Positions 1-64,000 of a stretch of 64,000 nt of DNA are shown here, piece by piece. The notes beneath the pieces were generated by a model, which worked only from the letters and a program-made list of their open reading frames with translations, did no database searches and had not been told where the DNA came from. Both the position numbers and the translations under genes were made by a program. Every line of letters starts with the position of its first letter. The stretch's first letter is position 1. This DNA is from Spirochaetota bacterium (GTDB lineage: Bacteria; Spirochaetota; UBA4802; UBA5368), in the NCBI GenBank assembly GCA_004297825.1, contig SCSX01000036.1, positions 62,001 through 126,000 of the forward strand. Direction: 5' to 3'.

Positions 1-1
1 G

Positions 2-544
2 ATGGGCGCCCGCGTGACGGTGCTGGACGTGAATCTGAACCGGCTCCGCTACCTGGAAGACATTTTTCATTCGCGGATCGTCACACTGGCGTCGAATCCC
101 GCGAGCATTCGCGAAAGCGTAACGGAGGCGGACCTCGTGATCGGCTCGGTGCTCATCCCGGGGGCGAAGGCGCCCAAGCTCCTTACATGGGAGCTTATCG
201 AGGCCATGAAGCCCGGTTCCGCCTTCGTGGACATCGCGATAGACCAGGGCGGCTGCGCCGAGTCGAGCAAGCCCACCACCCACGACGATCCCATTTATAT
301 AGCTAAGGGCGTGGTGCATTATTGCGTAGCGAACATGCCGGGGGCCGTTCCGCGTACCTCGACGTGGGCGCTCACGAACGCAACACTGCCGTTTGCGGTA
401 CGGATCGCGGACATGGGCTGGGAGAAGGCCGCGGAAAAAGACGAGGCGATCGCGAAGGGACTCAACGTCCTGAAGGGAACGCTTACCTGCGCGCAGGTGG
501 CGAGCGCCTTTAAGATGGAGTGCAGGGAATACAGGGTCGCATAA
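2..544 (+). CDS. ald: Alanine dehydrogenase, C-terminal part (5' end outside window)
   Basis: The reading frame is open at the left edge and encodes the last ~180 residues of an NAD-dependent L-alanine dehydrogenase, which interconverts alanine with pyruvate plus ammonia in the cytosol. The visible part starts inside the Rossmann fold (ARVTVLDVN, the acidic residue that binds the NAD ribose) and continues with the family-typical segments DLVIGSVLIPGAKAPKL, FVDIAIDQGGC and VANMPGAVPRTST. The Met at base 2 is internal, not the start. The stop at 542-544 is followed by a strong bidirectional terminator. The family assignment is firm because these motifs are highly conserved; the N-terminal catalytic half cannot be checked. 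Confidence 0.93.
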   Translation: MGARVTVLDVNLNRLRYLEDIFHSRIVTLASNPASIRESVTEADLVIGSVLIPGAKAPKLLTWELIEAMKPGSAFVDIAIDQGGCAESSKPTTHDDPIYIAKGVVHYCVANMPGAVPRTSTWALTNATLPFAVRIADMGWEKAAEKDEAIAKGLNVLKGTLTCAQVASAFKMECREYRVA

Positions 545-687
545 AAATTAACTGTGCCCGGAAGCTCGCCTGGGGCCACGGGGCGCAACGAAAGGTTCAC
601 ATGATGCAGAAAAATCAACACGAATCTTTTCCCTATTCGCTTTGCGGGAATACTTGGAATTAAAGCAATGAAGTGTTTCGCATACAT

Positions 688-722
688 ACAAAAAGAGGTG
701 ACCCGGGGTCACCTCTTTTTGT
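688..722. terminator. Bidirectional rho-independent terminator
   Basis: Perfect 16-bp stem (ACAAAAAGAGGTGACC at 688-703 pairing with 707-722) around a CGG loop. The stem is flanked by A5 on one side and T5 on the other, so it gives a hairpin plus U-tract on both strands. It lies between convergent genes, alanine dehydrogenase (+) and the class II ribonucleotide reductase (-), and probably serves both. Confidence 0.93.
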
Positions 723-741
723 CAAAGCCGTGCGACCGATA

Positions 742-3700
742 TTACCCGCACTTTGAAAATCCGCACAGCCTGCACACCGAGCAGCCGGATTCGAACTCCA
801 ACGGGCCGTGGCAGTCGGGGCATACGCCCACTATAGTGACGTTGCCCTGGCCCTTGCCGTTCGTCTCGGCGAAATTTTTCGCCTCGTCGGTCGCGCTCCC
901 GGTCTTCCGGGAATCCATTCCAAGGTGACGCTCGAGCGCCTTCGCGATCGCGTCGGCGCAGGAGTAGATGCGCCCGCCCTTCTCCCATGCCTGGTTGGGG
1001 CAGCGCACGCCCTTGATCTGCCGGATTATCTGCTCGGGCTCTATGCCGCAGCGAAGGGAGAGCGATATGAGGCGGCTCACCGCCTCGGTCTGGCTCGCGG
1101 CGCAGCCGCCGCCCTTGCCCATGGTCGCGAAGACCTCGAAGAGCCCGTCTTGGTCCGCGTTGATCGTCACGTAGAGCGAGCCGCAGCCCGTGGTCATCTT
1201 GCGCGTGGAACCGAAGGTGACCTCGCCGCGCGACTTGGGCGTCAGGTGGGAGCCGGGGGTACCCTCCTGCACCGCTTCCTTCTTGTCGCGCTGGACCTCG
1301 AGCACCTGGTTGTCGCGGGAGCCGTCGCGGTACACGGTCACGCCCTTGCAGTTGAGTGCGTAGGCGAGCCGGTACACCTTTTCGATGTCCTGCTCCGTCG
1401 CGGTGTTGGGGAAATTCACGGTCTTGGATACGGCGTTGTCCACGTATTTCTGGAAGGCCGCCTGTATCCGGATGTGGCTTTCCGGCGAGATGTCGTGCGC
1501 GGTCACGAAGACCCGGCGCACGTCCTCGGGGACGCCCTCGATGTGGGCGACCGATCCGGATTCCGCGACCTGCTTCATAAGCTCGTCGGTGAGGATCTTC
1601 CGTTCGCGCGCGGTCGCCTCGAAGAGCGGGTTCGCCTCGACGAGCGAATTGTTGTCCATGACGTTGCGGACGTAGGCGAGCGCGAATATGGGCTCGATCC
1701 CGCTCGTGGTATTGGCGATGATGCTGATCGTGCCGGTGGGCGCGATTGTGGTCGTGGTGGCGTTGCGGAGCTTCTCCTCGCCGCGCGCGGCGTACTCGGA
1801 CATGTCGAAAAGGGGGAAGGCGCCCCGCTCCTTCGCGAGGGCGCGCGACGCGGCCCTGGCCTCGTCTTGGATCGCGTGCATCACCTCTTCCGCGAGCCGG
1901 ATGGCCCCGTCCGAGTCATAGGGAACATTCAGGCGGATGAGCATATCGGCGAAGCCCATGATCCCCAGGCCTATCTTGCGGCTGGCGAGGGTTTGCTCCC
2001 TGATCTCGGGCAGCGAGTACTGGTTCATGTCGATAACGTTGTCGAGGAAGTGCACGGCCTCGCGCGTGAGCTCCTTGAGCTTCGCGTAGTCGAGTGTGTC
2101 CTTCCCGTCCCTGCGCTCGAGCGCGGTCACCAGGTTTATCGATCCCAGGTTGCAGGACTCGTAGGGAAGCAGCGGCTGTTCGCCGCAGTTGTGAAGCATA
2201 ATCCCCCCGGCGTCGAAACGGTTGATGCCGGGCACCTGCACATCGTAGACCTCTTCCGTGCCGTCGGGTATGAGCTCCCGCACCTCCGTTAGGAATCTTT
2301 CCCTGTTCATTTCGCGTCCGTATGACGCGAGAAGGCTCTGGAGCCTGAGCGCTTTATCCTGATCGGTGAAGCCGATTGTCTCGCTAAAAATCCGTAGGTT
2401 GTCGCGTGCAATGACGAGTTCATGCTGGGCTCGTGTTCGGTACTCCTTTTGCCCTCCCTTCCCGTCGGGAAGCATGGTCGTCCCCTCGGGTCTTCTTTCC
2501 TCATAGATGGAAGACACGATTCCGAACCGGAGAAGAATGCGCTGTACGGCTTTGAGCATCTCCATGTCGCTTTGCGCGAGGCGGACGCTGATTCCCTTCG
2601 CCTGCGTACCCTGCACGGAGCCGTCGGTATCGAACAGCCCGCGGAGGAAACCGCGGTTGAAATTTGAGGAGCATGCCTCCAGTTTGGGAGTGATAGTTTT
2701 GTTTCCCGGGGTGATTCCAAGGTCGGCGCATATTCCCTTCAGCGCGCCGATCGCCATGCGGTACTCGCCCCGCCCGCGGACCTCGCTGAAGCCCTGGAAA
2801 TCGGCGCGGTGCGGAAGGGTATACGCGCACTCCCGCGCGAGCTCCATTACGGCATCGGGTAGTGTCTCCCCGTTCGCCGCCTGACGCCTGGGCCAGACGG
2901 AAATGATCGCCTTGTCCTTTTTTATCGTTCCGTCGCCGTAGAGGAGGCCCGTGAGGTAGCCTTCTTCAAATCCATAACGTCCTTCCCACCCGGGATTGGC
3001 GCGATGATTATGCAGGCATATGCGGTCCCCCGGCTTCAGGTCACCGGCCCTCACCCATTTCGTTTCCACCGAAGAGCGGGTTACCGAGGCGGCGACGAGG
3101 ACAGGGTGGTCGGCGGTGAGGCGAACCTCATACCCGGACCGGGTAACGAGCCTGAAGACGGGCTTGACCCCGGTGCTGAAGAATCCCTCGGAGGAACTCA
3201 GGCTGGGAAGGCCGTCGACAATCGCCGCGAACCGGCGGCCGACAAGCTCGCGTACGAAGCGGGGTCCTTCGGCGGTGAAGACCATGGTGTCGCTGGTCAC
3301 GCAGGGATTGGTGCTCTCGATGGGCCCCACCTTCGCGAGCGGGTTGTACTCGTTGATGCGGTCGATGAAGACGATGCCGGGCTCCCCGTTCTGCCATGCT
3401 TTTTTCACGATCAGGGAAAAGACATCGCGCGCCTTAAGGCGCTGGACGGTGACGTTACCGCGTGGGTTGACGAGATCGAACTCGCCGTCGGTCTCCACGG
3501 CGCGCATGAACGAATCGGTGAGCGCGACGGAGCAGTTGAAATTCGTGAGGGCCGAGGGGTCCTCCTTGGCGGCGATGAAGTCCAGGATGTCGGGGTGATG
3601 GACCGAGAGTATGGCCATGTTGGCGCCGCGGCGCGTCCCGCCCTGCTTGATGGTCTCGGTCGCGGTATTGAAAATCTTCATGAAGGAGACGGGCCCGCTC

Positions 3701-4182
3701 GAAACGCCCGAGGTTGAATTCACCACGTCGTTCTTGGGACGAAGCCTTGAGAACGAAAAGCCCGTTCCCCCGCCGCTCTTGTGGATGAGTGCCATGTTCT
3801 TGATCGAATCGAAGATGTCGTCTATCGAATCCCCCACCGGGAGGACGAAGCAGGCGGAGAGCTGACCGAGCGGCCGTCCCGCGTTCATGAGCGTGGGACT
3901 GTTGGGGATGAACTCGAGCCGCGCCATCATCTCGTAAAACCGGGCCGCGATCCGGTTCGTTTCCTCCGGGGTCTTCCCGTATGCAAGATCGGCCGAGGCA
4001 ATGTACTTCGCGATGCGCTCGAACATCCCCCGCGGGTCCTCGACGGTCTTTCCGTGCTCGTCCTTCGCGAGGTAGCGCTTGCGCAGCACCACGAGCGCGT
4101 TGGCGGACAGCTCGGGCCGGACCTTCGAGTCGATGACGATATCGTTCCACCTGCCGGCGGTGCTTTCCTTTGCGTTGGACAC
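742..4182 (-). CDS. nrdJ: Adenosylcobalamin-dependent (class II) ribonucleotide reductase with intein
   Basis: Reduces ribonucleotides to deoxyribonucleotides with an adenosylcobalamin-generated thiyl radical. GTG start at 4182 with GGAGG about 7 bases upstream. The 1146-residue precursor contains exteins 1-293 and 666-1146 around a 372-residue intein. Visible catalytic residues: Cys111 (QLSACFVLP, first redox Cys), Asn292 and Cys666/Glu668 (split N-P/C-G-E finger loop carrying the thiyl Cys), and Cys677 (YESCNLGSINL, redox partner). The C-terminus has a conserved domain rich in Cys/Gly (GKGGGCAASQTEA), then a zinc-ribbon-like tail C-P-D-C ... C-R-L-C-G-F-S-K-C-G that likely shuttles electrons. 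It lies 101 bases after carA on the same strand. Spliced length of about 774 residues fits the NrdJ family. A second, class III reductase is encoded at 29.3-32.3 kb. Confidence 0.95.
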   Translation of the reverse strand: MSNAKESTAGRWNDIVIDSKVRPELSANALVVLRKRYLAKDEHGKTVEDPRGMFERIAKYIASADLAYGKTPEETNRIAARFYEMMARLEFIPNSPTLMNAGRPLGQLSACFVLPVGDSIDDIFDSIKNMALIHKSGGGTGFSFSRLRPKNDVVNSTSGVSSGPVSFMKIFNTATETIKQGGTRRGANMAILSVHHPDILDFIAAKEDPSALTNFNCSVALTDSFMRAVETDGEFDLVNPRGNVTVQRLKARDVFSLIVKKAWQNGEPGIVFIDRINEYNPLAKVGPIESTNPCVTSDTMVFTAEGPRFVRELVGRRFAAIVDGLPSLSSSEGFFSTGVKPVFRLVTRSGYEVRLTADHPVLVAASVTRSSVETKWVRAGDLKPGDRICLHNHRANPGWEGRYGFEEGYLTGLLYGDGTIKKDKAIISVWPRRQAANGETLPDAVMELARECAYTLPHRADFQGFSEVRGRGEYRMAIGALKGICADLGITPGNKTITPKLEACSSNFNRGFLRGLFDTDGSVQGTQAKGISVRLAQSDMEMLKAVQRILLRFGIVSSIYEERRPEGTTMLPDGKGGQKEYRTRAQHELVIARDNLRIFSETIGFTDQDKALRLQSLLASYGREMNRERFLTEVRELIPDGTEEVYDVQVPGINRFDAGGIMLHNCGEQPLLPYESCNLGSINLVTALERRDGKDTLDYAKLKELTREAVHFLDNVIDMNQYSLPEIREQTLASRKIGLGIMGFADMLIRLNVPYDSDGAIRLAEEVMHAIQDEARAASRALAKERGAFPLFDMSEYAARGEEKLRNATTTTIAPTGTISIIANTTSGIEPIFALAYVRNVMDNNSLVEANPLFEATARERKILTDELMKQVAESGSVAHIEGVPEDVRRVFVTAHDISPESHIRIQAAFQKYVDNAVSKTVNFPNTATEQDIEKVYRLAYALNCKGVTVYRDGSRDNQVLEVQRDKKEAVQEGTPGSHLTPKSRGEVTFGSTRKMTTGCGSLYVTINADQDGLFEVFATMGKGGGCAASQTEAVSRLISLSLRCGIEPEQIIRQIKGVRCPNQAWEKGGRIYSCADAIAKALERHLGMDSRKTGSATDEAKNFAETNGKGQGNVTIVGVCPDCHGPLEFESGCSVCRLCGFSKCG
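2188..3303 (-). mobile_element. Intein with LAGLIDADG homing endonuclease inserted in nrdJ
   Basis: 372 codons in frame, from Cys294 (TGC at 3303-3301) to Asn665 (AAC at 2190-2188) of the precursor, followed by Cys666 as the +1 nucleophile. Splicing motifs are visible: block A starting C-V-T-S-D-T-M, block B T-A-D-H (356-359, catalytic His), and a C-terminal block ending G-G-I-M-L-H-N. Two LAGLIDADG motifs, LTGLLYGDG (410-418) and LRGLFDTDG (513-521), keep their acidic residues, so the homing endonuclease may be active. The insertion point lies between Asn-Pro and Cys-Gly-Glu of the active-site loop. Removing the intein restores N-P-C-G-E-Q-P-L, so splicing is required for enzyme activity. 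Confidence 0.95.
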
Positions 4183-4283
4183 GTGATCCCTCCCTTGTTC
4201 CCTGCGGGTATTCTTCCGGACGTTTCGAGATGAAAAAACGGCACGTCGTCATGCCGTTGTCCTGCGGCGCGCGCACGCGCTCT

Positions 4284-5369
4284 TTATACCGCGGTGACGA
4301 GCCTGCGGAACTCCTCGAAGAGGTACCGCGAATCGTGCGGTCCGGGGCTCGACTCCGGGTGATACTGCACGCAGAAAAACGGCAGCGTTTTATGACGGAA
4401 CCCCTCGACGGTGTTGTCGTTCAGGTTCATGTGCGTGACTTCAATTTCCGGCATGCTCTTCATGGAGTCGTAATCGACGGCGAAGCCGTGATTCTGCGAG
4501 GTGATCTCGACCTGTCCCGAGGCCACGTTTTTCACAGGCTGGTTCGCGCCCCGGTGCCCGAACTTGAGCTTGTAGGTGCGCCCACCGAGCCCCAGGCCCA
4601 TGATCTGGTGTCCCAGGCATATCCCGAAACAGGGCAGCTTCGCGCGCACGATATCCTTCACGAGATCCCTGGCGTAGGGAACCGCGGCCGGGTCCCCGGG
4701 GCCGTTAGAAAGAAAGATGCCCTTTGCGCCCGCCCTGATCACGTCCGCGAGCGGCGTGTTCGCCGGATATACCATTATGTTGAACCCGCTCGCCTTGAGA
4801 AGCCTGAGGATGTTGGTCTTTACACCGAAATCGTAGACCGCGATAGTCGGGTTTGCCGGATCGTTCTCCCCGAAGCCGTACGCCTTGGTGCAGGAGACGC
4901 CGGTCGCCAGATCGAGCCCTTCCATGGTCGGGTACTCCTTGAGCCGCGCGACCGCGCCCTCGCCCTGGAAAAATATCCCCCCGCGTAGCGCCCCCTTGTC
5001 GCGGATGTGGCGCGTGAGCCGCCTCGTGTCCACGCCCTCGATCCCGGCGACGTTTTCGCGCACCAGGTAGTCCTCGAGCGACATGGTCGCGCGGAAGTTG
5101 GAGTAGCGCTTGCTGTATTCCTTGACCACGAAACCGGCGACGTACACCCGCGCGGATTCGACGTCCTCGGCGTTCACGCCGTAGTTGCCGATCATGGGAT
5201 AGGTCATCGCCACGATCTGGCCGTGGTAGCTGGGATCGGTGAGCACCTCCTGGTAGCCGCTCATGGAGGTGTTGAACACCACCTCGCCCATGGACTCCCT
5301 GTCGCTCCCGAACAGACGGCCCTTGAATTCCGTGCCGTCCTCTAGTATTAAAAAGGCATCGCGTGCCAT
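4284..5369 (-). CDS. carA: Carbamoyl-phosphate synthase small subunit (glutaminase)
   Basis: Glutamine amidotransferase subunit that supplies ammonia to CarB for carbamoyl phosphate (arginine and pyrimidine synthesis). The 361-residue protein has the N-terminal CPSase small-chain domain (about 1-130; VFNTSMSGYQE) and a class I glutaminase domain (about 175-358). The glutaminase domain has nucleophile Cys251 in CFGICLGHQ and the His337/Glu339 pair in VQYHPES. The length is typical. carB is not in this window. The next gene downstream on the same strand is nrdJ, so the pair may link pyrimidine supply with dNTP synthesis, but co-transcription is only inferred from the 101-base gap. Confidence 0.95.
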   Translation of the reverse strand: MARDAFLILEDGTEFKGRLFGSDRESMGEVVFNTSMSGYQEVLTDPSYHGQIVAMTYPMIGNYGVNAEDVESARVYVAGFVVKEYSKRYSNFRATMSLEDYLVRENVAGIEGVDTRRLTRHIRDKGALRGGIFFQGEGAVARLKEYPTMEGLDLATGVSCTKAYGFGENDPANPTIAVYDFGVKTNILRLLKASGFNIMVYPANTPLADVIRAGAKGIFLSNGPGDPAAVPYARDLVKDIVRAKLPCFGICLGHQIMGLGLGGRTYKLKFGHRGANQPVKNVASGQVEITSQNHGFAVDYDSMKSMPEIEVTHMNLNDNTVEGFRHKTLPFFCVQYHPESSPGPHDSRYLFEEFRRLVTAV

Positions 5370-5414
5370 ACGTAACCTCTTGATAAGATAAGCCCCCGCG
5401 CCTGGGACCTACTG

Positions 5415-5443
5415 CCAGTACGACAGGCCACCGGCCTTGTCAA
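5415..5443 (-). promoter_or_regulatory. Candidate sigma70-type promoter upstream of carA
   Basis: On the minus strand a perfect TTGACA (5443-5438) is followed after 17 bases by TACTGG (5420-5415), a weak -10. The spacer contains a small GGCC-type palindrome (AGGCCACCGGCCT). The site lies about 45 bases upstream of the carA start. The -35 is good and the -10 poor, so this is tentative. Confidence 0.35.
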
Positions 5444-5466
5444 ACACTTTCCCCGGGCTCCCGTGT

Positions 5467-5940
5467 TCAGCGCGAGGGGAAGAAGCTGTAGTCCATCTGC
5501 GCGTGGTCTCCCCAGAAATATACCTCCAGGGTGTACTTTTTCCGCTCGAAATTCCAGGTGAGCGCGGGCTTCTCGATGACGCGCTCGTCGTCGGGGTTCC
5601 CGTATTTCACCTTTAAGTCCGCAAGCATGCGGTCGTACTCGTCCCCGTTCATGCCGTGGATATTCACCTGGATGTGGTGGAGTATTTCCCGGTAATTGAA
5701 TTCAAGGACCACCTCGTAGCGCTTGTCCTGCCTGAACATGGTCACCACGAGCGCCGGGATGCCGTAGCGCTGGTCCACGCGCTCCTCCACGGGGAAGCGC
5801 GTGTACTTGCGCTTGATCGTGTCGAGCACCTGGGTCCGCGTGGCGCCCGGCGTGAACTCCTCGTACGAGGGCGCCTTCGCGTAAAGCACACACGCCCCGA
5901 GTGTGCAGGCGACGAAGAAAGACATTCGTAGCGTCTTCAT
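5467..5940 (-). CDS. Small exported protein or lipoprotein, unknown function
   Basis: I do not recognise a characterised family. The start chosen is the ATG at 5940, giving MKTLRMSFFVACTLGAC, a short charged n-region, hydrophobic core and L-G-A-C lipobox (Cys17). A longer frame begins at 5994 but would bury the signal sequence. The mature ~140 residues are mixed alpha/beta with many charged and aromatic residues (EVYFWGDHAQMDYSFFPSR at the end) and a pattern resembling small periplasmic proteins that end in a conserved beta-strand. It sits between carA and the divergently transcribed tungsto-oxidoreductase. No strong ribosome binding site is visible, so the start is uncertain. Confidence 0.65.
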   Translation of the reverse strand: MKTLRMSFFVACTLGACVLYAKAPSYEEFTPGATRTQVLDTIKRKYTRFPVEERVDQRYGIPALVVTMFRQDKRYEVVLEFNYREILHHIQVNIHGMNGDEYDRMLADLKVKYGNPDDERVIEKPALTWNFERKKYTLEVYFWGDHAQMDYSFFPSR

Positions 5941-6024
5941 GGTTACTATAAAAAGCGCATCTTTGCCTTCCCCGTCAATACTTTTACACGCCATATTCTA
6001 CTTTACTTTTCCCTCTCCGGTCCT

Positions 6025-7779
6025 ATGTTCGCACGCATGAACGGCTGGACGGGAAGGATACTGCACGCGGACCTGTCGGCGCGAACGTTTCGCGTCGAGG
6101 AGCCGCCGCGCGCCTTCTACGAACGGTATATCGGCGGAAAGGGAATGGCGGGGCATTACCTGGGGGAGCGCGCGACGCTTTCCTGGGACGACCCGGCCAT
6201 GCCGCTCCTGTTTTTCAACGGGCCTCTCACGGGCACGCCTTCCCCCTCCTCGGGACGCATGACGGTCATGGCGCGCGCCCCGCTCACCGGCGCCGTGGGC
6301 GACAGCTCGGTGGGCGGGGGATTGGGCACCCGGCTGAAGCGTGCGGGCTGGGACGGCCTGGTCGTCACCGGGCGCGCGCATGCGCTTACGGGGCTCGTCA
6401 TCGCCGACAGCGCCACGGAGTTTCGGGACGCGGAGAATCTGCGCGGGGCGGAGGTTTCGCGCGTCGGGGAGGGGGCGGGCGCCGATACATCCACGGCAAT
6501 TATCGGACCCGCCGCCGAGAACGGCGTGCTCTTCGCCTCCATTATCGTGGACGGCCATTACTGCGCGGGGCGGGGCGGCCTGGGGCTCGTGATGGCCTCG
6601 AAAAACCTGAAATACGTTTCCGTGCGCGGAACGGGCGCCGTGGGTATATTCGATCCGGACGAGCTCGCGCGGGCTCGCGAGGACATTTTCCGGCTCGCGT
6701 CGGCATCGCCCGCGCTCAAGGGGGAGCTCGGGATAGGCGCGTTCGGGACGGGCGCGCTCTACGACCTCATGCACAGCCGCCGCATGATGCCCACGGAAAA
6801 TTTCCGGGCGACCAGGTTCGACTATGCGGAGGACATGAACGCGTTCCGGTATAAAACGCGCTACGCGACCAGGAGGACCGGATGCGCGGGCTGTCACATC
6901 CTGTGCAAGCAGACGGGCGCGCGCGGCGAGACGGTACCCGAGTTCGAGACCATGTCGCATTTCAGCGCCCTGGTGGGGAACACCGACCTGGACGCGGTCG
7001 TCGAGGCGAACCGCATCTGCAATGAGACCGGGATGGACACGATCTCCGCGGCCTCCACGATCGCCTGCCGGCGCGAGATCATGGGGGAAAATCTCACACC
7101 GCACGCGCTCACCGGTCTCCTCCGGGACATCGCGTACAGCCGCGGGGAGGGCAGGGAGCTGGGCGCGGGATCGTACCGTTATGCGGTATCCAAAGGAAGG
7201 CCGGGCGCCTCCATGAGCGTGAAGCGTCTCGAAATGCCGGCCTACGACCCGCGCGGAGCCCTTGGCATGGCGCTCGCCTACGCGACCTCCACGCGGGGCG
7301 CATGCCACCTGCGCGCCTACCCCATCGCGCATGAGATACTCAGGAAGCCCGTCGCCACCGACCGCTTCACCTTTTCCGGAAAGGCGCGTATCGTCAAGAT
7401 CGCCGAGGACATGAACGCGGCCGTGGATTCCCTGACCGCGTGCAGGTTTCTCTTCTTCGCCGCGACGCTCGAGGAATACGCCCGCGCCCTCGCGGCGGTG
7501 ACGGGTATGCGCATGAGCGCGCAGGACCTGCTGCGCGCCGGCGAGCGATTCTACTACGCCGAAAGGATCATGAACGCGGCGAACGGCTTCACCGCACATG
7601 ACGACGACCTTCCCGATCGCTTCTTCACGGAGGAGGGAAGCTCGGGCGACGGGATCCGCGTGCTCCCCCTGGACCGGGCCGCCTTCCTGCGCGCGCGCGC
7701 CGACTACTACCTTGTGCGCGGGCTGGACGAGCGGGGGCTTCCCACCCCCGAAAAATGCGCGGAGCTGGGAATCGTGTGA
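6025..7779 (+). CDS. Aldehyde:ferredoxin oxidoreductase family tungstoenzyme
   Basis: A 584-residue member of the AOR family, which oxidises aldehydes to acids (or the reverse) with a tungsto-bispterin cofactor and one [4Fe-4S] cluster, usually with ferredoxin. The N-terminus MNGWTGRILHADLS and IGGKGMAGHYL are family hallmarks. The cluster ligands are C-A-G-C-H-I-L-C near residue 290 and a fourth Cys in SLTACRFLF near 475. Pterin-binding stretches such as GPAAENGV and GRGGLG are present. The substrate cannot be read from sequence. A start at 6037 (MNGW) is as likely as 6025; neither has a clear ribosome binding site. The stop overlaps the next gene by four bases (GTGA), indicating translational coupling with the class II aldolase. 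Confidence 0.9.
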   Translation: MFARMNGWTGRILHADLSARTFRVEEPPRAFYERYIGGKGMAGHYLGERATLSWDDPAMPLLFFNGPLTGTPSPSSGRMTVMARAPLTGAVGDSSVGGGLGTRLKRAGWDGLVVTGRAHALTGLVIADSATEFRDAENLRGAEVSRVGEGAGADTSTAIIGPAAENGVLFASIIVDGHYCAGRGGLGLVMASKNLKYVSVRGTGAVGIFDPDELARAREDIFRLASASPALKGELGIGAFGTGALYDLMHSRRMMPTENFRATRFDYAEDMNAFRYKTRYATRRTGCAGCHILCKQTGARGETVPEFETMSHFSALVGNTDLDAVVEANRICNETGMDTISAASTIACRREIMGENLTPHALTGLLRDIAYSRGEGRELGAGSYRYAVSKGRPGASMSVKRLEMPAYDPRGALGMALAYATSTRGACHLRAYPIAHEILRKPVATDRFTFSGKARIVKIAEDMNAAVDSLTACRFLFFAATLEEYARALAAVTGMRMSAQDLLRAGERFYYAERIMNAANGFTAHDDDLPDRFFTEEGSSGDGIRVLPLDRAAFLRARADYYLVRGLDERGLPTPEKCAELGIV

Positions 7780-8969
7780 AGACACTCCTCGACAGGTACG
7801 CTGCGAAGCTCGCCGCCCAGGGACTGTGCGCGGAGGGTGCGCCGCTCCTCGCGGGACTGGACGCGGGGCTCACCTGGAACAGGGAGGACCCCGCGCAGAG
7901 GGTGCTCGCGAAGGTCGTGGAGGGGCTCAATATCGCCTGCATACTTTACGCGCGCCCCGCGGAGCCGTATTTTACCATCATGAACCTCCTGGCCTCAAAG
8001 CACGCGGGCGAACCGGCGCTCCGTCCCGGGGACAGCGAAACGCGCACCTTTCTCCACGAGTTTCCCGTCGTCCCTGAATTCGCCCCGGGACCGCTCATCG
8101 GGGCGCTCAGGCGGAGCAGGGTCGCGATCGTCCCGGGCAGGGGTGTGGTCAGCAGTGGGAGCGTGGGCCCGGAACAGGCATTCGTATATTTCAGCTCGGT
8201 GTGCTTTTCGATGTACGTGAAGTTTTTCTCGGACCACCTCGCCGCGCATGAGAGGGGCGGGGCCGATCCCGTCTGGACGCCCGTCGTCCGGCGCGCCCTT
8301 GAGGACTACAGGAATTTCGTGACCGCGCGTGCGGGGGAACGATATCTTTTAGAGGGCCCGTTCGGCGCGCCCGGCGAAATCGTGCGCGCGATGGACCAGG
8401 CGGGAAAGCTCACGGTGGCGTGCCGTCTCGTGGACTCGTTCTTCGGCAATATCTCGTACCTCTCCGGCGACACCATTTATATCAGCCAGACGGGCAGCTC
8501 GCTGGACGAGCTTCCGGGCTGCATCGATCCGTGCCCGCGCGACAATTCCTCCTGCGCCGGGCTCACCGCGTCCAGCGAGTTTCCGGCGCACCGCGCGGTC
8601 TACGGCCGCACCGGCGCGCGCGCGATCCTGCACGGCCACCCGCGATTCAGCGTCATCATGTCCATGGCGTGCGCGAAAAAGGATTCATGCGAAAACCGGG
8701 AGCACTGCCATACGCGCTGCGGCGAGGGGCGCGTCATAGGCGACGTCCCCGTCGTGCCGGGCGAGGTGGGGACGGGGCGCTACGGCATCTGCACGACCAT
8801 GCCCCCCGCGCTCGCCGGCGCGCGCGGGGCCATCGTGTACGGGCACGGCCTCTTCGTCACGGGCGAGCGCGATTTCAACGAGGCGTTCGACAGACTGCTT
8901 GACATAGAGCTCATGTGCGCGGATGAATATGCGTACAGGACTCGAACAGGGTACACGCATGAAACCTGA
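7776..8969 (+). CDS. Class II aldolase/adducin family protein with N-terminal extension
   Basis: The GTG at 7776 is preferred because it overlaps the upstream stop as GTGA and has GGAG upstream; an ATG at 7755 would overlap more. The ~397-residue protein has about 190 N-terminal residues of unassigned sequence. It then has a class II aldolase domain (about 205-390) with zinc-ligand pattern H-G-H-P (ILHGHPRF) and a third His in VYGHGLF. Family members cleave or epimerise sugar phosphates using Zn2+. Clusters of Cys (GCIDPCPRDNSSCAG; CENREHCHTRCGEG) inside the aldolase domain are unusual and could bind metal. Coupling to the tungsto-oxidoreductase suggests the aldolase makes or consumes an aldehyde that the oxidoreductase handles. 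This is inference. Confidence 0.82.
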   Translation: MKTLLDRYAAKLAAQGLCAEGAPLLAGLDAGLTWNREDPAQRVLAKVVEGLNIACILYARPAEPYFTIMNLLASKHAGEPALRPGDSETRTFLHEFPVVPEFAPGPLIGALRRSRVAIVPGRGVVSSGSVGPEQAFVYFSSVCFSMYVKFFSDHLAAHERGGADPVWTPVVRRALEDYRNFVTARAGERYLLEGPFGAPGEIVRAMDQAGKLTVACRLVDSFFGNISYLSGDTIYISQTGSSLDELPGCIDPCPRDNSSCAGLTASSEFPAHRAVYGRTGARAILHGHPRFSVIMSMACAKKDSCENREHCHTRCGEGRVIGDVPVVPGEVGTGRYGICTTMPPALAGARGAIVYGHGLFVTGERDFNEAFDRLLDIELMCADEYAYRTRTGYTHET

Positions 8970-9693
8970 AAAAAATCCCGGATTCCACCGGTATCTCGCG
9001 GGGCTCGTCCTGGCCGCGTGTGCCCTCGCGCCCTCCTGCTCCCGATCGCCGGGGATCGACCGGGCCACGGTGCCGGTCGAGAGCGCGTACGTCGAGGCCC
9101 GCGAGGGACGCATGGCGGTGGCGCGCGCCCTGGGGCTCACCGTGTCGCTCGAACCGGTCGCGCCCGCGGATTTCGAGCGCATCCTCGACTACAAGCCCTA
9201 CACGAACAAGGAGCATTCCGCGACGCTGCGGATACCGCCCCTGGAGTTCTTTCAGCTCGTGATTCAGAACGACCGCGGGGCGCCGATGCTCGTGTCGGCG
9301 GTGGGGACGGAGCTTTCCTACGGCAAGGAAACGCTGAAGCGGATACCCGGGAAGGACCTGGCCGCGCGGTTCACCTCCCCGGCTTTTTCCTTTTTAAACT
9401 TTCCGGCGTTCGAAATTCCGCGCCGTCTCGCCTCCGCGAAGACCGGTATCGCCGATATCGACTACGACGACGACCTGGGCGAGATAAAGGACGGGAACCT
9501 CGCGGCGGGGGACCGCATGCTCATGATCGTCGCCTTCGACTGGATCCCGGTGGCGCACAGGGGCTTCCGGGTCACCGTGCGCCCGGAGGGCGATCCGAAA
9601 AAAAGTATTGATTTTGATTTCACCCGCTTCGAATATAGGACGAAGGGCGAGCGATTCAAGAAGCCCGAGAAGCAGGACAAGGAGCCGTATTGA
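8959..9693 (+). CDS. Predicted lipoprotein, unknown function
   Basis: The start at 8959 gives a signal sequence with a classical L-A-A-C lipobox at Cys21 and a second Cys at 27 (APSC). A longer frame from 8923 is unlikely. The mature ~220 residues contain no family I recognise; they look like a beta-rich domain (LEFFQLVIQNDRG, FRVTVRPEGD) with a Lys/Glu-rich tail. The gene overlaps the aldolase by 11 bases and its stop touches the gatC start, so it belongs to the same transcript. Its presence between metabolic genes and gatC gives no clear functional hint. Confidence 0.8.
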   Translation: MKPEKNPGFHRYLAGLVLAACALAPSCSRSPGIDRATVPVESAYVEAREGRMAVARALGLTVSLEPVAPADFERILDYKPYTNKEHSATLRIPPLEFFQLVIQNDRGAPMLVSAVGTELSYGKETLKRIPGKDLAARFTSPAFSFLNFPAFEIPRRLASAKTGIADIDYDDDLGEIKDGNLAAGDRMLMIVAFDWIPVAHRGFRVTVRPEGDPKKSIDFDFTRFEYRTKGERFKKPEKQDKEPY

Positions 9694-9989
9694 TGAAGAT
9701 AGACGAGAAGCAGATACTCAGGGTCGCGGAGCTCGCGCGGCTGGACCTCACCGGTGACGAAAAGAAGGAGTTCGCCGCGCAGCTGTCGGATATAATAAGC
9801 TATGTCGAGAAGATCAACGAGCTCGACACCGCCGACATCTCGCCCTCCGATCACATAGCCGAGCTCAAAAACGTCTTCAGGGCCGACACGGTCCTTCCCT
9901 CGATGGACCGTGCGGAGCTCGAGAAGATGGCGCCGCGATTCCAGGACGGCCACGTGGTGGTGCCCATCATCATCGAGGGGCAGGAATGA
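9693..9989 (+). CDS. gatC: Aspartyl/glutamyl-tRNA amidotransferase subunit C
   Basis: A 98-residue protein with the GatC signature: an N-terminal helix (KQILRVAELARLDLT), then KEFAAQLSDIISYVEKINELDT, then a P-S-D-H-I loop and a C-terminal stretch ending VVPIIIE. GatC wraps around GatA and GatB in the complex that amidates Glu-tRNA(Gln) or Asp-tRNA(Asn). ATG at 9693 with GGAG at 9681 is preferred over the TTG at 9690. gatA and gatB are not in this window, which is an unusual separation; the gene instead overlaps thpR by four bases. Confidence 0.92.
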   Translation: MKIDEKQILRVAELARLDLTGDEKKEFAAQLSDIISYVEKINELDTADISPSDHIAELKNVFRADTVLPSMDRAELEKMAPRFQDGHVVVPIIIEGQE

Positions 9990-10546
9990 ACAGGCTATTT
10001 ATCGCGCTTCCCGTGAACGGCGAGATACGCGCCGCCCTCCAGCCCTCGTACGAATTCCTGCGCGGGTACGAGAACTTTCTGAAGCCGGTCGCCCCCGCTA
10101 ACTTCCACATCACCGTCAAGTTCCTGGGAGAATGCGAGGGCAACGTCGCGACCGCGATCGAGAGCACCTTCCTGGAGATCACCGCGCCCCAGGCAGAGAT
10201 CCCCTTCAGCATCTCGGGAATAGGCGTGTTCCCGGACATGAAGAAGCCCAACGTCATCTGGGCCGGTCTCAAAACGGACGCCGACGCGCTCGCGCAGGTG
10301 TTCAAAAATGTGGAAAAGTATGTGGCGAATTTCCGGTTCAAGGAAGAAAAGCGCGAATTCATACCGCATCTCACCATCGCGCGCATGAAGAGCGGCCGCA
10401 AGATCGCCGGCGAGCTGCTCAAGTTCGTCGAGAAGAACGGCGCGACCGAATTCGGCTCGTCGGCGTTCGACAGGCTCACGCTCTACTCATCGAAGCTCAC
10501 CCCGGACGGTCCCATCTATACCGCACTGAAGTCGATCAAGTTCTAG
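9986..10546 (+). CDS. thpR: RNA 2',3'-cyclic phosphodiesterase (2'-5' RNA ligase family)
   Basis: A 186-residue member of the 2H phosphoesterase superfamily. Both catalytic H-x-T-x motifs are present: HITV (His41, Thr43) and HLTI in the second half, with the usual FLGE after the first motif. Family members hydrolyse RNA 2',3'-cyclic phosphates and can ligate tRNA halves in vitro. The ATG overlaps the gatC stop (ATGA), so translation is coupled. It is the last gene of the run that starts at 6025; a strong hairpin follows eight bases after the stop. Confidence 0.92.
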   Translation: MNRLFIALPVNGEIRAALQPSYEFLRGYENFLKPVAPANFHITVKFLGECEGNVATAIESTFLEITAPQAEIPFSISGIGVFPDMKKPNVIWAGLKTDADALAQVFKNVEKYVANFRFKEEKREFIPHLTIARMKSGRKIAGELLKFVEKNGATEFGSSAFDRLTLYSSKLTPDGPIYTALKSIKF

Positions 10547-10553
10547 GCCCTGC

Positions 10554-10597
10554 GTCCTTGCACGGACCGGAGCTTGCGCGCCGGTCCGTGCAAGGAC
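10554..10597. repeat. Long perfect hairpin after thpR
   Basis: A 17-bp perfect stem (10554-10570 with 10581-10597) around a 10-base loop (AGCTTGCGCG). It starts eight bases after the thpR stop and lacks a U-tract, so it is either a non-canonical terminator or 3'-end stabiliser, or a dispersed palindromic repeat. 10598-10802 after it holds no gene I accept. Confidence 0.7.
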
Positions 10598-10802
10598 ATA
10601 AATCGGTCGCGGATTTCCTGTTCCTGCAAAGCATCGATTTCCCACATGATCGATAACGCCGAAACGACGGCAACGAACCTTTCCGGATGTCCCCCCTCAT
10701 GAGTACGCACGGAAAAAATTTCTACCCGCATTGTTGCCTTTCCCCGCCCCCGGCATTACCTTGCTTGATTTGAGGTAAAATTCACAGGGAGGTGAATGCA
10801 CC

Positions 10803-11078
10803 ATGTATCTGCCATTGCTCGTATGCGCGTATTGTCTCGGGGACGTACTGGGGGGTCGGTTGACCACCTGCGAAAATCACCGTTATGTGCATTTCCCGGA
10901 CGGCGAGTCGCTGCTGTCGATTCCCTTCATGCCGGAAAACATCCTGAACGGCCTTACGTGTCCCGACTGCAAGGTAAGGATCGGCGGCTTTCACCATCCG
11001 GGTTGTATGTACGAAACCTGCCCCCGCTGTGAGGGAAGGCTCGTCGAGTGCGGGTGCACCGAACCTCACCGGGATTGA
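10803..11078 (+). CDS. Small cysteine-rich zinc-binding protein
   Basis: A 91-residue protein with an excellent ribosome binding site (GGGAGGTG about 9 bases before the ATG). Cysteines are arranged as CAYC near the N-terminus, CPDCK in the middle and H-H-x-G-C-x-x-x-x-C-P-R-C near the C-terminus, ending in ECGC. This spacing predicts one or two zinc ribbons. The closing H-x-x-G-C...C-P-x-C-x-x-x-L-x-x-C-x-C pattern recurs in small uncharacterised bacterial proteins, in my recollection. No catalytic motif is visible. It may act in protein or nucleic-acid contacts. It stands alone, convergent with the lipoprotein at 11088. Confidence 0.82.
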   Translation: MYLPLLVCAYCLGDVLGGRLTTCENHRYVHFPDGESLLSIPFMPENILNGLTCPDCKVRIGGFHHPGCMYETCPRCEGRLVECGCTEPHRD

Positions 11079-11087
11079 CCGGTGAAA

Positions 11088-11777
11088 TCAATGCCTATTT
11101 CGTTCCAGTATCAGGCTTCTCCAGTATCCCGCGGGGAGGCTGTCCCCCATGCACCGGAAAAAAGCGTCCTCGGTTTCCGCGCCCCGCGCGCTCTTGAGAA
11201 GACGTGCGGTGCTGTAGGCGTCGCTTTTTCCCCCGTCGAGAAAATCGTCGTCGAAGTGGCCGATGGATGCGTACGCTTTTTGCTCCGTCGCGTCCAGGTG
11301 GGCCTCGATATCATACCAGGACCATTTCATCCTGAGCGAATAGCTGCCGCAAAACGCGACCCCGCCCGGCTTGATCTCGATGCGTGAATTCCGGATTACC
11401 TCTTCGGGAAAGATCACGGTTACGGTGTAGGTCCGATACATCTGTTCCTCGAAATCATTGCCCAGGAACATGGGGGCGTCCACCCGGTACCATGCCCCCA
11501 CCGCGACATAGACGCCGGGCGGCGGGTTGAACATCACCAGCCCGCACCCCGTGAGCGCCCTGGTGGGGACGATACGCTCGTAGGGCGAAGCGGGGTCCCC
11601 GTCATCCACGCGCGCGAAATACACGATGTCGGGCCCGAACGGGAAAACCCCGAGCTCCGATCGCAGCGTCACTTTAATTCCGCCCACCGCGCCGCTCCCG
11701 GTATCACGCTCTGGCAGGACCAGGGGTGCGCACTGGAGAAGCAGCAATGCGCCGAGTATCAGTGTTCGCGGGTTCAT
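11088..11777 (-). CDS. Predicted lipoprotein, unknown function
   Basis: The start at 11777 is supported by GGGAAGGGAG upstream and gives MNPRTLILGALLLLQC, a lipoprotein signal with Cys16. An upstream frame to 11837 would bury the signal. The mature ~210 residues include beta-strand-like segments (PGVYVAVGAWYRVD, YTVTVIFPEE) that suggest a beta-sandwich, followed by a helical, charged C-terminal region (AYSTARLLKSARGAETEDAFF). No family is recognised. Probably membrane anchored in the periplasm or on the surface. It converges with the zinc protein, their stops being ten bases apart. Confidence 0.8.
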   Translation of the reverse strand: MNPRTLILGALLLLQCAPLVLPERDTGSGAVGGIKVTLRSELGVFPFGPDIVYFARVDDGDPASPYERIVPTRALTGCGLVMFNPPPGVYVAVGAWYRVDAPMFLGNDFEEQMYRTYTVTVIFPEEVIRNSRIEIKPGGVAFCGSYSLRMKWSWYDIEAHLDATEQKAYASIGHFDDDFLDGGKSDAYSTARLLKSARGAETEDAFFRCMGDSLPAGYWRSLILERNRH

Positions 11778-12028
11778 TCGCCTCACTCCCTTCCCGGTTA
11801 ATAAAGATATCCTCCGGATAAAATATTTCCATTGCATTTCGCGTGAAAGTGGCGCACACTTGATCGCACGAGGCCGGGCGCGGCGCTTAACCGCGCGCCT
11901 GCCCGGTGCCGCCTGGAATCGCCCGTACGTATAATTCCCGGGAATTGATTCGGTCGCGCACGATGTTTATTATTATCAGGGTGGGTACCGCGTTATGCGG
12001 TGACATTTTTTTTAAGAGGAGAAATTAC

Positions 12029-12382
12029 ATGCTGTATCTTTCGGTGATTTTATTCGCACTTGCGGCGATGGGGGGTATGACCCTGGTAACCCTTAAATAT
12101 ATGGGCAAGGAGATGCCGCTTTTCCTTTCAATAGGGCACGGCGTAATCGCGGCGGCGGGGCTCGTCGTGCTCATTCTCAATGTGCGCGCGAACACAGGCA
12201 ATGTCCTCATGAACGTTTCGCTGGCCCTCTTCCTGGCCGCGGCCCTTGGAGGCTTCGCCAACTTCTACCTGCACCATGCGAGGAAGAATATATCGGACAA
12301 GCTGATCACGCTCCACGGGCTTGCCGCGCTTACCGCGTTCGTGCTGCTGGCGGTGTCGGTGTTTGGAAGAGGGGGGCTCTAA
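12029..12382 (+). CDS. Small integral membrane protein, four TM segments
   Basis: The ATG at 12029 follows AGAGGAG with good spacing. The 117 residues contain four hydrophobic helices: LYLSVILFALAAMGGMTLV, then LSIGHGVIAAAGLVVLI, VSLALFLAAALGGFANFYL and LHGLAALTAFVLLAVSV. Histidines lie at or near helix ends (GHG, YLHHAR, LHG), an arrangement seen in small haem or quinone-binding membrane proteins, but no family is certain. Longer frames starting at 11906 are not supported. The gene stands alone upstream of the AT-rich island. Confidence 0.78.
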   Translation: MLYLSVILFALAAMGGMTLVTLKYMGKEMPLFLSIGHGVIAAAGLVVLILNVRANTGNVLMNVSLALFLAAALGGFANFYLHHARKNISDKLITLHGLAALTAFVLLAVSVFGRGGL

Positions 12383-12792
12383 ACTCGATTCGGTGTGCTT
12401 TGAAATAGTTTTTTCATGGGCGGACAAGTTACTTTGAAGGCGACGCGTAATTCTGGAAGTTCTCCTGATCCTCCAATTTAAACCTAATGGGGGATAGCGT
12501 AACCTTCCCCGCGCGGGCTTGCCATTAATTGTAAGCGGCGGGGTCAATCTCATTCTTCGAAATCTCGCCGCGGAGCTGCAGGGCCGATTCCTATATTGCC
12601 TGATCTAGGTTTTTACTAAGCAATACATGATTAATCTCAACGGTTTCTACATTCCCCTTAACGTTCCGCGGTTAAGCGATGTTTTGGCGCAGCGTACTCG
12701 CGGAGCCAAAATGTGCCGTAGTTCAAGCTGCTACTCAGGCATCGTGCTTAGCCGCTGTTATATGCTGTGGCGTGCGACTCCAGCTTGAGTTA
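12383..12792. other. Gene-free 410-base stretch containing an attC-like element
   Basis: No convincing coding sequence on either strand. Composition falls from GC-rich to AT-rich across the stretch. 12383-12655 shows no strong hairpin or promoter that I can defend; 12656-12763 holds the attC-like inverted repeat listed separately. Confidence 0.6.
12656..12763. repeat. attC-like imperfect inverted repeat (possible integron cassette site)
   Basis: The outer boxes CCTTAAC (12656-12662) and GTTATAT (12757-12763) approximate the integron core pair RYYYAAC / GTTRRRY, each with one mismatch. Inside them, GCGGTTAAGC (12668-12677) pairs with GCTTAGCCGC (12746-12755) at 9 of 10 positions. A further 7-bp stem TTTTGGC / GCCAAAA (12682-12688, 12705-12711) forms the middle. 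The length of 108 bases and nested architecture match attC sites. Read on the minus strand, it begins 30 bases after the stop of the GIY-YIG gene, the expected cassette geometry. No integrase gene is in the window. Confidence 0.4.
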
Positions 12793-13284
12793 TTATGAAT
12801 TCCAATTGTGGTCATATTCGAGTATGTTGTCTGTATTATTATATGTTATTCTGACTTCTTTCCTATTTTTCATTGGTGTATTATGGCTAGCTGGGTTTTT
12901 AAATGGATTCATGCCTTCAAAATATATTTTTAAAACACCATGTTTATCAAAAACTTTATCAATATGGTTCCAGTTCCCATTTTTTTTATTATGATTTGGA
13001 AATAAATCAATAGTCTTGGCAACTTCGAGTAAGGCAGCCTCAATTATTTGAGACTGCTTTTTTACGACATTTGTAGTTCCTTCAAGCAAGGCAATATATC
13101 CATCTATTGGCTCAGCAAATCTATTCCGATGTTGTGTAAAACGGTTCCAAATATCACCTTCTCCAATATAAGTTGGTTTGGCCTTTGATTTACTGTCCCA
13201 GATCACGTATACACCTAAGCCGTAAAGAATATCTCTGAAATCATAGTCTTCAAATTTTTCAAATATTACCGTAAGTGATTTCAT
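12793..13284 (-). CDS. GIY-YIG nuclease superfamily protein
   Basis: The ATG at 13284 has GGAGG five bases upstream. The 163-residue protein shows the superfamily core: G-V-Y-V-I-W, then T-Y-I-G-E-G, an Arg in I-W-N-R-F-T-Q-H, a Glu in Q-I-I-E-A-A-L-L and an Asn in P-N-H-N. These match the GIY, YIG, catalytic Arg, metal-binding Glu and Asn positions. No extra DNA-binding domain is evident, so the substrate is unknown. Codon use is AT-rich and unlike the surrounding genes, which indicates recent transfer. The start overlaps the stop of the upstream ORF (ATGA), and an attC-like element lies just downstream. Confidence 0.8.
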   Translation of the reverse strand: MKSLTVIFEKFEDYDFRDILYGLGVYVIWDSKSKAKPTYIGEGDIWNRFTQHRNRFAEPIDGYIALLEGTTNVVKKQSQIIEAALLEVAKTIDLFPNHNKKNGNWNHIDKVFDKHGVLKIYFEGMNPFKNPASHNTPMKNRKEVRITYNNTDNILEYDHNWNS

Positions 13285-13535
13285 AAAGCCTCCATGATAT
13301 ACTGATAATGGGACAGCCAATCACAGCGCAAAAACTTCAGCACGGCATTGCATATAACATCAAATATAATCAATAGTGAAACGGTTGCGTCGATATTATG
13401 GTCGCGGGCTAATTTAGGGAAAATATCTATAGTAGTTCCCGATAAAGTTCCTTCCATCCATTCCTGTACTGTTCCGAAATTCCTTTTCATATATAATTCA
13501 GTAATATCGACGGTGTATTCGCTTTGGTCGAACAC
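13281..13535 (-). CDS. AT-rich ORF upstream of the GIY-YIG gene, unknown, start unclear
   Basis: The frame ends in ATGA shared with the GIY-YIG start, so the two were probably translated together. A GTG at 13535 (84 residues) or ATG at 13490 could start it, but neither has a ribosome binding site. The frame stays open upstream to a TAG at 13655-13653 and reads like protein there (for example I-D-Y-Y-R-N-I-T-L-L-F-A-L). This gives 124 open codons with no ATG, GTG or TTG before 13535. It may be a gene that has lost its 5' end. No family is recognised. Base composition matches the GIY-YIG gene and differs from the flanks. Confidence 0.45.
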   Translation of the reverse strand: MFDQSEYTVDITELYMKRNFGTVQEWMEGTLSGTTIDIFPKLARDHNIDATVSLLIIFDVICNAVLKFLRCDWLSHYQYIMEAL

Positions 13536-13691
13536 GAGAGGAAAACCGCAAACATATAGTTCCGAAATCAGCGCAAATAACAGGGTTATATTTCGATAAT
13601 AATCAATCCTTGAATTGACATTGTCATTGCATTCGATAGTAAATCGATTTTTCTATCATATTTTCAGCCAAAGAATTTCTTACAACAGCAT

Positions 13692-15302
13692 TTACCACAG
13701 CAATTTCTTCACAAGCAGCGCCCCCGCGAGGAGCAGCACGATCACGAGCAGCATCCGGATCTTCTTGCGGTCGTCCAGGTCAAGGTCGCGCTCCATCATG
13801 AGGTAAACGTGCGTGGAGAGGGTGGCCGTGAACGAGAGCGCGGCCGAGAAGAGCGTGAGCGAAATGGCGACGAGCGCGATCCCCAGGAGCGCCCCGCCCA
13901 CGTGGTGCGAGAAAAGCAGGTCCTCGATGACCGATACGAACACGCCCCGGTCGGGACTTCCCTGGAGGAGATCCGATATCTTCATGAACGCCCCCGGGAC
14001 CGACGCGAAGATCCTGCCGGTGTCCGACGGGAGCAGCACGCGCGAGAGCTTGAGGGTGAGCGAAAACGCGCCCCAGTGAAGAAGATACGCGATCCCGCAG
14101 AGAAATCCCGTCACGGTGAACAGCGTGAGCGCGGCGGGGATTAAGCCAAGGTTGTGCCGTCTTATGAAATGGTACAGGTGAAGCGTGTTCTTGAATATCC
14201 CCGGCTCGCGGTACGCGATGATGGGCGGGTAAAACCACGCCCCCACGACGAGCACAATGATGAGCATAATGGAGATCAGGTACGCGGGAATGAAGAGGAG
14301 CGAGTACGCGACTGGTCCCACCAGGGGAATGTTGCCTATGAGCAGGATCACCGTGTTTCCCAGCAGGAGCAGGAGCGCGCTGTTCACGCATACCTGGGGA
14401 AGGGAGCCCGCGGCGAAGGACAGCATGCGTGGCGCGCCGCCATCCGCCCCCGTGAACACATGGTCCAGTGTCGCGCGCGCGATGAGCGATGCGGTGAAGA
14501 TATAAATGAGAAACAGGAGCATGGCCGGCGCGAAATAGAGCGCGAGGCGGACGATCTCCGGCGCGGAGCTTCCCGCGGTGAGGGTGGAAAGCCCCAGGCG
14601 GTTCGCGGCGAGGAGCAGCATGACCGATACGAAAATGCCCGAGGCCGCCGTCACCAGCTTGACACGCGTGAGGGCGGACAGCGCCACCGCGGCGAGCTCT
14701 TTCAGACTGAAATCGCGGAAGGTGAGCCCCTTGAAGACGACCTTGTTTTGGGCAAGGCCCGGCTCCGGGGTAACGACCCTTGGACGGACCTCGCGTACCG
14801 GCAGGGGAGAGGGCCTCTCGCGCATGATCACCGGGGGCGCCTGGATCGCCGGTTCGGCGGCCCTGCGCTCCGAGAATGCCGGGGCGGCTGGGGCCGCTGC
14901 ACGGACGGCGGCCGTTGCGGGGATGGCCTGCCGCGGCCTTGCTTCTATAGTGTCCGGAAGTACTGGTGGGCCATTCCTGTATTCGGCACGTGCGGGCGCG
15001 ACCGCCGGCGCCGTCCGGACGTGAGCCGCGGGGACGACCGGCCGCGGGCCTGCCTCCATGGGGTCCTGGATCGCGGGAAAATCGACCATGAAGAAATTTT
15101 CGCAGCGCCGGCAGCGCAGGCGGTAGCGCTCGTCCTTGGATGCCCGGAAGCTTATCGAATATGAGGAGTTGCAGTGCGGGCACAGCGTGATCTTGATATA
15201 GGTCTTGCAGGAGGCGCACACGAACACCGATCTCGTGAGCCCCGCGATCTCGTCGTCGCTCAGGGAGTAGCGGGCCTGGCAATGGGAGCAGCTTATCTGC
15301 AT
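13692..15302 (-). CDS. Zinc-ribbon membrane protein, unknown function
   Basis: A 536-residue protein with CGGAG upstream of its ATG. The N-terminus carries four CxxC-type pairs (C-S-H-C, C-A-S-C, C-P-H-C, C-R-R-C), each like the short ribbon that often heads bacterial envelope proteins. Next comes a Pro/Ala/Arg-rich linker of about 110 residues, then at least six hydrophobic helices between about 215 and 536 (for example VTAASGIFVSVMLLLAANRL near 220 and MLLVIVLLLAGALLVKKLLW at the C-terminus). The ribbons probably face the cytoplasm and the second half spans the inner membrane. No enzymatic motif is seen. It lies between the AT-rich island and a class A PBP on the same strand. Confidence 0.8.
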   Translation of the reverse strand: MQISCSHCQARYSLSDDEIAGLTRSVFVCASCKTYIKITLCPHCNSSYSISFRASKDERYRLRCRRCENFFMVDFPAIQDPMEAGPRPVVPAAHVRTAPAVAPARAEYRNGPPVLPDTIEARPRQAIPATAAVRAAAPAAPAFSERRAAEPAIQAPPVIMRERPSPLPVREVRPRVVTPEPGLAQNKVVFKGLTFRDFSLKELAAVALSALTRVKLVTAASGIFVSVMLLLAANRLGLSTLTAGSSAPEIVRLALYFAPAMLLFLIYIFTASLIARATLDHVFTGADGGAPRMLSFAAGSLPQVCVNSALLLLLGNTVILLIGNIPLVGPVAYSLLFIPAYLISIMLIIVLVVGAWFYPPIIAYREPGIFKNTLHLYHFIRRHNLGLIPAALTLFTVTGFLCGIAYLLHWGAFSLTLKLSRVLLPSDTGRIFASVPGAFMKISDLLQGSPDRGVFVSVIEDLLFSHHVGGALLGIALVAISLTLFSAALSFTATLSTHVYLMMERDLDLDDRKKIRMLLVIVLLLAGALLVKKLLW

Positions 15303-15502
15303 GTATCGGTATCTCCGGGGGGAATGGCCCCTGTTTACCTATCGAACCTTCGGGCGGGAAAATTTAGCCCGGATGCGGCTTCCGGCCCTGCCCGGGGTTT
15401 ACGCGCCGCCTTGAAAAAAGCCCGGCTGGTTCGCCTGGTCTTCACGCGTGCGGAACCGGGAATTCGCGAATCGGCGCCCCGCGCATGACCGCTTTTCAAT
15501 TT

Positions 15503-17797
15503 TTATCGCGGTGTCTTTGCCTCGAGCTCCTTCGCGCGGATGAGCTGGTCCAGGCTCATCATGGCTTTGTGCTCGGAGGAGCATGTCACGCGCGGCTCGG
15601 TACCCTTCATGAAATATTCGTAGCGCGTAGGGCAGGCCTTCGCGGGGCGCTTTCCCGTTTTCAGGCAGATGAGCGCGGTCCGGATGTCTGCGGGGGGCTC
15701 CCTGAAATCGGCCGCCTCGCGGAAGCGGTAGACCTCGCGCATGAACTCGCCCCACACGGGCGCGGCCACCGCGGCGCCGGTCTGGCCCTGGCCCAGCGTG
15801 AAGACCGGGGAATCGCAGCCCACCCACACGGTCGCGGCGAGGTTCGCCGTGAACCCCGTGAACCATGCGTCGCGGAAATCGGAGTTGGTGCCGGTCTTCC
15901 CCGCCGCGGCCAGGCCGAACCCGGCGCCCCCCCGCACGGCGCCGCTCGCCGTTCCGTAATCGACCACGCCGCGCATGAGGCTCGTCATGAGAAAGGCGGT
16001 TTCGGCGCTGATAAGCTGTCTGCCCGGGGAGTCGTCCTCCTCGAATATCGTCGCCCCGTCCTTGTCCTTGATGCGGCGTATCGCACGGGGGGTGACCTCC
16101 CGGCCGTTGTTCGCGTAGACCGCCATGCCGCGGGTCATCTCGAGCGGCGTGAGCTCGGCGGAACCGATCGCCATTGTGGGATTCTCGTCGAAGCGCTCCG
16201 CGGGAACGCCGGTGAGCTTTGAGGTGAATTTCACAACCTTGGGGCCGCCCACCTTCTCGTAGATAAGAATGGAAACGATGTTGAGCGAAACCGCGAGCGC
16301 CTGGCGCGCGAGCACCTCGCCCTGGTAGACATCGTCGTAATTTTCCGGGGACCATACCCTGCGCAACTCGCGGTTTACGATGGGCGCGTCCAGAAAAAGG
16401 CTCGCGGGACTAATAAGCCCCGCGTCGATCGCGGCGCCGTACACGAAGGGCTTGAATGAGGATCCCGGCTGGCGGCGGGACTGGACGGCGCGATTGAGCT
16501 GGTTGTTCGGCTCGAAATGCGCGCCTCCCACCATCGCGTAGATCGCGCCGGTCGACGGTTCGAGCGCGATGAGCGCCCCCTCGACGCGCGCGGCCTGTCC
16601 CAGGCCCTCGCAATCGCCCAGGTATTTCTCGAGACACCCCGCCGCGCCGCCCGCGTTGAACAGGAGCGCGCACGCGAGGGTCTCGTCCATTATCGAGGAA
16701 CGCGCGTCGGCGAGAAGCCCGGCGGCGGCTTGGACGTCGAGCACGGCCTTGCGCGGCTTTTGCGCGTTCGCGCGGGCGACCATCTCGTCGAGCGAGCCCA
16801 TGCGGTAGGCGTTGTAGGGCCGCGCGACCTCGTTGTGGCGGACCAGGGCCCGTTCGAGCGATTTTTCCGCGATCTCCTGGGCGCGGATATCGAGCGTCGT
16901 GTAGATGGAGAGCCCGCCGCGGTAGACCCTGTCCTCCCCGTAGCGTTCCACCATAAGCCGGCGAATGTACTCCGTGAAATGCGGCGCGTGTGCGGCGCCA
17001 CCGGTCCTGGCCGTCATCGTGGGAAACATCGTGTTCACGGTGTCGACGTACGCCGGCCAGAAGGCGCTGAACTCCGCGAGGGCCGCGTCGCGCTCGATGA
17101 AGCCCTCCACGATCATGGAATGCAGGACCTGGCGGCTCTTCTCGTAGGAGTTGCGCGGGTTCTTGATGGGCGAATAGGTTTCCGGCGAGGAGGGGATGCA
17201 GGCGAGGACTACCGCCTGGATCGTGCTGATCTCCTTCACGTCGCGGTCGAAGTACAGCCGCGCCGCCGCCTGCACGCCGTACACCCCGTGGCCGAAATAA
17301 ATCTGGTTCAGGTAGCGCTCCAGTATCGTATCCTTGCCGTAGCGCCGCTCGAACTCCCGGGCGATGAGGAGCTCGACCACCTTGCGACGGACGCTCTTCT
17401 CGCCCCTTGTGTAGAGCTGTTTCACGAGTTGCTGGGTGATCGTGGAGCCCCCCTGCCGCACCTCGCCGGTGGCCAGGTTGACCGCCATGGCCCTCACTAT
17501 CCCGAAAAAATCCACGCCGGGATGCGTGTAGAAATTCCTGTCCTCGGCGGCCAGGAAGGCGAGGCGAACGCGCTCCGGAATATCGGCGAGGGGGACGTAG
17601 CTCCGGTTTTCCTCGAATAGGTCCGCGATGAGCTCGCCGCGCGCGTCGTATATCTTCGTGGACAGGGCGGGGTTGAACTCCTGGTCCGCGGAGATGAAGG
17701 CATAGCTCTGCCAGTAGACGACTATGTAATAGGCCGCCGGGAGGAGGAAGAACGCGGCAAGCAACGCGGCGCTCAGCTGTCGCACACCGATTTTCAT
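15503..17797 (-). CDS. Class A penicillin-binding protein (PBP1A), first copy
   Basis: Bifunctional peptidoglycan synthase of 764 residues, anchored by one N-terminal TM helix (about 9-30). The GT51 glycosyltransferase domain (about 55-235) has the catalytic Glu in AAEDRNFYTHPG and GGSTITQQL. The transpeptidase domain (about 400-690) has S-S-F-K (Ser nucleophile, in RRQPGSSFKPF), S-L-N and K-T-G (AAGKTGTNSDFRDAWFTG). Between the domains is a Cys-containing insert of roughly 90 residues, far shorter than a proteobacterial OB domain. The Cys-containing C-terminus may form a disulfide-linked extension. A second copy lies at 50062-52350. GGAGC precedes the ATG. Confidence 0.93.
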   Translation of the reverse strand: MKIGVRQLSAALLAAFFLLPAAYYIVVYWQSYAFISADQEFNPALSTKIYDARGELIADLFEENRSYVPLADIPERVRLAFLAAEDRNFYTHPGVDFFGIVRAMAVNLATGEVRQGGSTITQQLVKQLYTRGEKSVRRKVVELLIAREFERRYGKDTILERYLNQIYFGHGVYGVQAAARLYFDRDVKEISTIQAVVLACIPSSPETYSPIKNPRNSYEKSRQVLHSMIVEGFIERDAALAEFSAFWPAYVDTVNTMFPTMTARTGGAAHAPHFTEYIRRLMVERYGEDRVYRGGLSIYTTLDIRAQEIAEKSLERALVRHNEVARPYNAYRMGSLDEMVARANAQKPRKAVLDVQAAAGLLADARSSIMDETLACALLFNAGGAAGCLEKYLGDCEGLGQAARVEGALIALEPSTGAIYAMVGGAHFEPNNQLNRAVQSRRQPGSSFKPFVYGAAIDAGLISPASLFLDAPIVNRELRRVWSPENYDDVYQGEVLARQALAVSLNIVSILIYEKVGGPKVVKFTSKLTGVPAERFDENPTMAIGSAELTPLEMTRGMAVYANNGREVTPRAIRRIKDKDGATIFEEDDSPGRQLISAETAFLMTSLMRGVVDYGTASGAVRGGAGFGLAAAGKTGTNSDFRDAWFTGFTANLAATVWVGCDSPVFTLGQGQTGAAVAAPVWGEFMREVYRFREAADFREPPADIRTALICLKTGKRPAKACPTRYEYFMKGTEPRVTCSSEHKAMMSLDQLIRAKELEAKTPR

Positions 17798-17966
17798 GGA
17801 CGCTCCGTACCGGGGGAGAGGATAATCGGCCCCCAGTAAAAGAAAAGCAAAAAAGACATGCTCCGCCGTGAAGCCCGCGGTATGCGCGCTAAAATATCCT
17901 TTGACAAAACCCGGTCAGGGCGCTACTTATACCGAGTCGCACGAATCCATCCGAAAGAGGGCTCAC

Positions 17967-19811
17967 ATGAAACGATGCACACCGGCGTTGGCGATACTCG
18001 CCCTGGTACTTATTCTCTCCGGCGGCGCCTACGCGGCGAAGGACGCCGCGAAAAACGTATTCGACGAGGCGCGCTTCGCACCCGAGGGCTCCGACATCTT
18101 TTTTTACCTGAACTATGCGGGCGTGAACGATTTCTTCAAGAAAAACGACATCAATCCCGACGATCTCGTGGCGATAATCCAGGGTGAAAGCGTGTCATCG
18201 GCCGAGGAGCTCGACATATTCAAGAAGCTGAACAGCCAGCTCCAGGAAATACTCGTCGTGAGCCAGATCGAGCAGATCGAGAAAAAGTCGGGCGTGCTCG
18301 CCTTCATTAACGTCACCGGGAACGTGCCCGATATCACCCTGCTCGCGAAGGGGCTCAAGCCCCTCACCATCGAGGGCATGCAGGGGTATGAAAGCGAATC
18401 GAACAAGGACCTGTGCGTGTTCAAGCTCGACAACATATTCGTCGTCGGGTTCAAGGGATTCGTGACCACCTTCCTCGCCTCGCGCAAGGCGAACAAGCCC
18501 ACGAACCTGGCGGGCTTCCCGGTGTTCACGGCCGACGCGAAGACGCGCACCATGCACTACACCGTGCAGGTGTCGAACTACATCAAGGCCAAGATCAAGA
18601 CGGCGGTGAAGATGGGGGCCGTGCGCGGCAAGGGGCTCACCTCCAACGTGTTCATTAACGCGCTCATGAACCTTGAGAGCGTCGCCGGTTCCGTCTCGCT
18701 GGGCCAGGAGATCGAGATCGCCGGAAACATGCGTTCGTCGGTACAGGGCGACGGCGAGCGGCTCATGATGTTCAGCCATTTCGTCATCGTGGGAACGAGC
18801 CTCGCGGTCTCCTTCCTGGACGCCTACGCCGACGCGAACGACAAGAAGGGGCTCAAGACCACCGAAGACCAGATGGCGAAGATCCAGGCCACGTTCGGCA
18901 GGATCAGGACGAAGCTCTCGAAGGACGGCGTGGAGCTGGCTTTCACCTCCACGAAGGAGGAGACGAAGGAGTTCGCCGTCGCGATCAAGAACGCGATCCA
19001 GAAGGAAAAGGAGGCGATCGCGAAGAGGCAGGCCGAGAAGGAAGTCCAGGAGTTCTACGCGCTCATAGAAATGGGGGACGTTCAGAAGGTGAAGACCGCC
19101 TCCCAGAAGTTCAAGGACCTGGCGATGAAGAACCAGAACGGCGAAACGCCGCTCTATATCGCCGCGGAATACGGGCAGCTCGACATCGCGAAATTTTTCC
19201 TGGAACGCGGCGCGAACGTGAACGACGTTTCCACCGAGGAGCGGTCGACGCCGCTGCACGTGGCCGCTACCCGCGATCACGCGGAGATGGTCGATTTCCT
19301 CCTGGGAAAGGGGGCGTCCATTGACACGAAGGACAACGACGGGAACACGCCGCTGCAGGCAGCGCTCAGGTCTTCCTCCGTGCTCGCGGCGAACAAGCTC
19401 ATCGCGAAGGGGGCAAATTTAAAGAATCTTAACGCCCAAAACGAGACCCTGCTGCATTCGGCGTCCTCGTCGGGTGACCTGGAGCTGCTGGCGCTTCTCA
19501 TCAAGAAGGGGCTGGACGTGAACGCGCGCAACAAGAACATGGAGACGCCGCTCCATTTCGCCGCGCGCGACAACAGGTCCGATACCATACGCACACTCGT
19601 AAAAGCCAAGGCCGACCCGAACGCGGTCTCCGCCGACGGTTCCGTGCCGCTGCATTACGCCGCGTGGGGCGGTCACCTGAACGCGGTCATGGCGCTCGTG
19701 GAATCGGGCGCGTCGCCTACCATGAAAAACAACGACGGAAAGACCCCGGGGGACCTGGCGCGCGACGAGAACTACAACGAGATTGACGAATACCTTCGCG
19801 GCAAGAAGTGA
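17967..19811 (+). CDS. Exported ankyrin-repeat protein
   Basis: The start at 17967 (AAAGAGGG upstream) gives a Sec signal peptide (MKRCTPALAILALVLILSGG, cleavage near AYA). The 614-residue protein then has a ~360-residue domain I do not recognise (FAPEGSDIFFYLNYAG ...), with a Lys/Glu-rich helical segment at its end (about 355-395). At least six ankyrin repeats follow from about residue 405, with the typical T-P-L-H-x-A and G-A-x-V-N patterns. Ankyrin repeats mediate protein contacts, here in the periplasm. The gene is followed 34 bases later by hypB on the same strand. Its N-terminal domain resembles substrate- or metal-binding domains only vaguely. Confidence 0.85.
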   Translation: MKRCTPALAILALVLILSGGAYAAKDAAKNVFDEARFAPEGSDIFFYLNYAGVNDFFKKNDINPDDLVAIIQGESVSSAEELDIFKKLNSQLQEILVVSQIEQIEKKSGVLAFINVTGNVPDITLLAKGLKPLTIEGMQGYESESNKDLCVFKLDNIFVVGFKGFVTTFLASRKANKPTNLAGFPVFTADAKTRTMHYTVQVSNYIKAKIKTAVKMGAVRGKGLTSNVFINALMNLESVAGSVSLGQEIEIAGNMRSSVQGDGERLMMFSHFVIVGTSLAVSFLDAYADANDKKGLKTTEDQMAKIQATFGRIRTKLSKDGVELAFTSTKEETKEFAVAIKNAIQKEKEAIAKRQAEKEVQEFYALIEMGDVQKVKTASQKFKDLAMKNQNGETPLYIAAEYGQLDIAKFFLERGANVNDVSTEERSTPLHVAATRDHAEMVDFLLGKGASIDTKDNDGNTPLQAALRSSSVLAANKLIAKGANLKNLNAQNETLLHSASSSGDLELLALLIKKGLDVNARNKNMETPLHFAARDNRSDTIRTLVKAKADPNAVSADGSVPLHYAAWGGHLNAVMALVESGASPTMKNNDGKTPGDLARDENYNEIDEYLRGKK

Positions 19812-19845
19812 GACGAAACGATAAGAACGACGAGGCGTAGGGCAC

Positions 19846-20535
19846 ATGGCCACACAGATCGAGATATTAAAGGATATATTCGAATCAAGCGTCCAGAAGG
19901 CGGGGGAGATTCGCGAGCTTTTAAAGCGCAAGAAGATCTACATGATCGACATCATGAGCTCGCCGGGCTCCGGGAAGACCACGGCCACCGACCGGCTCAT
20001 CTCGATGCTCAAGGGGAAATACCGCATCGCCGTGATCGAGGGCGATATCAAGACCACCAAGGACGCCGAGAAGCTCGCCAAGCACGACATCCCCATCATC
20101 CAGATCGAGACGGCCCTCTACAACAGCGACTGCCACCTCGAGAGCGCGTGGATAAAGAGCTGCCTCGACAAGTTCGACCTGGACAAGCTCGACCTCGTAA
20201 TCATCGAGAATATCGGCAACCTGATATGCCCCGCGGAATTCGAGCTGGGCGACGACGAGCGCCTGGTGATGCTCTCGGTCGCGGAGGGCGAGGACAAGCC
20301 CGCGAAGTACCCGCCCATGTTCCGCTCGGCCGGGACCTGCGTGCTGAACAAGATCGACCTGCTTCCCTACCTCGACTACGACATGAACGAGGTCATGGAG
20401 AACATCCGCCGCGTGAATCCGGCGATGCAGGTGTTCAAGGTGAGCGCGAAGACGGGCGAGGGGTTCGATGCGCTGGCAGGGTATATCATGCAGAAGGTCG
20501 ACGCGAAGATAAAGGCCCAGGAGCCCCCTAAATGA
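19846..20535 (+). CDS. hypB: Hydrogenase/urease nickel incorporation GTPase HypB
   Basis: A 229-residue SIMIBI GTPase that delivers Ni2+ to [NiFe]-hydrogenase (or another nickel enzyme). Walker A is SSPGSGKT (38-45), the metal site D-C-H-L-E-S has Cys96/His97 at the dimer interface, and V-L-N-K-I-D-L-L is the NKxD guanine motif. The N-terminal high-affinity C-x-x-C-G-C nickel motif of E. coli HypB is absent; a plain acidic/basic helix replaces it. No other hyp or hydrogenase genes are present in the window, so the client protein is unknown. The next gene overlaps its stop (ATGA). Confidence 0.93.
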   Translation: MATQIEILKDIFESSVQKAGEIRELLKRKKIYMIDIMSSPGSGKTTATDRLISMLKGKYRIAVIEGDIKTTKDAEKLAKHDIPIIQIETALYNSDCHLESAWIKSCLDKFDLDKLDLVIIENIGNLICPAEFELGDDERLVMLSVAEGEDKPAKYPPMFRSAGTCVLNKIDLLPYLDYDMNEVMENIRRVNPAMQVFKVSAKTGEGFDALAGYIMQKVDAKIKAQEPPK

Positions 20536-21032
20536 ACAACACCCGAATGATCGCCATGCTGCTATTGACCGCCGTCATGATCATCCCCGTATCGGCCGCC
20601 GATGCGCCGAACTGGCAGGTTAAGGTCGCGACGAACCCGCTCTACGCAAACGTGAAGACCTACACCTTTTCGATCGAGGCAATCGAAGGCCAGTCCGCTT
20701 CGGGTGCCAGGCCGGTTCTTGAAATAGAGGTAAGCTCGAAAAAACCAGTCATCCATATCCGCTGGCACGACGCGATCCCCCGCGGGAATTACGCCATGAT
20801 GGCGAAGCTCGGGAAGAACGCTCCCGTGAGAACGGGGTGGGGCGACGGTTACGACAAGACATCTACCATATATGTCAGCAATAAGGAAATGGATATCGTT
20901 CGAGGACTGCTCACGTCGGATACCCTCCAGGTGGAGACGTATTCAGGCTCTCCCAAAGATCTGCGCGCGGTATTCAATGTAAAGGGCCTCAAAGAGGCAG
21001 CGCAGCCGTTCTGGAGCGAGATCGGGTGGTAA
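20532..21032 (+). CDS. Exported protein of unknown function, coupled to hypB
   Basis: A 166-residue protein whose ATG overlaps the hypB stop (ATGA), implying translational coupling. A signal peptide is visible (RMIAMLLLTAVMIIPVSAAD). The mature part is ~140 residues, with beta-strand-like segments (PVLEIEVSSKKPVIHIRWHD), a Gly/Asp loop and a C-terminal V-K-G-L-K-E-A-A-Q-P-F-W helix that recurs in periplasmic beta-sandwich proteins. No enzymatic motif. The coupling with hypB may point to a role in nickel handling; this is weak inference. Confidence 0.78.
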   Translation: MNNTRMIAMLLLTAVMIIPVSAADAPNWQVKVATNPLYANVKTYTFSIEAIEGQSASGARPVLEIEVSSKKPVIHIRWHDAIPRGNYAMMAKLGKNAPVRTGWGDGYDKTSTIYVSNKEMDIVRGLLTSDTLQVETYSGSPKDLRAVFNVKGLKEAAQPFWSEIGW

Positions 21033-21100
21033 TAGGCAGTTCTCGTAAATAGTGTCGGATCGCGCTGCTTCAGATCCACCCGTGCTGCGGACGTCCCCCT

Positions 21101-22195
21101 TCACCTTCCCATGCTTATCCCGATCGATTCCGCGCTCCGTATGAGTTGCGCGTCGACCGGCACCGAGCGCACCTTGCCCGCGAGTTCCTTGAGCGGAACC
21201 AGTACGATATCGGGCGTGTCGAGTGCCACCATGACGCCGAACTTCCCCTCCGCGGCGGCGCGCACCGCCTCCGCCCCGAGCCTGGTCCCGAGCACCCGGT
21301 CGAACGCGCAGGGAGAGCCCCCGCGCTGGATATGCCCCAGCACCGTGCAGCGCACCTCCAGGTCCACGCGGGACTTGATCTGGTCCGCCAGGTGGAAGCC
21401 CACGCCCCCGAGCTGCGGCACGCCCTGGAGCCTGGTGGAGGCGGACGCCTGGGTGATCACCTCGCCCCCTTCCTCCTTCGCGCCCTCCGCAACCATGATG
21501 ATGGTGAAGGGGCTTCCCCCCTTTTCCCGCGCGACGATTTTCTCGACCACGCGGTCTATGCTGTAGGGTATCTCGGGGATGAGTATGATGTGCGCCCCGC
21601 CGGCGATCCCCGCCTCGAGCGAGATCCAGCCGGCGGTCCTTCCCATTACCTCGAGGATCATTACGCGCTGGTGGCTGCGTCCCGTAGAATGCAGGCGGTC
21701 GAGCGCGTCACAGGCGACCTCAATCGCGGTCTGGTAGCCGAAGGTGTAATCGGTCCTGTCGAGATCGTTGTCGATCGTCTTGGGGATGCCTATGACCGGG
21801 ACGCCCTTCTCGAAAAACCGGTACCCTATTTCAAGGGTCCCCTCGCCCCCCACCACGAAGAGACAATCGAGACCCATGGCATTGAAATTCCTGACGGCGG
21901 TATCGGACATATCGCTTACGGAAATGGTCCCGTCGGGACGAAGCTCGCGGTACTGGAAGGGGTTCCCCTTGTTGGTCGTGCCCAGGACCGTGCCGCCCAG
22001 CGTGAGGATGTCGCGGGTGGAGCGCACGGTGAGCTCCTCGGAGCGGTTCGCGATGAGGCCCTCGAAGCCGTCCAGTATGCCGGTGACCTTCACACCGTAG
22101 CCGATCGCCGCGGCGCGGGTGACCGCGCGTATCACCGCGTTGAGCCCCGAGCAGTCGCCGCCGCCGGTGAGTATGCCGACACGATTGAGCGCCAT
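21101..22195 (-). CDS. pfkA: 6-phosphofructokinase
   Basis: Phosphorylates fructose 6-phosphate in glycolysis. The ATG at 22195 has GGAGG upstream (a longer frame to 22237 is rejected), giving 364 residues, typical of group II/mixed PFKs. Motifs: GGGDCSGLN (nucleotide phosphate loop), GGEGT (116-120), PKTIDND (138-144, catalytic Asp142) and MGRTAGW (substrate). Gly119 at the position equivalent to E. coli 104 predicts ATP use; Lys139 at position 124 is the residue common in PPi enzymes and some ATP enzymes. Biochemistry would be needed to settle the donor. It converges with the small exported protein at 20532. Confidence 0.93.
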   Translation of the reverse strand: MALNRVGILTGGGDCSGLNAVIRAVTRAAAIGYGVKVTGILDGFEGLIANRSEELTVRSTRDILTLGGTVLGTTNKGNPFQYRELRPDGTISVSDMSDTAVRNFNAMGLDCLFVVGGEGTLEIGYRFFEKGVPVIGIPKTIDNDLDRTDYTFGYQTAIEVACDALDRLHSTGRSHQRVMILEVMGRTAGWISLEAGIAGGAHIILIPEIPYSIDRVVEKIVAREKGGSPFTIIMVAEGAKEEGGEVITQASASTRLQGVPQLGGVGFHLADQIKSRVDLEVRCTVLGHIQRGGSPCAFDRVLGTRLGAEAVRAAAEGKFGVMVALDTPDIVLVPLKELAGKVRSVPVDAQLIRSAESIGISMGR

Positions 22196-22350
22196 ATCCG
22201 ACCTCCGTTCGCGGGATACGGAAATGCGTGGCCGCACCCGGGATGGGAAGAGTCTAACCGATGGGCGGGGGGGAGAGCAATAAAATTTTGTTGGGGGCGG
22301 GTTCGATGATGTGCGGAAAACTTTTCGATATCGCCGTTAATTTTTGTTTG

Positions 22351-22379
22351 TTGTTTTTTAATCACTATCCGGATATATT
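22351..22379 (+). promoter_or_regulatory. Candidate sigma70-type promoter for hicBA
   Basis: TTGTTT (22351-22356) and TATATT (22374-22379) are separated by 17 bases; the GAGGAG ribosome binding site at 22387-22392 precedes the hicB ATG at 22400. HicB proteins commonly autoregulate by binding near such promoters, though no clear operator palindrome is seen here. Confidence 0.5.
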
Positions 22380-22399
22380 AATAGTCGAGGAGATAAATC

Positions 22400-22606
22400 A
22401 TGAGGCAAGTAATCATTTTCCCCGGAGAGGACGGCTACTATGTGGCCGAATGCCCGAGCCTTCCCGGTTGCATCAGCCAGGGAAAGACAAAAGAAGAAGC
22501 TATAGAAAATATCAAGGATGCCATAGAAGGATACATATTAGCCCTTCAGGATGATCATATTCCGGTTCCCGCCGAAACTTTCGACACCATGATGCTTGTT
22601 GTATGA
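22400..22606 (+). CDS. hicB: HicB-family antitoxin
   Basis: A 68-residue protein with the HicB partial-RNase-H fold signature: DGYYVAECPSLPGCISQGKT, EEAIENIKDAIEGYI. GAGGAG lies eight bases upstream of the ATG. It neutralises HicA and normally represses its own operon. It lacks a C-terminal ribbon-helix-helix or helix-turn-helix extension, so any DNA binding would have to come from the core or a partner. The hicB-first order differs from the common hicA-hicB order. Confidence 0.9.
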   Translation: MRQVIIFPGEDGYYVAECPSLPGCISQGKTKEEAIENIKDAIEGYILALQDDHIPVPAETFDTMMLVV

Positions 22607-22824
22607 GCGGCCTTCCCAGAATTTCCGGCAGGGATTGCGTAAAGGCTCTCGAAAAAGCAGGATTTTATTTTAAAAGACAGCATGGAAGCCACATAATTCT
22701 AAGAAGGAATGACCCTTTTACCCAGGTCGTCGTGCCTGATCATAAGGAGCTTGATCGTGGTACTCTCCGCTCTATTATAAGGCAGGCGGGTTTATCCATT
22801 GATGAATTTTTAATTCTGCTTTAG
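22603..22824 (+). CDS. hicA: HicA-family mRNA interferase toxin
   Basis: A 73-residue double-stranded-RNA-binding-fold protein with the motif pair SGRDCVKALEKAGFYFKRQ and GSHIILRR, in which the His is the catalytic residue of HicA ribonucleases. It overlaps hicB by four bases (ATGA), so antitoxin and toxin are translated together. Codon use is slightly more AT-rich than the flanks, in keeping with a mobile addiction module. Confidence 0.9.
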   Translation: MSGLPRISGRDCVKALEKAGFYFKRQHGSHIILRRNDPFTQVVVPDHKELDRGTLRSIIRQAGLSIDEFLILL

Positions 22825-22910
22825 CTGTCTGGATCACCGCTCCATCGCGGATTGCGGAATCATCAGCACATTCCAGGTCAACAAGACTTTGAACAGCAGG
22901 TCACTGGAAA

Positions 22911-23099
22911 TCACTTACAACCGCCCCCATCCTTCCCCGCACACTCCCCATTCTTCTTTTTAAAACACAGCGCACATCGCTCCTCGTCGCACCACTTGCA
23001 TGAGTAGCAATCCGCGCAGGGGTGCTTTTTCGCCGCGCGCGGATCGTCCTCCGGAACGAAGACGAGCGCATCGAACCCGGGAATTCGTATAAACGCCAC
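22911..23099 (-). CDS. Small cysteine-rich protein next to cation efflux gene
   Basis: A 62-residue protein with GTG start at 23099, four bases after the stop of the cation-efflux gene. The cysteines are arranged C-A-D-C-Y-S-C-K-W-C-D-E-E-R-C-A-L-C, followed by C-A-G-K-D-G-G-G-C: at least eight cysteines in ~30 residues, typical of small metal-binding proteins. The short hydrophobic N-terminus (MAFIRIPGFDALVFVPED) is not a signal peptide. The arrangement suggests a metal-chaperone partner for the transporter, though this is inferred from adjacency alone. The ribosome binding site is weak. Confidence 0.65.
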   Translation of the reverse strand: MAFIRIPGFDALVFVPEDDPRAAKKHPCADCYSCKWCDEERCALCFKKKNGECAGKDGGGCK

Positions 23100-23103
23100 G
23101 GGG

Positions 23104-23727
23104 CTATTTTCCGTGCCCCGCGCAGTCGTCCCCGCATTCCTCCCCGCGCACGAGCTCCAGCCCCTCCTTCACGAGGTACGCGGTGATGACGAGACCCACG
23201 AGCGGATCGGCGAGCGGAAAATCCAGGAAATAGCGCGCGGTGAGCCCCGCGAGGAGCGCGACGGAAAGCGTCGCGCACACGAAGGTTTCCTTGGAGTCCG
23301 CGACGAGTGAAGACAGGCCCATTTCCTTTCCGAGCCGGTATTTTTTATAGCCTAAAACCGGCATGACGATAAGGGAGAGCACGGCGATCACGATTCCGGG
23401 AAGGGAGGGGTCCGATATTTCCCCCGTGATGATTTTACGCACCGATTCGAACAGCACGTACGCCGCGAGCAGGAGAAAGCTCGCACCCACGAAGCGCGTT
23501 GCGCGCCCTTCGATTCGCTCCTCCTCGTCCGCCGATAAGCGCCCGTGCACCCGGAGCCTCCACACCAGGACAAGCCCCGAGAGCGATTCCACTATGCTGT
23601 CCAGGCCGAAGCCCACCAGCGCAATGCTGTTCGCGAGCCCCCCGGCGACGATCGACGCGACGGCCTCCAACAGGTTGTAGCCTACGGTGAAATATTCGAG
23701 GCGCAGCGCTTTCTTGAATTGTTCCAA
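23104..23727 (-). CDS. Cation diffusion facilitator family transporter, TM domain only
   Basis: Divalent-metal (Zn2+/Fe2+/Mn2+-type) efflux protein. TTG start at 23727 with GGAGGG five bases upstream. The 207 residues cover the six TM helices of the CDF family, with the metal-site patterns GFGLDSIVES (D-x-x-x-E) and ADSKETFV (D-x-x-x-E). The usual ~80-residue C-terminal cytoplasmic domain is missing, replaced by EECGDDCAGHGK, a short Cys/His tail that could bind metal. Metal specificity is not readable with confidence. The next gene is the small Cys-rich protein, perhaps compensating for the missing domain. Confidence 0.85.
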   Translation of the reverse strand: MEQFKKALRLEYFTVGYNLLEAVASIVAGGLANSIALVGFGLDSIVESLSGLVLVWRLRVHGRLSADEEERIEGRATRFVGASFLLLAAYVLFESVRKIITGEISDPSLPGIVIAVLSLIVMPVLGYKKYRLGKEMGLSSLVADSKETFVCATLSVALLAGLTARYFLDFPLADPLVGLVITAYLVKEGLELVRGEECGDDCAGHGK

Positions 23728-23821
23728 TTAACCCTCCGGTTCGCGGCTCAAGATGATAGTACTTCATAACGCGCCTCTGGTCAAACGGCAACGCCAATAG
23801 TGCGATAATTCTAGCTCATCA

Positions 23822-23871
23822 CGCCCCGGGAGCCCCGAAAATCGGGAATTATACAGCGGGGCGCGTTTTTT
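23822..23871 (+). terminator. Candidate terminator (GC stem plus T6)
   Basis: CGCCCCG (23822-23828) pairs with CGGGGCG (23857-23863), with an inner CCCGA / TCGGG stem, followed by GTTTTTT (23864-23871... T-run). It lies ahead of the HsdS-like gene; the gene it would end on the plus strand is not close, so it may insulate the HsdS-like gene from upstream transcription. Confidence 0.4.
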
Positions 23872-23936
23872 CGTTGGAGTAACGCCCCCCTGATATTATC
23901 TTGACGTTATGCAGATGCATGTCTTAAGCATATACC

Positions 23937-24677
23937 ATGAACCCGCTTGAAGAGAAGAAAAAAGAGACGGCCGCGATCGCGACGGGGGCAGCCGCGCGCG
24001 TGGGTGAGCTCATCAAGGCTGTGACGGGCTACAAGCACGCGCTCATGGCCGAGCTCGTCATGCGCGGCGACGGCCACGGGGAATTCAAGGCGTCGCCCTG
24101 CGGCGAGATACCCGAAGCGTGGACCACGGCGCCCCTGGGCGAGCTCCTGGTGCCCCACCGCGGACTGGTCGAGGGAAAGGCGACGGCCGCCCTGAGCATC
24201 GAGGAGGGCGAGGGCGTGCTGCTCCTCACGCCCGAGAGCGTCGAGTCGCTTCGCTTCAGGCCCGAACGCTGCCGCCGCATTCCGCCGGGATTCGAACAGT
24301 CCGGCGAGGCGGCGGCCTTCGACATCGTGATGGTGCGCAGGGGACGCTCCAGCGGCGCCTGCGCGATCATGCCCATGAGCTTCGCCGGCGGCGTGCTCGC
24401 CCCGGAGTGCGTGCGGCTCACCGTAGACATGCGCTGCGCCGATCCTTTTTACCTGAACAATGTCCTGCACCATTTTTACCACGCGGGCGTGATGGACGAG
24501 CTCCGCGTGAGCTCCGACGACACCGAGCTGGGCATGGGATTGCTGCTCAAACTGTGCGTGCCGCTCCCGCCCCCCGAAGAGCAGAAGGCGATCGCCCTGA
24601 AACTGCTCGGAATCTCGGGGATGATCGTCGAGGCCGAGGACATGGTCGAGAAACTCCTGACATTCTCCCGAATTTAA
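23937..24677 (+). CDS. Half-length type I restriction specificity subunit (HsdS C-terminal half)
   Basis: 246 residues that match the second half of an HsdS DNA-recognition subunit. It opens with a coiled-coil-like helix (AAARVGELIKAVTGYKHALMAELVMRG), then GEIPEAWTTAPLGELL, the junction that begins a target-recognition domain. It ends with the conserved L-P-P-P-E-E-Q-K-A-I-A helix. A canonical HsdS has two such domains; the N-terminal one is absent. No hsdM or hsdR gene is nearby. It could act as a homodimer, be a remnant, or serve as a donor half for recombination. GC content matches the chromosome. Confidence 0.72.
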   Translation: MNPLEEKKKETAAIATGAAARVGELIKAVTGYKHALMAELVMRGDGHGEFKASPCGEIPEAWTTAPLGELLVPHRGLVEGKATAALSIEEGEGVLLLTPESVESLRFRPERCRRIPPGFEQSGEAAAFDIVMVRRGRSSGACAIMPMSFAGGVLAPECVRLTVDMRCADPFYLNNVLHHFYHAGVMDELRVSSDDTELGMGLLLKLCVPLPPPEEQKAIALKLLGISGMIVEAEDMVEKLLTFSRI

Positions 24678-25002
24678 CAGGGTGCCGGTTCACCGTAAAT
24701 CCATCGGTGAACGGGTGATGCGGTTACGCGATACGCACATCATGCCGACGGCATCGCACGGGGATTATGGACATGTCATAAACCTGTTGTTACCGGGGTT
24801 TAAGGAGCGAAGCCCCTTAAGAGGCCCCCCGCAAGGGCTCTTAAGGGAGCGCGGGACGGCAGTTTCGTGACTGGTCAAATATATAACCCGATTCTATGTT
24901 TAAATATTATTACTGAATGTCATTCATCCGGGATTAAAAAAAATTCTGGACAATTGCGGGAAAATCCCTATTTTCACCTTTCACCAAAACGGAGGAATCA
25001 GG
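24678..25002. other. Gene-free stretch with two hairpins before the dehydratase activase
   Basis: No protein gene is supported. GTTCACCG / CGGTGAAC (24688-24695, 24705-24712) forms an 8-bp hairpin 10 bases after the HsdS-like stop. CCCTTAAGAG / CTCTTAAGGG (24814-24823, 24838-24847) forms a 10-bp hairpin. The last part is AT-rich and ends in the GGAGG ribosome binding site for the gene at 25003. Confidence 0.6.
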
Positions 25003-28000
25003 ATGAATACCCTTGGAATAAATATAGGCTCTTCCAACGTGAAGCTTGTCTTCATGCGGGACGGAAAAATTGAGTGGAGCGAGGTGGACCCCCACGAGGG
25101 CAACTTCCTGGGCACCCTGAGAAAGACGCTTGCCTCGAAAAACCTGCCCGCGGACGTGAAGGTGCTCGCCACCGGAACCGAGGGCCGCTATCTCCTGAAC
25201 GCCTCGAGCGTGATCGAGCCCCTATGCGTGGAGGCCGCGCTCGCGGCCCTGGGCGAGCCCGTCGACGCGATCGTTTCGCTGGGCGGGGAGGACCTGGTCG
25301 TCTACACCATCAACAGCGACATGAAAATCGTCACGAGCTTCTCCGGCAACAAGTGCGCGTCGGGGACGGGCGAGTTTTTCAAGCAGCAGCTGGGGCGCAT
25401 GGACATGGTGCTGGGCGACGTGAAGACCCTTCCCGAGGGATGCAAGGTCCACAAGCTTTCGTCGCGGTGCTCGGTGTTCATGAAGAGCGACTGCACGCAC
25501 CGGCTCAACAAGGGCGAGGCCACGAAGGGAGACATCGTGCTGTCGCTCTCGAACGTGATGGCGATCAAGGTCGTCGAATTCCTGAAACGCGCGCGCATCG
25601 CGAAGGGCAGGGTGCTTCTCGCGGGAGGCGTTACGCGCAATCAATACCTGGTGGATTTCATCCGCGAAAAGCTCCCCAATCTCGAGTTCGTCGTCCCCCG
25701 GGAAGCGGCGTACCTGGAGGCCTACGGCGCCGCCATCCTCGCGGAGGGAACGGGAAGCGTCATGCCGCCGGTGGACGGCCTCACCCGCGCGCACAGCGTC
25801 CAGTTCGAGCGCTTTAAGAGCCTGCGCGAGGCCGAGGGCATGGTGACCTTCATCCCGTCGCACAAGGGCAAGGTCCGCGCCGGCCGCGAGTACATCCTGG
25901 GCGTGGACGGGGGCTCCACCACCACAAAGGCCTGCCTCATCGACATCGAGACCGACGAGGTCACCGCCTCCTACTACGGGCGCACCCACGGCGATCCCGT
26001 GAAGGCGCTCAAGTTCTGCATCGAGGAGATCAAGAAGCAGATCAGGGAGGATATAGGCGACGGAAAGATCCGGATCACGCTCGCCTCCACCACGGGCTCC
26101 TCGCGCGAGATACTGGGGGTCTTCCTCGAGACGCCCGCGGTTTACAACGAGATTATCGCGCACGCCGTGGGGACCACCTATTATAATCCCGATATCGACA
26201 CCATCTTCGAGATAGGTGGGCAGGACGCGAAGTACGTGCTTCTTAAAAATAAGGTTCCGATAGACTATGCCATGAACGAGGCCTGTTCCGCCGGGACCGG
26301 GTCTTTCCTCGAGGAGTCGTGCAAGGGCGACCTCAACATCATGGAGGCCTCCGAGATAGGAGACATCGCCGTGCAGGCCGATAAGCCCCTGAAGTTCGGG
26401 GAGCACTGCTCGGCCTTCATCAATTCCGACATCCGGAAGGCGATCCAGCAGGGCGCCTCGCGCGAGGATATCACGGCCGGACTCATCACTTCGATCGTAT
26501 CGAACTACCTGAACCGCGTGGTGGGAAACCGCAGCATAGGCTCGAACATCGTGCTCCAGGGCGGCGTCGCCAAGAATAAGGCGGTCCCGCTCGCCTTCTC
26601 CATGCTCCTGAACAAGAATATTATCGTCCCCCCGGACCCCGAGCTCATGGGCTGCTTCGGCGTGGGCATTCTCGCCAGGCAAAAGCTCGAGGACGGCTTC
26701 CTCGATAAAGCCGAGTACGATCTTGATGCAATCCTCAACACGGAAATCGTGTACGAGCGCGAGTTCAAGTGCAACGCATGCGACAACTATTGTTCCATCC
26801 GCGTCCTCAGGGTGAACGAACACAAGTACATGTTCGGCGGGCGCTGCAACAAGTACGCGAACACCCGCAAGAAGAAGACATTCAACGACGATGAGGTCTT
26901 CGACTATATACAGAGGCGCAACGATTTATTATTCGGCGCGTGCGCGGCGCGGGAAGAGGAGTTCGTGAAAAAGCGCACTATGACGATCGGCATACCGCGC
27001 TGTTTCTCGGTGTACACCATGTGGCCCTTCTACTCGCATTTTTTCCACGAGCTCGGGATCGAGGCGAGGCTTTCCAACCGCGTGCTTCCCGACGGCGTGG
27101 CGCGCGTGGAGAGCGGCTATTGCTTCCCCGCGGAGATCGCGCACGGCGCGGTGCAGGATATCGTGGAGATGAAGGCGGATTACATCTTCCTCCCGCATTT
27201 CCGCGACCTCGAGAGCTACGAGGACGAGGTGCACGCCTCCTTCTGCCCCATCACCCAGGGATTGCCGTACTATATAAAGCACGCGTTCCCCGAGATCCCC
27301 GAGGAGCGCATGCTCGCCCCCGTCATCAGCTTCAAGTATGGCCGGGAAAAGGCCCTGGAGCCTCTTATAGAAATGGGCGCGAAGCTCGGCATTGCGCGTA
27401 AAGAGGTCGCGGAAGCATTCGATTTCGCCCATGGAAAGCAGAACGAGTACTTCGCGCGGGCGCGGGAGCTCGGGCGCAGCGCGCTCGAAGACGCCAGGAA
27501 GGCCGGCCGCCCGGTGATCGCGCTTCTTGGGAGGCCCTATAACGCCTTCACGCCCGACGCGAACATGGGGATCCCCAAGAAATTCACCTCGCGCGGGTTT
27601 TCCATCGTACCCTTCGACATACTGCCCTACGAGGACGAGGGCATTTTCCCGAACATGTACTGGTACTACGGGCAGCAGGACATGAAGGCGAGCATGCTCC
27701 TCAAGAACGAGGACAATATCTACATAACCTACATCACGAATTTCTCATGTGCGCCCGACTCCTTCATGCTCCATTACCTCAAGTGGATCATGGGGACCAA
27801 GCCCTTCCTCATCCTGGAGCTCGACTCGCACACGGCGGACGCGGGCGTAGACACGCGCGTGGAGGCCTTCCTGGACATTATCGACGGCTACAGGAGGAAG
27901 TTCACCGCGATTCACGAGGAGCGCTACGACAACGGACTTCGTTTCGAGATCCAGGGCGGCACCGAGCTCGTGGTCCGCAACGAAAAGACCGGCATAACGA

Positions 28001-29316
28001 TGCCCGTCAAAAACAACCCGCGGGTCAAGATGCTCCTGGCGAACATGGGACGCCTCTCCACCGAGCTCCTGGCGGCGTCCCTGCGCTCGGCGGGGGTGAA
28101 CGCGGAGGCGATGCCCGTACCGGACGTGCGCGCCCTGCAGCTCGCGCGCAACCATGCGTCGGGAAAGGAATGCCTGCCGTCGCACCTGGTGCTGGGAGGC
28201 GCGCTCAAGTACCTGGCGTCGGGGAAATACCGCAAGGACGAGACCTACCTGCTCTTCGTGCCCACGACCACCGGTCCCTGCCGCACGGGGCAGTATTTCG
28301 TCTTCTACGAGAACCTCTTCAAGGATTTACGATTCGAGAACGTGCTCGTCGTCACGCTCGATTCCGACAATTCCTACAACGAGATGGGGGCGGATTTCTC
28401 GAAGCACGCCTGGTGGGGTCTGTGTATCAGCGACTACATGAAGGACGTCGAGACGTCGCTCAGGGCGTGCGCGGCGGACCCTGTCGCGGCGATGGAGAAA
28501 TACGACTCCCTCTGGCACCGGCTCATATCGGTCGCCGAAAAGGACGTGACGAAGGTGCTCCCCGCGCTGCGCGGCATTTCGGACGAAATAAAGAAGATTC
28601 CGCTCAAACGAAAAATGGAGGAGTGCCCGCGCATCCTGGTGGTGGGCGAGATTTACGTCCGCCGCGACGACTTCGCGGTGGACGAGCTCATCAAGCTGTT
28701 CAGCGCGCGCGGGATCATCGGCAAGGTGTCGGGAATCACCGAGTGGATCTATTACTGCGACTACACGAGGCGCTTCGAGCTCGCCAAGAAGTACCGGCTG
28801 CTCCCCTGGTATAAAAAACTTTTCTCGGCGGAATTCCGGGGGCTCGTGAACTGGAGCGTCGAGGCGTGGTACAAGCACCGCGTAGAGAACAGGGTGAAGT
28901 ACGCGCTCAAGTCCACGGGCCTCGTCCCCAAAACGCCCCACGACATGGACCTTATCATGAAGAACGCGGAGCGGTATTTCGTGAGCGACGAGCTCCATTC
29001 GGAGATCAGCGTCTCGAGCGGTGTCGCGGCGACAGCGATGATGGACGGCTTCTCGGGCGTGGTGAACATTTCGCCCTTCGCCTGTCTTATCGGACGGGTG
29101 ATCGAGGGGCTCATCACACCGTGGGCCCGCGAGCGCAGGTACCCTGTCATCTCCGTGGAAATTGACGGGAACCTGCTGCCGCCCAACATCGTGAGCAAGC
29201 TCGAGATATTCATGCTGAACGTAATGCGTTTCAGGGAGAGCCCGGACGTGGGCGCGCTCGTACAGCGGCATGACGAGGAGCGCGTGATGATGAGCAGGAA
29301 AATTATAAGGGATTGA
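25003..29316 (+). CDS. 2-hydroxyacyl-CoA dehydratase activase/D-component family giant protein
   Basis: A 1437-residue protein with GGAGG nine bases upstream. Residues 1-260 and about 295-560 are two BadF/BcrA-type ASKHA ATPase domains. Each has the [4Fe-4S] ligand motif of dehydratase activases (NKCASGTGEFF; NEACSAGTGSFL) and a nucleotide-binding GG-D/E-D segment (GGQDAKYV). The middle and C-terminal parts (about 640-1400) correspond to the 2-hydroxyglutaryl-CoA dehydratase D-component-like region found in large anaerobic activases. The fold powers ATP-driven low-potential electron transfer. Some relatives instead drive tungsten/benzoyl-CoA type chemistry, so the substrate is open. It converges with the nrdG operon. 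Confidence 0.9.
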   Translation: MNTLGINIGSSNVKLVFMRDGKIEWSEVDPHEGNFLGTLRKTLASKNLPADVKVLATGTEGRYLLNASSVIEPLCVEAALAALGEPVDAIVSLGGEDLVVYTINSDMKIVTSFSGNKCASGTGEFFKQQLGRMDMVLGDVKTLPEGCKVHKLSSRCSVFMKSDCTHRLNKGEATKGDIVLSLSNVMAIKVVEFLKRARIAKGRVLLAGGVTRNQYLVDFIREKLPNLEFVVPREAAYLEAYGAAILAEGTGSVMPPVDGLTRAHSVQFERFKSLREAEGMVTFIPSHKGKVRAGREYILGVDGGSTTTKACLIDIETDEVTASYYGRTHGDPVKALKFCIEEIKKQIREDIGDGKIRITLASTTGSSREILGVFLETPAVYNEIIAHAVGTTYYNPDIDTIFEIGGQDAKYVLLKNKVPIDYAMNEACSAGTGSFLEESCKGDLNIMEASEIGDIAVQADKPLKFGEHCSAFINSDIRKAIQQGASREDITAGLITSIVSNYLNRVVGNRSIGSNIVLQGGVAKNKAVPLAFSMLLNKNIIVPPDPELMGCFGVGILARQKLEDGFLDKAEYDLDAILNTEIVYEREFKCNACDNYCSIRVLRVNEHKYMFGGRCNKYANTRKKKTFNDDEVFDYIQRRNDLLFGACAAREEEFVKKRTMTIGIPRCFSVYTMWPFYSHFFHELGIEARLSNRVLPDGVARVESGYCFPAEIAHGAVQDIVEMKADYIFLPHFRDLESYEDEVHASFCPITQGLPYYIKHAFPEIPEERMLAPVISFKYGREKALEPLIEMGAKLGIARKEVAEAFDFAHGKQNEYFARARELGRSALEDARKAGRPVIALLGRPYNAFTPDANMGIPKKFTSRGFSIVPFDILPYEDEGIFPNMYWYYGQQDMKASMLLKNEDNIYITYITNFSCAPDSFMLHYLKWIMGTKPFLILELDSHTADAGVDTRVEAFLDIIDGYRRKFTAIHEERYDNGLRFEIQGGTELVVRNEKTGITMPVKNNPRVKMLLANMGRLSTELLAASLRSAGVNAEAMPVPDVRALQLARNHASGKECLPSHLVLGGALKYLASGKYRKDETYLLFVPTTTGPCRTGQYFVFYENLFKDLRFENVLVVTLDSDNSYNEMGADFSKHAWWGLCISDYMKDVETSLRACAADPVAAMEKYDSLWHRLISVAEKDVTKVLPALRGISDEIKKIPLKRKMEECPRILVVGEIYVRRDDFAVDELIKLFSARGIIGKVSGITEWIYYCDYTRRFELAKKYRLLPWYKKLFSAEFRGLVNWSVEAWYKHRVENRVKYALKSTGLVPKTPHDMDLIMKNAERYFVSDELHSEISVSSGVAATAMMDGFSGVVNISPFACLIGRVIEGLITPWARERRYPVISVEIDGNLLPPNIVSKLEIFMLNVMRFRESPDVGALVQRHDEERVMMSRKIIRD

Positions 29317-29335
29317 AAACGGCGGAGGCGCGGGG

Positions 29336-30031
29336 TCAGATACCCCTGATCCCGCAGATCTCCGCGAAGCTGTCCACATACTTCTTGAAGCCCTGAAGCA
29401 CGCTCACGGGGTAGGGACGAACCCCGCCCAGGGACGCGTCCATGGTGACCTCGTTCACGAATTGCTGGAGGTAGTATCGCTTCACCTCGCCCACGGCCAG
29501 GCGGATGCTTTTAAAATCTTCCAGGGTCACGTAATTGGGTATGCAGGTCGTGCGAAGCTCGTACTCGACCCCCGCGTCACGCACCGCATTCACCGTCTCG
29601 ACGATCCTGTCGAAATCCACCTTTGTCCCGGTGACGAATTCGTATTTTTCGGGCGCGGTCTTGATGTCGATCGCGACGTAATCCACGAGGCCGTCGCGCG
29701 CCAGGTTTCTCACGACCGACGGGTTGAGGCCGTTCGTATCGAGCTTGACCGCGAGGTCGAGGCCCTTAAGCGAGCTCATGAAGGTGGTGATGTTTTTTGA
29801 AATGGTCGGTTCGCCGCCGGATACGGTGATGCCGTCTATGAGGCCGCGGCGCTTCTCCAGCATACCGAGCGTTTCCTCGTTCGAGAAACGCTCGAGCTCG
29901 CAGCTGTTGCAGGCGAGCTCGGGATTGTGGCAGTACCCGCAGCGCAGGTTGCACCCTCCCGTAAAGATCACCGAGCTTATCCGGCCCGGATAATCTATGA
30001 GCGAGGTTTTATGAATTCCTCTTATATTCAT
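29336..30031 (-). CDS. nrdG: Anaerobic ribonucleotide reductase activating protein (radical SAM)
   Basis: A 231-residue radical SAM enzyme that makes the glycyl radical on its partner reductase. The cluster motif C-N-L-R-C-G-Y-C (Cys27, 31, 34) is the C-x3-C-x2-C form. VSGGEP is the SAM-binding GGE. A short C-N-S-C insertion (residues ~40-46) follows the motif, as in single-cluster activases. It overlaps the 56-residue glycyl-radical protein by 23 bases and has no ribosome binding site of its own, so it is translationally coupled. It is the third gene of nrdD - small - nrdG. Confidence 0.9.
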   Translation of the reverse strand: MNIRGIHKTSLIDYPGRISSVIFTGGCNLRCGYCHNPELACNSCELERFSNEETLGMLEKRRGLIDGITVSGGEPTISKNITTFMSSLKGLDLAVKLDTNGLNPSVVRNLARDGLVDYVAIDIKTAPEKYEFVTGTKVDFDRIVETVNAVRDAGVEYELRTTCIPNYVTLEDFKSIRLAVGEVKRYYLQQFVNEVTMDASLGGVRPYPVSVLQGFKKYVDSFAEICGIRGI

Positions 30032-30179
30032 ACACGTTCGATTCGCGCAAACCGCGGAGCGAATATTCCTTGCGTTCGCTGAACTCCTCTTTCTTTCCCT
30101 TGTTCCACTGGTTTACGGGGCGGAAATAGCCGACCACCCTCGAATAAACCTCGACCGGGACCTTTTTTTCATTCTGCAT
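30009..30179 (-). CDS. 56-residue glycyl-radical domain of class III ribonucleotide reductase, separate gene
   Basis: Short gene between nrdD and nrdG. The product starts M-Q-N-E-K-K-V-P-V-E-V-Y and contains S-R-V-V-G-Y-F-R-P-V-N-Q-W-N-K-G-K. This matches the C-terminal glycyl-radical loop of anaerobic ribonucleotide reductases (R-V-x-G-Y-L, then a W-N-x-G-K-x-x-E-F segment). The radical Gly would be Gly17 (codon 30131-30129). It has an own ribosome binding site (AGAGGTG, five bases before the ATG). It is in frame with nrdD but separated by TAA and TGA stops. NrdD itself ends before this segment, so the two polypeptides together make one NrdD. Its 3' end overlaps nrdG by 23 bases. Confidence 0.88.
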   Translation of the reverse strand: MQNEKKVPVEVYSRVVGYFRPVNQWNKGKKEEFSERKEYSLRGLRESNVYEYKRNS

Positions 30180-30197
30180 TCAGACACCTCTTAACAT

Positions 30198-32264
30198 TTA
30201 TATAGCTATCCTGCTATCATATTCGGAATCCTTGGCCGGAATCTCAATACCATATTTTTCGAGCTCCTCCGGGGAATGCTCGTGCGGGCAGTATTTGAAC
30301 GCGCCTGAGATATAGCCGTGTACGGGGCATATACTGAAGGTGGGGGTGATGGTGAAATAGGGTATGTGGTAATTCTCGGCGATGCGCTTCACGAGCGTCT
30401 TCACGATGCGCGGGTCGTCGATCTTCTCCCCGATAAAGCAATGCACCACGGTGCCCCCCGTGAAGGCGGCCTGGAGCTCGTTCTGGTGCTCCATGACGTC
30501 GAAGATGTCGTCGCTGTACCCCACGGGCAGGTGCACCGAGTTGGTATAGTACGGCTCGTTTTTCCCTGCGGTGATGATATCCGGGAGGGTTTTTTTGTCG
30601 TGTTTCGCGAACCGGTAGCTCACCCCCTCGGCAGGGGTCGCCTCCAGGTTGTAAAGGTTGTCCGTTTCCTCCTGGTACTCGCGGATGCGCTCGCGCATGT
30701 AGGTGAGGACGCGCATCGCGAAGGCCTTGCCCTCCTTCTCCGCGATGGTAATCCCGAAAAGGTTCAGGCAGGCCTCGTTCATGCCCACGATGCCGATCGT
30801 CGAAAAATGGTTCACCCAGAATTTTCCGGAGCGCTCGCGGATATCGGACAGGTAATGCTTCGTATAGGGATACAGGTCGTTCTGGGTGAAATTTTCCAGA
30901 ACCTTGCGCTTGATCTCCAGCGAGTCGCGCGCGAGGTCCATGAGATCGGTCAGCCTCGCGATGAAATCGTTCTCGTTCTCCGAAAGGTGCGCAAGCCGGG
31001 GCATGTTGATCGTGACTACGCCTATGCTCCCCGTGAGGGGATTCGCGCCGAAAAGCCCGCCCCCACGACTGCGGAGCTCCCGGTTGTCCAGGCGCAGCCG
31101 GCAGCACATGGAGCGCGCGTCCTCGGCCTTCATCTCGGAATTCACGAAATTGGCGAAGTAGGGGATGCCGTATTTCGCCGTGATCTCCCACAGGCGTTCC
31201 AGGAACGGGTTCTCCCAGTCGAAGTCCTTCGTGATGTTGTAGGTCGGGATGGGAAAGGTAAAGATGCGGTTGCGGGCGTCCCCTTCATGGAGGCATTCGG
31301 CGAAGGCGAGGTTGAAGACGTTCATCTCTTCCTGGAACTCGGCATACTTCGTGTCCTTTATTTCGCCACCGATAACCACGTACTCATCGGCGATGGTGGA
31401 GGGAACCTTGAGGTCGAGTGTGACGTTCGTGAACGGGGTCTGGAATCCCACGCGTGTGGGAATGTTCATATTGAACACGAACTCCTGGAGGCACTGCTTG
31501 GCCTCGTCGTAGGACAGCCTGTCATAGCGAATGAACGGGGCAAGGTAGGTGTCGAAATTGGCGAAAGCCTGCGCGCCCGCCGATTCGCCCTGCAGCGTGT
31601 AGAAAAAATTAACCACCTGTCCCAGGGCGCTCCGGAAATGCTTCGCCGGCCGGCTTTCCACCTTGCCGGGAACTCCCCCGAAACCGCGGATGAGAAGGTC
31701 TTTTAAATCCCATCCCACGCAGTAGGCGGACAGAAGCCCCAGGTCGTGGAGGTGATAATCGCAGTTCACGTGCGCCTCGCGGATCTGGGGCGGATACATG
31801 CGCTCCAGCCAGTACTTCGCGGTGATCGCGGACGCTATATGGTTGTTGAGCCCCTGCAGGGAATAGCTCATGTTGCTGTTTTCGTTAACCCTCCAGTCGG
31901 AGCGATCCAGGTATTGTTCGACAAGCTGGATGCCCTCGTTCAGGAGGTCCTTGCCCTCGCGTATCTTCCGGTGCTGGTCGCGGTAAAGTATGTAGGCCTT
32001 GGCAACCCTGGCATGGCCCCGCTCGATGAGCACTTTTTCCACGAGGTCTTGGACGTTTTCCACCGTGGGAATGCGGTCGTCCTTGTAGATTATCTCGAGT
32101 ACGCCCACGACGGAATCGGTTACGCCCTGGGCGGTTTCCCGGTTGCTGCCCCCGACCGCCTTGGCTGCCTTGAAGATGGCGCTGGTGACCTTTTCGGGGT
32201 CGAAGGTAACCACCCTTCCATCCCTTTTTCGAATCTGCTTAAGAGGGGATGCGTGCTCTCGCAT
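30198..32264 (-). CDS. nrdD: Class III anaerobic ribonucleoside-triphosphate reductase, large chain lacking the glycyl-radical segment
   Basis: Reduces ribonucleoside triphosphates in the absence of oxygen. The ATG at 32264 with GGAG seven bases upstream is preferred over a TTG at 32303. The 688-residue chain has an N-terminal ATP-cone (about 8-105; KQIRKRDGRVVTFDPEKV) and the ten-stranded barrel with RSMCCRLRLDN and GGGLFGANPLTGSIGVVTIN. The Cys pair in S-M-C-C-R-L-R is at the position of the active-site Cys. The C-terminus is FSICPVHGYISG ... YCPHEH, then ...SEYDSRIAI and TAA. Canonical NrdD continues from here into the glycyl-radical loop; in this genome that loop is encoded by the next gene. 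Confidence 0.93.
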   Translation of the reverse strand: MREHASPLKQIRKRDGRVVTFDPEKVTSAIFKAAKAVGGSNRETAQGVTDSVVGVLEIIYKDDRIPTVENVQDLVEKVLIERGHARVAKAYILYRDQHRKIREGKDLLNEGIQLVEQYLDRSDWRVNENSNMSYSLQGLNNHIASAITAKYWLERMYPPQIREAHVNCDYHLHDLGLLSAYCVGWDLKDLLIRGFGGVPGKVESRPAKHFRSALGQVVNFFYTLQGESAGAQAFANFDTYLAPFIRYDRLSYDEAKQCLQEFVFNMNIPTRVGFQTPFTNVTLDLKVPSTIADEYVVIGGEIKDTKYAEFQEEMNVFNLAFAECLHEGDARNRIFTFPIPTYNITKDFDWENPFLERLWEITAKYGIPYFANFVNSEMKAEDARSMCCRLRLDNRELRSRGGGLFGANPLTGSIGVVTINMPRLAHLSENENDFIARLTDLMDLARDSLEIKRKVLENFTQNDLYPYTKHYLSDIRERSGKFWVNHFSTIGIVGMNEACLNLFGITIAEKEGKAFAMRVLTYMRERIREYQEETDNLYNLEATPAEGVSYRFAKHDKKTLPDIITAGKNEPYYTNSVHLPVGYSDDIFDVMEHQNELQAAFTGGTVVHCFIGEKIDDPRIVKTLVKRIAENYHIPYFTITPTFSICPVHGYISGAFKYCPHEHSPEELEKYGIEIPAKDSEYDSRIAI

Positions 32265-32366
32265 AGGGATGCTCCAGGTTGTTGTATCGAATTCTTGCGA
32301 CAATGACGGTGCTCGCCGGGAGACCCGCTGGTTGGGAGCGCCATATTATATTTTGAAAGGAGAACT

Positions 32367-32474
32367 ATGTGTATCTGCGACGAAATCCATCTAACAGATA
32401 CGCCGGAAAAAGGCCGCCGTCAAGCAAAAATATTATGTCTCTATAATTTTTCCCCGAACACTCCTTTCCGGTGA
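32367..32474 (+). CDS. Possible 35-residue small ORF
   Basis: ATG at 32367 with AAAGGAG seven bases upstream, stop TGA at 32472-32474. The product (M-C-I-C-D-E-I-H-L-T-D ...) starts with C-x-C and resembles no family. It lies in the divergent region between nrdD and the exported protein at 32554. The good ribosome binding site is the only support; it could equally be a chance ORF or a short leader. Confidence 0.25.
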   Translation: MCICDEIHLTDTPEKGRRQAKILCLYNFSPNTPFR

Positions 32475-32553
32475 TAAATCCCGTGATTTTTACCGATACT
32501 AATGCCGGGGCGGCGCGTGCGGCCGCCGGAAATGGTCACCGGAGGTGAAAAAA

Positions 32554-33075
32554 ATGAAAAAAATTACAACCTGCATGATAGTGTTTGCAGCAATTTGCAT
32601 ATTCGGTTTCCCGCTCGCCGGCGCGGAGTACAAGAGCGAGGTGATCGACTCGATAAAGATCACGGGTGCCGATATACCCTCGGGCTTTCAGTTCGGCACC
32701 GTTCCCGCCTTCGCGCGGAACGTCCTGAAAGACAACCCCTGGAAGATGGACAAGGGCGCCATCAAGAAACTCGCGCCGCAGATATACCCCAGCGGCGACC
32801 CCGGTGTCATCGCGGACATGTACGTCGCGATACTCGCGCGAACCAGTCAGCCCACCGGAGACGACATCGTCTGCTATATCATACTCTACACCAGCGCCTC
32901 GACGGCCCGGGATGAGGTCAAGAAGCTCACGAGCTTTTCCGAGGTAAACAGGGACCGCACCATCGTGATCACGAACGACAATATGGCGGTCTACCTGCTG
33001 GTCGACGATACGGAAAACCTTCCGCTTATCCGCGACCTCGCGACGAGAATCCGTGAGAAGTTGAAACTGGGGTAG
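32554..33075 (+). CDS. Exported protein, unknown function
   Basis: The ATG at 32554 with GGAGGTG six bases before is preferred over the in-frame GTG at 32545 that lies inside the Shine-Dalgarno sequence. The Sec signal peptide is MKKITTCMIVFAAICIFGFP with cleavage near LAGA. The mature ~147 residues have an alpha/beta pattern (IVCYIILYTSASTARDEVKKL, TIVITNDNMAVYLLVDD) like a small periplasmic binding or ferredoxin-like domain. No family is recognised. It is followed by a 26-base perfect palindrome and converges with the gene at 33120. Confidence 0.78.
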   Translation: MKKITTCMIVFAAICIFGFPLAGAEYKSEVIDSIKITGADIPSGFQFGTVPAFARNVLKDNPWKMDKGAIKKLAPQIYPSGDPGVIADMYVAILARTSQPTGDDIVCYIILYTSASTARDEVKKLTSFSEVNRDRTIVITNDNMAVYLLVDDTENLPLIRDLATRIREKLKLG

Positions 33076-33087
33076 GGCACGCCCCGC

Positions 33088-33113
33088 GGTTCGCGGGACC
33101 GGTCCCGCGAACC
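33088..33113. repeat. 26-base perfect palindrome between convergent genes
   Basis: GGTTCGCGGGACC (33088-33100) followed directly by its reverse complement (33101-33113). It sits between the convergent genes ending at 33075 and 33120 and has no U-tract. It may be a transcription-terminating or RNA-stabilising hairpin, or a regulator site. Confidence 0.65.
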
Positions 33114-33119
33114 ATAGAC

Positions 33120-33524
33120 TCAGTTAATGTTATCTTTAAGAAGCACCTCTTCGAGCTCGTCCGCCTTCGCGGCGATGTAGGTGAGTGATTTCATGAAGCG
33201 CTGGGGATCCCCGTCTCTTAAAAGGATGGAGTCCCTGAGAATGAGCGTATCGTCGATGAGCGCCAGCCCGCCGAAATAGAGGGTGGAGTTAATCTTGAGC
33301 GCGAACTTGTACAGCTCGCAGAAGTCCCCCCGGAGCTTTCCTATCACCGAGTAGTAATTGATAATCCGGTCGCCCACCTCGTCATGGGTGAGGGTGATGA
33401 GCACCTGCTGTGACCGGTTGTTTTCGAACTGCAGTTCGGTCGTGTACGCGCCCTCCGAGTCCTTGTGGAACTTGAGCTTGAACTCGGACGCGATTGCCGC
33501 GATGAAGCCGTCGAATACTTCCAT
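33120..33524 (-). CDS. Small cytoplasmic protein, possible YbjN/secretion-chaperone-like fold
   Basis: A 134-residue protein without signal peptide. The order of elements (N-terminal helix MEVFDGFIAAIASEF, strands TTELQFENN and QVLITLTHDEV, then a helix and the closing F-M-K-S-L-T-Y-I-A-A-K-A-D-E-L-E-E-V helix) resembles the YbjN and type III secretion chaperone-like fold families. This is shape recognition, not a motif match. No secretion genes are in the window. The next gene on this strand, about 73 bases upstream, is the flagellin-like protein at 33597 (same direction), so they may be co-transcribed. Confidence 0.72.
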   Translation of the reverse strand: MEVFDGFIAAIASEFKLKFHKDSEGAYTTELQFENNRSQQVLITLTHDEVGDRIINYYSVIGKLRGDFCELYKFALKINSTLYFGGLALIDDTLILRDSILLRDGDPQRFMKSLTYIAAKADELEEVLLKDNIN

Positions 33525-33596
33525 TCCGTGCCTTCTATGCTGTTAATTTTTTCTCTCCCGGCCATGTGATTCTCACAGGCCGAAAAAGCATATCGT

Positions 33597-34256
33597 TTAA
33601 TCCCGGAGCAGCACCGCCGCTTTTTCACGGGAGACATTTCCCTGCGCGCGGAGCGCGGTTTCATGATCCTGCGCGATGCGCCCCCCGGTTCGGACGACCT
33701 CGCCGCGGACGGTCCCCGTGTCCACCTGCGCGGCGCCCGTGCGCGCGCCCAGGGTCCTGTTTATTTCTCCCAGGGCCGCGGCTTTCCGCTCGATCGAATC
33801 CGATGCGCGTTCCAGGGCCGCGGTATCAACGCCGCGGTTTTCCGAAAGATTAATAGCTTGCGTGCTAAGCACATTGAGCTCTTCGCGCAGGTCCACGGTC
33901 CCACGCGACTGCACCTGGGGCGGAATGACCGCGGTATCGAACCGGTTGGAATACGCGCCCAGCGCGGACTGGATCTGCGCGTTCACCGTCTTGAGCTCTT
34001 CCGCGTTCACGCGGTTTGAGGTCATCGCGTCCATGGCGATGGTGCGAAGCCTCGCGGAAATTTCCATCGCCTTCTGGACCACGACCTGGGCCATCTGGGC
34101 GATCGAGAGGGCCTCGGTCATGCTGCGCGTTCCGCCCGCCTGGAACACCTCCCTGCGCTGGCCGGGACTTGCCGGCGCGGCGCTCCCCTGGAGCGAGATG
34201 CGGAATGCGTTTCCCCTCCCCGGCACCACCTGCGAGAAGTCGGTCGTGATTTTCAT
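33597..34256 (-). CDS. Flagellin-like helical protein
   Basis: The ATG at 34256 with GGGAGG upstream gives 219 residues (a start at 34283 is rejected). Residues ~55-125 (ALSIAQMAQVVVQKAMEISA, LRTIAMDAMTSN, then QSALGAYSNRFDTAVI) resemble the D0/D1 helical region of flagellins. The last third has a second helical region (ELNVLSTQAINLSENRGVDTAA). A complete flagellin would be longer and have a variable central domain. There are no flagellar genes nearby and the N-terminus differs from the M-x-I-N-x-N start. It may be a filament-related minor protein or an unrelated coiled coil. Confidence 0.62.
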   Translation of the reverse strand: MKITTDFSQVVPGRGNAFRISLQGSAAPASPGQRREVFQAGGTRSMTEALSIAQMAQVVVQKAMEISARLRTIAMDAMTSNRVNAEELKTVNAQIQSALGAYSNRFDTAVIPPQVQSRGTVDLREELNVLSTQAINLSENRGVDTAALERASDSIERKAAALGEINRTLGARTGAAQVDTGTVRGEVVRTGGRIAQDHETALRAQGNVSREKAAVLLRD

Positions 34257-34396
34257 TGAAACTCCCTCCCTGCCCAACTGCATTTCGAGTATAGGGATTT
34301 CGGAATACTTATGTCAAATGATTTCCATCACTTGCCGGGGGCAAATTGCTCTTGTATTTTTCAATGAGTCATGGAGACTGATTCAAAGGTCGGAAA

Positions 34397-34606
34397 ATGC
34401 GACGATTGATATGTATAGTGCTTCTGTGTGCGCTTGGAACGGCGGCAGGCGGGTGCGGACAGAAGGCGGAAAAAAACAAGGTGGATATCGACCAGTTCGA
34501 GGCTGACCGGTCGAATAACTACCGGTACATCTTCCGCGACCTGGTCGAGAAAGAAAAGGCCGAAGAAAAGAAGGAACACAAGCGTCAGGACCCCTTCAAA
34601 AAGTAA
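34397..34606 (+). CDS. Small lipoprotein
   Basis: A 69-residue protein beginning MRRLICIVLLCALGTAAGGC, a lipoprotein signal with acylation Cys20 (A-G-G-C). The mature ~50 residues are highly charged (Lys/Glu/Asp), largely helical, and end Q-D-P-F-K-K. Small charged lipoproteins of this kind often tether to peptidoglycan or stabilise envelope complexes, but no family match is clear. It converges with the thioesterase, with only nine bases between stops. Confidence 0.75.
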   Translation: MRRLICIVLLCALGTAAGGCGQKAEKNKVDIDQFEADRSNNYRYIFRDLVEKEKAEEKKEHKRQDPFKK

Positions 34607-34615
34607 CGATGCGTA

Positions 34616-35089
34616 TCATGTCTCCGTTTCCCTCAGCTTGAGGCGCATCTTACGGCGCTGCAGGGCCTCGCGGTTCCGGCGCTGATCGTCGGGCGTTTCC
34701 AGGGTGAGCCCCGGCACCGCAATGGGCTTTCCTTTCGCATCGAGTGCGACAAAGGTCAGGTATGCCGAGGCCGTGTGGCGAATCTCGCCGGTGATAAAAT
34801 TTTCCGCCTCGACGCGTACCCCCACCTCGATCGACGTTCTTCCCACGTGGGTGATGCTCGCGATGAGCCGCAGCAGGTCCCCCACAAATACCGGGCTGTG
34901 AAAATCGACGCGGTCGATGGAGGCGGTGACCACGTTCGTTTGCGCATGCCTGCTTGCGACGATTCCCCCGGTGTTGTCTATATGACGGAGAATGACGCCC
35001 CCGTGGACGTTGCCCGCGAGGTTCGCGTCCTGGTGGGTCATCTGCATAACAATGGTCACGGAGCTGTCTTGTACCGTCTTAGCGTGCAT
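34616..35089 (-). CDS. Hotdog-fold acyl-CoA thioesterase (YciA/BACH type)
   Basis: Hydrolyses acyl-CoAs. The ATG at 35089 is preferred because GGAGGTG (35104-35098) is well spaced; the GTG at 35095 is too close to it. The 157-residue single hotdog domain has N-V-H-G-G-V-I-L-R-H-I-D (H-G-G before the central helix; N24 and D33 area are typical catalytic positions) and SIDRVDFHSPVFVGDLLRL. This is the acyl-CoA thioesterase II-like class. It converges with the small lipoprotein and is separated by 60 bases from the hydrolase upstream on its strand. Confidence 0.88.
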   Translation of the reverse strand: MHAKTVQDSSVTIVMQMTHQDANLAGNVHGGVILRHIDNTGGIVASRHAQTNVVTASIDRVDFHSPVFVGDLLRLIASITHVGRTSIEVGVRVEAENFITGEIRHTASAYLTFVALDAKGKPIAVPGLTLETPDDQRRNREALQRRKMRLKLRETET

Positions 35090-35148
35090 TTCCACACCTC
35101 CGGGGGCTTTCGCGATCCGTTATAGCGCCTGGGACCGATCCTATTAAG

Positions 35149-35997
35149 CTACAGCATTTCCTTTATAAGGGCAATAGTTTCTTTCGGCTTTTCCATGGGA
35201 ACGAGATGTCCCGCGCCCGGCACCACGCGGTATACCGCGCGGGGAAAGCGCGCAGACGCCTTCCCCAGATCGATGAAGTGCCTGTTCTCACTTTCACCCC
35301 CCTCGACAACCATCACGGGACACTGGATTTTTTCGAGGAGCGGCCATGGGTTGTAGCGGACGCTGCCCATGAAAAGGGCCGCCTCGTGGCGCGGGGAGCA
35401 TGCGAGCGTGAGCCCGCCATTTTCTCCCGGGACCATGCCATAGCGGATGTAAAGCTCCAGCATCTCCTCGTCCCAGTTCCTGAAAAGTTTTCTCGATCGA
35501 AGGTACTCGCGCACCTGGGCGTCGTTTTCCCAGGTGCTTCTGCGCTTTATGGATTTGGAGGCGAGCGGGTGCTGGTCCACGCTCATCTTGAGCGAATACA
35601 GCTCCTCGGGCAGGAAGATGGGTTCTATCAGGACCATGGCGCGCGCGGGCTGGCCATGCAGGGCGTTCGCGAGGGTTATTACGGTGCCGCCCATCGAATG
35701 CCCTACGAGAAAGGGGTCCTCGATTGCCAGTGATGTGCAAAGGCGGCACAGGTCCTCGGCAAGAAGGAGCCATTCAAGGCCGCCCTCTTCCGGCTCCGCG
35801 TATCGGTGATCGCAGAAATAGGGCGCGATCACGCGGTGGTCTCCGGCCAGCTCCCGGGCGATGGGGTGCCACATCCACGGCAGGAAGCCCGTTGCGTGGA
35901 GCAGCAGTATCGGCGCGCCATCGCCTTCGTAATCCAGGTACTGTAGGCTCGTATCCCCGATCGATTGCGTGCGTACTGCCGGTTCGATATTTTTCAT
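35149..35997 (-). CDS. Alpha/beta hydrolase
   Basis: Start at 35997 (GAGG-AACT-ATG); the longer frame to 36060 is unsupported. The 282 residues carry a classical alpha/beta hydrolase fold. The oxyanion region is L-L-L-H-A-T-G-F, the nucleophile elbow is V-G-H-S-M-G-G (Ser101), an acid lies in the VMVVEGGESENRH region and the catalytic His is in P-G-A-G-H-L-V-P. Substrate cannot be told; haloperoxidase- or lactonase-like relatives are common. It lies next to a thioesterase and an acyltransferase, which hints at lipid or ester metabolism. Confidence 0.87.
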   Translation of the reverse strand: MKNIEPAVRTQSIGDTSLQYLDYEGDGAPILLLHATGFLPWMWHPIARELAGDHRVIAPYFCDHRYAEPEEGGLEWLLLAEDLCRLCTSLAIEDPFLVGHSMGGTVITLANALHGQPARAMVLIEPIFLPEELYSLKMSVDQHPLASKSIKRRSTWENDAQVREYLRSRKLFRNWDEEMLELYIRYGMVPGENGGLTLACSPRHEAALFMGSVRYNPWPLLEKIQCPVMVVEGGESENRHFIDLGKASARFPRAVYRVVPGAGHLVPMEKPKETIALIKEML

Positions 35998-36201
35998 AGT
36001 TCCTCGCGACGGGAATCCTGGAAATGACCGGCCTACTGCCCATATGCCCCGGCCCGACATCCCTATCGTTGACGCATCGGGCCGGTTTTGTCAAGCAGGC
36101 GCAACGCCGGTGCGGAAGCCGGGTTTGCGCAAAGAAAAATTTGGCTTGCGCAATTGACCTTGACCCGGCAGCCTCATATTCTTGATTGGGAGGGGTGCGC
36201 C

Positions 36202-36948
36202 ATGCTGAAGAGAATACTTATGCCCGCCTGGACGCTCGCGTCCACCACCGTCTATACGCTGGTACTCGCCTTCCCGACGATAATCACCGCAATACTCAGC
36301 AGGACGGGCAGACTTCCCTTTTCGATCGGGAAGCTGTGGGTGTGGCTCATCCTGAAATCGAACCGCGTCAAGGTACAGGTCATAGGGAGCGAAAAGATCA
36401 AGAACTGGCGCTCCTACGTGTTCATATCCAACCACGCGAGCAACCTGGACCCGCTGGCCGTGGCGCAGGGGATCAGGAACACGTTGCGGTTCGTGGGGAA
36501 AAGATCCCTCTTCAAGATTCCATTTTTCGGCTGGGCGGTGAGCCTCGCCCGCATGATTCCCATAGACCGCTCCGACGGACCCGCCGCGGTGACGAGGATC
36601 AACCGCGTGGTGAGGGAGCTCAGGGAAGGGATCAGCGTCTATTTTTTCGCCGAGGGGACCCGCTCCGGCGACGGCACCCTGCAGAAGTTCAAGAAAGGGG
36701 GAGTGATGTTCGCGCTTCGCTCCCGGCTGCCGATAGTACCGATAACGATCGTGAACAGCAACAGGCTTCTTCCCAAGGGCTCACTCCTGGTGAGCCCCGG
36801 CACGCTCAAGGTCATAATAGGCGACCCCATCGAGACCGAGGGCATGAAAGATTCGGCCCGGGACCTTCTGCTGAAAAAAGTGCGGGGCACTATCGCGAGG
36901 AACCTGCGCAAGTTTTCATCTACGCTGCGGGAATCGCCGGCCCACTAA
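36202..36948 (+). CDS. 1-acyl-sn-glycerol-3-phosphate acyltransferase (PlsC family)
   Basis: A 248-residue membrane-associated acyltransferase making phosphatidic acid from lysophosphatidic acid (or a related lipid). ATG at 36202 with GGGAGGGG upstream. Motif I is N-H-A-S-N-L-D (His78, Asp83), motif III is F-A-E-G-T-R-S-G-D-G, and motif IV includes P-I-V-P-I-T-I. An N-terminal hydrophobic stretch (LASTTVYTLVLAFPTIITA) anchors it. The longer frames from 36088 are rejected for lack of a binding site. Seven bases separate it from the following hydrolase-like gene, suggesting an operon. Confidence 0.9.
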   Translation: MLKRILMPAWTLASTTVYTLVLAFPTIITAILSRTGRLPFSIGKLWVWLILKSNRVKVQVIGSEKIKNWRSYVFISNHASNLDPLAVAQGIRNTLRFVGKRSLFKIPFFGWAVSLARMIPIDRSDGPAAVTRINRVVRELREGISVYFFAEGTRSGDGTLQKFKKGGVMFALRSRLPIVPITIVNSNRLLPKGSLLVSPGTLKVIIGDPIETEGMKDSARDLLLKKVRGTIARNLRKFSSTLRESPAH

Positions 36949-36955
36949 GGAGAGC

Positions 36956-37999
36956 ATGAAAAGATCCCTGGTTCTTATCGCGCTTGTGTTGGGCGCGCTC
37001 ATACTCGTCTCGCTCGCATTCTCGTATGCATATTCTCGAAAGCCGAGCGTGCGTTATTTGCTTTCGATGTCAGGTTTCAGGAATCCTACCAGTTGGGAAA
37101 AATCGGAATTCTCGCTGGAAATAGGTCAGGAAACCATTCCGGTATTCTTATATTCGAGCCCGGGAGCGCGTTCCGCGAAATATTTTTACCTCCAGCATGG
37201 TTTCACACCCGAAGGGTACGCTCATCCCCAACTTCACCGGATGGCGGCGTCGCTCACCGACGCAACCGGCATGAGCGTGGTTGTGCCCCATTTGTGGAGG
37301 GGGGCGCGGGAGACCGCCAACCACACGAAGATGATAGATCTCACCGCCAGGGTATACAGCGCGCTGTATGAGCGCCTGCATGGCTCGTTTCGTGCGTTCG
37401 GGGCATGCATGGGGGGGAGCGCGCTTCTCATCGCGCTTAATCGAGTACCCAGGGATATATATCCGGAAAAAATATTTCTCGTAGGCCCCTTCCAGGACGG
37501 GAAAAAGCTCATTGAATACTACAATTCAGCATCGCCCGAGGTGGATATCCTGGTGAAGCTCGCGATCTCGCTCAATAGCGAAAACCTGACTGCGCAGGAG
37601 AAAGAGCTGGTTTCACGTGCTATTCAGCTTTCAAAGCCCGGTCCGACCGACCGCAGTGAAATGCGAAAAATTCTCGGTACAAAGCTATTTAACGATCTCT
37701 CGGTTCTTACCTTTAACAGCAATGAAGTCGAAGAAATGAACGCTGAAAAGATGTTCGCCGGCGGGGTACCAAAATGCCGGTATTTTATAATGCACTCCCT
37801 GAACGATACGATAGTTCCTTATTATGAAGGAAAAGGGTTGAATGAATATTTAAAAAAGGCGGGCGCGGATACCGCATTTCTTGGGACCGAGCTATTCTCG
37901 CATACCGAGAACACAATCACCGTGAAAGGATTTATCAGGGAAGCGCGCTATCTGATCAAATTTTTTGATGAATTATTCGAAGGCGATATCGAAAACTGA
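36956..37999 (+). CDS. Membrane-anchored alpha/beta-hydrolase-like protein with Cys nucleophile
   Basis: A 347-residue protein with AAGGAG upstream and an N-terminal TM anchor (LVLIALVLGALILVSLAFSY). The fold elements are Y-L-Q-H-G-F (oxyanion loop), F-G-A-C-M-G-G-S (nucleophile elbow with Cys151 where most hydrolases have Ser), I-M-H-S-L-N-D-T-I-V-P (Asp) and L-F-S-H-T-E-N (His). The complete Cys-Asp-His set resembles dienelactone hydrolase. It follows the acyltransferase by seven bases and probably works in the same envelope-lipid pathway. Codon use is somewhat more AT-rich in its 3' half. Confidence 0.78.
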   Translation: MKRSLVLIALVLGALILVSLAFSYAYSRKPSVRYLLSMSGFRNPTSWEKSEFSLEIGQETIPVFLYSSPGARSAKYFYLQHGFTPEGYAHPQLHRMAASLTDATGMSVVVPHLWRGARETANHTKMIDLTARVYSALYERLHGSFRAFGACMGGSALLIALNRVPRDIYPEKIFLVGPFQDGKKLIEYYNSASPEVDILVKLAISLNSENLTAQEKELVSRAIQLSKPGPTDRSEMRKILGTKLFNDLSVLTFNSNEVEEMNAEKMFAGGVPKCRYFIMHSLNDTIVPYYEGKGLNEYLKKAGADTAFLGTELFSHTENTITVKGFIREARYLIKFFDELFEGDIEN

Positions 38000-38361
38000 A
38001 CACTGTATATGAATATTGAGTACATATTTTATAGGTTTTCAGACTGAATCGTCCGTTTTTAATTGACAAAATGCTTTCTCTATACTAGCCTGTCATTCAA
38101 TCTTAATTGAGCAAAATATTAACTGTTTCATATTTGAATGCCGGGTGACAGGAAAATTTCAGGCTGACTCCTCACCCGCGGAATTTTAACCTCGAAAACG
38201 AAGCATAAAGAAATTTATTAGCCCGAATGGGCTATAGACAGGGTACTTTTTGTAATAATACAGCATACCGTCCAGACGGTATAGACACCGGGTAGAACAG
38301 CCTCACGCGTGCGGACCACTGGAAAACCGTGAGCGTTAAATGTGAAAATGCGGGGGTCGCT
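38000..38361. other. Regulatory region upstream of the large lipoprotein operon
   Basis: This 362-base stretch contains no gene. It is AT-rich over most of its length. It holds a short hairpin (TAGCCC-GAAT-GGGCTA, 38219-38234) and an 18-base palindrome (38265-38282). A TTGACA at 38063 has no correctly spaced -10. A TAATAC near 38256 could be a -10 next to the palindrome. Confidence 0.6.
38265..38282. promoter_or_regulatory. TetR-type operator-like palindrome
   Basis: ATACCGTC and GACGGTAT form a perfect 8-bp inverted repeat around a CA centre, 80 bases upstream of the start of the 38362 gene. The A-C-C-G-T-C ... G-A-C-G-G-T form matches the style of TetR-family operators. No TetR gene is in the window, so the regulator would lie elsewhere. 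A possible -10 (TAATAC, 38256-38261) adjoins it. Confidence 0.5.
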
Positions 38362-41300
38362 ATGATGTTCACAAGGATTGTGATGATCGGAGCCCTGGCG
38401 CTGTGTACTGCGTTCGTCGCATGTTCAAATGGGGGGAAGCTGGGCGGCTTCCAGAAAAACGAGCCCGACCCAGATTTCCAGCTTTTCAGTGTCATGGACG
38501 GATATGGCAACATCAAGGACCTGTTCGGCGATTTGGACATGAATGATGTTATCACCAATGATCTTCCCGCCGCGATCAGTGCGAACTACGACGAATTTAA
38601 CACTATGTCCAAAGTGCTTAAAGACCTCGCGACACATGAGGACCGTCCCCTGATCGATTTGATGACCTCCCTGCGCTCCCTCCTGTCCATCCTTGAGGAT
38701 AGCGAGCGTCATCACGCGAAATCCGAAGTGGATTCTTTCTATGAAACGGCGGGGGTAAATTATCACCAAGGTTTTTATGAGCTGCTGAATGACCTGAGTA
38801 AAACGGACGGGCTGACCGAGGACGGAATCGAGATCCTGAAAAAATCGATAGACTATATCGCGGATGAGAATGGATACGACCTCGATGAGCCCGAAGGCGT
38901 CAGGGACCTGGTTCAAAAGCTGATTGATAAAATTGACGGGATGGATGTGCAGGATATCAGGGATGCGTCCGGGATAATCGCCAAACTCACCATTCAGAAT
39001 GATACCCCGATGTTCATCGATAACTCTGGGAATTTGATCTTAAATTCCCGGGACATAAGCGCCGGCGATACGAATCTTGATCTTGGCAATGCGGTACGCG
39101 GAACGCACTCGCTCCTGCGCGCCTTGAACGATATGCTCGTGAGCGATGGAAGCGTCCGGGAAATGCTGTACCAGTCGGATGACTCTATCATGAAGCATGA
39201 CCTTCCCCGGCTGGTCGATCCCGCGCACGCGCCGGTCTATAAAAATTTACTCGTTAACATGGAAAGATATTTCACGGAGGGTGGTGCGAATTTCAACGCG
39301 GACTATAAAAACAGCGACCCTTATGTCAACGCGGAGATAAAAAACACGGCGCGCGAGGTGCTTCCCTTCCTGATTCAGCTTTTCATCAGGGATAAAGCGA
39401 CGGGGGAACCCGCCGGCATCCCCGATTATTCAATCATCCATGATCATGGGCTCGGGAAATCCCCGGTCGAGCTTCTGACCAGGGCGCTCGACAAGCTTCG
39501 GAACGCCGGTATCGATTTTGACACGTATGCGATTGAACCCTCGCTTAAAAGGATGATGCAATACGGCGCCGACGGCAATTTAAGAACCGCTTCCTCCTAC
39601 AAGGTGTCATACCTGGAGCATCTGATATTTACGCTTATAGCTTCATATCAGTATGGCTATAAAACCAGGATGAGCACGAGCGGAGAACCGGTCGATGATA
39701 ACTACTCCCGCGGACATGGCGAGGCAACACACGGCATTATCTCGGTGAACGATACCATGTACAGCCTCCGCACGGGGGAGACGTTCGGCTTGAATTCCTA
39801 CGGTCTCGCGCTCAACGTGAGAAAATCCAGCCAGGCCCCCCAGATCGGGAGAAGCGCGGACCCGTTTACGTCCTTCCAGAGGACGAATCACATGTTTTTT
39901 ATGGGCTATGATTTCCCGACCTTGGGCCTGCTTCCGGGCACGTGCGCGGGCGATGCGGGCCTTCCCAACGGCGGCGAAACCGTGGAATATGTCAGGCACG
40001 GCCTGGACGGGGACGGGAAACCAATAATGGAACCCGTTGCGACTATACAGGACGCGACTAATGACGAGGACTATAAAACGTATTATCCCCAGGTCGTTTC
40101 GGGACGGGGGGTGCTCAATACCGCGTGCTGGCTCATGGGCTGGATCGCGAGGGCCTGCTGGGAGGGAGAGGGGCCTTATTATTATGCTGATCCGGCGGCG
40201 GAATCGGTCTATCTCGACTATGACGGCAACGGTTCGAGCGAACAATTTTTCATTTATAAAAAGCTGAACGGGGACGTGTACGCGCTGGTGCACAAACCCT
40301 CCGCGGATCCTGCAACGTGGGTATATCTCTATCCTACAAACGCGTACGACGCTGAGGAACGGCTCTCCGGGGGTCAATTCCTCAATTTGAGCGGAACCTC
40401 CATCGATGAGGCGCTTTACAAATCCAGGGGCACCCGGGTGAAACCGGGCAGCGTGGAATTGACCTGCATGACCACCACCGAGGTGACGGGCGAAGATTTG
40501 AACAACAGCGATACGCACGTTTCGGATACGCTCGCCCACGCTCCGGTGATTCCGGGAAGCCTCATGAAAATTCATCTTAAGGAAGATACCTGGTGGTTCC
40601 CCGAGGAGACCGATATCTATATCACGTGCGATACCGAGGGCGCCATTTCAGGTGAAAATATAAACACCTCATATTCCGCCACGATCAATTATGACACGGG
40701 AGCGGTGAATTTTTACATTTCCGGAATTTCATGGGACATCGGGGATGTGACGCTTACTTCGTATCGCTACGGTTTGGATCCCACAACCGCGTCCGACGAC
40801 GGGGCCGGACATATAACCGGCCCGGCGGTGAGCGGCACCGGCACCATCAATTACGGCACGGGAGCGATTCAGTGCACCGTGACGGCCGGGTCGGGAGACA
40901 GGGTCGTACTCTGTACCTGGGACAGGGATACCGCGTATAACGGCAAACGCGAGCGCGCGAACCGCTACAAGGCAACGTGGAGGAGCGATTATTATATAGT
41001 CAACCGCGGCCACCTCGCCGAGAGCACCGTCCCCCCCATGAACGAGCGCGGTTGGACCTATGTCGAGGGCACGACCGGGGAGAACAAATTCAAGCTGAAT
41101 TCCAGCGGAAGCTACCTGCGCTCCGAGTATTTTACCTTCAACGAGAAAATCCGGGAAGAGGAGGCGATGCGCGCCTGCGCGTCGCAGGAAGAGGCTTTGT
41201 TCAGAAACTTCCAGTGGGTGGTACTTGAAAAGAAATTCATATTCATAATCCCCATGCATATATGGGCGACGGTGCTGACCTGCCAGGTACACTCGGCCGC

Positions 41301-43023
41301 GTTCATTCTCGTGGACTGCAACGGCGCGCTCGGCATCACGAACGCGAAAAAAGGCCCCGCGAACGGCCAGTGGATGTCGAATCTGCCGGCCTCCCAGGGG
41401 GGCTGGAGCTCCGGTATCGGGGAGGGGGATATTTCCACGGGAAGGACGCCGGATTACCGGGAATCGAGCCAGCCGGGGGACGCGCGCATCCTTGTATTCT
41501 GCCGGGAACATGAAATCGCGCTCGGCCAGGGTATTTTCGTCGACACCATTTTCAACGACATACTGGGAGGCGGGTACGTATTGCCGGACATCGTTGGCCG
41601 GAATATAGGTCCCATCACGCGCATGGGATTTCTCCAGAACGCAATGGTGGCATCGAACGCGACCGGAACGCCCTGGAACAATGCGTGGGCCATTCGGAGC
41701 AGGCTCCTGCCCGTATTCGCGGCCCTGGTGGGGGCTGTGCATGAAAAATCGCTGTATACGCCCGCCGCAGGGCATGATTACAACTTTGCCGGCCCTCATA
41801 AGAATCCCATTCAGGGCTTATACGAAGGCCTGGTGATGCCGCTTGCAAAACCCTACTTTCGAAGATTGAGCGACTCCGGCGGCAGGTGGGCGCCCCGGAT
41901 CAACGACTCCGCGGAAGGCGCGCTTACCTATCTGACGCCCTCGGCGGAAGCGAGCGTGGATTATCGCCCAAGGTCGAATCTGCGCACCATGGTGAGCCTT
42001 CTTGTCGAGAACGACAACACGACGGCCGGCTGCGACGGCCTCCTTCCCCTCGTCGCCGACAATACAAGCATCGTTTCCAAACTGCTGGCCCTTCTTCAAA
42101 AAATCGGCGATAACGACGCGGGAAGCCCGTACCGGCTTGACGAAAAAGCGATCAGGAAAAATCTTTTCTACAGCCTGGAGCAGATACTGACCTCGATCAA
42201 GTTAACGAAGGGCGAACTGGTTACGAAAGAAGAGAGCGGCGAAAGCACGCCCGTCTACGGCGACGACCAGTACACACACCTCGATTACACCAACTACCAG
42301 TGGATGTTCAAGCCCTCCATGCGGGCCGAGGATTTCGATCTCGACTGGGCGCTCACGAAGCTCGTCGACGACAGGCTCGCGCAGGTGGACACGTGGACGC
42401 AGGACCCGGACTGGGACGAGTTCGAGGATGGTTTGGAAACGCTCTCCAGTTTTCTCGACAAGACGAAGCCCGCGGGGAATCCCGGTAAATACTACATTAC
42501 CGGCCACCTCGCCAAAATCATCGATACACTGTTCGCCGAAAAAACCTACACCGACGACGAGTTCGCGGGGCTTCTCTACACGCTTGGCAAGTACGTCGCC
42601 TGGTACGACAGGGGAAACAATAAATGGCTCTACCAGGGGGACGAGGGATTCAACGACCTTGTTGTATTACTGAAAGAGCTTTTGCCTAAAATGCACTCAA
42701 TCGTCAAGGACGACACCGGGCAGAACTACTATGACATGAAGGTCCTCTTAAAAGCCATGAACGAGGACGGCGGACTCATCGCGAAGCTCGGGGATAAGAT
42801 GATCGCTCCCGACACGCCCGAAAAATGGGAGGTGCTCATCAACGAGCTTTCGATCTTCCTCGCGGACGACGCGGTGGGGGGCAGCGGCTCCCTGTGGTTC
42901 GAGCTGAGCGACATGTTCGAGGATCTGCTCGCGATGGAAACGGCGTCCATGAGCGCGGCGGAGAAGGTCGAGTATTACAAGCAGTTCTACCGGCAGTACG
43001 GCTTCCAGTTCAACGGGTTCTAG
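38362..43023 (+). CDS. Giant envelope lipoprotein with repeat module
   Basis: 1553 residues from the ATG at 38362 (an ATG at 38365 and a GTG at 38329 are alternatives). The lipoprotein signal is MMFTRIVMIGALALCTAFVA followed by Cys21. The first ~680 and last ~650 residues are largely helical with many short acidic helices and match no family I know. In between (coded at about 40470-40926) lies a module with V-S-D-T-L-A-H, an I-S-G-E-N repeat and S-G-T-G-T-I-N-Y-G-T-G-A-I, which is also present in the lipoprotein at 44493. It is followed 45 bases later by a FadL-like porin. Probably a surface or periplasmic structural component. Function not assigned. Confidence 0.85.
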   Translation: MMFTRIVMIGALALCTAFVACSNGGKLGGFQKNEPDPDFQLFSVMDGYGNIKDLFGDLDMNDVITNDLPAAISANYDEFNTMSKVLKDLATHEDRPLIDLMTSLRSLLSILEDSERHHAKSEVDSFYETAGVNYHQGFYELLNDLSKTDGLTEDGIEILKKSIDYIADENGYDLDEPEGVRDLVQKLIDKIDGMDVQDIRDASGIIAKLTIQNDTPMFIDNSGNLILNSRDISAGDTNLDLGNAVRGTHSLLRALNDMLVSDGSVREMLYQSDDSIMKHDLPRLVDPAHAPVYKNLLVNMERYFTEGGANFNADYKNSDPYVNAEIKNTAREVLPFLIQLFIRDKATGEPAGIPDYSIIHDHGLGKSPVELLTRALDKLRNAGIDFDTYAIEPSLKRMMQYGADGNLRTASSYKVSYLEHLIFTLIASYQYGYKTRMSTSGEPVDDNYSRGHGEATHGIISVNDTMYSLRTGETFGLNSYGLALNVRKSSQAPQIGRSADPFTSFQRTNHMFFMGYDFPTLGLLPGTCAGDAGLPNGGETVEYVRHGLDGDGKPIMEPVATIQDATNDEDYKTYYPQVVSGRGVLNTACWLMGWIARACWEGEGPYYYADPAAESVYLDYDGNGSSEQFFIYKKLNGDVYALVHKPSADPATWVYLYPTNAYDAEERLSGGQFLNLSGTSIDEALYKSRGTRVKPGSVELTCMTTTEVTGEDLNNSDTHVSDTLAHAPVIPGSLMKIHLKEDTWWFPEETDIYITCDTEGAISGENINTSYSATINYDTGAVNFYISGISWDIGDVTLTSYRYGLDPTTASDDGAGHITGPAVSGTGTINYGTGAIQCTVTAGSGDRVVLCTWDRDTAYNGKRERANRYKATWRSDYYIVNRGHLAESTVPPMNERGWTYVEGTTGENKFKLNSSGSYLRSEYFTFNEKIREEEAMRACASQEEALFRNFQWVVLEKKFIFIIPMHIWATVLTCQVHSAAFILVDCNGALGITNAKKGPANGQWMSNLPASQGGWSSGIGEGDISTGRTPDYRESSQPGDARILVFCREHEIALGQGIFVDTIFNDILGGGYVLPDIVGRNIGPITRMGFLQNAMVASNATGTPWNNAWAIRSRLLPVFAALVGAVHEKSLYTPAAGHDYNFAGPHKNPIQGLYEGLVMPLAKPYFRRLSDSGGRWAPRINDSAEGALTYLTPSAEASVDYRPRSNLRTMVSLLVENDNTTAGCDGLLPLVADNTSIVSKLLALLQKIGDNDAGSPYRLDEKAIRKNLFYSLEQILTSIKLTKGELVTKEESGESTPVYGDDQYTHLDYTNYQWMFKPSMRAEDFDLDWALTKLVDDRLAQVDTWTQDPDWDEFEDGLETLSSFLDKTKPAGNPGKYYITGHLAKIIDTLFAEKTYTDDEFAGLLYTLGKYVAWYDRGNNKWLYQGDEGFNDLVVLLKELLPKMHSIVKDDTGQNYYDMKVLLKAMNEDGGLIAKLGDKMIAPDTPEKWEVLINELSIFLADDAVGGSGSLWFELSDMFEDLLAMETASMSAAEKVEYYKQFYRQYGFQFNGF

Positions 43024-43068
43024 CCCGGGGACGGCGGCATCGCAACGATCAACGTGTTTGAGGTCAGC

Positions 43069-44475
43069 ATGACAAAAAGGACTCTGTGCGGTATAATAAT
43101 GATCTTCTTCGCGATCCGGCCCGGCGGCGCGTACGCGAGCAATTTCGGCGATACCTACGGGTTCGGCGCGACGGGAATCGCGATGGGCAATGCGATGACG
43201 GCCATCGTTGCGGACTGGTCTTCCGTGTATTACAACATGGCCGGGCTTGGGAGGACCGTTCAATTTCGGGGGGCCGATACAGCCCGCGAAGAAAGCACGC
43301 TCTCCCTCAAGAAGAAAGAGGAAGGCGGGAAGGAAGAAAGCGCCGCGCCGCCAAAGGCGTATCTGAACCAGCTCGCCGTGTCCTACATGTACAACGCCCC
43401 GGCCACCGAGATCGACTACAAGGGAACGAACACCCTCATGGAAACCGATGTGGAGCCCTCCAGCCATTTCATCCTTGGCGTGGTGCTCGACCTGAACCTC
43501 ATCTACGAGATGCCGAAATTCATCTCGTCCTCCCGGCTGGGACTGGGCCTGGGGGCGAACGGGGACGGCACCATCGTGAAGCTCAACGATGTGAGTCCCG
43601 CCACGCACGACTACCTGCGCCTGGGCCGGGAGGAGCAGAAATCGATGATCCTGCTTGGAATGGGATTCGGCTTCCTCAACGATGCATTCGGAATAGGAAT
43701 CGGAACGAATATCGGCTTCAAGGGACAGGGTTCCGTGATCATGGCGGGCATAGAGGTGTCCGATGATCCACAAACGCCTGATTCCCAGGCGAAGATGGAC
43801 CTTTCTGCAATGCCCACGCTTCTTGCGGGGCTGTACCTGAGTGCGGGAAAATTCATAGATGCGCTCGATGGGCTGGAGATAGGAGCATCCTACCGCCAGG
43901 AACATTACATGCAGATCGACCCGTTCAATGCCGCGGGCATCGTTCCGGGTACCATGAGCATGCAGCTTCTCATGGCGCTCTACGATTATTACTCGCCCGA
44001 TATCTACACCTTCGGAATCGCCTACACCCGCTGGAATACGACGCTCTCGTTCGATATCGATTACCAGCTCTGGTCAAAGAACAGGTTCTCCTCGACCCTG
44101 ACCCGGAATTATCCCGACCTCCCCTCCTTTCAGGACGTGATCAGTCCCAAGCTGGGCGTGAAGTACGATCTTCTCTCGTGGCTCTCGCTCATGGCGGGCT
44201 ATATCTACCAGCCCAGCTTTGTCCCGGACAGCGCGGTGACCGGAAAGTATAACTTCCTGGACAACGATAAGCATATCCTTTCGCTCGGCTCGAAATTCCT
44301 GGTTCCCCGTTTCGCGGGTTTCAGGGGGCCCATCGAGATCACCCTGGGCTGGCAGTACCAGAGCTTCGTCCCGCGCACCGTCACGAAAGACGACCCCGCC
44401 GACCCGTTGAACCCGAGCTACGCGTACGGGGGCTCGGCGCAGAGCGTGATCCTCGAAATCCTGTTGAAACTGTAA
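43069..44475 (+). CDS. OmpP1/FadL-type outer membrane protein
   Basis: A 468-residue protein (ATG at 43069 after TGAGGTCAGC) with signal peptide MTKRTLCGIIMIFFAIRPGG. The mature start NFGDTYGFGATGIAMGNA, then ADWSSVYYNMAGLG, matches the N-terminal hatch/plug of FadL/OmpP1 transporters, which take up fatty acids and hydrophobic compounds. The rest is a beta-barrel with alternating aromatic strands (YTFGIAYTRWNTTLSFDIDY, PIEITLGWQYQSF). It is flanked by two lipoproteins that share a repeat, and is closely followed (17 bases) by the second, so the three genes look like a functional cluster. Confidence 0.85.
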   Translation: MTKRTLCGIIMIFFAIRPGGAYASNFGDTYGFGATGIAMGNAMTAIVADWSSVYYNMAGLGRTVQFRGADTAREESTLSLKKKEEGGKEESAAPPKAYLNQLAVSYMYNAPATEIDYKGTNTLMETDVEPSSHFILGVVLDLNLIYEMPKFISSSRLGLGLGANGDGTIVKLNDVSPATHDYLRLGREEQKSMILLGMGFGFLNDAFGIGIGTNIGFKGQGSVIMAGIEVSDDPQTPDSQAKMDLSAMPTLLAGLYLSAGKFIDALDGLEIGASYRQEHYMQIDPFNAAGIVPGTMSMQLLMALYDYYSPDIYTFGIAYTRWNTTLSFDIDYQLWSKNRFSSTLTRNYPDLPSFQDVISPKLGVKYDLLSWLSLMAGYIYQPSFVPDSAVTGKYNFLDNDKHILSLGSKFLVPRFAGFRGPIEITLGWQYQSFVPRTVTKDDPADPLNPSYAYGGSAQSVILEILLKL

Positions 44476-44492
44476 CGTACGTGGAGACCGAT

Positions 44493-46493
44493 ATGAAAAG
44501 GCACACCATAACCCGGGCGCTCCTGCCGCTCGTCATTGCCTGCGCATCGACGCTCGTATCGTGTTTCGACGCGGTGAAGCTGAACGAATCGGGGGACGCG
44601 CGCTATCGTTTCGTGCTCTACAACCGGACCGAGGGTTACCTGAAAAGCGCGCGGATCGATACGACCGTCTGCGGCGCGATGGCGCCAAACCAGTCGTGCA
44701 CCGCGGCGTACGAGTACCGCCCGCTCGACGTGGAGGTTTCCTACGAGAGCGAAACGGTGGCGGCGGTCTCGGAGGGCGTTTCGAAAACCCTCACCGTGAC
44801 CACCACGGACGGGATAGAGGAGGACGTCTACAACCTCGCACTCCCCGATACCCATTTCTCACTGTGGGTGACCAACTACCACACGAGCCGCGAGATAAAT
44901 ATGGTGGGGATGAACTACACGGCGAACAGCGGCATCACGCTCGATGATTTCGCGAAAAAAACCGCGCTCATAAATTTCCAGGGCGAGGATCTCACCCATA
45001 CCGGCCCCACAGTGTCCGATACGCTCCTTCACACGGGGATCGTCGCGGGAAGCACGAGCGTGTACGCCCAGGTGAAGGGAACAGGCTTTTCCGTAACCGC
45101 GGCGGCCGAATCGCTGAGCGTGACGGGAACGGACGTGAGCGACACGCTCGCGAACGCTCATATAGTAGAAGGCTCGCTCGTTGTATATGTTGACGGAATC
45201 CAGGTCGCCGCCACGGACGCGGGCGGGACAATTACGGGCTCCGGTCTCGCGTCAAACGGCACGCTGGATTACGAAACGGGGGCGATTGCCTTTTCGCTTT
45301 CGGCGGCCCCTTTGACCGGCGTGACCTGCGATTACCGGTACACCGATACCACGGGCGTCGTCATCGCGAAACGCGGAAACGGCATTCGCGGCGGGAGCCT
45401 GGTCATTCGGGTGAACGGCACCGAGATCGGCCGCGACAACGGGAGCGGTTCGATATCCGGAACCGGCATCGATTCCGCGCAGGCGCACACGATCAATTAC
45501 GCGTCCGGCGCGATCACGTTTACTGTCAAGGACCCGCTCGACGGAAGCGCGGTCACGTGCGACTACCTTGCGAAAATCGGAGGCACGGACGCAGTGGGCG
45601 TTATAAGCGGGACCGGGATCGAGGGCACCGGAACCATCGATTACGGGACAGGCGCGATCGCGCTCGTTACCACGGCCGAGTACGATCCCGGAACGGGAGA
45701 AATGATCATCGATTACCGCGCGCCCTTCGCGAAGGCGTGGACCGGCGGAACCTGGGGCGATGCGACCGGCGTGTCGGGTGAGACTCTCTCCTTCTCCGGC
45801 ACCGCGGTGAGCGATACGCTTCTCCATGTCGAGGGACTTATGGCGAACAATGACGCCCTGACCGTGTACGCAGGCGTGCCCGGCGAGATTCTCGCGAATA
45901 CCGCGGAAACGGTGTCCGATACGCTCGTCCGCGCGCCCCGGACGGGAAGCATCGTCGTCAGGGTCGCGGGACAAACCGTGGGAACCGATGACGGCGCGGG
46001 AAACATCAGCGGTACGGGCATAAGCGGTACGGGAACCGTTAATTATTCAACGAGGGAGATCAACCTCACCCTGACTGCGAATCCCGGGACGGACACGGTC
46101 ACCTGCGACTATCTCTTCGCGGCCGGAACGGCCGCCGCGCCGGTCGACGGGTACCGGAATATCAGCGGCGCGGGAATCAGCGGGACGGGAAAACTGAACT
46201 GCATAACGGGCGCGATCAGCCTCACGCTCGCGGCGGACCCGGGAACACCCGGCGTGCTGGTGGAGTACAGTTACCGCGTGCCAGTCATCCCCCCGGAGCG
46301 CTGCTGGATTGGCTTTTACGAGATTGGTGGGATCTCGTCCGCGTACGCGCTTGACCTGGACGTCCCGGGGAGCGCGGTCGAACACTACTTCATGCTCGCC
46401 GATTACCCTGAGGTAAAATCGGAATTCGCGGCGACCCGGTACGGCACGAAAATTCTCGATCTGGTGTGCGGCGCGAACAACGTGCATCCGTAG
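44493..46493 (+). CDS. Repeat-rich outer lipoprotein
   Basis: 666 residues from the ATG at 44493 (GGAG six bases upstream; the GTG at 44481 is unlikely). The lipobox is L-V-S-C with Cys24. After ~140 unassigned residues come about five imperfect ~75-residue repeats built of V-S-D-T-L-x-x-A, then D-x-G-x-x-S-G-T-G-I-S-G-T-G-T-I-N-Y-x-T-G-A-I and T-C-D-Y. These predict beta-strand modules stacked like an adhesin or beta-helix. It ends with a non-repeat domain (ERCWIGFYEIGGISSAYALD). Part of the same cluster as the giant lipoprotein and FadL-like porin. Confidence 0.85.
   Translation: MKRHTITRALLPLVIACASTLVSCFDAVKLNESGDARYRFVLYNRTEGYLKSARIDTTVCGAMAPNQSCTAAYEYRPLDVEVSYESETVAAVSEGVSKTLTVTTTDGIEEDVYNLALPDTHFSLWVTNYHTSREINMVGMNYTANSGITLDDFAKKTALINFQGEDLTHTGPTVSDTLLHTGIVAGSTSVYAQVKGTGFSVTAAAESLSVTGTDVSDTLANAHIVEGSLVVYVDGIQVAATDAGGTITGSGLASNGTLDYETGAIAFSLSAAPLTGVTCDYRYTDTTGVVIAKRGNGIRGGSLVIRVNGTEIGRDNGSGSISGTGIDSAQAHTINYASGAITFTVKDPLDGSAVTCDYLAKIGGTDAVGVISGTGIEGTGTIDYGTGAIALVTTAEYDPGTGEMIIDYRAPFAKAWTGGTWGDATGVSGETLSFSGTAVSDTLLHVEGLMANNDALTVYAGVPGEILANTAETVSDTLVRAPRTGSIVVRVAGQTVGTDDGAGNISGTGISGTGTVNYSTREINLTLTANPGTDTVTCDYLFAAGTAAAPVDGYRNISGAGISGTGKLNCITGAISLTLAADPGTPGVLVEYSYRVPVIPPERCWIGFYEIGGISSAYALDLDVPGSAVEHYFMLADYPEVKSEFAATRYGTKILDLVCGANNVHP
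44985..46282 (+). repeat. Tandem repeat block inside the 44493 lipoprotein
   Basis: At least five imperfect copies in frame of a module with consensus S-G-T-G-I-S-G-T-G-T-I-N-Y-x-T-G-A-I, ending A-P-x-x-x-V-T-C-D-Y and often preceded by V-S-D-T-L. A related copy lies in the giant lipoprotein at about 40470-40926, indicating exchange or common descent. Confidence 0.75.
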
Positions 46494-46518
46494 AGACGTC
46501 CCGCCGGGACGTCTCTAC
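46490..46518. repeat. Perfect hairpin overlapping a stop codon
   Basis: GTAGAGACGTCCC (46490-46502) and its exact complement (46506-46518) around a GCC loop. The TAG stop of the 44493 gene lies inside the left arm. There is no U-tract. Such palindromes ending in G-A-C-G-T-C-T-C are common dispersed repeats in some bacteria. Confidence 0.7.
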
Positions 46519-46573
46519 GAATCCCACGGAATTACGGAACCCACGGAACAATCCCGTCCCCGCGGAAAAATAA

Positions 46574-46600
46574 AACAGGCGGGATATATTCCCGCCTGTT
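46574..46600 (-). terminator. Rho-independent terminator for the 46657 gene
   Basis: An 11-bp perfect stem AACAGGCGGGA / TCCCGCCTGTT around a 5-base loop. On the minus strand it is followed by TTTTATTTTT, so it ends the gene at 46657-48180. On the plus strand the T-run is missing. Confidence 0.75.
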
Positions 46601-46656
46601 CATACACGAAATTCCGATGAGGGCCTTATTGCGAATCGGACCCCCCTCGTCTTTTA

Positions 46657-48180
46657 TTATTTCAGGCTCATCCTGTTCAGGACAATGTCCTTTCCATCGA
46701 GCGTGAGCCAGTAGAGGTAATCCCCTTGCGGCGAACGCTTGGGGAAGCTCCTGAATGCGTTAGCCACCTTCGTGAGCTTCTTGTTCACGTTAAGCAGCAT
46801 GTTTCCCTCGTACCCGGGGAAGGTCCACCAGCTCGCGCCGTCGGGGGTGAAGGCGAGTCCCTCGCCGCCGCTGTCGAACGGGCCCTGCGTACTGCCGTCG
46901 GAGAGGTTCAGGGTCCACTTGTCGTTCTTTGAGGACCAGAAACCCCATGCCGCGCCGTTCTGGCTGAACGAGGGGACAGTGACGCTTCCATACGGCCCGA
47001 AGGTCTTGCCGTCGCTCATGTAGAGATACGAATTGTCGCCCTTGCGCGCGACGAATCCCCACTTCGCGCCGCTTTCGCTGAAAACGAATCCGTCGACGCC
47101 GTTGAAGGGACCGTGCTTGGCGCCGTTGACGATCACGGTCGTGGTGTCGCCCTTGGAGCCCTGGAGCGACCAGGAACCGTTCGCGGCGAAGAAGGGACCG
47201 TAGATATAATCGAAGGGGCCAACCTTGCTCCCGTCGCTGAAATAGCAGGTATACACGCCGTTTGCCTGTGCGTTGTAGGCCCACGTGCCCGCGGGACTGA
47301 AATAGGGAACGTCCGCGTATTCGTAGGGGCCGGTCTCCTTGCCGTTCATGAGCACGTAATTCTTGTTGTCCTTAGACACCGAGGTCGCCCACAAGGGTTG
47401 GTTTTTCGCGAACTGCGGGTAATTGATGCTGTCATACGGACCGAACTGCGTGGTGTCGCTCATGTAGAGGTAGGACTTGTTGTTCTTGTAATAGATGAAG
47501 CACCAGCGGGCCCCGTCGTCGCTGAAGATGAGGCTCTCCACGCTGTCGTAGGGGCCAAATTCGTTGCCGTTTACCACCGCGTACATCTTGTCGTTGTCCT
47601 TGGTGGCCACGTATCCCCAGATCGCGCCGCTTGCCGTCAGGGTGAAGGAATACGCGGACTTGTACGGGCCGAGCTTTTTCCCGTCGCTCATGACGATCGA
47701 GTATTTCTCGCCGTCCTGCGCGATGAATCCCCACTTGCTCCCGTCGTCGCTGAAGGCGAGGCTGTACGCGTAGGTATACGCGCCGATCTTCTTCCCGTTG
47801 ATTATCATGTGGGTCAGGTCGTTGCCCGACGCGGTGAATCCCCACGCGGCCGCGTTCTTGGAAAACGTGGGCTGTGAGCTGTAGGTGTATTCCTTGCCGT
47901 ACTCGACGCCGTTAATGAGCAGGTAATTTCCATCCGCCTTCGTGATTTCGAAAGAGAACGATTCTTTGTCGCCGCCCAGGAACATCTCGTACTCGCTGTA
48001 ATTGACCGACTCGTTTTCCTTGATCGTGAAGATCTTCTTGCGCTGTACGCCGTCCTTAATCGTCCACTGGCCCTCGGCCGCCTGCAGGCCCTGGGAATTG
48101 GCGTCGCCCGCGAACAGCGCGATCGCGCACACGATCGCCCCGGCGAAAAAAGTCCCGACGATGCGTCTGGATAATTGCAT
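46657..48180 (-). CDS. Secreted tandem-repeat protein (WG/beta-propeller-like)
   Basis: A 507-residue protein with GAGGTGG upstream and signal peptide RRIVGTFFAGAIVCAIALFA (cleavage near ANSQ). From about residue 55 to 480 it contains around ten copies of a ~41-residue unit: F-S-x-D-G-x-x-W-G-F, a stretch with Y/L-x-x-x-D-G-K, then G-P-Y/F. The repeating W-G-F and G-P-Y/F pattern is like TolB/WD-type or WG-type beta-propeller blades. It is probably periplasmic or extracellular and binds a protein or polysaccharide; no catalytic residues are seen. It converges with the repeat lipoprotein at 44493 and is divergent from htrA. Confidence 0.85.
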   Translation of the reverse strand: MQLSRRIVGTFFAGAIVCAIALFAGDANSQGLQAAEGQWTIKDGVQRKKIFTIKENESVNYSEYEMFLGGDKESFSFEITKADGNYLLINGVEYGKEYTYSSQPTFSKNAAAWGFTASGNDLTHMIINGKKIGAYTYAYSLAFSDDGSKWGFIAQDGEKYSIVMSDGKKLGPYKSAYSFTLTASGAIWGYVATKDNDKMYAVVNGNEFGPYDSVESLIFSDDGARWCFIYYKNNKSYLYMSDTTQFGPYDSINYPQFAKNQPLWATSVSKDNKNYVLMNGKETGPYEYADVPYFSPAGTWAYNAQANGVYTCYFSDGSKVGPFDYIYGPFFAANGSWSLQGSKGDTTTVIVNGAKHGPFNGVDGFVFSESGAKWGFVARKGDNSYLYMSDGKTFGPYGSVTVPSFSQNGAAWGFWSSKNDKWTLNLSDGSTQGPFDSGGEGLAFTPDGASWWTFPGYEGNMLLNVNKKLTKVANAFRSFPKRSPQGDYLYWLTLDGKDIVLNRMSLK

Positions 48181-48641
48181 TGTGGTCCACCTCGTTTATG
48201 TAGTGTGCATCGGCTAGATCAAGCCTTGTCAGCGTATGCAAAAAACCTGAAGTGTCAAATACTATTTAGGCGGGCGCGGGCGCCGATACCGCCCTGTCCC
48301 CCGGGGGCGCCGGGCATGCCGTTCAAGGGGGTCCGGGAAAAGAATGCCGCGTGGACGCCGGACGGAAGTATCGGACCCCCCGGTCGTACGTACATGGCTC
48401 CCCGCGGGGTGCGCCAATCCCGCCCTGTGGCAGCGAACCGGTAAGTCCGATAGCCCAAGGAGCGGGCGGCGGGGACGATTTCCGCTGTTCCGGGAGGCCT
48501 TCGTATAGTATAATTAAATTGACAACTTCGAGCGTGTGCATGTATGGTGCCTGCAATATCGCACAGCGGCCTTGAGCCCCGTTTCGATCCATCAGGAATG
48601 ACACATGATCGTGGCCCATTTTGTATGCAGAGGGAAGCACA
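48181..48641. other. 461-base intergenic region with GC-rich part and htrA promoter
   Basis: No credible gene on either strand. Bases 48270-48480 are very GC-rich and generate long Gly/Pro-rich chance reading frames on both strands (for example 48255-48458 minus, 48323-48640 minus). It could be a decayed or dispersed repeat. 48500-48550 is AT-rich with the promoter listed for htrA. Confidence 0.55.
48519..48548 (+). promoter_or_regulatory. Candidate sigma70-type promoter for htrA
   Basis: TTGACA (48519-48524) and TATGGT (48543-48548) with an 18-base spacer, about 95 bases before the htrA start at 48642. A perfect TATAAT at 48509-48514 overlaps its upstream edge but has no good -35. Confidence 0.5.
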
Positions 48642-49784
48642 ATGAGGAATAAAAGGTATTACATGGTTCCCGTCGCGGCGCTTTTCGTGGTGTCCCTGTT
48701 CCTCTATCCTTTTTCGTGCGCGAAAAAGGCCTCCACCCTGTTTGGCGAATCATCGCCCTCTCCCCTGAAGGGCAAGAGCGATAACGCGCGCGCGTGGGAC
48801 ATCCAGAACGCATTTCGCGAGATATACGACCTGTACAAGGACCGCGTGGTGTTCATTTCAACCGAGCAGACGGTAAAGCTCCCCACGCATCCCTTTTTCA
48901 GCGACCCGATGTTCAGGGAGTTTTTCGGCGTGCCCGAACCGCAGCAGCGCTTCCAGAAACGCACCGGCCTGGGATCCGGCTTCATCCTCTCCGAGGACGG
49001 GTATATTTGCACCAATCACCACGTGATCGCGGCCGTGGACAAGGTCACGGTCAAGGTGGGCGAGAAGGTCTACCCCGCGGCGATCATAGGCTCCGACGAG
49101 CGCACCGATATCGCCCTTCTCAAGATAAGCCCGGGAGAGCCGCTCAAGCCCGTGTACCTGGGGAATTCCGACGAGGTCCGGGTGGGCGACTGGGCGATCG
49201 CGATTGGCAATCCCTTCGGCCTGGACAAGACGTTCACCGTGGGCGTAATCAGCGCCGCGAGCCGCAGGGACGTGGACATGGCCGGCGGCTCCGAATCCCA
49301 CATCCAGACCGACGCGACGATCAATCCCGGGAACTCGGGCGGACCGCTCATCAATATCGACGGCGAGGTCGTGGGCATCAACAGGATGATCTATTCGAAC
49401 AGCGGCGGCTCGATAGGGATCGGGTTCGCGATCCCTATCAACACCGCGAAGGCGATCTTCGAACAACTTAAGAACTTCAGGAAGGTCGTGCGCGGTTATA
49501 TTGGGGTGCAGGTGCTTCCGATCACCAGGGAAATCGCGCAGGAGTTGGGCCTTGCCACGACGGACGGCGCGCTGGTCCGGGCGCTCGTGGAGGGAGGGCC
49601 TGCCGCGCAGGGCGGCGTGCAGGCGAACGACATTATCACCGCGATAAACGACACGCCCGTCAAGGGGTACGGCGATCTTATCGATATCGTCGGCAAGACC
49701 CCGGTGGGAACCGCGCTCAAGCTTACCGTGCTGCGCGCGGGGGCGGCCATGAACCTGTATGTTACCGTGGCGCAGCGCCCGTGA
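48642..49784 (+). CDS. HtrA/DegP-type serine protease with one PDZ domain, lipoprotein form
   Basis: Envelope quality-control protease of 380 residues. ATG at 48642 with AGAGGGAAG upstream. The N-terminus is a lipoprotein signal (VVSLFLYPFSC, Cys26), so it is tethered to a membrane. The catalytic triad is His127 (T-N-H-H-V-I), Asp156 (R-T-D-I-A-L-L) and Ser232 (P-G-N-S-G-G-P-L). A single PDZ domain follows from about residue 285 (Y-I-G-V-Q-V-L ... G-V-Q-A-N-D-I-I). It is followed 37 bases later by a small membrane protein and then PBP1A, in the same direction. Confidence 0.93.
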   Translation: MRNKRYYMVPVAALFVVSLFLYPFSCAKKASTLFGESSPSPLKGKSDNARAWDIQNAFREIYDLYKDRVVFISTEQTVKLPTHPFFSDPMFREFFGVPEPQQRFQKRTGLGSGFILSEDGYICTNHHVIAAVDKVTVKVGEKVYPAAIIGSDERTDIALLKISPGEPLKPVYLGNSDEVRVGDWAIAIGNPFGLDKTFTVGVISAASRRDVDMAGGSESHIQTDATINPGNSGGPLINIDGEVVGINRMIYSNSGGSIGIGFAIPINTAKAIFEQLKNFRKVVRGYIGVQVLPITREIAQELGLATTDGALVRALVEGGPAAQGGVQANDIITAINDTPVKGYGDLIDIVGKTPVGTALKLTVLRAGAAMNLYVTVAQRP

Positions 49785-49821
49785 GGCCGCCGTGCGATCA
49801 TTCGAGAACCGGGGGAACAGC

Positions 49822-50025
49822 ATGAAAGAAGACACCATACGCTACGCGCTCTACATTCTCGGCATCATAACGGCACTCTACATAGTGGTCCGGTACGTGA
49901 TCCCGCTGGTATTCAAGATCGTCGCCGGGCTCATGGGCATCGTCTTCAACGTGGTCATATTCCTCGCCATCGTGTTCGGGGTGATATGGGGAATAGGATA
50001 TCTTTCGAAATCGATGCGCAGATAG
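49822..50025 (+). CDS. Small membrane protein, two TM segments
   Basis: A 67-residue protein, ATG at 49822 with GGGGGAAC before it. Two hydrophobic helices: YALYILGIITALYIVVRYVI and a C-terminal LMGIVFNVVIFLAIVFGVIW. No known family. It lies between htrA and the second class A PBP in the same direction and may help locate one of them; that is inference. Confidence 0.72.
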   Translation: MKEDTIRYALYILGIITALYIVVRYVIPLVFKIVAGLMGIVFNVVIFLAIVFGVIWGIGYLSKSMRR

Positions 50026-50061
50026 CGCGCATTCTTCATCATATAAGGACCGAGTTACGCC

Positions 50062-52350
50062 ATGGACGACCTGAATGCAAAAATCCTGAAGCTCGAGAAA
50101 ATCGCGCTCATCTCGCTTGCGGCTATATGCCTTATCGGCGGGATCATGTTCGGTTACGTGACGGCGCAGGTGAAGAATTTTTCCGGGATTAAGAATCTGC
50201 GCCAGTTTCAGCCGAGCCTTCCCTCGAAGCTCTACGACGTGAACGGGGAGCAGATATCCGAGCTCTTCCTCGAAAAGCGCGACCTGGTTCCCTACGAGAA
50301 GCTCCCGAAAAATCTGATCAACGCCTTCGTGGCCGCGGAGGACAGGGACTTTTACCGCCACTTTGGCATCAACCCGGCAGCGATCGTGCGCGCGATGGGG
50401 AAAAACCTGCTCGCGGGGCGCGTCGTGCAGGGGGGCTCCACGATCACCCAGCAGCTCGCCAAGCGCCTGTTCACCAGTCAGAAGCGTACCATCGCGCGCA
50501 AGGCGATCGAGGCCATACTCGCGCTGCAGATAGAAAAGAAGTTCTCGAAGGAAGAGATCCTCGAGATGTATTTCAACCAGATTTTCCTGGGACGGGGCTG
50601 CTACGGAATCTCCGCGGCGGCGCACCTGTTTTTCAATAAGGACGTCGCGTACCTCACCGTGGGGGAAAGCTCGGTGCTTGCCGCGCTTCCCTCGGCCCCC
50701 GGAAAATACTCGCCCCTCATCAACACGCATGAATCGTTCAAAAAGCACTGGGACACCCTGTCCCGCATGGTGGACGCGGGCTACCTGACCCAGGAAAAGG
50801 CGGAAAAGGTATATGCCGAATTCTGGCCCAAGTACGTCGACTCGATCAAAACCGAATACACCACGAAGACCGCCTACACCGGGAACCAGGACCTCGCGCC
50901 CTACTTCACCGACTACGTGCGGCAGATACTCACGGCGCGCTACGGAAGGGACGCGGTGTACAGCGAGGGCTTCAAGGTCTACACCACGCTAAACTTGAAA
51001 AGGCAGGAAATCGCTCAGCGCTATTTCCAGTCGGGGGTCGAGCGGCAGAACGAAATTTCCGAGCAGGCGAACAAGTTCGGGGAAGGCGCCGTCGACCGCG
51101 GGCTATTCGGCGCATATGGGGTGCTGTCGAGCGTATTCAGCCTGCCCCCCGTCCTCGTGAAGAACGACACCGAGACCATCTTCAAGAAGACCATGGTGGA
51201 CGAGCTCCTGGACTCGATCGACGTGCTCGCCCTTCTCACCGGCGCCGATGCGCCGCAGAAGACCATAGAAACATTCCGGTCCATAATATCGGGCATCTCC
51301 TCGACACTCAAGGTGGAGGGCGCCTTCATCGCGGTCGAGCCGCAGACGGGGCACATCACCTCCATGATCGGGGGATCGGGCTTCTCGGTGGACAACCAGT
51401 ATAACCGTGCCGTCCAGGCGCGCCGCCAGCCGGGCTCCGCGTTTAAGCCTTTCGTGTATGGCTCCGGCATCGAGGGCAAGATCATCCATCCCGGCACTAC
51501 GCTTCCCGACGCGCCCATAGTGGACATCGATTCGAGCGGGGAGACCTGGGCGCCCTCGAATTACGAGGGCAACTTCTCGGGGATGGTGAGCCTTTCGACG
51601 GCCCTCGCCGCTTCCATCAACGTGATCTCGGTGCGCATCTACGACCTCGTGGGCGCGGACCGCATCATCCAGTACGCGGCCAAGATGATGAAGGTCCCCG
51701 AATCGCGGTTCACGCCCGCCCCGGCGCTCGCGCTGGGATCGTCCGAGGTGACGCCGTTCGAGCTCTGCACGGGCTTCGCGATCTATGCCAACAGGGGAAG
51801 GGACGTGTTCCCCTACGCGGTCCGTTACGTCACCGACAGGGACGGCAACGAGCTTGCCAATATCGAAGAGGAAGTCGGCAACATCGTCGCCACCAAGGAA
51901 ATGGACGGGAGCATACAGGTCATCCCCGAATGGGTGGCCTACATCATGACCACCATGATGAAGGGGGTGATCGAGGGCGGGACCGCGACCGAGGCGATCC
52001 GCGGCCAGGCCGCCTTCAGCAAGGAGTGCGCGGGAAAAACCGGGACCACGTCGAACTGGTCGGACGCGTGGTTCTGCGGGTTCACGACCGACGTGTGCGC
52101 CGTGGTGTGGTTCGGCTACGACCGCGCGTTCATGTCGCTCGGGAAGCACCAGGCCGGGTCCGGGGTCGCGGCGCCGGTATGGGGCAATTATATGCGCGAA
52201 ATCTATAACGGGATGAAGGACCCGCATTTTAGCCCCCAGCCCGCCGGAACGGATTATGCGCCCAGCTACGGCGGGGCCGGCGAATTCAAGAAAATGAAGT
52301 CGGTGCTCGACGTTTATATGGAAAAGGAAGGGCTGAAGGAGAAACAGTGA
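50062..52350 (+). CDS. Class A penicillin-binding protein (PBP1A), second copy
   Basis: A 762-residue bifunctional peptidoglycan synthase. The TM anchor is LISLAAICLIGGIMFGYVTA. The GT51 domain has E-D-R-D-F-Y-R-H-F-G and GGSTITQQLAKRLF; the transpeptidase domain has G-S-A-F-K (catalytic Ser), S-I-N and K-T-G-T-T-S-N-W-S-D-A-W. As in the first copy, the interdomain insert is only ~100 residues and helical. The two proteins share domain order but differ in the C-terminal Cys cluster, which this copy lacks. Ribosome binding site AAGGA 11 bases upstream. Confidence 0.93.
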   Translation: MDDLNAKILKLEKIALISLAAICLIGGIMFGYVTAQVKNFSGIKNLRQFQPSLPSKLYDVNGEQISELFLEKRDLVPYEKLPKNLINAFVAAEDRDFYRHFGINPAAIVRAMGKNLLAGRVVQGGSTITQQLAKRLFTSQKRTIARKAIEAILALQIEKKFSKEEILEMYFNQIFLGRGCYGISAAAHLFFNKDVAYLTVGESSVLAALPSAPGKYSPLINTHESFKKHWDTLSRMVDAGYLTQEKAEKVYAEFWPKYVDSIKTEYTTKTAYTGNQDLAPYFTDYVRQILTARYGRDAVYSEGFKVYTTLNLKRQEIAQRYFQSGVERQNEISEQANKFGEGAVDRGLFGAYGVLSSVFSLPPVLVKNDTETIFKKTMVDELLDSIDVLALLTGADAPQKTIETFRSIISGISSTLKVEGAFIAVEPQTGHITSMIGGSGFSVDNQYNRAVQARRQPGSAFKPFVYGSGIEGKIIHPGTTLPDAPIVDIDSSGETWAPSNYEGNFSGMVSLSTALAASINVISVRIYDLVGADRIIQYAAKMMKVPESRFTPAPALALGSSEVTPFELCTGFAIYANRGRDVFPYAVRYVTDRDGNELANIEEEVGNIVATKEMDGSIQVIPEWVAYIMTTMMKGVIEGGTATEAIRGQAAFSKECAGKTGTTSNWSDAWFCGFTTDVCAVVWFGYDRAFMSLGKHQAGSGVAAPVWGNYMREIYNGMKDPHFSPQPAGTDYAPSYGGAGEFKKMKSVLDVYMEKEGLKEKQ

Positions 52351-52369
52351 CACTTTCGCAAATTTATTC

Positions 52370-52398
52370 TTGAAATGTGCAATTTTTCATGTTATAGT
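52370..52398 (+). promoter_or_regulatory. Strong sigma70-type promoter for carD
   Basis: TTGAAA (52370-52375), 17-base spacer, TATAGT (52393-52398). The position, ~60 bases upstream of the carD ATG with a T-rich transcription start area, and the lack of another gene between make it a good candidate. Confidence 0.65.
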
Positions 52399-52456
52399 AG
52401 GCTTCGTTTTTATAGTACATCCGGGGAAACTGGCATTATTCGTTTAGGAGTCATCC

Positions 52457-52936
52457 ATGTTCAAGGTCGGTGATAAGATCGTGTATCCGATGCACGGTGT
52501 GGGAAAAATAGAGGCGGTCGAGAAAAAGACCGTGCTGAAGCAGAGGGACAATTTTTACATAATTACCATCATCAACAGCGGGATGAAGGTGATGATTCCC
52601 GTCGAGAAGGCAGAGGCGATCGGGATACGGGCAATCATCTCAAAACGCGAGGTTTCAAAGGTCCTGCTGCTGCTGAAAAAGAAAGAGGTTATCACCGAGG
52701 ATGACTGGAAGCTCCGCTACCAGGGCAATATCGACAAGGTAAAAAGCGGGTCGATATACGAGGTGAGCGAGGTCGCGAGAGACCTGTACCGCCGCAGCAA
52801 GGAAAAGGAACTCTCGATCATGGAGCGCAAGCTCTATGAAAACGCCTACCAACTCGTGATTCACGAGATAGCCCTGGCGAAGGACGTGTCCATCGAAGAG
52901 GCGAGCAACATAGTATCGGAAGCCCTTTCCGCCTAG
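52457..52936 (+). CDS. carD: CarD/CdnL-family transcription regulator
   Basis: A 159-residue protein of the CarD family, which binds RNA polymerase beta and stabilises open complexes at housekeeping promoters. The N-terminal RNA-polymerase-interacting Tudor-like domain ([16 protein letters not shown]) is followed by a helical DNA-binding domain ([40 protein letters not shown]). GGAG lies upstream of the ATG. A sigma70 promoter precedes it and a terminator follows. It is next to a PIN/TRAM gene, an arrangement known in several phyla. Confidence 0.93.
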
Positions 52937-52953
52937 CGCCGTTCCCCAAACCC

Positions 52954-53025
52954 GAGCACGATTGAGCCGCGGATGAAAATCCGCGGCAGGTATGGCCTGT
53001 GCTCCCTTATTTTTATATTTTATTT
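52954..53025 (+). terminator. Terminator after carD
   Basis: An outer stem GAGCAC / GTGCTC (52954-52959, 52999-53004) encloses a 9-bp stem GCCGCGGAT / ATCCGCGGC with a GAAA tetraloop (52966-52987). This is followed by CCTTATTTTTATATTTTATTTT, a broken U-tract. Confidence 0.6.
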
Positions 53026-53060
53026 TAATGCACATTCACCCATAGAAGGAGCGGATTTAT

Positions 53061-54065
53061 ATGGTTACAATTTTAAGAGCATTTTTCATCTTTTCGAGCA
53101 CCGTTTTCACGGGTTGGTATTTTACCGGTTATTCATGGCAGGCGGCGCTTATAGGCGCCGTTGTCGCCGCGGTCGCGGCGCTGGCGCTCATCATCGTGAT
53201 CGAGTACATGACGCACACGGTTTCACCGCGGGTCATCCTCGCGGCCGCGCTGGGGCTCCTGGCCGGGCTGGTGATCGGTCATTTCCTCGCGATCGCGTTC
53301 ACCCAGATTCCCCTGGGATTGTCCGATACGGCGGCATCGGTGGCGCGCGCGCTCCTGTACCACGTCGTGGGCTTCGCCGTGATGCTCTTCTTCGTCATCA
53401 AGAGCGACGATATGCGGTTCCTGGACAAGCTTATCGCGGACCGGTCGGGGGAAGAGGGGGAGCGCGGGGCCAGTTACAAGATCCTGGACACGAGCGTGAT
53501 CATTGACGGCCGTATCGCCGATATCTGCGACTCAGGGTTCATCGAGGGAATACTGGTGATCCCGAACTTCGTGCTGAACGAGCTCCAGATGATCGCCGAT
53601 TCCGCCGACTCCATCAAGCGGAACCGCGGGCGCAGGGGGCTGGACATCCTGAACAAGATGCAGAAGGACCAGTCCATCATGGTCAAGATTTCGGACATGG
53701 ACTTCGCGGAGCTTTCGGAGGTTGACGCGAAGCTCGTGAAGCTCGCGAAGATAATGAAAGCGATCATCATCACCAACGATTTCAACCTGAACAAGGTCGC
53801 CGAGTTCCACGGCGTGCGCGTGCTCAACATCAACCAGCTCTCCAATGCCCTGAAGCCCATCGTGCTGCCCGGCGAGGAGATGCGCGTTGCCCTCATCAAG
53901 GAGGGAAAGGATCCCAACCAGGCGATCGGCTACCTGGACGACGGTACCATGGTCGTGGTGGAAAACGGCAGGCGCCGAATGGGCAACGAGGTCGAGGTGA
54001 CGGTGACCTCGGTGTTGCAGACGACCGCGGGGAGAATGATCTTTGCCCGGGTCGCGCAGGACTAG
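53061..54065 (+). CDS. Membrane-anchored PIN/TRAM domain protein
   Basis: A 334-residue protein with AAGGAG before the ATG. Four N-terminal TM helices (about 2-120) are followed by a cytoplasmic PIN ribonuclease domain (about 140-255). This has acidic residues in [12 protein letters not shown] and T-N-D-F-N-L, the D/E set of PIN nucleases. A TRAM RNA-binding domain (about 270-330; [10 protein letters not shown]) is at the C-terminus. The family is often called YacL. It overlaps the next gene by 23 bases. Confidence 0.9.
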
Positions 54066-54666
54066 GCCGCGCGTCCTCGCGCTCTACGGCAGCCCCAGGA
54101 AAAAGGGACACAGCGCGCGCATTCACGACGCGTTCCTGGCCCCCCTGGCGGCCGTCGCATCGGTGAAACGAGTGCGCGTTCAGGGGCTCAACGTAAGCCC
54201 CTGCACCGCGTGCGGGCATTGTCGCGGGGGGCTTAGCTGCGTGTTCGACGACGACATGAGCGCGCTGTATGAAGAAATCGAGCGCGCACGGCTTATAAGT
54301 ATATCGGCCCCCGTATATTTTTCGGGGCTTCCGGGCGCCCTCAAGTGCGTGATCGACCGGTTCCAGGTTCTGTGGGAGGCGCGCGAACGCGGCGAGAAGC
54401 GTCCGGTGCCGGGAGAGGGGTTTTTTATAAGCGTTTCCGGCGCGGAATACCGCAACGTGTTTCTTCCCTCGGTCACGACGATCCGGCATTTTTTCAATTC
54501 GCTGGGTATCGCTTACCGCGAAAAGAATTTCCTGCTCTTTCCCGCCGTCGAGGAAAAGTGGAAGGGACAGCTTCCCGGCGAATGGCTCACGCGCGCGAGT
54601 GCCGCGGGGGAGCGGTACGCGCGCGCCCTCCTGTCCGATACCCCGGGTTCCGCACCCTCCTCATAA
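54043..54666 (+). CDS. NADPH-dependent FMN reductase/flavodoxin-fold protein
   Basis: A 207-residue flavoprotein starting with TTG at 54043 (23-base overlap with the PIN/TRAM gene; a GGGAG lies upstream). Motifs: [13 protein letters not shown] (FMN phosphate loop), C-T-A-C-G-H-C (Cys pair plus) and [11 protein letters not shown] (FMN isoalloxazine). It resembles iron-sulfur flavoproteins but has only a short cysteine cluster. Likely an NAD(P)H-dependent reductase of quinones, metals or nitro-compounds. Confidence 0.85.
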
Positions 54667-54672
54667 ATTAAA

Positions 54673-54699
54673 TTGACCCCGCAGGTTTCGCGATAGTAT
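54673..54699 (+). promoter_or_regulatory. Weak candidate promoter upstream of the ACT/malic-enzyme-like gene
   Basis: TTGACC (54673-54678) and TAGTAT (54694-54699) with a 15-base spacer, shorter than ideal. It lies 130 bases before the ATG at 54826. Confidence 0.3.
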
Positions 54700-54825
54700 C
54701 ATCGACCCGGAACGAGGTGCGGCCCGCGCCGTCCCCCTGCAGTGCTGAATTCCGCGCGGCTGTTTGTCGATGATGTGAATAACGGGGAATACGGACCGGA
54801 TGTAAATACCAGCGGAAGGTTAATT

Positions 54826-56100
54826 ATGAAAATCATCGTTACCGTCACCCTGCAGGTAAAAAGGGGAAGCCTGCCCTATATCGTGGGGGAGATCCACGCA
54901 CGGGGCTGCGAGCTGCAGCGAAGCGTGCGCAGGGAATGCACCCAGGACAGCGAGGTGTTCGATCTCGAGATAATCGCCGGGGACAATCAGGCGCTCAATG
55001 GCCTCATCGAGGAGATAACCCAGCAGAAATCGGGTTCCAGGCTCATACAGATCGAAAACCTGCTCGAGGACAGCATCGTCGGGGGGATGCTTCGCGTGTC
55101 GGGAAAGCTCGCGATCGAATCCCCCGACGATTACGACACGAAGCTTCTCGGGGCGACGGGACTGCTGTTCGACAAGATATCCCAGGGGAGGGGAACGGAA
55201 TATTCCGGCATAGCGCGCTCGGTGCTCTTCCTGTCGGCGATGAAATCGCGCGCGGATGCGCAGGCGGACCGGCTGTATCAGCGGCACGCGGGGCTCGAGA
55301 GGGATTGTGTCATATTCAACCTCTTTACGGGAATGAACGCCTACCCGCTCATCGTACGCTATGTCCAGATGGAAGACCTTATCCGCACCATCCAGGCGGT
55401 GTCCCCGGGATTCGCGGCGGTGCGCGTAGTCGAGGCGGAGGAGATGGACGATGTGACCGATTTCGACCAGTTGCGCGACTGTATCGACGTCCCGGTCCTC
55501 TCCGCCGCGACCGACGAGATGCCCCTGTGCATGCTCGCGGAAATCATCACCATGGTGGAAAAAAGCCGGATGGAGTTCTATGAATGCAACCTGGGCATGA
55601 TAGGCATCACCGCGAGCGCGCTCAGGCTTACGCGCATGCTGCTTTCGCTGGGTTGTCCACGGGTGCTGGGTTACGACAACAACGAAAAGCTCATGATGCT
55701 GTTCGAGAAATCGGGCGGACTCGCGACCACGCCGGAGAATATCTTCAATAATTCCGACGTCGTGATACTGAACAAGAACCATTTCACCGTGGACGACCTG
55801 CACCGGATACGCAGCGGGCAGAAATTCCTCTCCCTCATAGAGGAGGACCTTCTCGAGAAAAATATCATCGCCGACAAAGGGATTCGCACCCACGTGACGC
55901 GCGACCAGTTGGACACCTCCCTGGTTTTTCCCGGCCTCTTGCGCGGCATGATCAAGAGCCGCCGCGAGTCGTACGATAACGATACGCTGATAGAGCTCGC
56001 GCGAAGGCTTAAAAATATCCGCGCCAAGGAAGGGAATGTGTATACCCCGATGGGCGGGATCCACGCGAGGATCGAGGAGATCGTGTGCGCGGAGCTTTGA
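54826..56100 (+). CDS. ACT-domain protein with degenerate malic-enzyme-like fold
   Basis: 424 residues from the ATG at 54826 (GGAAGG upstream; the frame to 54742 is unsupported). Residues 1-75 look like an ACT domain (KIIVTVTLQVKRG, SLPYIVGEIHARGCE). Residues ~115-220 follow the N-terminal fold of malic enzymes (DCVIFNLFTGMNAYPLIVRY, LIRTIQAVSPGF). From about 245 a Rossmann-like segment appears (GMIGITASALRLTRMLLSLG, then V-L-G-Y-D-N-N). The glycine-rich dinucleotide loop and the catalytic Lys/Tyr of malic enzyme are not evident, so it may be a sensor or regulatory relative rather than an enzyme. Function is not assigned. Confidence 0.62.
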   Translation: MKIIVTVTLQVKRGSLPYIVGEIHARGCELQRSVRRECTQDSEVFDLEIIAGDNQALNGLIEEITQQKSGSRLIQIENLLEDSIVGGMLRVSGKLAIESPDDYDTKLLGATGLLFDKISQGRGTEYSGIARSVLFLSAMKSRADAQADRLYQRHAGLERDCVIFNLFTGMNAYPLIVRYVQMEDLIRTIQAVSPGFAAVRVVEAEEMDDVTDFDQLRDCIDVPVLSAATDEMPLCMLAEIITMVEKSRMEFYECNLGMIGITASALRLTRMLLSLGCPRVLGYDNNEKLMMLFEKSGGLATTPENIFNNSDVVILNKNHFTVDDLHRIRSGQKFLSLIEEDLLEKNIIADKGIRTHVTRDQLDTSLVFPGLLRGMIKSRRESYDNDTLIELARRLKNIRAKEGNVYTPMGGIHARIEEIVCAEL

Positions 56101-56101
56101 A

Positions 56102-56875
56102 TCAGGGCGCCGCGATGACTGTCCAGCGCAGGCTGTCATAGCTGAATATGCGGCACCGGCGCGATTTGCCCGCCTGGAGTATCGAGCCGTGCGTGCACAG
56201 CGCCTCGGGCGAGGCCCTGTCGTCGGTGATGAGCGGGTTCAGGACGAGCTCCTTTCGTGAATCGACCCTTACGATGCCGTCTGCGCTGGCGATGGTCGTA
56301 TCGGCCCCCGCCACCCCGAGGAGTCTTTCCATGTCGACCTGCAGGATGAAAACCCCTTTGATCTCCCCGCCTTGAAAAACATTTCCCGCGATGAGCATGC
56401 GGAAAAGGCCCGAGCTCCGGGGAAACTCGGTCACGTCCTCGACATGCAGCGGCGTCTTCCTGTTCGAGAAGCATCGTCCCAGGGGACTCTCCGGTTTGAA
56501 GTGCCGGATGTTTTTGGCGAACAGGTCGTCGTTGTCCCTGGTGTACACGACCATGCCGTGTGCGTTGATGAGGATGAAGTCCGAATAATTGCCCTGCGTG
56601 ACCGCGCGTATCATCTCCGTGATGCCCTCGCGCTCGAGGAGGTAGAACCGGTCGCCCCCCTCGTTCATTTTCTGCAGATGCGTGAGATTGTCTATGAGCG
56701 CGCGTTTCTCGATGACCGCGGTCGCATGCGCCATGTCCTGTTCGCAGAGCGCGAAGAAATCCCTCAACGGGTCTCCCGAGCCGGAATCGTCGGGCCTGGC
56801 GGTGTGCGCCCCCGTCCCGCACGCGCATTGGACCGCGAGTATCGCAAGCGCAAGGACTCGTGCGGGTTTATTCAT
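56102..56875 (-). CDS. Cache-type sensory lipoprotein
   Basis: A 257-residue lipoprotein (MNKPARVLALAILAVQC, lipobox A-V-Q-C, further Cys19) with GGAGG upstream. Helix ~45-80 (a long Ala/Glu-rich helix ending in LIDNLTHLQKMNEG) is followed by a PAS/Cache-like alpha/beta domain (YSDFILINAHGMVVYTRDND, GVFILQVDMERLLGVAG). This is the extracytoplasmic part of many receptors, but no TM or signalling domain follows. It may be a soluble or membrane-tethered ligand sensor that works with a separate receptor. Its stop touches that of the ACT-domain gene. Confidence 0.75.
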   Translation of the reverse strand: MNKPARVLALAILAVQCACGTGAHTARPDDSGSGDPLRDFFALCEQDMAHATAVIEKRALIDNLTHLQKMNEGGDRFYLLEREGITEMIRAVTQGNYSDFILINAHGMVVYTRDNDDLFAKNIRHFKPESPLGRCFSNRKTPLHVEDVTEFPRSSGLFRMLIAGNVFQGGEIKGVFILQVDMERLLGVAGADTTIASADGIVRVDSRKELVLNPLITDDRASPEALCTHGSILQAGKSRRCRIFSYDSLRWTVIAAP

Positions 56876-56954
56876 GAGACGGCCTCCGGACGGAATTGCT
56901 GGTGGCGAAGTTTCACCGCTTGAAAGATTGCATACCTGTACCTACAATATCTGC

Positions 56955-59900
56955 CTAATAGAGTATTTTCTCAACCCCCTTTTTCTTCACGCTCCGCATA
57001 AATTGTTTCTTCCAGCCGATTCCCAGGAAGGTTTCCGCGGCGTACACGACGAGCGCGCGCGCCGTCACCCTGGTTCCCTCGTCGATCCGGGAAAGGCCCT
57101 GGACGCAACTGGGGCATGTCGTGAGCACCGTGCAGCGGCGGCCCGGGCTTTCGCGCACGATGCCCGCCGCCTTGCGTTCCCTGAGAAGGTTCGATATCTC
57201 AGGGGTCGAGAGCGCGAGCGTGCCCCCCTCGCCGCAGCAGCGGGGCACCATCACCGGCGATGCGCCGAATAGCGACTCGAATGTTTTGGACGCCCCCAGG
57301 TTCTTGAGCGGGGTATGACAGGGCTCGTGGTAGAGAATTTTCAGGCCGTTCCTTACGGACGAGTACAATCCCTCCGACGCGAGGTATTCGTTGATATCCA
57401 TGAGCGCGGCGCCGTTGAAAATGTTTTCTATTTCATATTTCTCGAGCATCTCGAAACAGGTGCCGCAGGAGACGAGCACGTGCCGGATTTCCATGTAGCC
57501 GAGCATGTCGGCGATACGGTGCATCATCACGCGGTTCTCATAGCTTTTCATATCGGCGGCGGCGGTCCTGCCGTTGGCCAGGAGCGGGTACCCGCAGCAG
57601 AGGTACTCGGGAAGGATCACGATGCGCACACCCGCGTGGTAGAGCAGCGCGATGGTCGCGATGCTTATCTCCGGGAACATGCGCTCGGATCCGCACCCGG
57701 GGAAGTAGACGACGCTCCCCTTTACGGGGACGTCGGGATTTTCGAACACGCAGAAGGTCCCGGAGCCCTTGATGCCCAGGAGCTCGCGGAGCGTCCTGTC
57801 CCCCGAGCGCGGGAGCCGGCCCTTGAGCATCGCGGTCGTACGCGGCGCGAGCGCGCCCGCGAGGGCGCGCACCGGTTTCACGGCATAGTGCGCCGTTCTC
57901 TGCGCCGCATAGCCCGCCTTGAGAAGCGCGAGCCGGAAGAACTTGTTGGCGTAATAGCCCCTGCGCCTCAGGTAGTAGAGCGTGAGCCAGGTGACGAGCT
58001 TGAACTTGGCCTTCCGGCGCTGGAACATGAGATCGCGGATGTCGAGCGTGATGTTCCCGAAGTCGATCTTCACGGGGCAGGGTACGCTGCACTTGTGGCA
58101 CATGGTGCAGTGGTCGGAAATCTCCCTGAGCTTCTTGAAATGCCGGAAAGAGAGCGACTTGGACGTCTGCGCGTCGTAGAGCACGGCCTCGGTGATGAGC
58201 GCGACGCCCAGTATCTTGTTGCGCGGGTTATAGAACATGGTGCCGCGGGGGTAGTGCGTGTTGCAGGTCGATTTGCACTTGCCGCATCTCACGCACGCCG
58301 CGATGGACGCGGACAGGCTTTCGATGTCGGCGGCCTTGAGGATGAACGCCTCGAGCTCGAGCAGGTTGAAGGACGGCGTGTATACCATGTGCAGGGGGAA
58401 ATCGGGATCGAGCTTGCCGGGGTTGAACAGGTTCCCGGGATCCGCATCGCGCTTGTACGCGGCATACGCGTCAAGCACCTCGCGTCCGATATACTTGAGT
58501 TTCGTGAGACCGATCCCGTGCTCGCCGGACACGACCCCGCCCAGCCGGACCGCCTCCCGCATGACGGCGCCCGCCGTCTCGTCGGCCTCGCGCATCATGA
58601 GGTAGTCGTTCGAATGAACGGGTATGTTGACGTGCACGTTCCCGTCGCCCGCGTGCATGTGCGTGGCAATGATGATCCGGCGCGTACGCTCCGCGGCCGC
58701 GAGGGTCTCGAATTCGCGGATGAGCTCGGCGTAGCCGTGAAAGGATTTCGGGAACGCGCCCAGGACGTCTTCTTCGACGGAGACGAGTATCTGCCCGTCC
58801 CGGTCCTTATCCGGAAGGCCGCCCTCAAGTCCCGCGAGACAGCCGCGGCACCGGTCCCTGATCTCCGTTACCCGGTGCGCGAAGGCGTCCAGTTTAGCCT
58901 CGGGGGCGCCGCTCTTTCCCGACCTTTTGCACGTGAGAAGGAACTCGACGATGCGCTCCGTGAGGCGCAGGTCGTTGGCGATCTCCTTCTCGATGTTCAG
59001 CCGCTCGATATAGTCGGCGAATTCGGGGAGCCGCTCGAGGGGTATGACCACGTCCTCGTTAAGCTTGAACGCGTTCGTGTGGCGCGCGATGGCCCCCAGG
59101 TTCTTGCGGTCCTTCCAGAAGAGCGCGCCCTCCGCGTCGCTTTCCGCGATGAAGCCCTCCGTGTTGTAGGGCCGCACGAGGTCCAGAACGTGCGTTCCCG
59201 CCTTATCGAGCGCGTCCCTGTCATTTCCCTCGACGTCGACCAGGAGCACGGCCTTTGGTATTTCCGTGCGCGCGGACTTGTTGCGGTAATTTATCGCGAG
59301 CACGTATTTCTCGTCGAAGTGCTCCAGCGCGGTGAGGAAGGCCGTCCCGCCGTCCCGGAACGCCGCGGTGATGTCGACGATTGCGCGCGCGGCGTTGACG
59401 AGATCGCTGCCGAAAAATTCAAGGCAGATCGTCTTCCTGAACGCGAACGGGCGATAGAGCACGAAGCACGCCGATACGATGATTCCGTCTCCCCCCTCTT
59501 TCTGCACGCCCGGAAGTCCGCCCAGCGCCTTGTTCGTGATGTCCTTGCCGAGCCCCTTGCGGCGGACGTCGGTCCCGGAGAGGGTGATCGTTTTTAAAAC
59601 CTCGCCGGACCCTGATCCCGCGTCGCGCACGTCGAAGACCACCAGGTCCCCCGGCTCGATCTTGCGGTGTGGATGATCGCGCCGCGTCACCTCGAGCGTC
59701 CTCCCGGCGGCGTCCACGATCAGGAAGGAATAGAGGTTGTCTATCGCGGTGCCCCACATTACGCATTTCTTCCCCCCCGCGTTCTCGGCGATGTTGCCGC
59801 CTATCGTGGAGGCCCACGCCGAGGTGGGATCGGTGGCGAAGATATAATCGTGGCGGGCGCAATACTCGATAACGTCGTCGGTGACGGCGCCGGCCTCGAC

Positions 59901-60617
59901 CCGGACCACGGGGACTTCCGCGCCGCCGGACGTGACGGTCTGGATGCCCAGGACGCGGTCGAGCTTTTCCATGTTGAGGACCAGAGTATTACGCATAACG
60001 GGAACGGCGCCCCCGGTAAGCCCCGTGCCGCCGCCCCGGGGAATGAGGGAGAGCCCCAGCCGCCACGCGGCGAGGACGATTCCCGGCACCTCTCCCGCCG
60101 AATCGGGGTAGGCGATCGCCGCGGGATATTCGACCCGCCAGTCCGTCGCGTCGGTCGCGTGGGCCACCTTGTGGATGGCGGTGAAATGCACGTTCGACCG
60201 CGCGGTCTCCCGCCCCAGCGCCCGCAGGGCCCTGGCCCGGAAACGCGATTCGGCGGCGAAGCGTCCGAAAAACTCCCCCTGGAGGACGCGGGTCTTTTCG
60301 ACCATGCGCTCCACGAGCGGGTTTCCCCCGGAGCCGCGCGCGATGATGGAGAGCCGCGCTGCGTGGAGATTCTCGAGGCGGCGAAGCTTTTTCCGGTTTT
60401 CCAGGAGGTCGTTGAATATGTACGGGTTGCGGTCGATGATGAAAATATCGCCGATCATCTCGAAGAGCAGCTTCGCGCTGCGCCCCGTCACGCGTTTCGC
60501 GCGCAGGCTCTCGAGGATATCGAGCATCTCCGAGTCGAAATACCTGAGGATTATTTCCCGGTCCGAAAACGATGTATAGTTATAGGGAATTTCCCTGAAT
60601 CGAAAATCCTTCTTCAT
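56955..60617 (-). CDS. Fused FAD-linked oxidoreductase and Fe-S protein (D-lactate/glycolate dehydrogenase type)
   Basis: A 1220-residue flavoprotein (ATG at 60617 with GCGGAGG upstream; longer frames are rejected). An N-terminal ~170-residue extension is unassigned. The FAD-binding domain has P-R-G-G-G-T-G-L-T-G-G-A-V-P-V, and the FAD-linked oxidase C-terminal domain includes A-T-H-M-H-A-G-D-G-N-V-H and GEHGIGLTKL. The C-terminal part has C-V-R-C-G-K-C-K-S-T-C and C-T-M-C-H-K-C-S-V-P-C (two [4Fe-4S] sites), then two CCG domains (YLCCGYPL; RCCGEGGTLAL). This is the fusion known for D-2-hydroxyacid dehydrogenases (GlcD+GlcF-like). Substrate (lactate, glycolate or related) is not determined. 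Confidence 0.9.
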   Translation of the reverse strand: MKKDFRFREIPYNYTSFSDREIILRYFDSEMLDILESLRAKRVTGRSAKLLFEMIGDIFIIDRNPYIFNDLLENRKKLRRLENLHAARLSIIARGSGGNPLVERMVEKTRVLQGEFFGRFAAESRFRARALRALGRETARSNVHFTAIHKVAHATDATDWRVEYPAAIAYPDSAGEVPGIVLAAWRLGLSLIPRGGGTGLTGGAVPVMRNTLVLNMEKLDRVLGIQTVTSGGAEVPVVRVEAGAVTDDVIEYCARHDYIFATDPTSAWASTIGGNIAENAGGKKCVMWGTAIDNLYSFLIVDAAGRTLEVTRRDHPHRKIEPGDLVVFDVRDAGSGSGEVLKTITLSGTDVRRKGLGKDITNKALGGLPGVQKEGGDGIIVSACFVLYRPFAFRKTICLEFFGSDLVNAARAIVDITAAFRDGGTAFLTALEHFDEKYVLAINYRNKSARTEIPKAVLLVDVEGNDRDALDKAGTHVLDLVRPYNTEGFIAESDAEGALFWKDRKNLGAIARHTNAFKLNEDVVIPLERLPEFADYIERLNIEKEIANDLRLTERIVEFLLTCKRSGKSGAPEAKLDAFAHRVTEIRDRCRGCLAGLEGGLPDKDRDGQILVSVEEDVLGAFPKSFHGYAELIREFETLAAAERTRRIIIATHMHAGDGNVHVNIPVHSNDYLMMREADETAGAVMREAVRLGGVVSGEHGIGLTKLKYIGREVLDAYAAYKRDADPGNLFNPGKLDPDFPLHMVYTPSFNLLELEAFILKAADIESLSASIAACVRCGKCKSTCNTHYPRGTMFYNPRNKILGVALITEAVLYDAQTSKSLSFRHFKKLREISDHCTMCHKCSVPCPVKIDFGNITLDIRDLMFQRRKAKFKLVTWLTLYYLRRRGYYANKFFRLALLKAGYAAQRTAHYAVKPVRALAGALAPRTTAMLKGRLPRSGDRTLRELLGIKGSGTFCVFENPDVPVKGSVVYFPGCGSERMFPEISIATIALLYHAGVRIVILPEYLCCGYPLLANGRTAAADMKSYENRVMMHRIADMLGYMEIRHVLVSCGTCFEMLEKYEIENIFNGAALMDINEYLASEGLYSSVRNGLKILYHEPCHTPLKNLGASKTFESLFGASPVMVPRCCGEGGTLALSTPEISNLLRERKAAGIVRESPGRRCTVLTTCPSCVQGLSRIDEGTRVTARALVVYAAETFLGIGWKKQFMRSVKKKGVEKILY

Positions 60618-60780
60618 GATCCTCCGCATGGGTCCGCGTATGATGCGCACAATATAGCACACGATTGCAAGGTGCGGTGCGGTTTGGCAAGAAAATTTAC
60701 GGTGCGGCGTGCCGGCATTCGGGGCGTTGCGGGAGGGCTACGCGAAGGAGTTCGGGCGGGGCCGATACTCTCGAAGGCGG

Positions 60781-61425
60781 TTAGCCCGTGTACACCACCG
60801 CGAGGATGACCGACGGCTTGCTGGCGACGCTCCTGAGCGCGTGGGGGATCGTTGAAAGATAGTAGATGCTGTCGCCCGCACGCAGGGTTTCCACCTTCCC
60901 GCCCAGCTTGATCTCGATCTCGCCTTCCTGAACTATCAGGAATTCTTCCCCGTCGTGAAAGGACGTCTCCGGGGGCCAGAAGGAATTTTCCAGGGTGATG
61001 ACGAAGGCCTCCATGTGGCGCGACTTCACGCCCGTGGAGAGCGACTGGTAGAGGTACGCGCGCTTCAGGCACGATTCCGGACGCTCGTGCGCCTGCTGCG
61101 CGCGGTCGCCCCTGCGCGTCACCGAGTAGTGGAATCCGGACGCCTCGTCCAGGAGGAGTCCCGCGCCGATGCGCAGTGCCTTCGACAGTCGTATGATCGC
61201 GTGAAGGTCGGGCAGCGCCTGCTTGTCCTCGATCTCCGCCAGCCGAGCCTCCTCGATGCCGGAGAGCGTAGCGAGCTTTTCCAGGGAAAGACCCTGCATC
61301 TCGCGGATGCCGCGGAGCCTGTCGCCTATATAGAGCTTTTCCTCCGCCTGGTTTTCCTCCTGGTAATAGCCGCTCAGGTCCTCGAGAAATTCCTGGTAGT
61401 CCCTGCTCTGAAAATTGGTTTTCAT
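60781..61425 (-). CDS. XRE-family HTH plus cupin regulator
   Basis: A 214-residue regulator with GGAGGAGG upstream. Residues ~30-90 form an XRE helix-turn-helix (DRLRGIREMQGLSLEKLATL, SGIEEARLAEIE). Residues ~135-212 form a cupin (SFHDGEEFLIVQEGEIEIKL, DSIYYLSTIPHALRS) that likely senses a small metabolite. It lies directly upstream of the FAD/Fe-S dehydrogenase on the same strand, so it may regulate that gene, itself, or the cupin and acyl-CoA ligase genes nearby. Its promoter carries a palindrome (61503-61515), consistent with autoregulation. Confidence 0.9.
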   Translation of the reverse strand: MKTNFQSRDYQEFLEDLSGYYQEENQAEEKLYIGDRLRGIREMQGLSLEKLATLSGIEEARLAEIEDKQALPDLHAIIRLSKALRIGAGLLLDEASGFHYSVTRRGDRAQQAHERPESCLKRAYLYQSLSTGVKSRHMEAFVITLENSFWPPETSFHDGEEFLIVQEGEIEIKLGGKVETLRAGDSIYYLSTIPHALRSVASKPSVILAVVYTG

Positions 61426-61495
61426 GGCGGCGCCTCCTCCCGGGGAGAACGTGATCGCGGGCTGCCCGGGGCCGCCCGCTCATCGATGCGAGGTA

Positions 61496-61524
61496 TGGTA
61501 TGCCCGGTAACCGGGGGTTGTCAA
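61496..61524 (-). promoter_or_regulatory. Promoter and operator-like palindrome of the XRE-cupin gene
   Basis: On the minus strand TTGACA (61524-61519) is followed by weak -10 candidates (TACCAT/ATACCA, about 61500-61495). The spacer contains CCCGGT-A-ACCGGG (61503-61515), a palindrome positioned to block RNA polymerase. Confidence 0.45.
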
Positions 61525-61556
61525 TGTAAAAAGCGTTTCGCGTGCGGTAAACGGAA

Positions 61557-62078
61557 CTACAGGCCGCAGATGACGGCGACGATTATCGATTTGCGGAATG
61601 TTCGGTTTTCGATCCGGTGAGGAATGGAGGAGCGGTAGTAAACGCTGTCGCCCTCGCGCAGCAGTATCTCCTCCTCGCCCAGGAAAATTTTTATCGAGCC
61701 TTTCCGCACCAGGATAAACTCCTCTCCCCTGTGCGAGGCGCATTCCCGCCGCCTGCCCTTGCCGGTCAGGGTGATCACGAAGGCGCGCATGGACGGAAGA
61801 GGTCCGGCCGGCCCGGGGGTTTTCCCGGGGCGTGCGGCGATACTGTCGATGGGCAGCATGCGCGCAGGGTCGGTGCGCGCCGCCTCATCCTTCCTTATTA
61901 CCGTGTATCCAAGACCCCCGCCCCCCGGTTTACGCGCAACGCCCGCGCCCTGGTGCCGGGCGCACAACCCGCGCACGTACTCGTCCCATTCGGGTCCCTG
62001 GAGAAATTCTCCGGGATCGATTCCCCTGCAGGAGGATTCAAGCTCCTGGGGTTCTTTCTTTTTCTTTCGAGGGCTCAT
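61557..62078 (-). CDS. Cupin protein without DNA-binding domain (paralog of the XRE-cupin protein)
   Basis: A 173-residue protein sharing the cupin of the neighbouring regulator: S-H-R-G-E-E-F-I-L-V-R-K-G-S-I-K-I, then S-V-Y-Y-R-S-S-I-P-H-R-I-E and I-I-V-A-V-I. The N-terminal ~90 residues are basic, with K-K-K-K-E-P-Q-E-L and no XRE helix-turn-helix. It most likely arose by duplication with loss of the DNA-binding part. No clear ribosome binding site before the ATG at 62078. The two paralogs are 131 bases apart, on the same strand. Confidence 0.8.
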   Translation of the reverse strand: MSPRKKKKEPQELESSCRGIDPGEFLQGPEWDEYVRGLCARHQGAGVARKPGGGGLGYTVIRKDEAARTDPARMLPIDSIAARPGKTPGPAGPLPSMRAFVITLTGKGRRRECASHRGEEFILVRKGSIKIFLGEEEILLREGDSVYYRSSIPHRIENRTFRKSIIVAVICGL

Positions 62079-62192
62079 TATCGTGTGGCGCCTGCGCTAC
62101 CCGGCCCGTTCCGCTGCAAAAGACTTGGGCGGAACGAGGGCACGCGTTAAGTATAAACCGTTGTTCATTATTTTACAAAAAAACCGTTTAAT

Positions 62193-62220
62193 TTGTACGG
62201 AAAATTTTTTGGGTTATATA
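62193..62220 (+). promoter_or_regulatory. Candidate promoter for the acyl-CoA ligase gene
   Basis: TTGTAC (62193-62198) and TATATA (62215-62220) with a 16-base spacer, in an AT-rich stretch between the divergent cupin gene and the acyl-CoA ligase, about 75 bases before its ATG. Confidence 0.5.
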
Positions 62221-62295
62221 TAATTATTGACGGCCTACCGGTCCCCCGCATAGTGACACCGGCGGGCCCGAGAACGCGCGTGAGCGGAGTGGCTG

Positions 62296-64000
62296 ATGGA
62301 TAAGCTTAGGAGCCAGCTCGGCGGACTGGTCCTGAACGAGGACACCGTCGTGGGCATTGAATTCAATACCTACATGAGGTATTGGGACAAGGTCAAGTTC
62401 CTCTCCAGAGAGAAAAACGGTTATACCACACAGGATTTCGTCCCCACGACGGGGGGCGATTTTATCGAGCAGCAGCTGTATCTTGCGGCGGGCCTGCTCG
62501 AACTCAACGTCGAAAAGGGCGAGACCGTCGCCGTATTTTCCCAGAATTCCATCCGGTACGCCGCCTCGCTTTTCGCGATTTTCTCCATAGGCGCCGTGTT
62601 CGTTCCCGTATATCCCACCACCACAGAGGAAGAGGTGGAGCAGATGCTCCGCCATTCCGAAACACGCACCATTTTCGCGGGGGAGATCGCCGAATACCAG
62701 AAGGCGCTGGCGATCCTGGACAAGGTCAAGTCCCCCCTGCGCAGGGTGATCGCCTGTCACCACATGGACGCGGGACCCGAAAACGTGATCACCTACGAGA
62801 AGCTTATCAAGCTGGGGCGCACCTCGAACCGGCTTCCCGAGGTCATCGATGCGCTTAAAAACATGAAGGGCGACGACCTGGCCGCGCTCTTCTACACCCC
62901 CGGCACCACCGGCGAACCGAAGGGCGCGCTGCTCTCCCACGCGAATTTCGCTTCGCAGCGATGCGTCATGGACATCTTAAAGGTAGGCCCGCGCGACGTG
63001 AAGCTGTGCCACCTGCCGTTCAGCCACGTATTCGGGCTGTCGGCGGATGTGTTCTCCTGCGCGACCACGGGCGCGCTCATGGGGATTATGAGGAGCTTCG
63101 AGACCGGGGAAATGCTCGCCGCGATGGCGGAGGTGCGTCCCACGATCATCTGTTCCGTACCGCGCATGTTCGAAAAGATCCGCACGAACGTGCTGCAGGA
63201 GATACAGAACGGCGGCGGTGTAAGGAAGACGCTTTTTTCGCTCGCGGTCCGTACCGGCACGAACATATACATGCGGCGCTGTAAAAAGCAGTTCATCCCG
63301 CCGCACGCCTTCGCGCTGCGCCTCCTTCTCTCACCGGTATACAGGTCGATCAGGAAAAGCATCCGCATGGCCAGGGTCAGGCTTCTCATTTCAGGCGGCG
63401 GGCCGCTCCCGGTCGAGGTCGCGTATTTTTTCGGCGGGCTGGGGCTGTCCATACTCGAGGGATACGGGCTTACGGAAACGTCCCCCGTGATGAACGTGAA
63501 CCCGCCGTACGCGAACAAGCCGGGAACGGTGGGGCCGCCCATCCCGGGTTGCGAGGAGAAGATATCGGACGAGGGCGAGGTGCTGGTGCGCGGTCCCATG
63601 GTCTGCAGGGGGTACCATCTGAACGACGAGGAAACCCGGTTTTCATTCACGCCCGACGGCTTCTTTAGGACCGGCGATATCGGAACCTTCGACGCGGACG
63701 GCTACCTCACGATCACCGGCAGGATCAAGGACCTCATCATCACCTCTGCAGGAAAGAACATCGCGCCCCTGCATATCGAGAAGCGCTTTCAGACCGACCA
63801 GTATATCAGCAATTTCTGCGCGATAGGCGACGGGAGGAAGTACATCTCGGCGCTCATTGTGCCCAATTTCGGCATGCTCCGCACGCTCGCGCGCGAGATG
63901 AACATCCCCTTCAAGGGGAACGAGGACCTCATCGCGCGTCCCGAGATCGTGAAATTCTACAAGGAGCGCGTGGGCGAGATCTCGTCCACGCTCGCCAAGT
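62296..64000 (+). CDS. AMP-binding long-chain acyl-CoA ligase, 3' end outside window
   Basis: ATG at 62296 with GGAG eight bases upstream; the frame is open through the right edge (568 complete codons). It contains the adenylate-forming signature Y-T-P-G-T-T-G-E-P-K-G (P-loop, with Pro for the usual Ser in the third position), S-G-G-G-P-L-P, E-G-Y-G-L-T-E-T-S-P-V and F-R-T-G-D-I-G. The family activates fatty acids as CoA thioesters via acyl-AMP. It lies divergent from the cupin genes, which might control it. The C-terminal domain is only partly present. Confidence 0.92.
   Translation, partial: MDKLRSQLGGLVLNEDTVVGIEFNTYMRYWDKVKFLSREKNGYTTQDFVPTTGGDFIEQQLYLAAGLLELNVEKGETVAVFSQNSIRYAASLFAIFSIGAVFVPVYPTTTEEEVEQMLRHSETRTIFAGEIAEYQKALAILDKVKSPLRRVIACHHMDAGPENVITYEKLIKLGRTSNRLPEVIDALKNMKGDDLAALFYTPGTTGEPKGALLSHANFASQRCVMDILKVGPRDVKLCHLPFSHVFGLSADVFSCATTGALMGIMRSFETGEMLAAMAEVRPTIICSVPRMFEKIRTNVLQEIQNGGGVRKTLFSLAVRTGTNIYMRRCKKQFIPPHAFALRLLLSPVYRSIRKSIRMARVRLLISGGGPLPVEVAYFFGGLGLSILEGYGLTETSPVMNVNPPYANKPGTVGPPIPGCEEKISDEGEVLVRGPMVCRGYHLNDEETRFSFTPDGFFRTGDIGTFDADGYLTITGRIKDLIITSAGKNIAPLHIEKRFQTDQYISNFCAIGDGRKYISALIVPNFGMLRTLAREMNIPFKGNEDLIARPEIVKFYKERVGEISSTLAK

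Follow-up and report, generated by a model that had tools for sequence, protein, structure and literature searches.

Malic enzymes belong to textbook central metabolism. The solved small bacterial and archaeal examples (PF00390 and PF03949; 1ww8, 1vl6 and 2a9f) have an intact active site and no N-terminal ACT domain; other malic enzymes do carry such a domain (CDD name ACT_MalLac-Enz). The MaeB malic enzymes possess an inactive phosphotransacetylase domain and are inhibited by acetyl-CoA (PMC4207490). Searches of the open-licence literature turned up no account of a pseudoenzyme descended from a malic enzyme and comparable to the one considered below.

The gene under study lies in a 64,000-nucleotide stretch of DNA from a Spirochaetota bacterium, the whole of which is referred to as the window. 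The alignments described here show a malic-enzyme homologue without the enzyme's catalytic equipment, retained with a new conserved site. The features of the gene and its neighbours are collected in Table 1. The list of open reading frames puts the start further upstream, at a GTG (54742). This is unlikely to be the true start, because Met is found at the position of the ATG at 54826 in 39 of 40 aligned family rows (the window counted), the one other row (L070) having Val.

Table 1. Location of the gene, its domains and conserved sites, and the neighbouring genes in the window
Feature	Position	Strand	Basis or comment
Gene for ACT plus malic-enzyme-fold protein, 424 residues	54826..56100	+	ATG at 54826; stop ends at 56100
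ACT-type domain, residues 1–82, predicted beta-alpha-beta-beta-alpha-beta	54826..55071	+	AlphaFold2 model, fold matches, profile alignment to ACT-malic enzymes
Malic-enzyme-fold domain, residues 87–424	55084..56097	+	VIA, Foldseek, phmmer
Asp160 codon, at the catalytic Lys position (MEGK to ERD)	55303..55305	+	D in 39/40 rows; K in 12/12 active enzymes
Arg200 codon, adjoining the lost metal ligands (NLED)	55423..55425	+	R in 38/40 rows; 9/9 of second clade
Asp230-Glu231 codons, aligned with H-G in the metal motif HDDQHG	55513..55518	+	D230 in 37/40 rows
Altered dinucleotide loop GMIGITASALR, residues 257–267	55594..55626	+	Second Gly replaced in 40/40
Stretch among the best conserved of the family, residues 281–311 (LGYD...FE..GGLATT.ENI..N.D)	55666..55758	+	Highest information per column
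Class A penicillin-binding protein (PBP1A; transglycosylase and transpeptidase)	50062..52350	+	Pfam; upstream in 35/41 loci
CarD	52457..52936	+	Pfam; 35/41 loci
PIN/TRAM protein	53061..54065	+	Pfam; 35/41 loci
NADPH-dependent FMN reductase-like protein, listed start TTG (putative)	54043..54666	+	Pfam; beside the gene in 25/41 loci
Cache-domain-like lipoprotein, 257 residues, convergent	56102..56875	-	Pfam dCache_1, E 6.8e-5, 23 bits (cut-off 45)

Homology to malic enzymes and the ACT-type domain

A phmmer search of PDB sequences with the window protein (E up to 10) returned nine rows, all nine of them malic enzymes. The best match is 1ww8 (E 1.7e-6, residues 157–277), spanning IFNLFTGMNAYP; a second, short match lies at the C-terminal FPGLLRG motif. 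A profile of the 40-row family reached E 1.5e-14 in the PDB (2a9f), and profile–profile comparison (hhalign) with eight active ACT-malic enzymes gave a probability of 99.9% and E 4e-36, the alignment taking in 418 columns that start in the ACT region and run on to the C-terminus. The initial annotation had pointed to malic-enzyme-style segments, IFNLFTGMNAYP among them, and to a Rossmann region; the phmmer, profile and profile–profile results place this similarity above chance, and the profile check against malic enzymes that it recommended comes out positive. In Pfam, the window protein has no family above cut-off and no match to PF00390 or PF03949 at E up to 10; amongst the 40 members, PF03949 is found in one (E 0.0094), and no member matches PF00390 with an E of 0.01 or less. 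Weak matches to 2-Hacid_dh_C occur in nine of the 40 and are read as a generic Rossmann resemblance. In NCBIfam, the window protein gives two weak rows, the first being a malic enzyme model at E 0.021, far under cut-off.

The fold was predicted with AlphaFold2 from an alignment of three family sequences, from which malic enzymes were absent. Using this full-length model, whose mean pLDDT is only 59, VIA retrieved 1vl6_A (Z 22.3, rmsd 4.2, 293 residues, model range 88–424) and Foldseek the malic enzyme 2dvm_D (E 7.9e-12), so that structure comparison gave the malic fold and not an unrelated one. Chance similarity to malic enzymes is ruled out by the phmmer, family profile, Foldseek, VIA and hhalign results taken together.

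The N-terminal ACT domain claimed in the initial annotation needs closer consideration. Residues 1–83 modelled alone (AlphaFold2) reach a pLDDT of 86 with a beta-alpha-beta-beta-alpha-beta topology, and VIA ranks residues 351–438 of homoserine dehydrogenase first for them (Z 11.6), followed at 11.4 by a putative glycine cleavage repressor and at 11.0 by NikR. Ribosomal protein S6 also reaches Z 10.8, and the first Foldseek row is a designed protein. The assignment therefore rests on the fold together with the alignment to ACT-malic enzymes, the ACT region falling within the full-length hhalign match. Pfam finds no ACT domain in the window protein or in the 40 family members alike, and when only the ACT part served as the profile, every PDB row was at chance level (best E 0.38). 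The overall description as an ACT domain joined to a malic enzyme that has lost its catalytic residues is one on which the sequence profiles, the fold prediction made without malic enzymes and the family alignment agree.

It had also been proposed that the protein evolved from an enzyme, and it does align across its whole length with active ACT-malic enzymes, including one that its own genome encodes. On these sequence comparisons, derivation from a malic enzyme is supported, and the ancestor was probably of the ACT-bearing type.

The former active site

Nine positions invariant in 12/12 active enzymes were counted in 40 aligned family members. They comprise catalytic, metal, NAD-loop and late Asn positions, whose roles we take to be those given in the malic enzyme literature. 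The 12 active rows are a selection from the active malic-enzyme loci found, a duplicate row (L101) having been dropped; the family rows leave out the cut copies of G034 (L068; split across two contigs) and G026 (truncated by a contig end). Six of the nine positions are lost in all 40 members. None is kept in 27 members, including that of the window, one is kept in 12, and two in a single member. The Tyr of YTPGV, present in every active row, is replaced throughout by L, V, I or F, and the Lys of MEGK is likewise kept in 0/40 (D in 39, A in one). The metal carboxylates, namely E and D of LED and the second D of HDD, are kept in 0, 2 and 3 of the 40, and no member has all three; the third is E in 21/40, and the window protein has V, E and A at these positions. 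In the GxGxxG loop, the first Gly is found in 40/40 and the second in 0/40 (D, N, T, E or S instead). Of the late Asn residues, that of NPxPE is kept in 0/40 (an alignment gap in 39), the first of NN in 9/40 and the second in none.

These counts go further than the initial annotation, which had reported that the catalytic Lys and the NAD glycine loop were missing. The Lys is indeed gone and the loop is altered at its second Gly, with the first retained; the losses also extend to the Tyr, the metal-binding residues and two of the late Asn. A search of the family alignment for clear catalytic residues thus found no member keeping more than two of the nine. Homology over the whole length could be taken to indicate a divergent malic enzyme that still works; with Tyr and Lys in 0/40 and a complete metal site in 0/40, the catalytic columns rule this out, and we regard it as scarcely credible.

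The old site has not simply been emptied. Besides Asp160, Arg200 and Asp230 (Table 1), near-invariant residues of the family are Pro233 (39/40), Glu287 (37/40) and Asn309 (38/40), and Glu294, Thr301, Asn305, Leu281, Gly282 and Asp311 occur in 40/40. Glu158 is also found in all 40 rows and is present in the enzymes too. Residue 231 is E or D in the 22/22 family rows used for the tree (see below), E in 9/9 of a second dead clade, and G in 19/19 active enzymes. The highest mean information of the family lies in the Rossmann part, residues 251–315, at 2.77 bits per column, compared with 1.94 for the ACT part. The word 'degenerate' used in the initial annotation says too little, since the old site has not worn away and carries new near-invariant residues across the order.

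It is possible that the malic pocket has been rebuilt for a different reaction, carried out by way of Asp160, Arg200, Asp230/Glu231 and the Rossmann edge. The charged residues that are near-invariant at old active-site positions would suit such a new enzyme, as would the location of the greatest conservation at the Rossmann edge and the adjoining FMN reductase-like gene in 25/41 loci. Against this, catalytic Tyr and Lys are absent, the metal site is incomplete and the dinucleotide loop is altered in 40/40, and there is no neighbouring pathway gene hinting at a substrate. We consider a new enzyme rather unlikely, yet it is a serious rival to the regulatory reading developed below.

Loss of catalytic residues is also what would be expected of a decaying pseudogene. 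There are, however, no internal stops in any row of the family search (59 genomes), the gene is present in 42/46 genomes of the order, and the new near-invariant residues would have to be accounted for. Where dN/dS (YN00) was computable, in 10 of 28 pairs tried (the window pair not among them), it was 0.041–0.128, and purifying selection on the gene is shown in those pairs. Comparison of the window gene with its nearest relative (72% identity) gave pN/pS 0.27. A pseudogene is ruled out by the wide presence, the low dN/dS in the computed pairs and the new near-invariant residues, and the chance that decay is the explanation is minute. With catalytic residues lost and the gene maintained by selection, the protein fits the definition of a pseudoenzyme in these respects.

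Genomic setting, distribution and relation to true malic enzymes

The order PBP1A, CarD, PIN/TRAM protein and then the ACT/malic-fold gene is found in 35/41 loci. One of the six exceptions lies at a contig end (L034), three belong to family f4 (L041, L044 and L046), one to f3 (L070), and one has none of the set within 3 kb (L058); in the three f4 loci and the f3 locus the gene sits apart from the CarD operon. The position is operon-like: across 35 loci, the median distance to the closest upstream member of the set is 23 bases, with extremes of -4 and 545. Because it is 159 bases in the window and reaches 545 elsewhere, co-transcription is not certain.

The convergent Cache-like lipoprotein gene is found in 34/41 loci, at a distance of 0.6–3.4 kb in four of these. 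A lipobox-like Cys16 is invariant in 19/19 aligned sequences, and Pfam finds no output domain in the protein. The gene stays beside ours in L046 and L070, whose PIN/TRAM gene is on another contig; in G011 and G013 the two are on different contigs. Among the 46 genomes of the order, 38 have both the Cache protein and the family and three have neither (Fisher p 0.009, relatedness ignored); four have the family alone (G010, G015, G023 and G044) and one the Cache protein alone (G038). The Cache protein is thus found in 39/46 genomes of the order, and in 0/13 other genomes of the phylum at E 1e-20. The PIN/TRAM protein is uninformative with respect to co-occurrence because it is present in 46/46. 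Direct contact between the ACT/malic-fold protein and the Cache lipoprotein is unlikely, as the latter is encoded on the other strand and is probably outside the cytoplasm. Beyond the lipoprotein gene, at 56955–60662 on the minus strand of the window, is an ORF of 1235 residues that, on reading its sequence, resembles a fusion of an FAD-linked oxidase with an Fe-S module; a related ORF occurs near the gene in 7/41 loci.

Matches to the protein were found in 44 of the 59 genomes searched (its own included), but the matching proteins of G047 and G055 are true malic enzymes. In the order, the family is missing from G014, G018, G027 and G038, and one copy was seen in each of the 42 bearers. Two named relatives, from one scan that picks up close relatives only, are Spirochaetes MAGs. 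The family profile, run on 392 genomes of the phylum, also picks up active enzymes and the second dead clade, a more distant one. The latter (family code f34; L132–L140) comprises nine genomes of the 18 f34 genomes with any match, and hhalign aligns it to the family at E 2e-43; there is a further f34 match in G164 (433 residues, E 7e-23). Trees of 50 rows (22 of the 40 family rows, nine of the second clade and 19 active) place the two dead clades on one side of a branch with support 100/99, and the same is obtained with the catalytic columns removed. This fits a single origin of both, provided that the root lies among the active enzymes, and long branches may inflate the grouping. An alternative in which the family alone groups with the ACT enzymes of the C92 type (see below) is retained by the AU test (p 0.07). 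In the second-clade and exceptional loci, neighbours recognized by sequence reading include CsgG/DUF4384-like, lipoprotein, diacylglycerol kinase-like and HisD-like genes, and these contexts give no functional clue.

The genome of the window encodes an active-looking ACT-malic enzyme on contig C92 (G000:C92:40638-41861; L002:1465-2766), 24% identical to the window protein, in which Pfam finds the malic and Malic_M domains above cut-off and ACT slightly below. Regulation of an active enzyme by an inactive paralogue is a familiar pattern, and the presence of this enzyme might suggest that our protein serves the true malic enzyme of the cell as a regulatory subunit or acts as its decoy. PF03949 (Malic_M), however, matches in 13/46 genomes of the order, and is without a match in 31/42 bearers of the family, or 19/28 of the bearers that are at least 90% complete; across the 46 genomes, malic enzyme and family show no association (Fisher p 0.57). 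An obligate subunit is ruled out by this co-occurrence pattern, and the subunit or decoy reading as a whole is largely refuted and very improbable.

Proposed function and comparison with known systems

The protein is most likely a repurposed ligand-binding pseudoenzyme. More specifically, we propose, with a probability of roughly 0.55, that it is a malic-enzyme descendant rebuilt as a cytoplasmic ligand-binding regulator, without malic-enzyme chemistry. The ACT domain and the location beside CarD make regulation the most likely role; counting against it, conservation is lower in the ACT part than at the Rossmann edge, and the ACT part taken by itself lacks a clear sequence match. In this scheme, a malic enzyme that was probably already ACT-bearing would have lost its chemistry. 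The ACT domain would bind a small effector, probably an amino acid, and in this sense the amino-acid-responsive regulatory role put forward in the initial annotation may be correct. The former metal-and-Lys pocket (Asp160, Arg200 and Asp230/Glu231) and the Rossmann edge, with Asp284, Glu287, Glu294, Thr301 and Asn305, would bind a different ligand, with no metal or NAD chemistry. A partner would then receive the ligand state; plausible candidates are a product of the CarD, PIN/TRAM and PBP1A operon, or the process served by the Cache lipoprotein.

A bolder version treats the two dead lineages of the phylum as a single old and hitherto undescribed family in which a malic enzyme turned into a metal-free sensor with two inputs. 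The ACT domain would read an amino acid and the Asp160-Arg200-Glu231 pocket a second metabolite or nucleotide; the output might be CarD-dependent transcription or peptidoglycan synthesis, in conjunction with a Cache lipoprotein sensing the cell's surroundings. We put this forward as speculation that is distinctly unlikely to hold. The protein is of interest as a family missed by Pfam and kept order-wide, with residues of the rebuilt site common to a second lineage, and as a clean example of how the pocket of an enzyme can be remodelled to serve a new purpose. Because it sits at a conserved place downstream of CarD and PBP1A, the idea that metabolite sensing is linked to growth can be put to the test.

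Amongst described proteins, the malic enzymes with an ACT domain, of which the C92 paralogue is one, have the same domain order, a similar length and the 418-column alignment, and C92 has a 'VLGxDxNE..M' stretch in common with the window protein. They differ in that the catalytic, metal and NAD-loop residues, lost here, are intact in the nine ACT enzymes compared. The small bacterial and archaeal malic enzymes share the predicted fold (VIA Z 20–22 with the model), but their active site is intact in 10/10 non-ACT rows, and the Pfam families that define them fail on the window protein. The second dead clade has Asp160, Arg200, Glu231 and Glu294 in 9/9 each, as does the family for the most part; it differs in keeping the second loop Gly in 6/9, in having Asp230 in 1/9 and in its neighbouring genes. 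Finally, there is a resemblance to MaeB, in that an enzyme domain no longer does its chemistry. In MaeB the dead phosphotransacetylase domain is the sensor. MaeB pairs a working malic enzyme with a dead added domain, whereas in the window protein it is the malic enzyme itself that appears to be dead.
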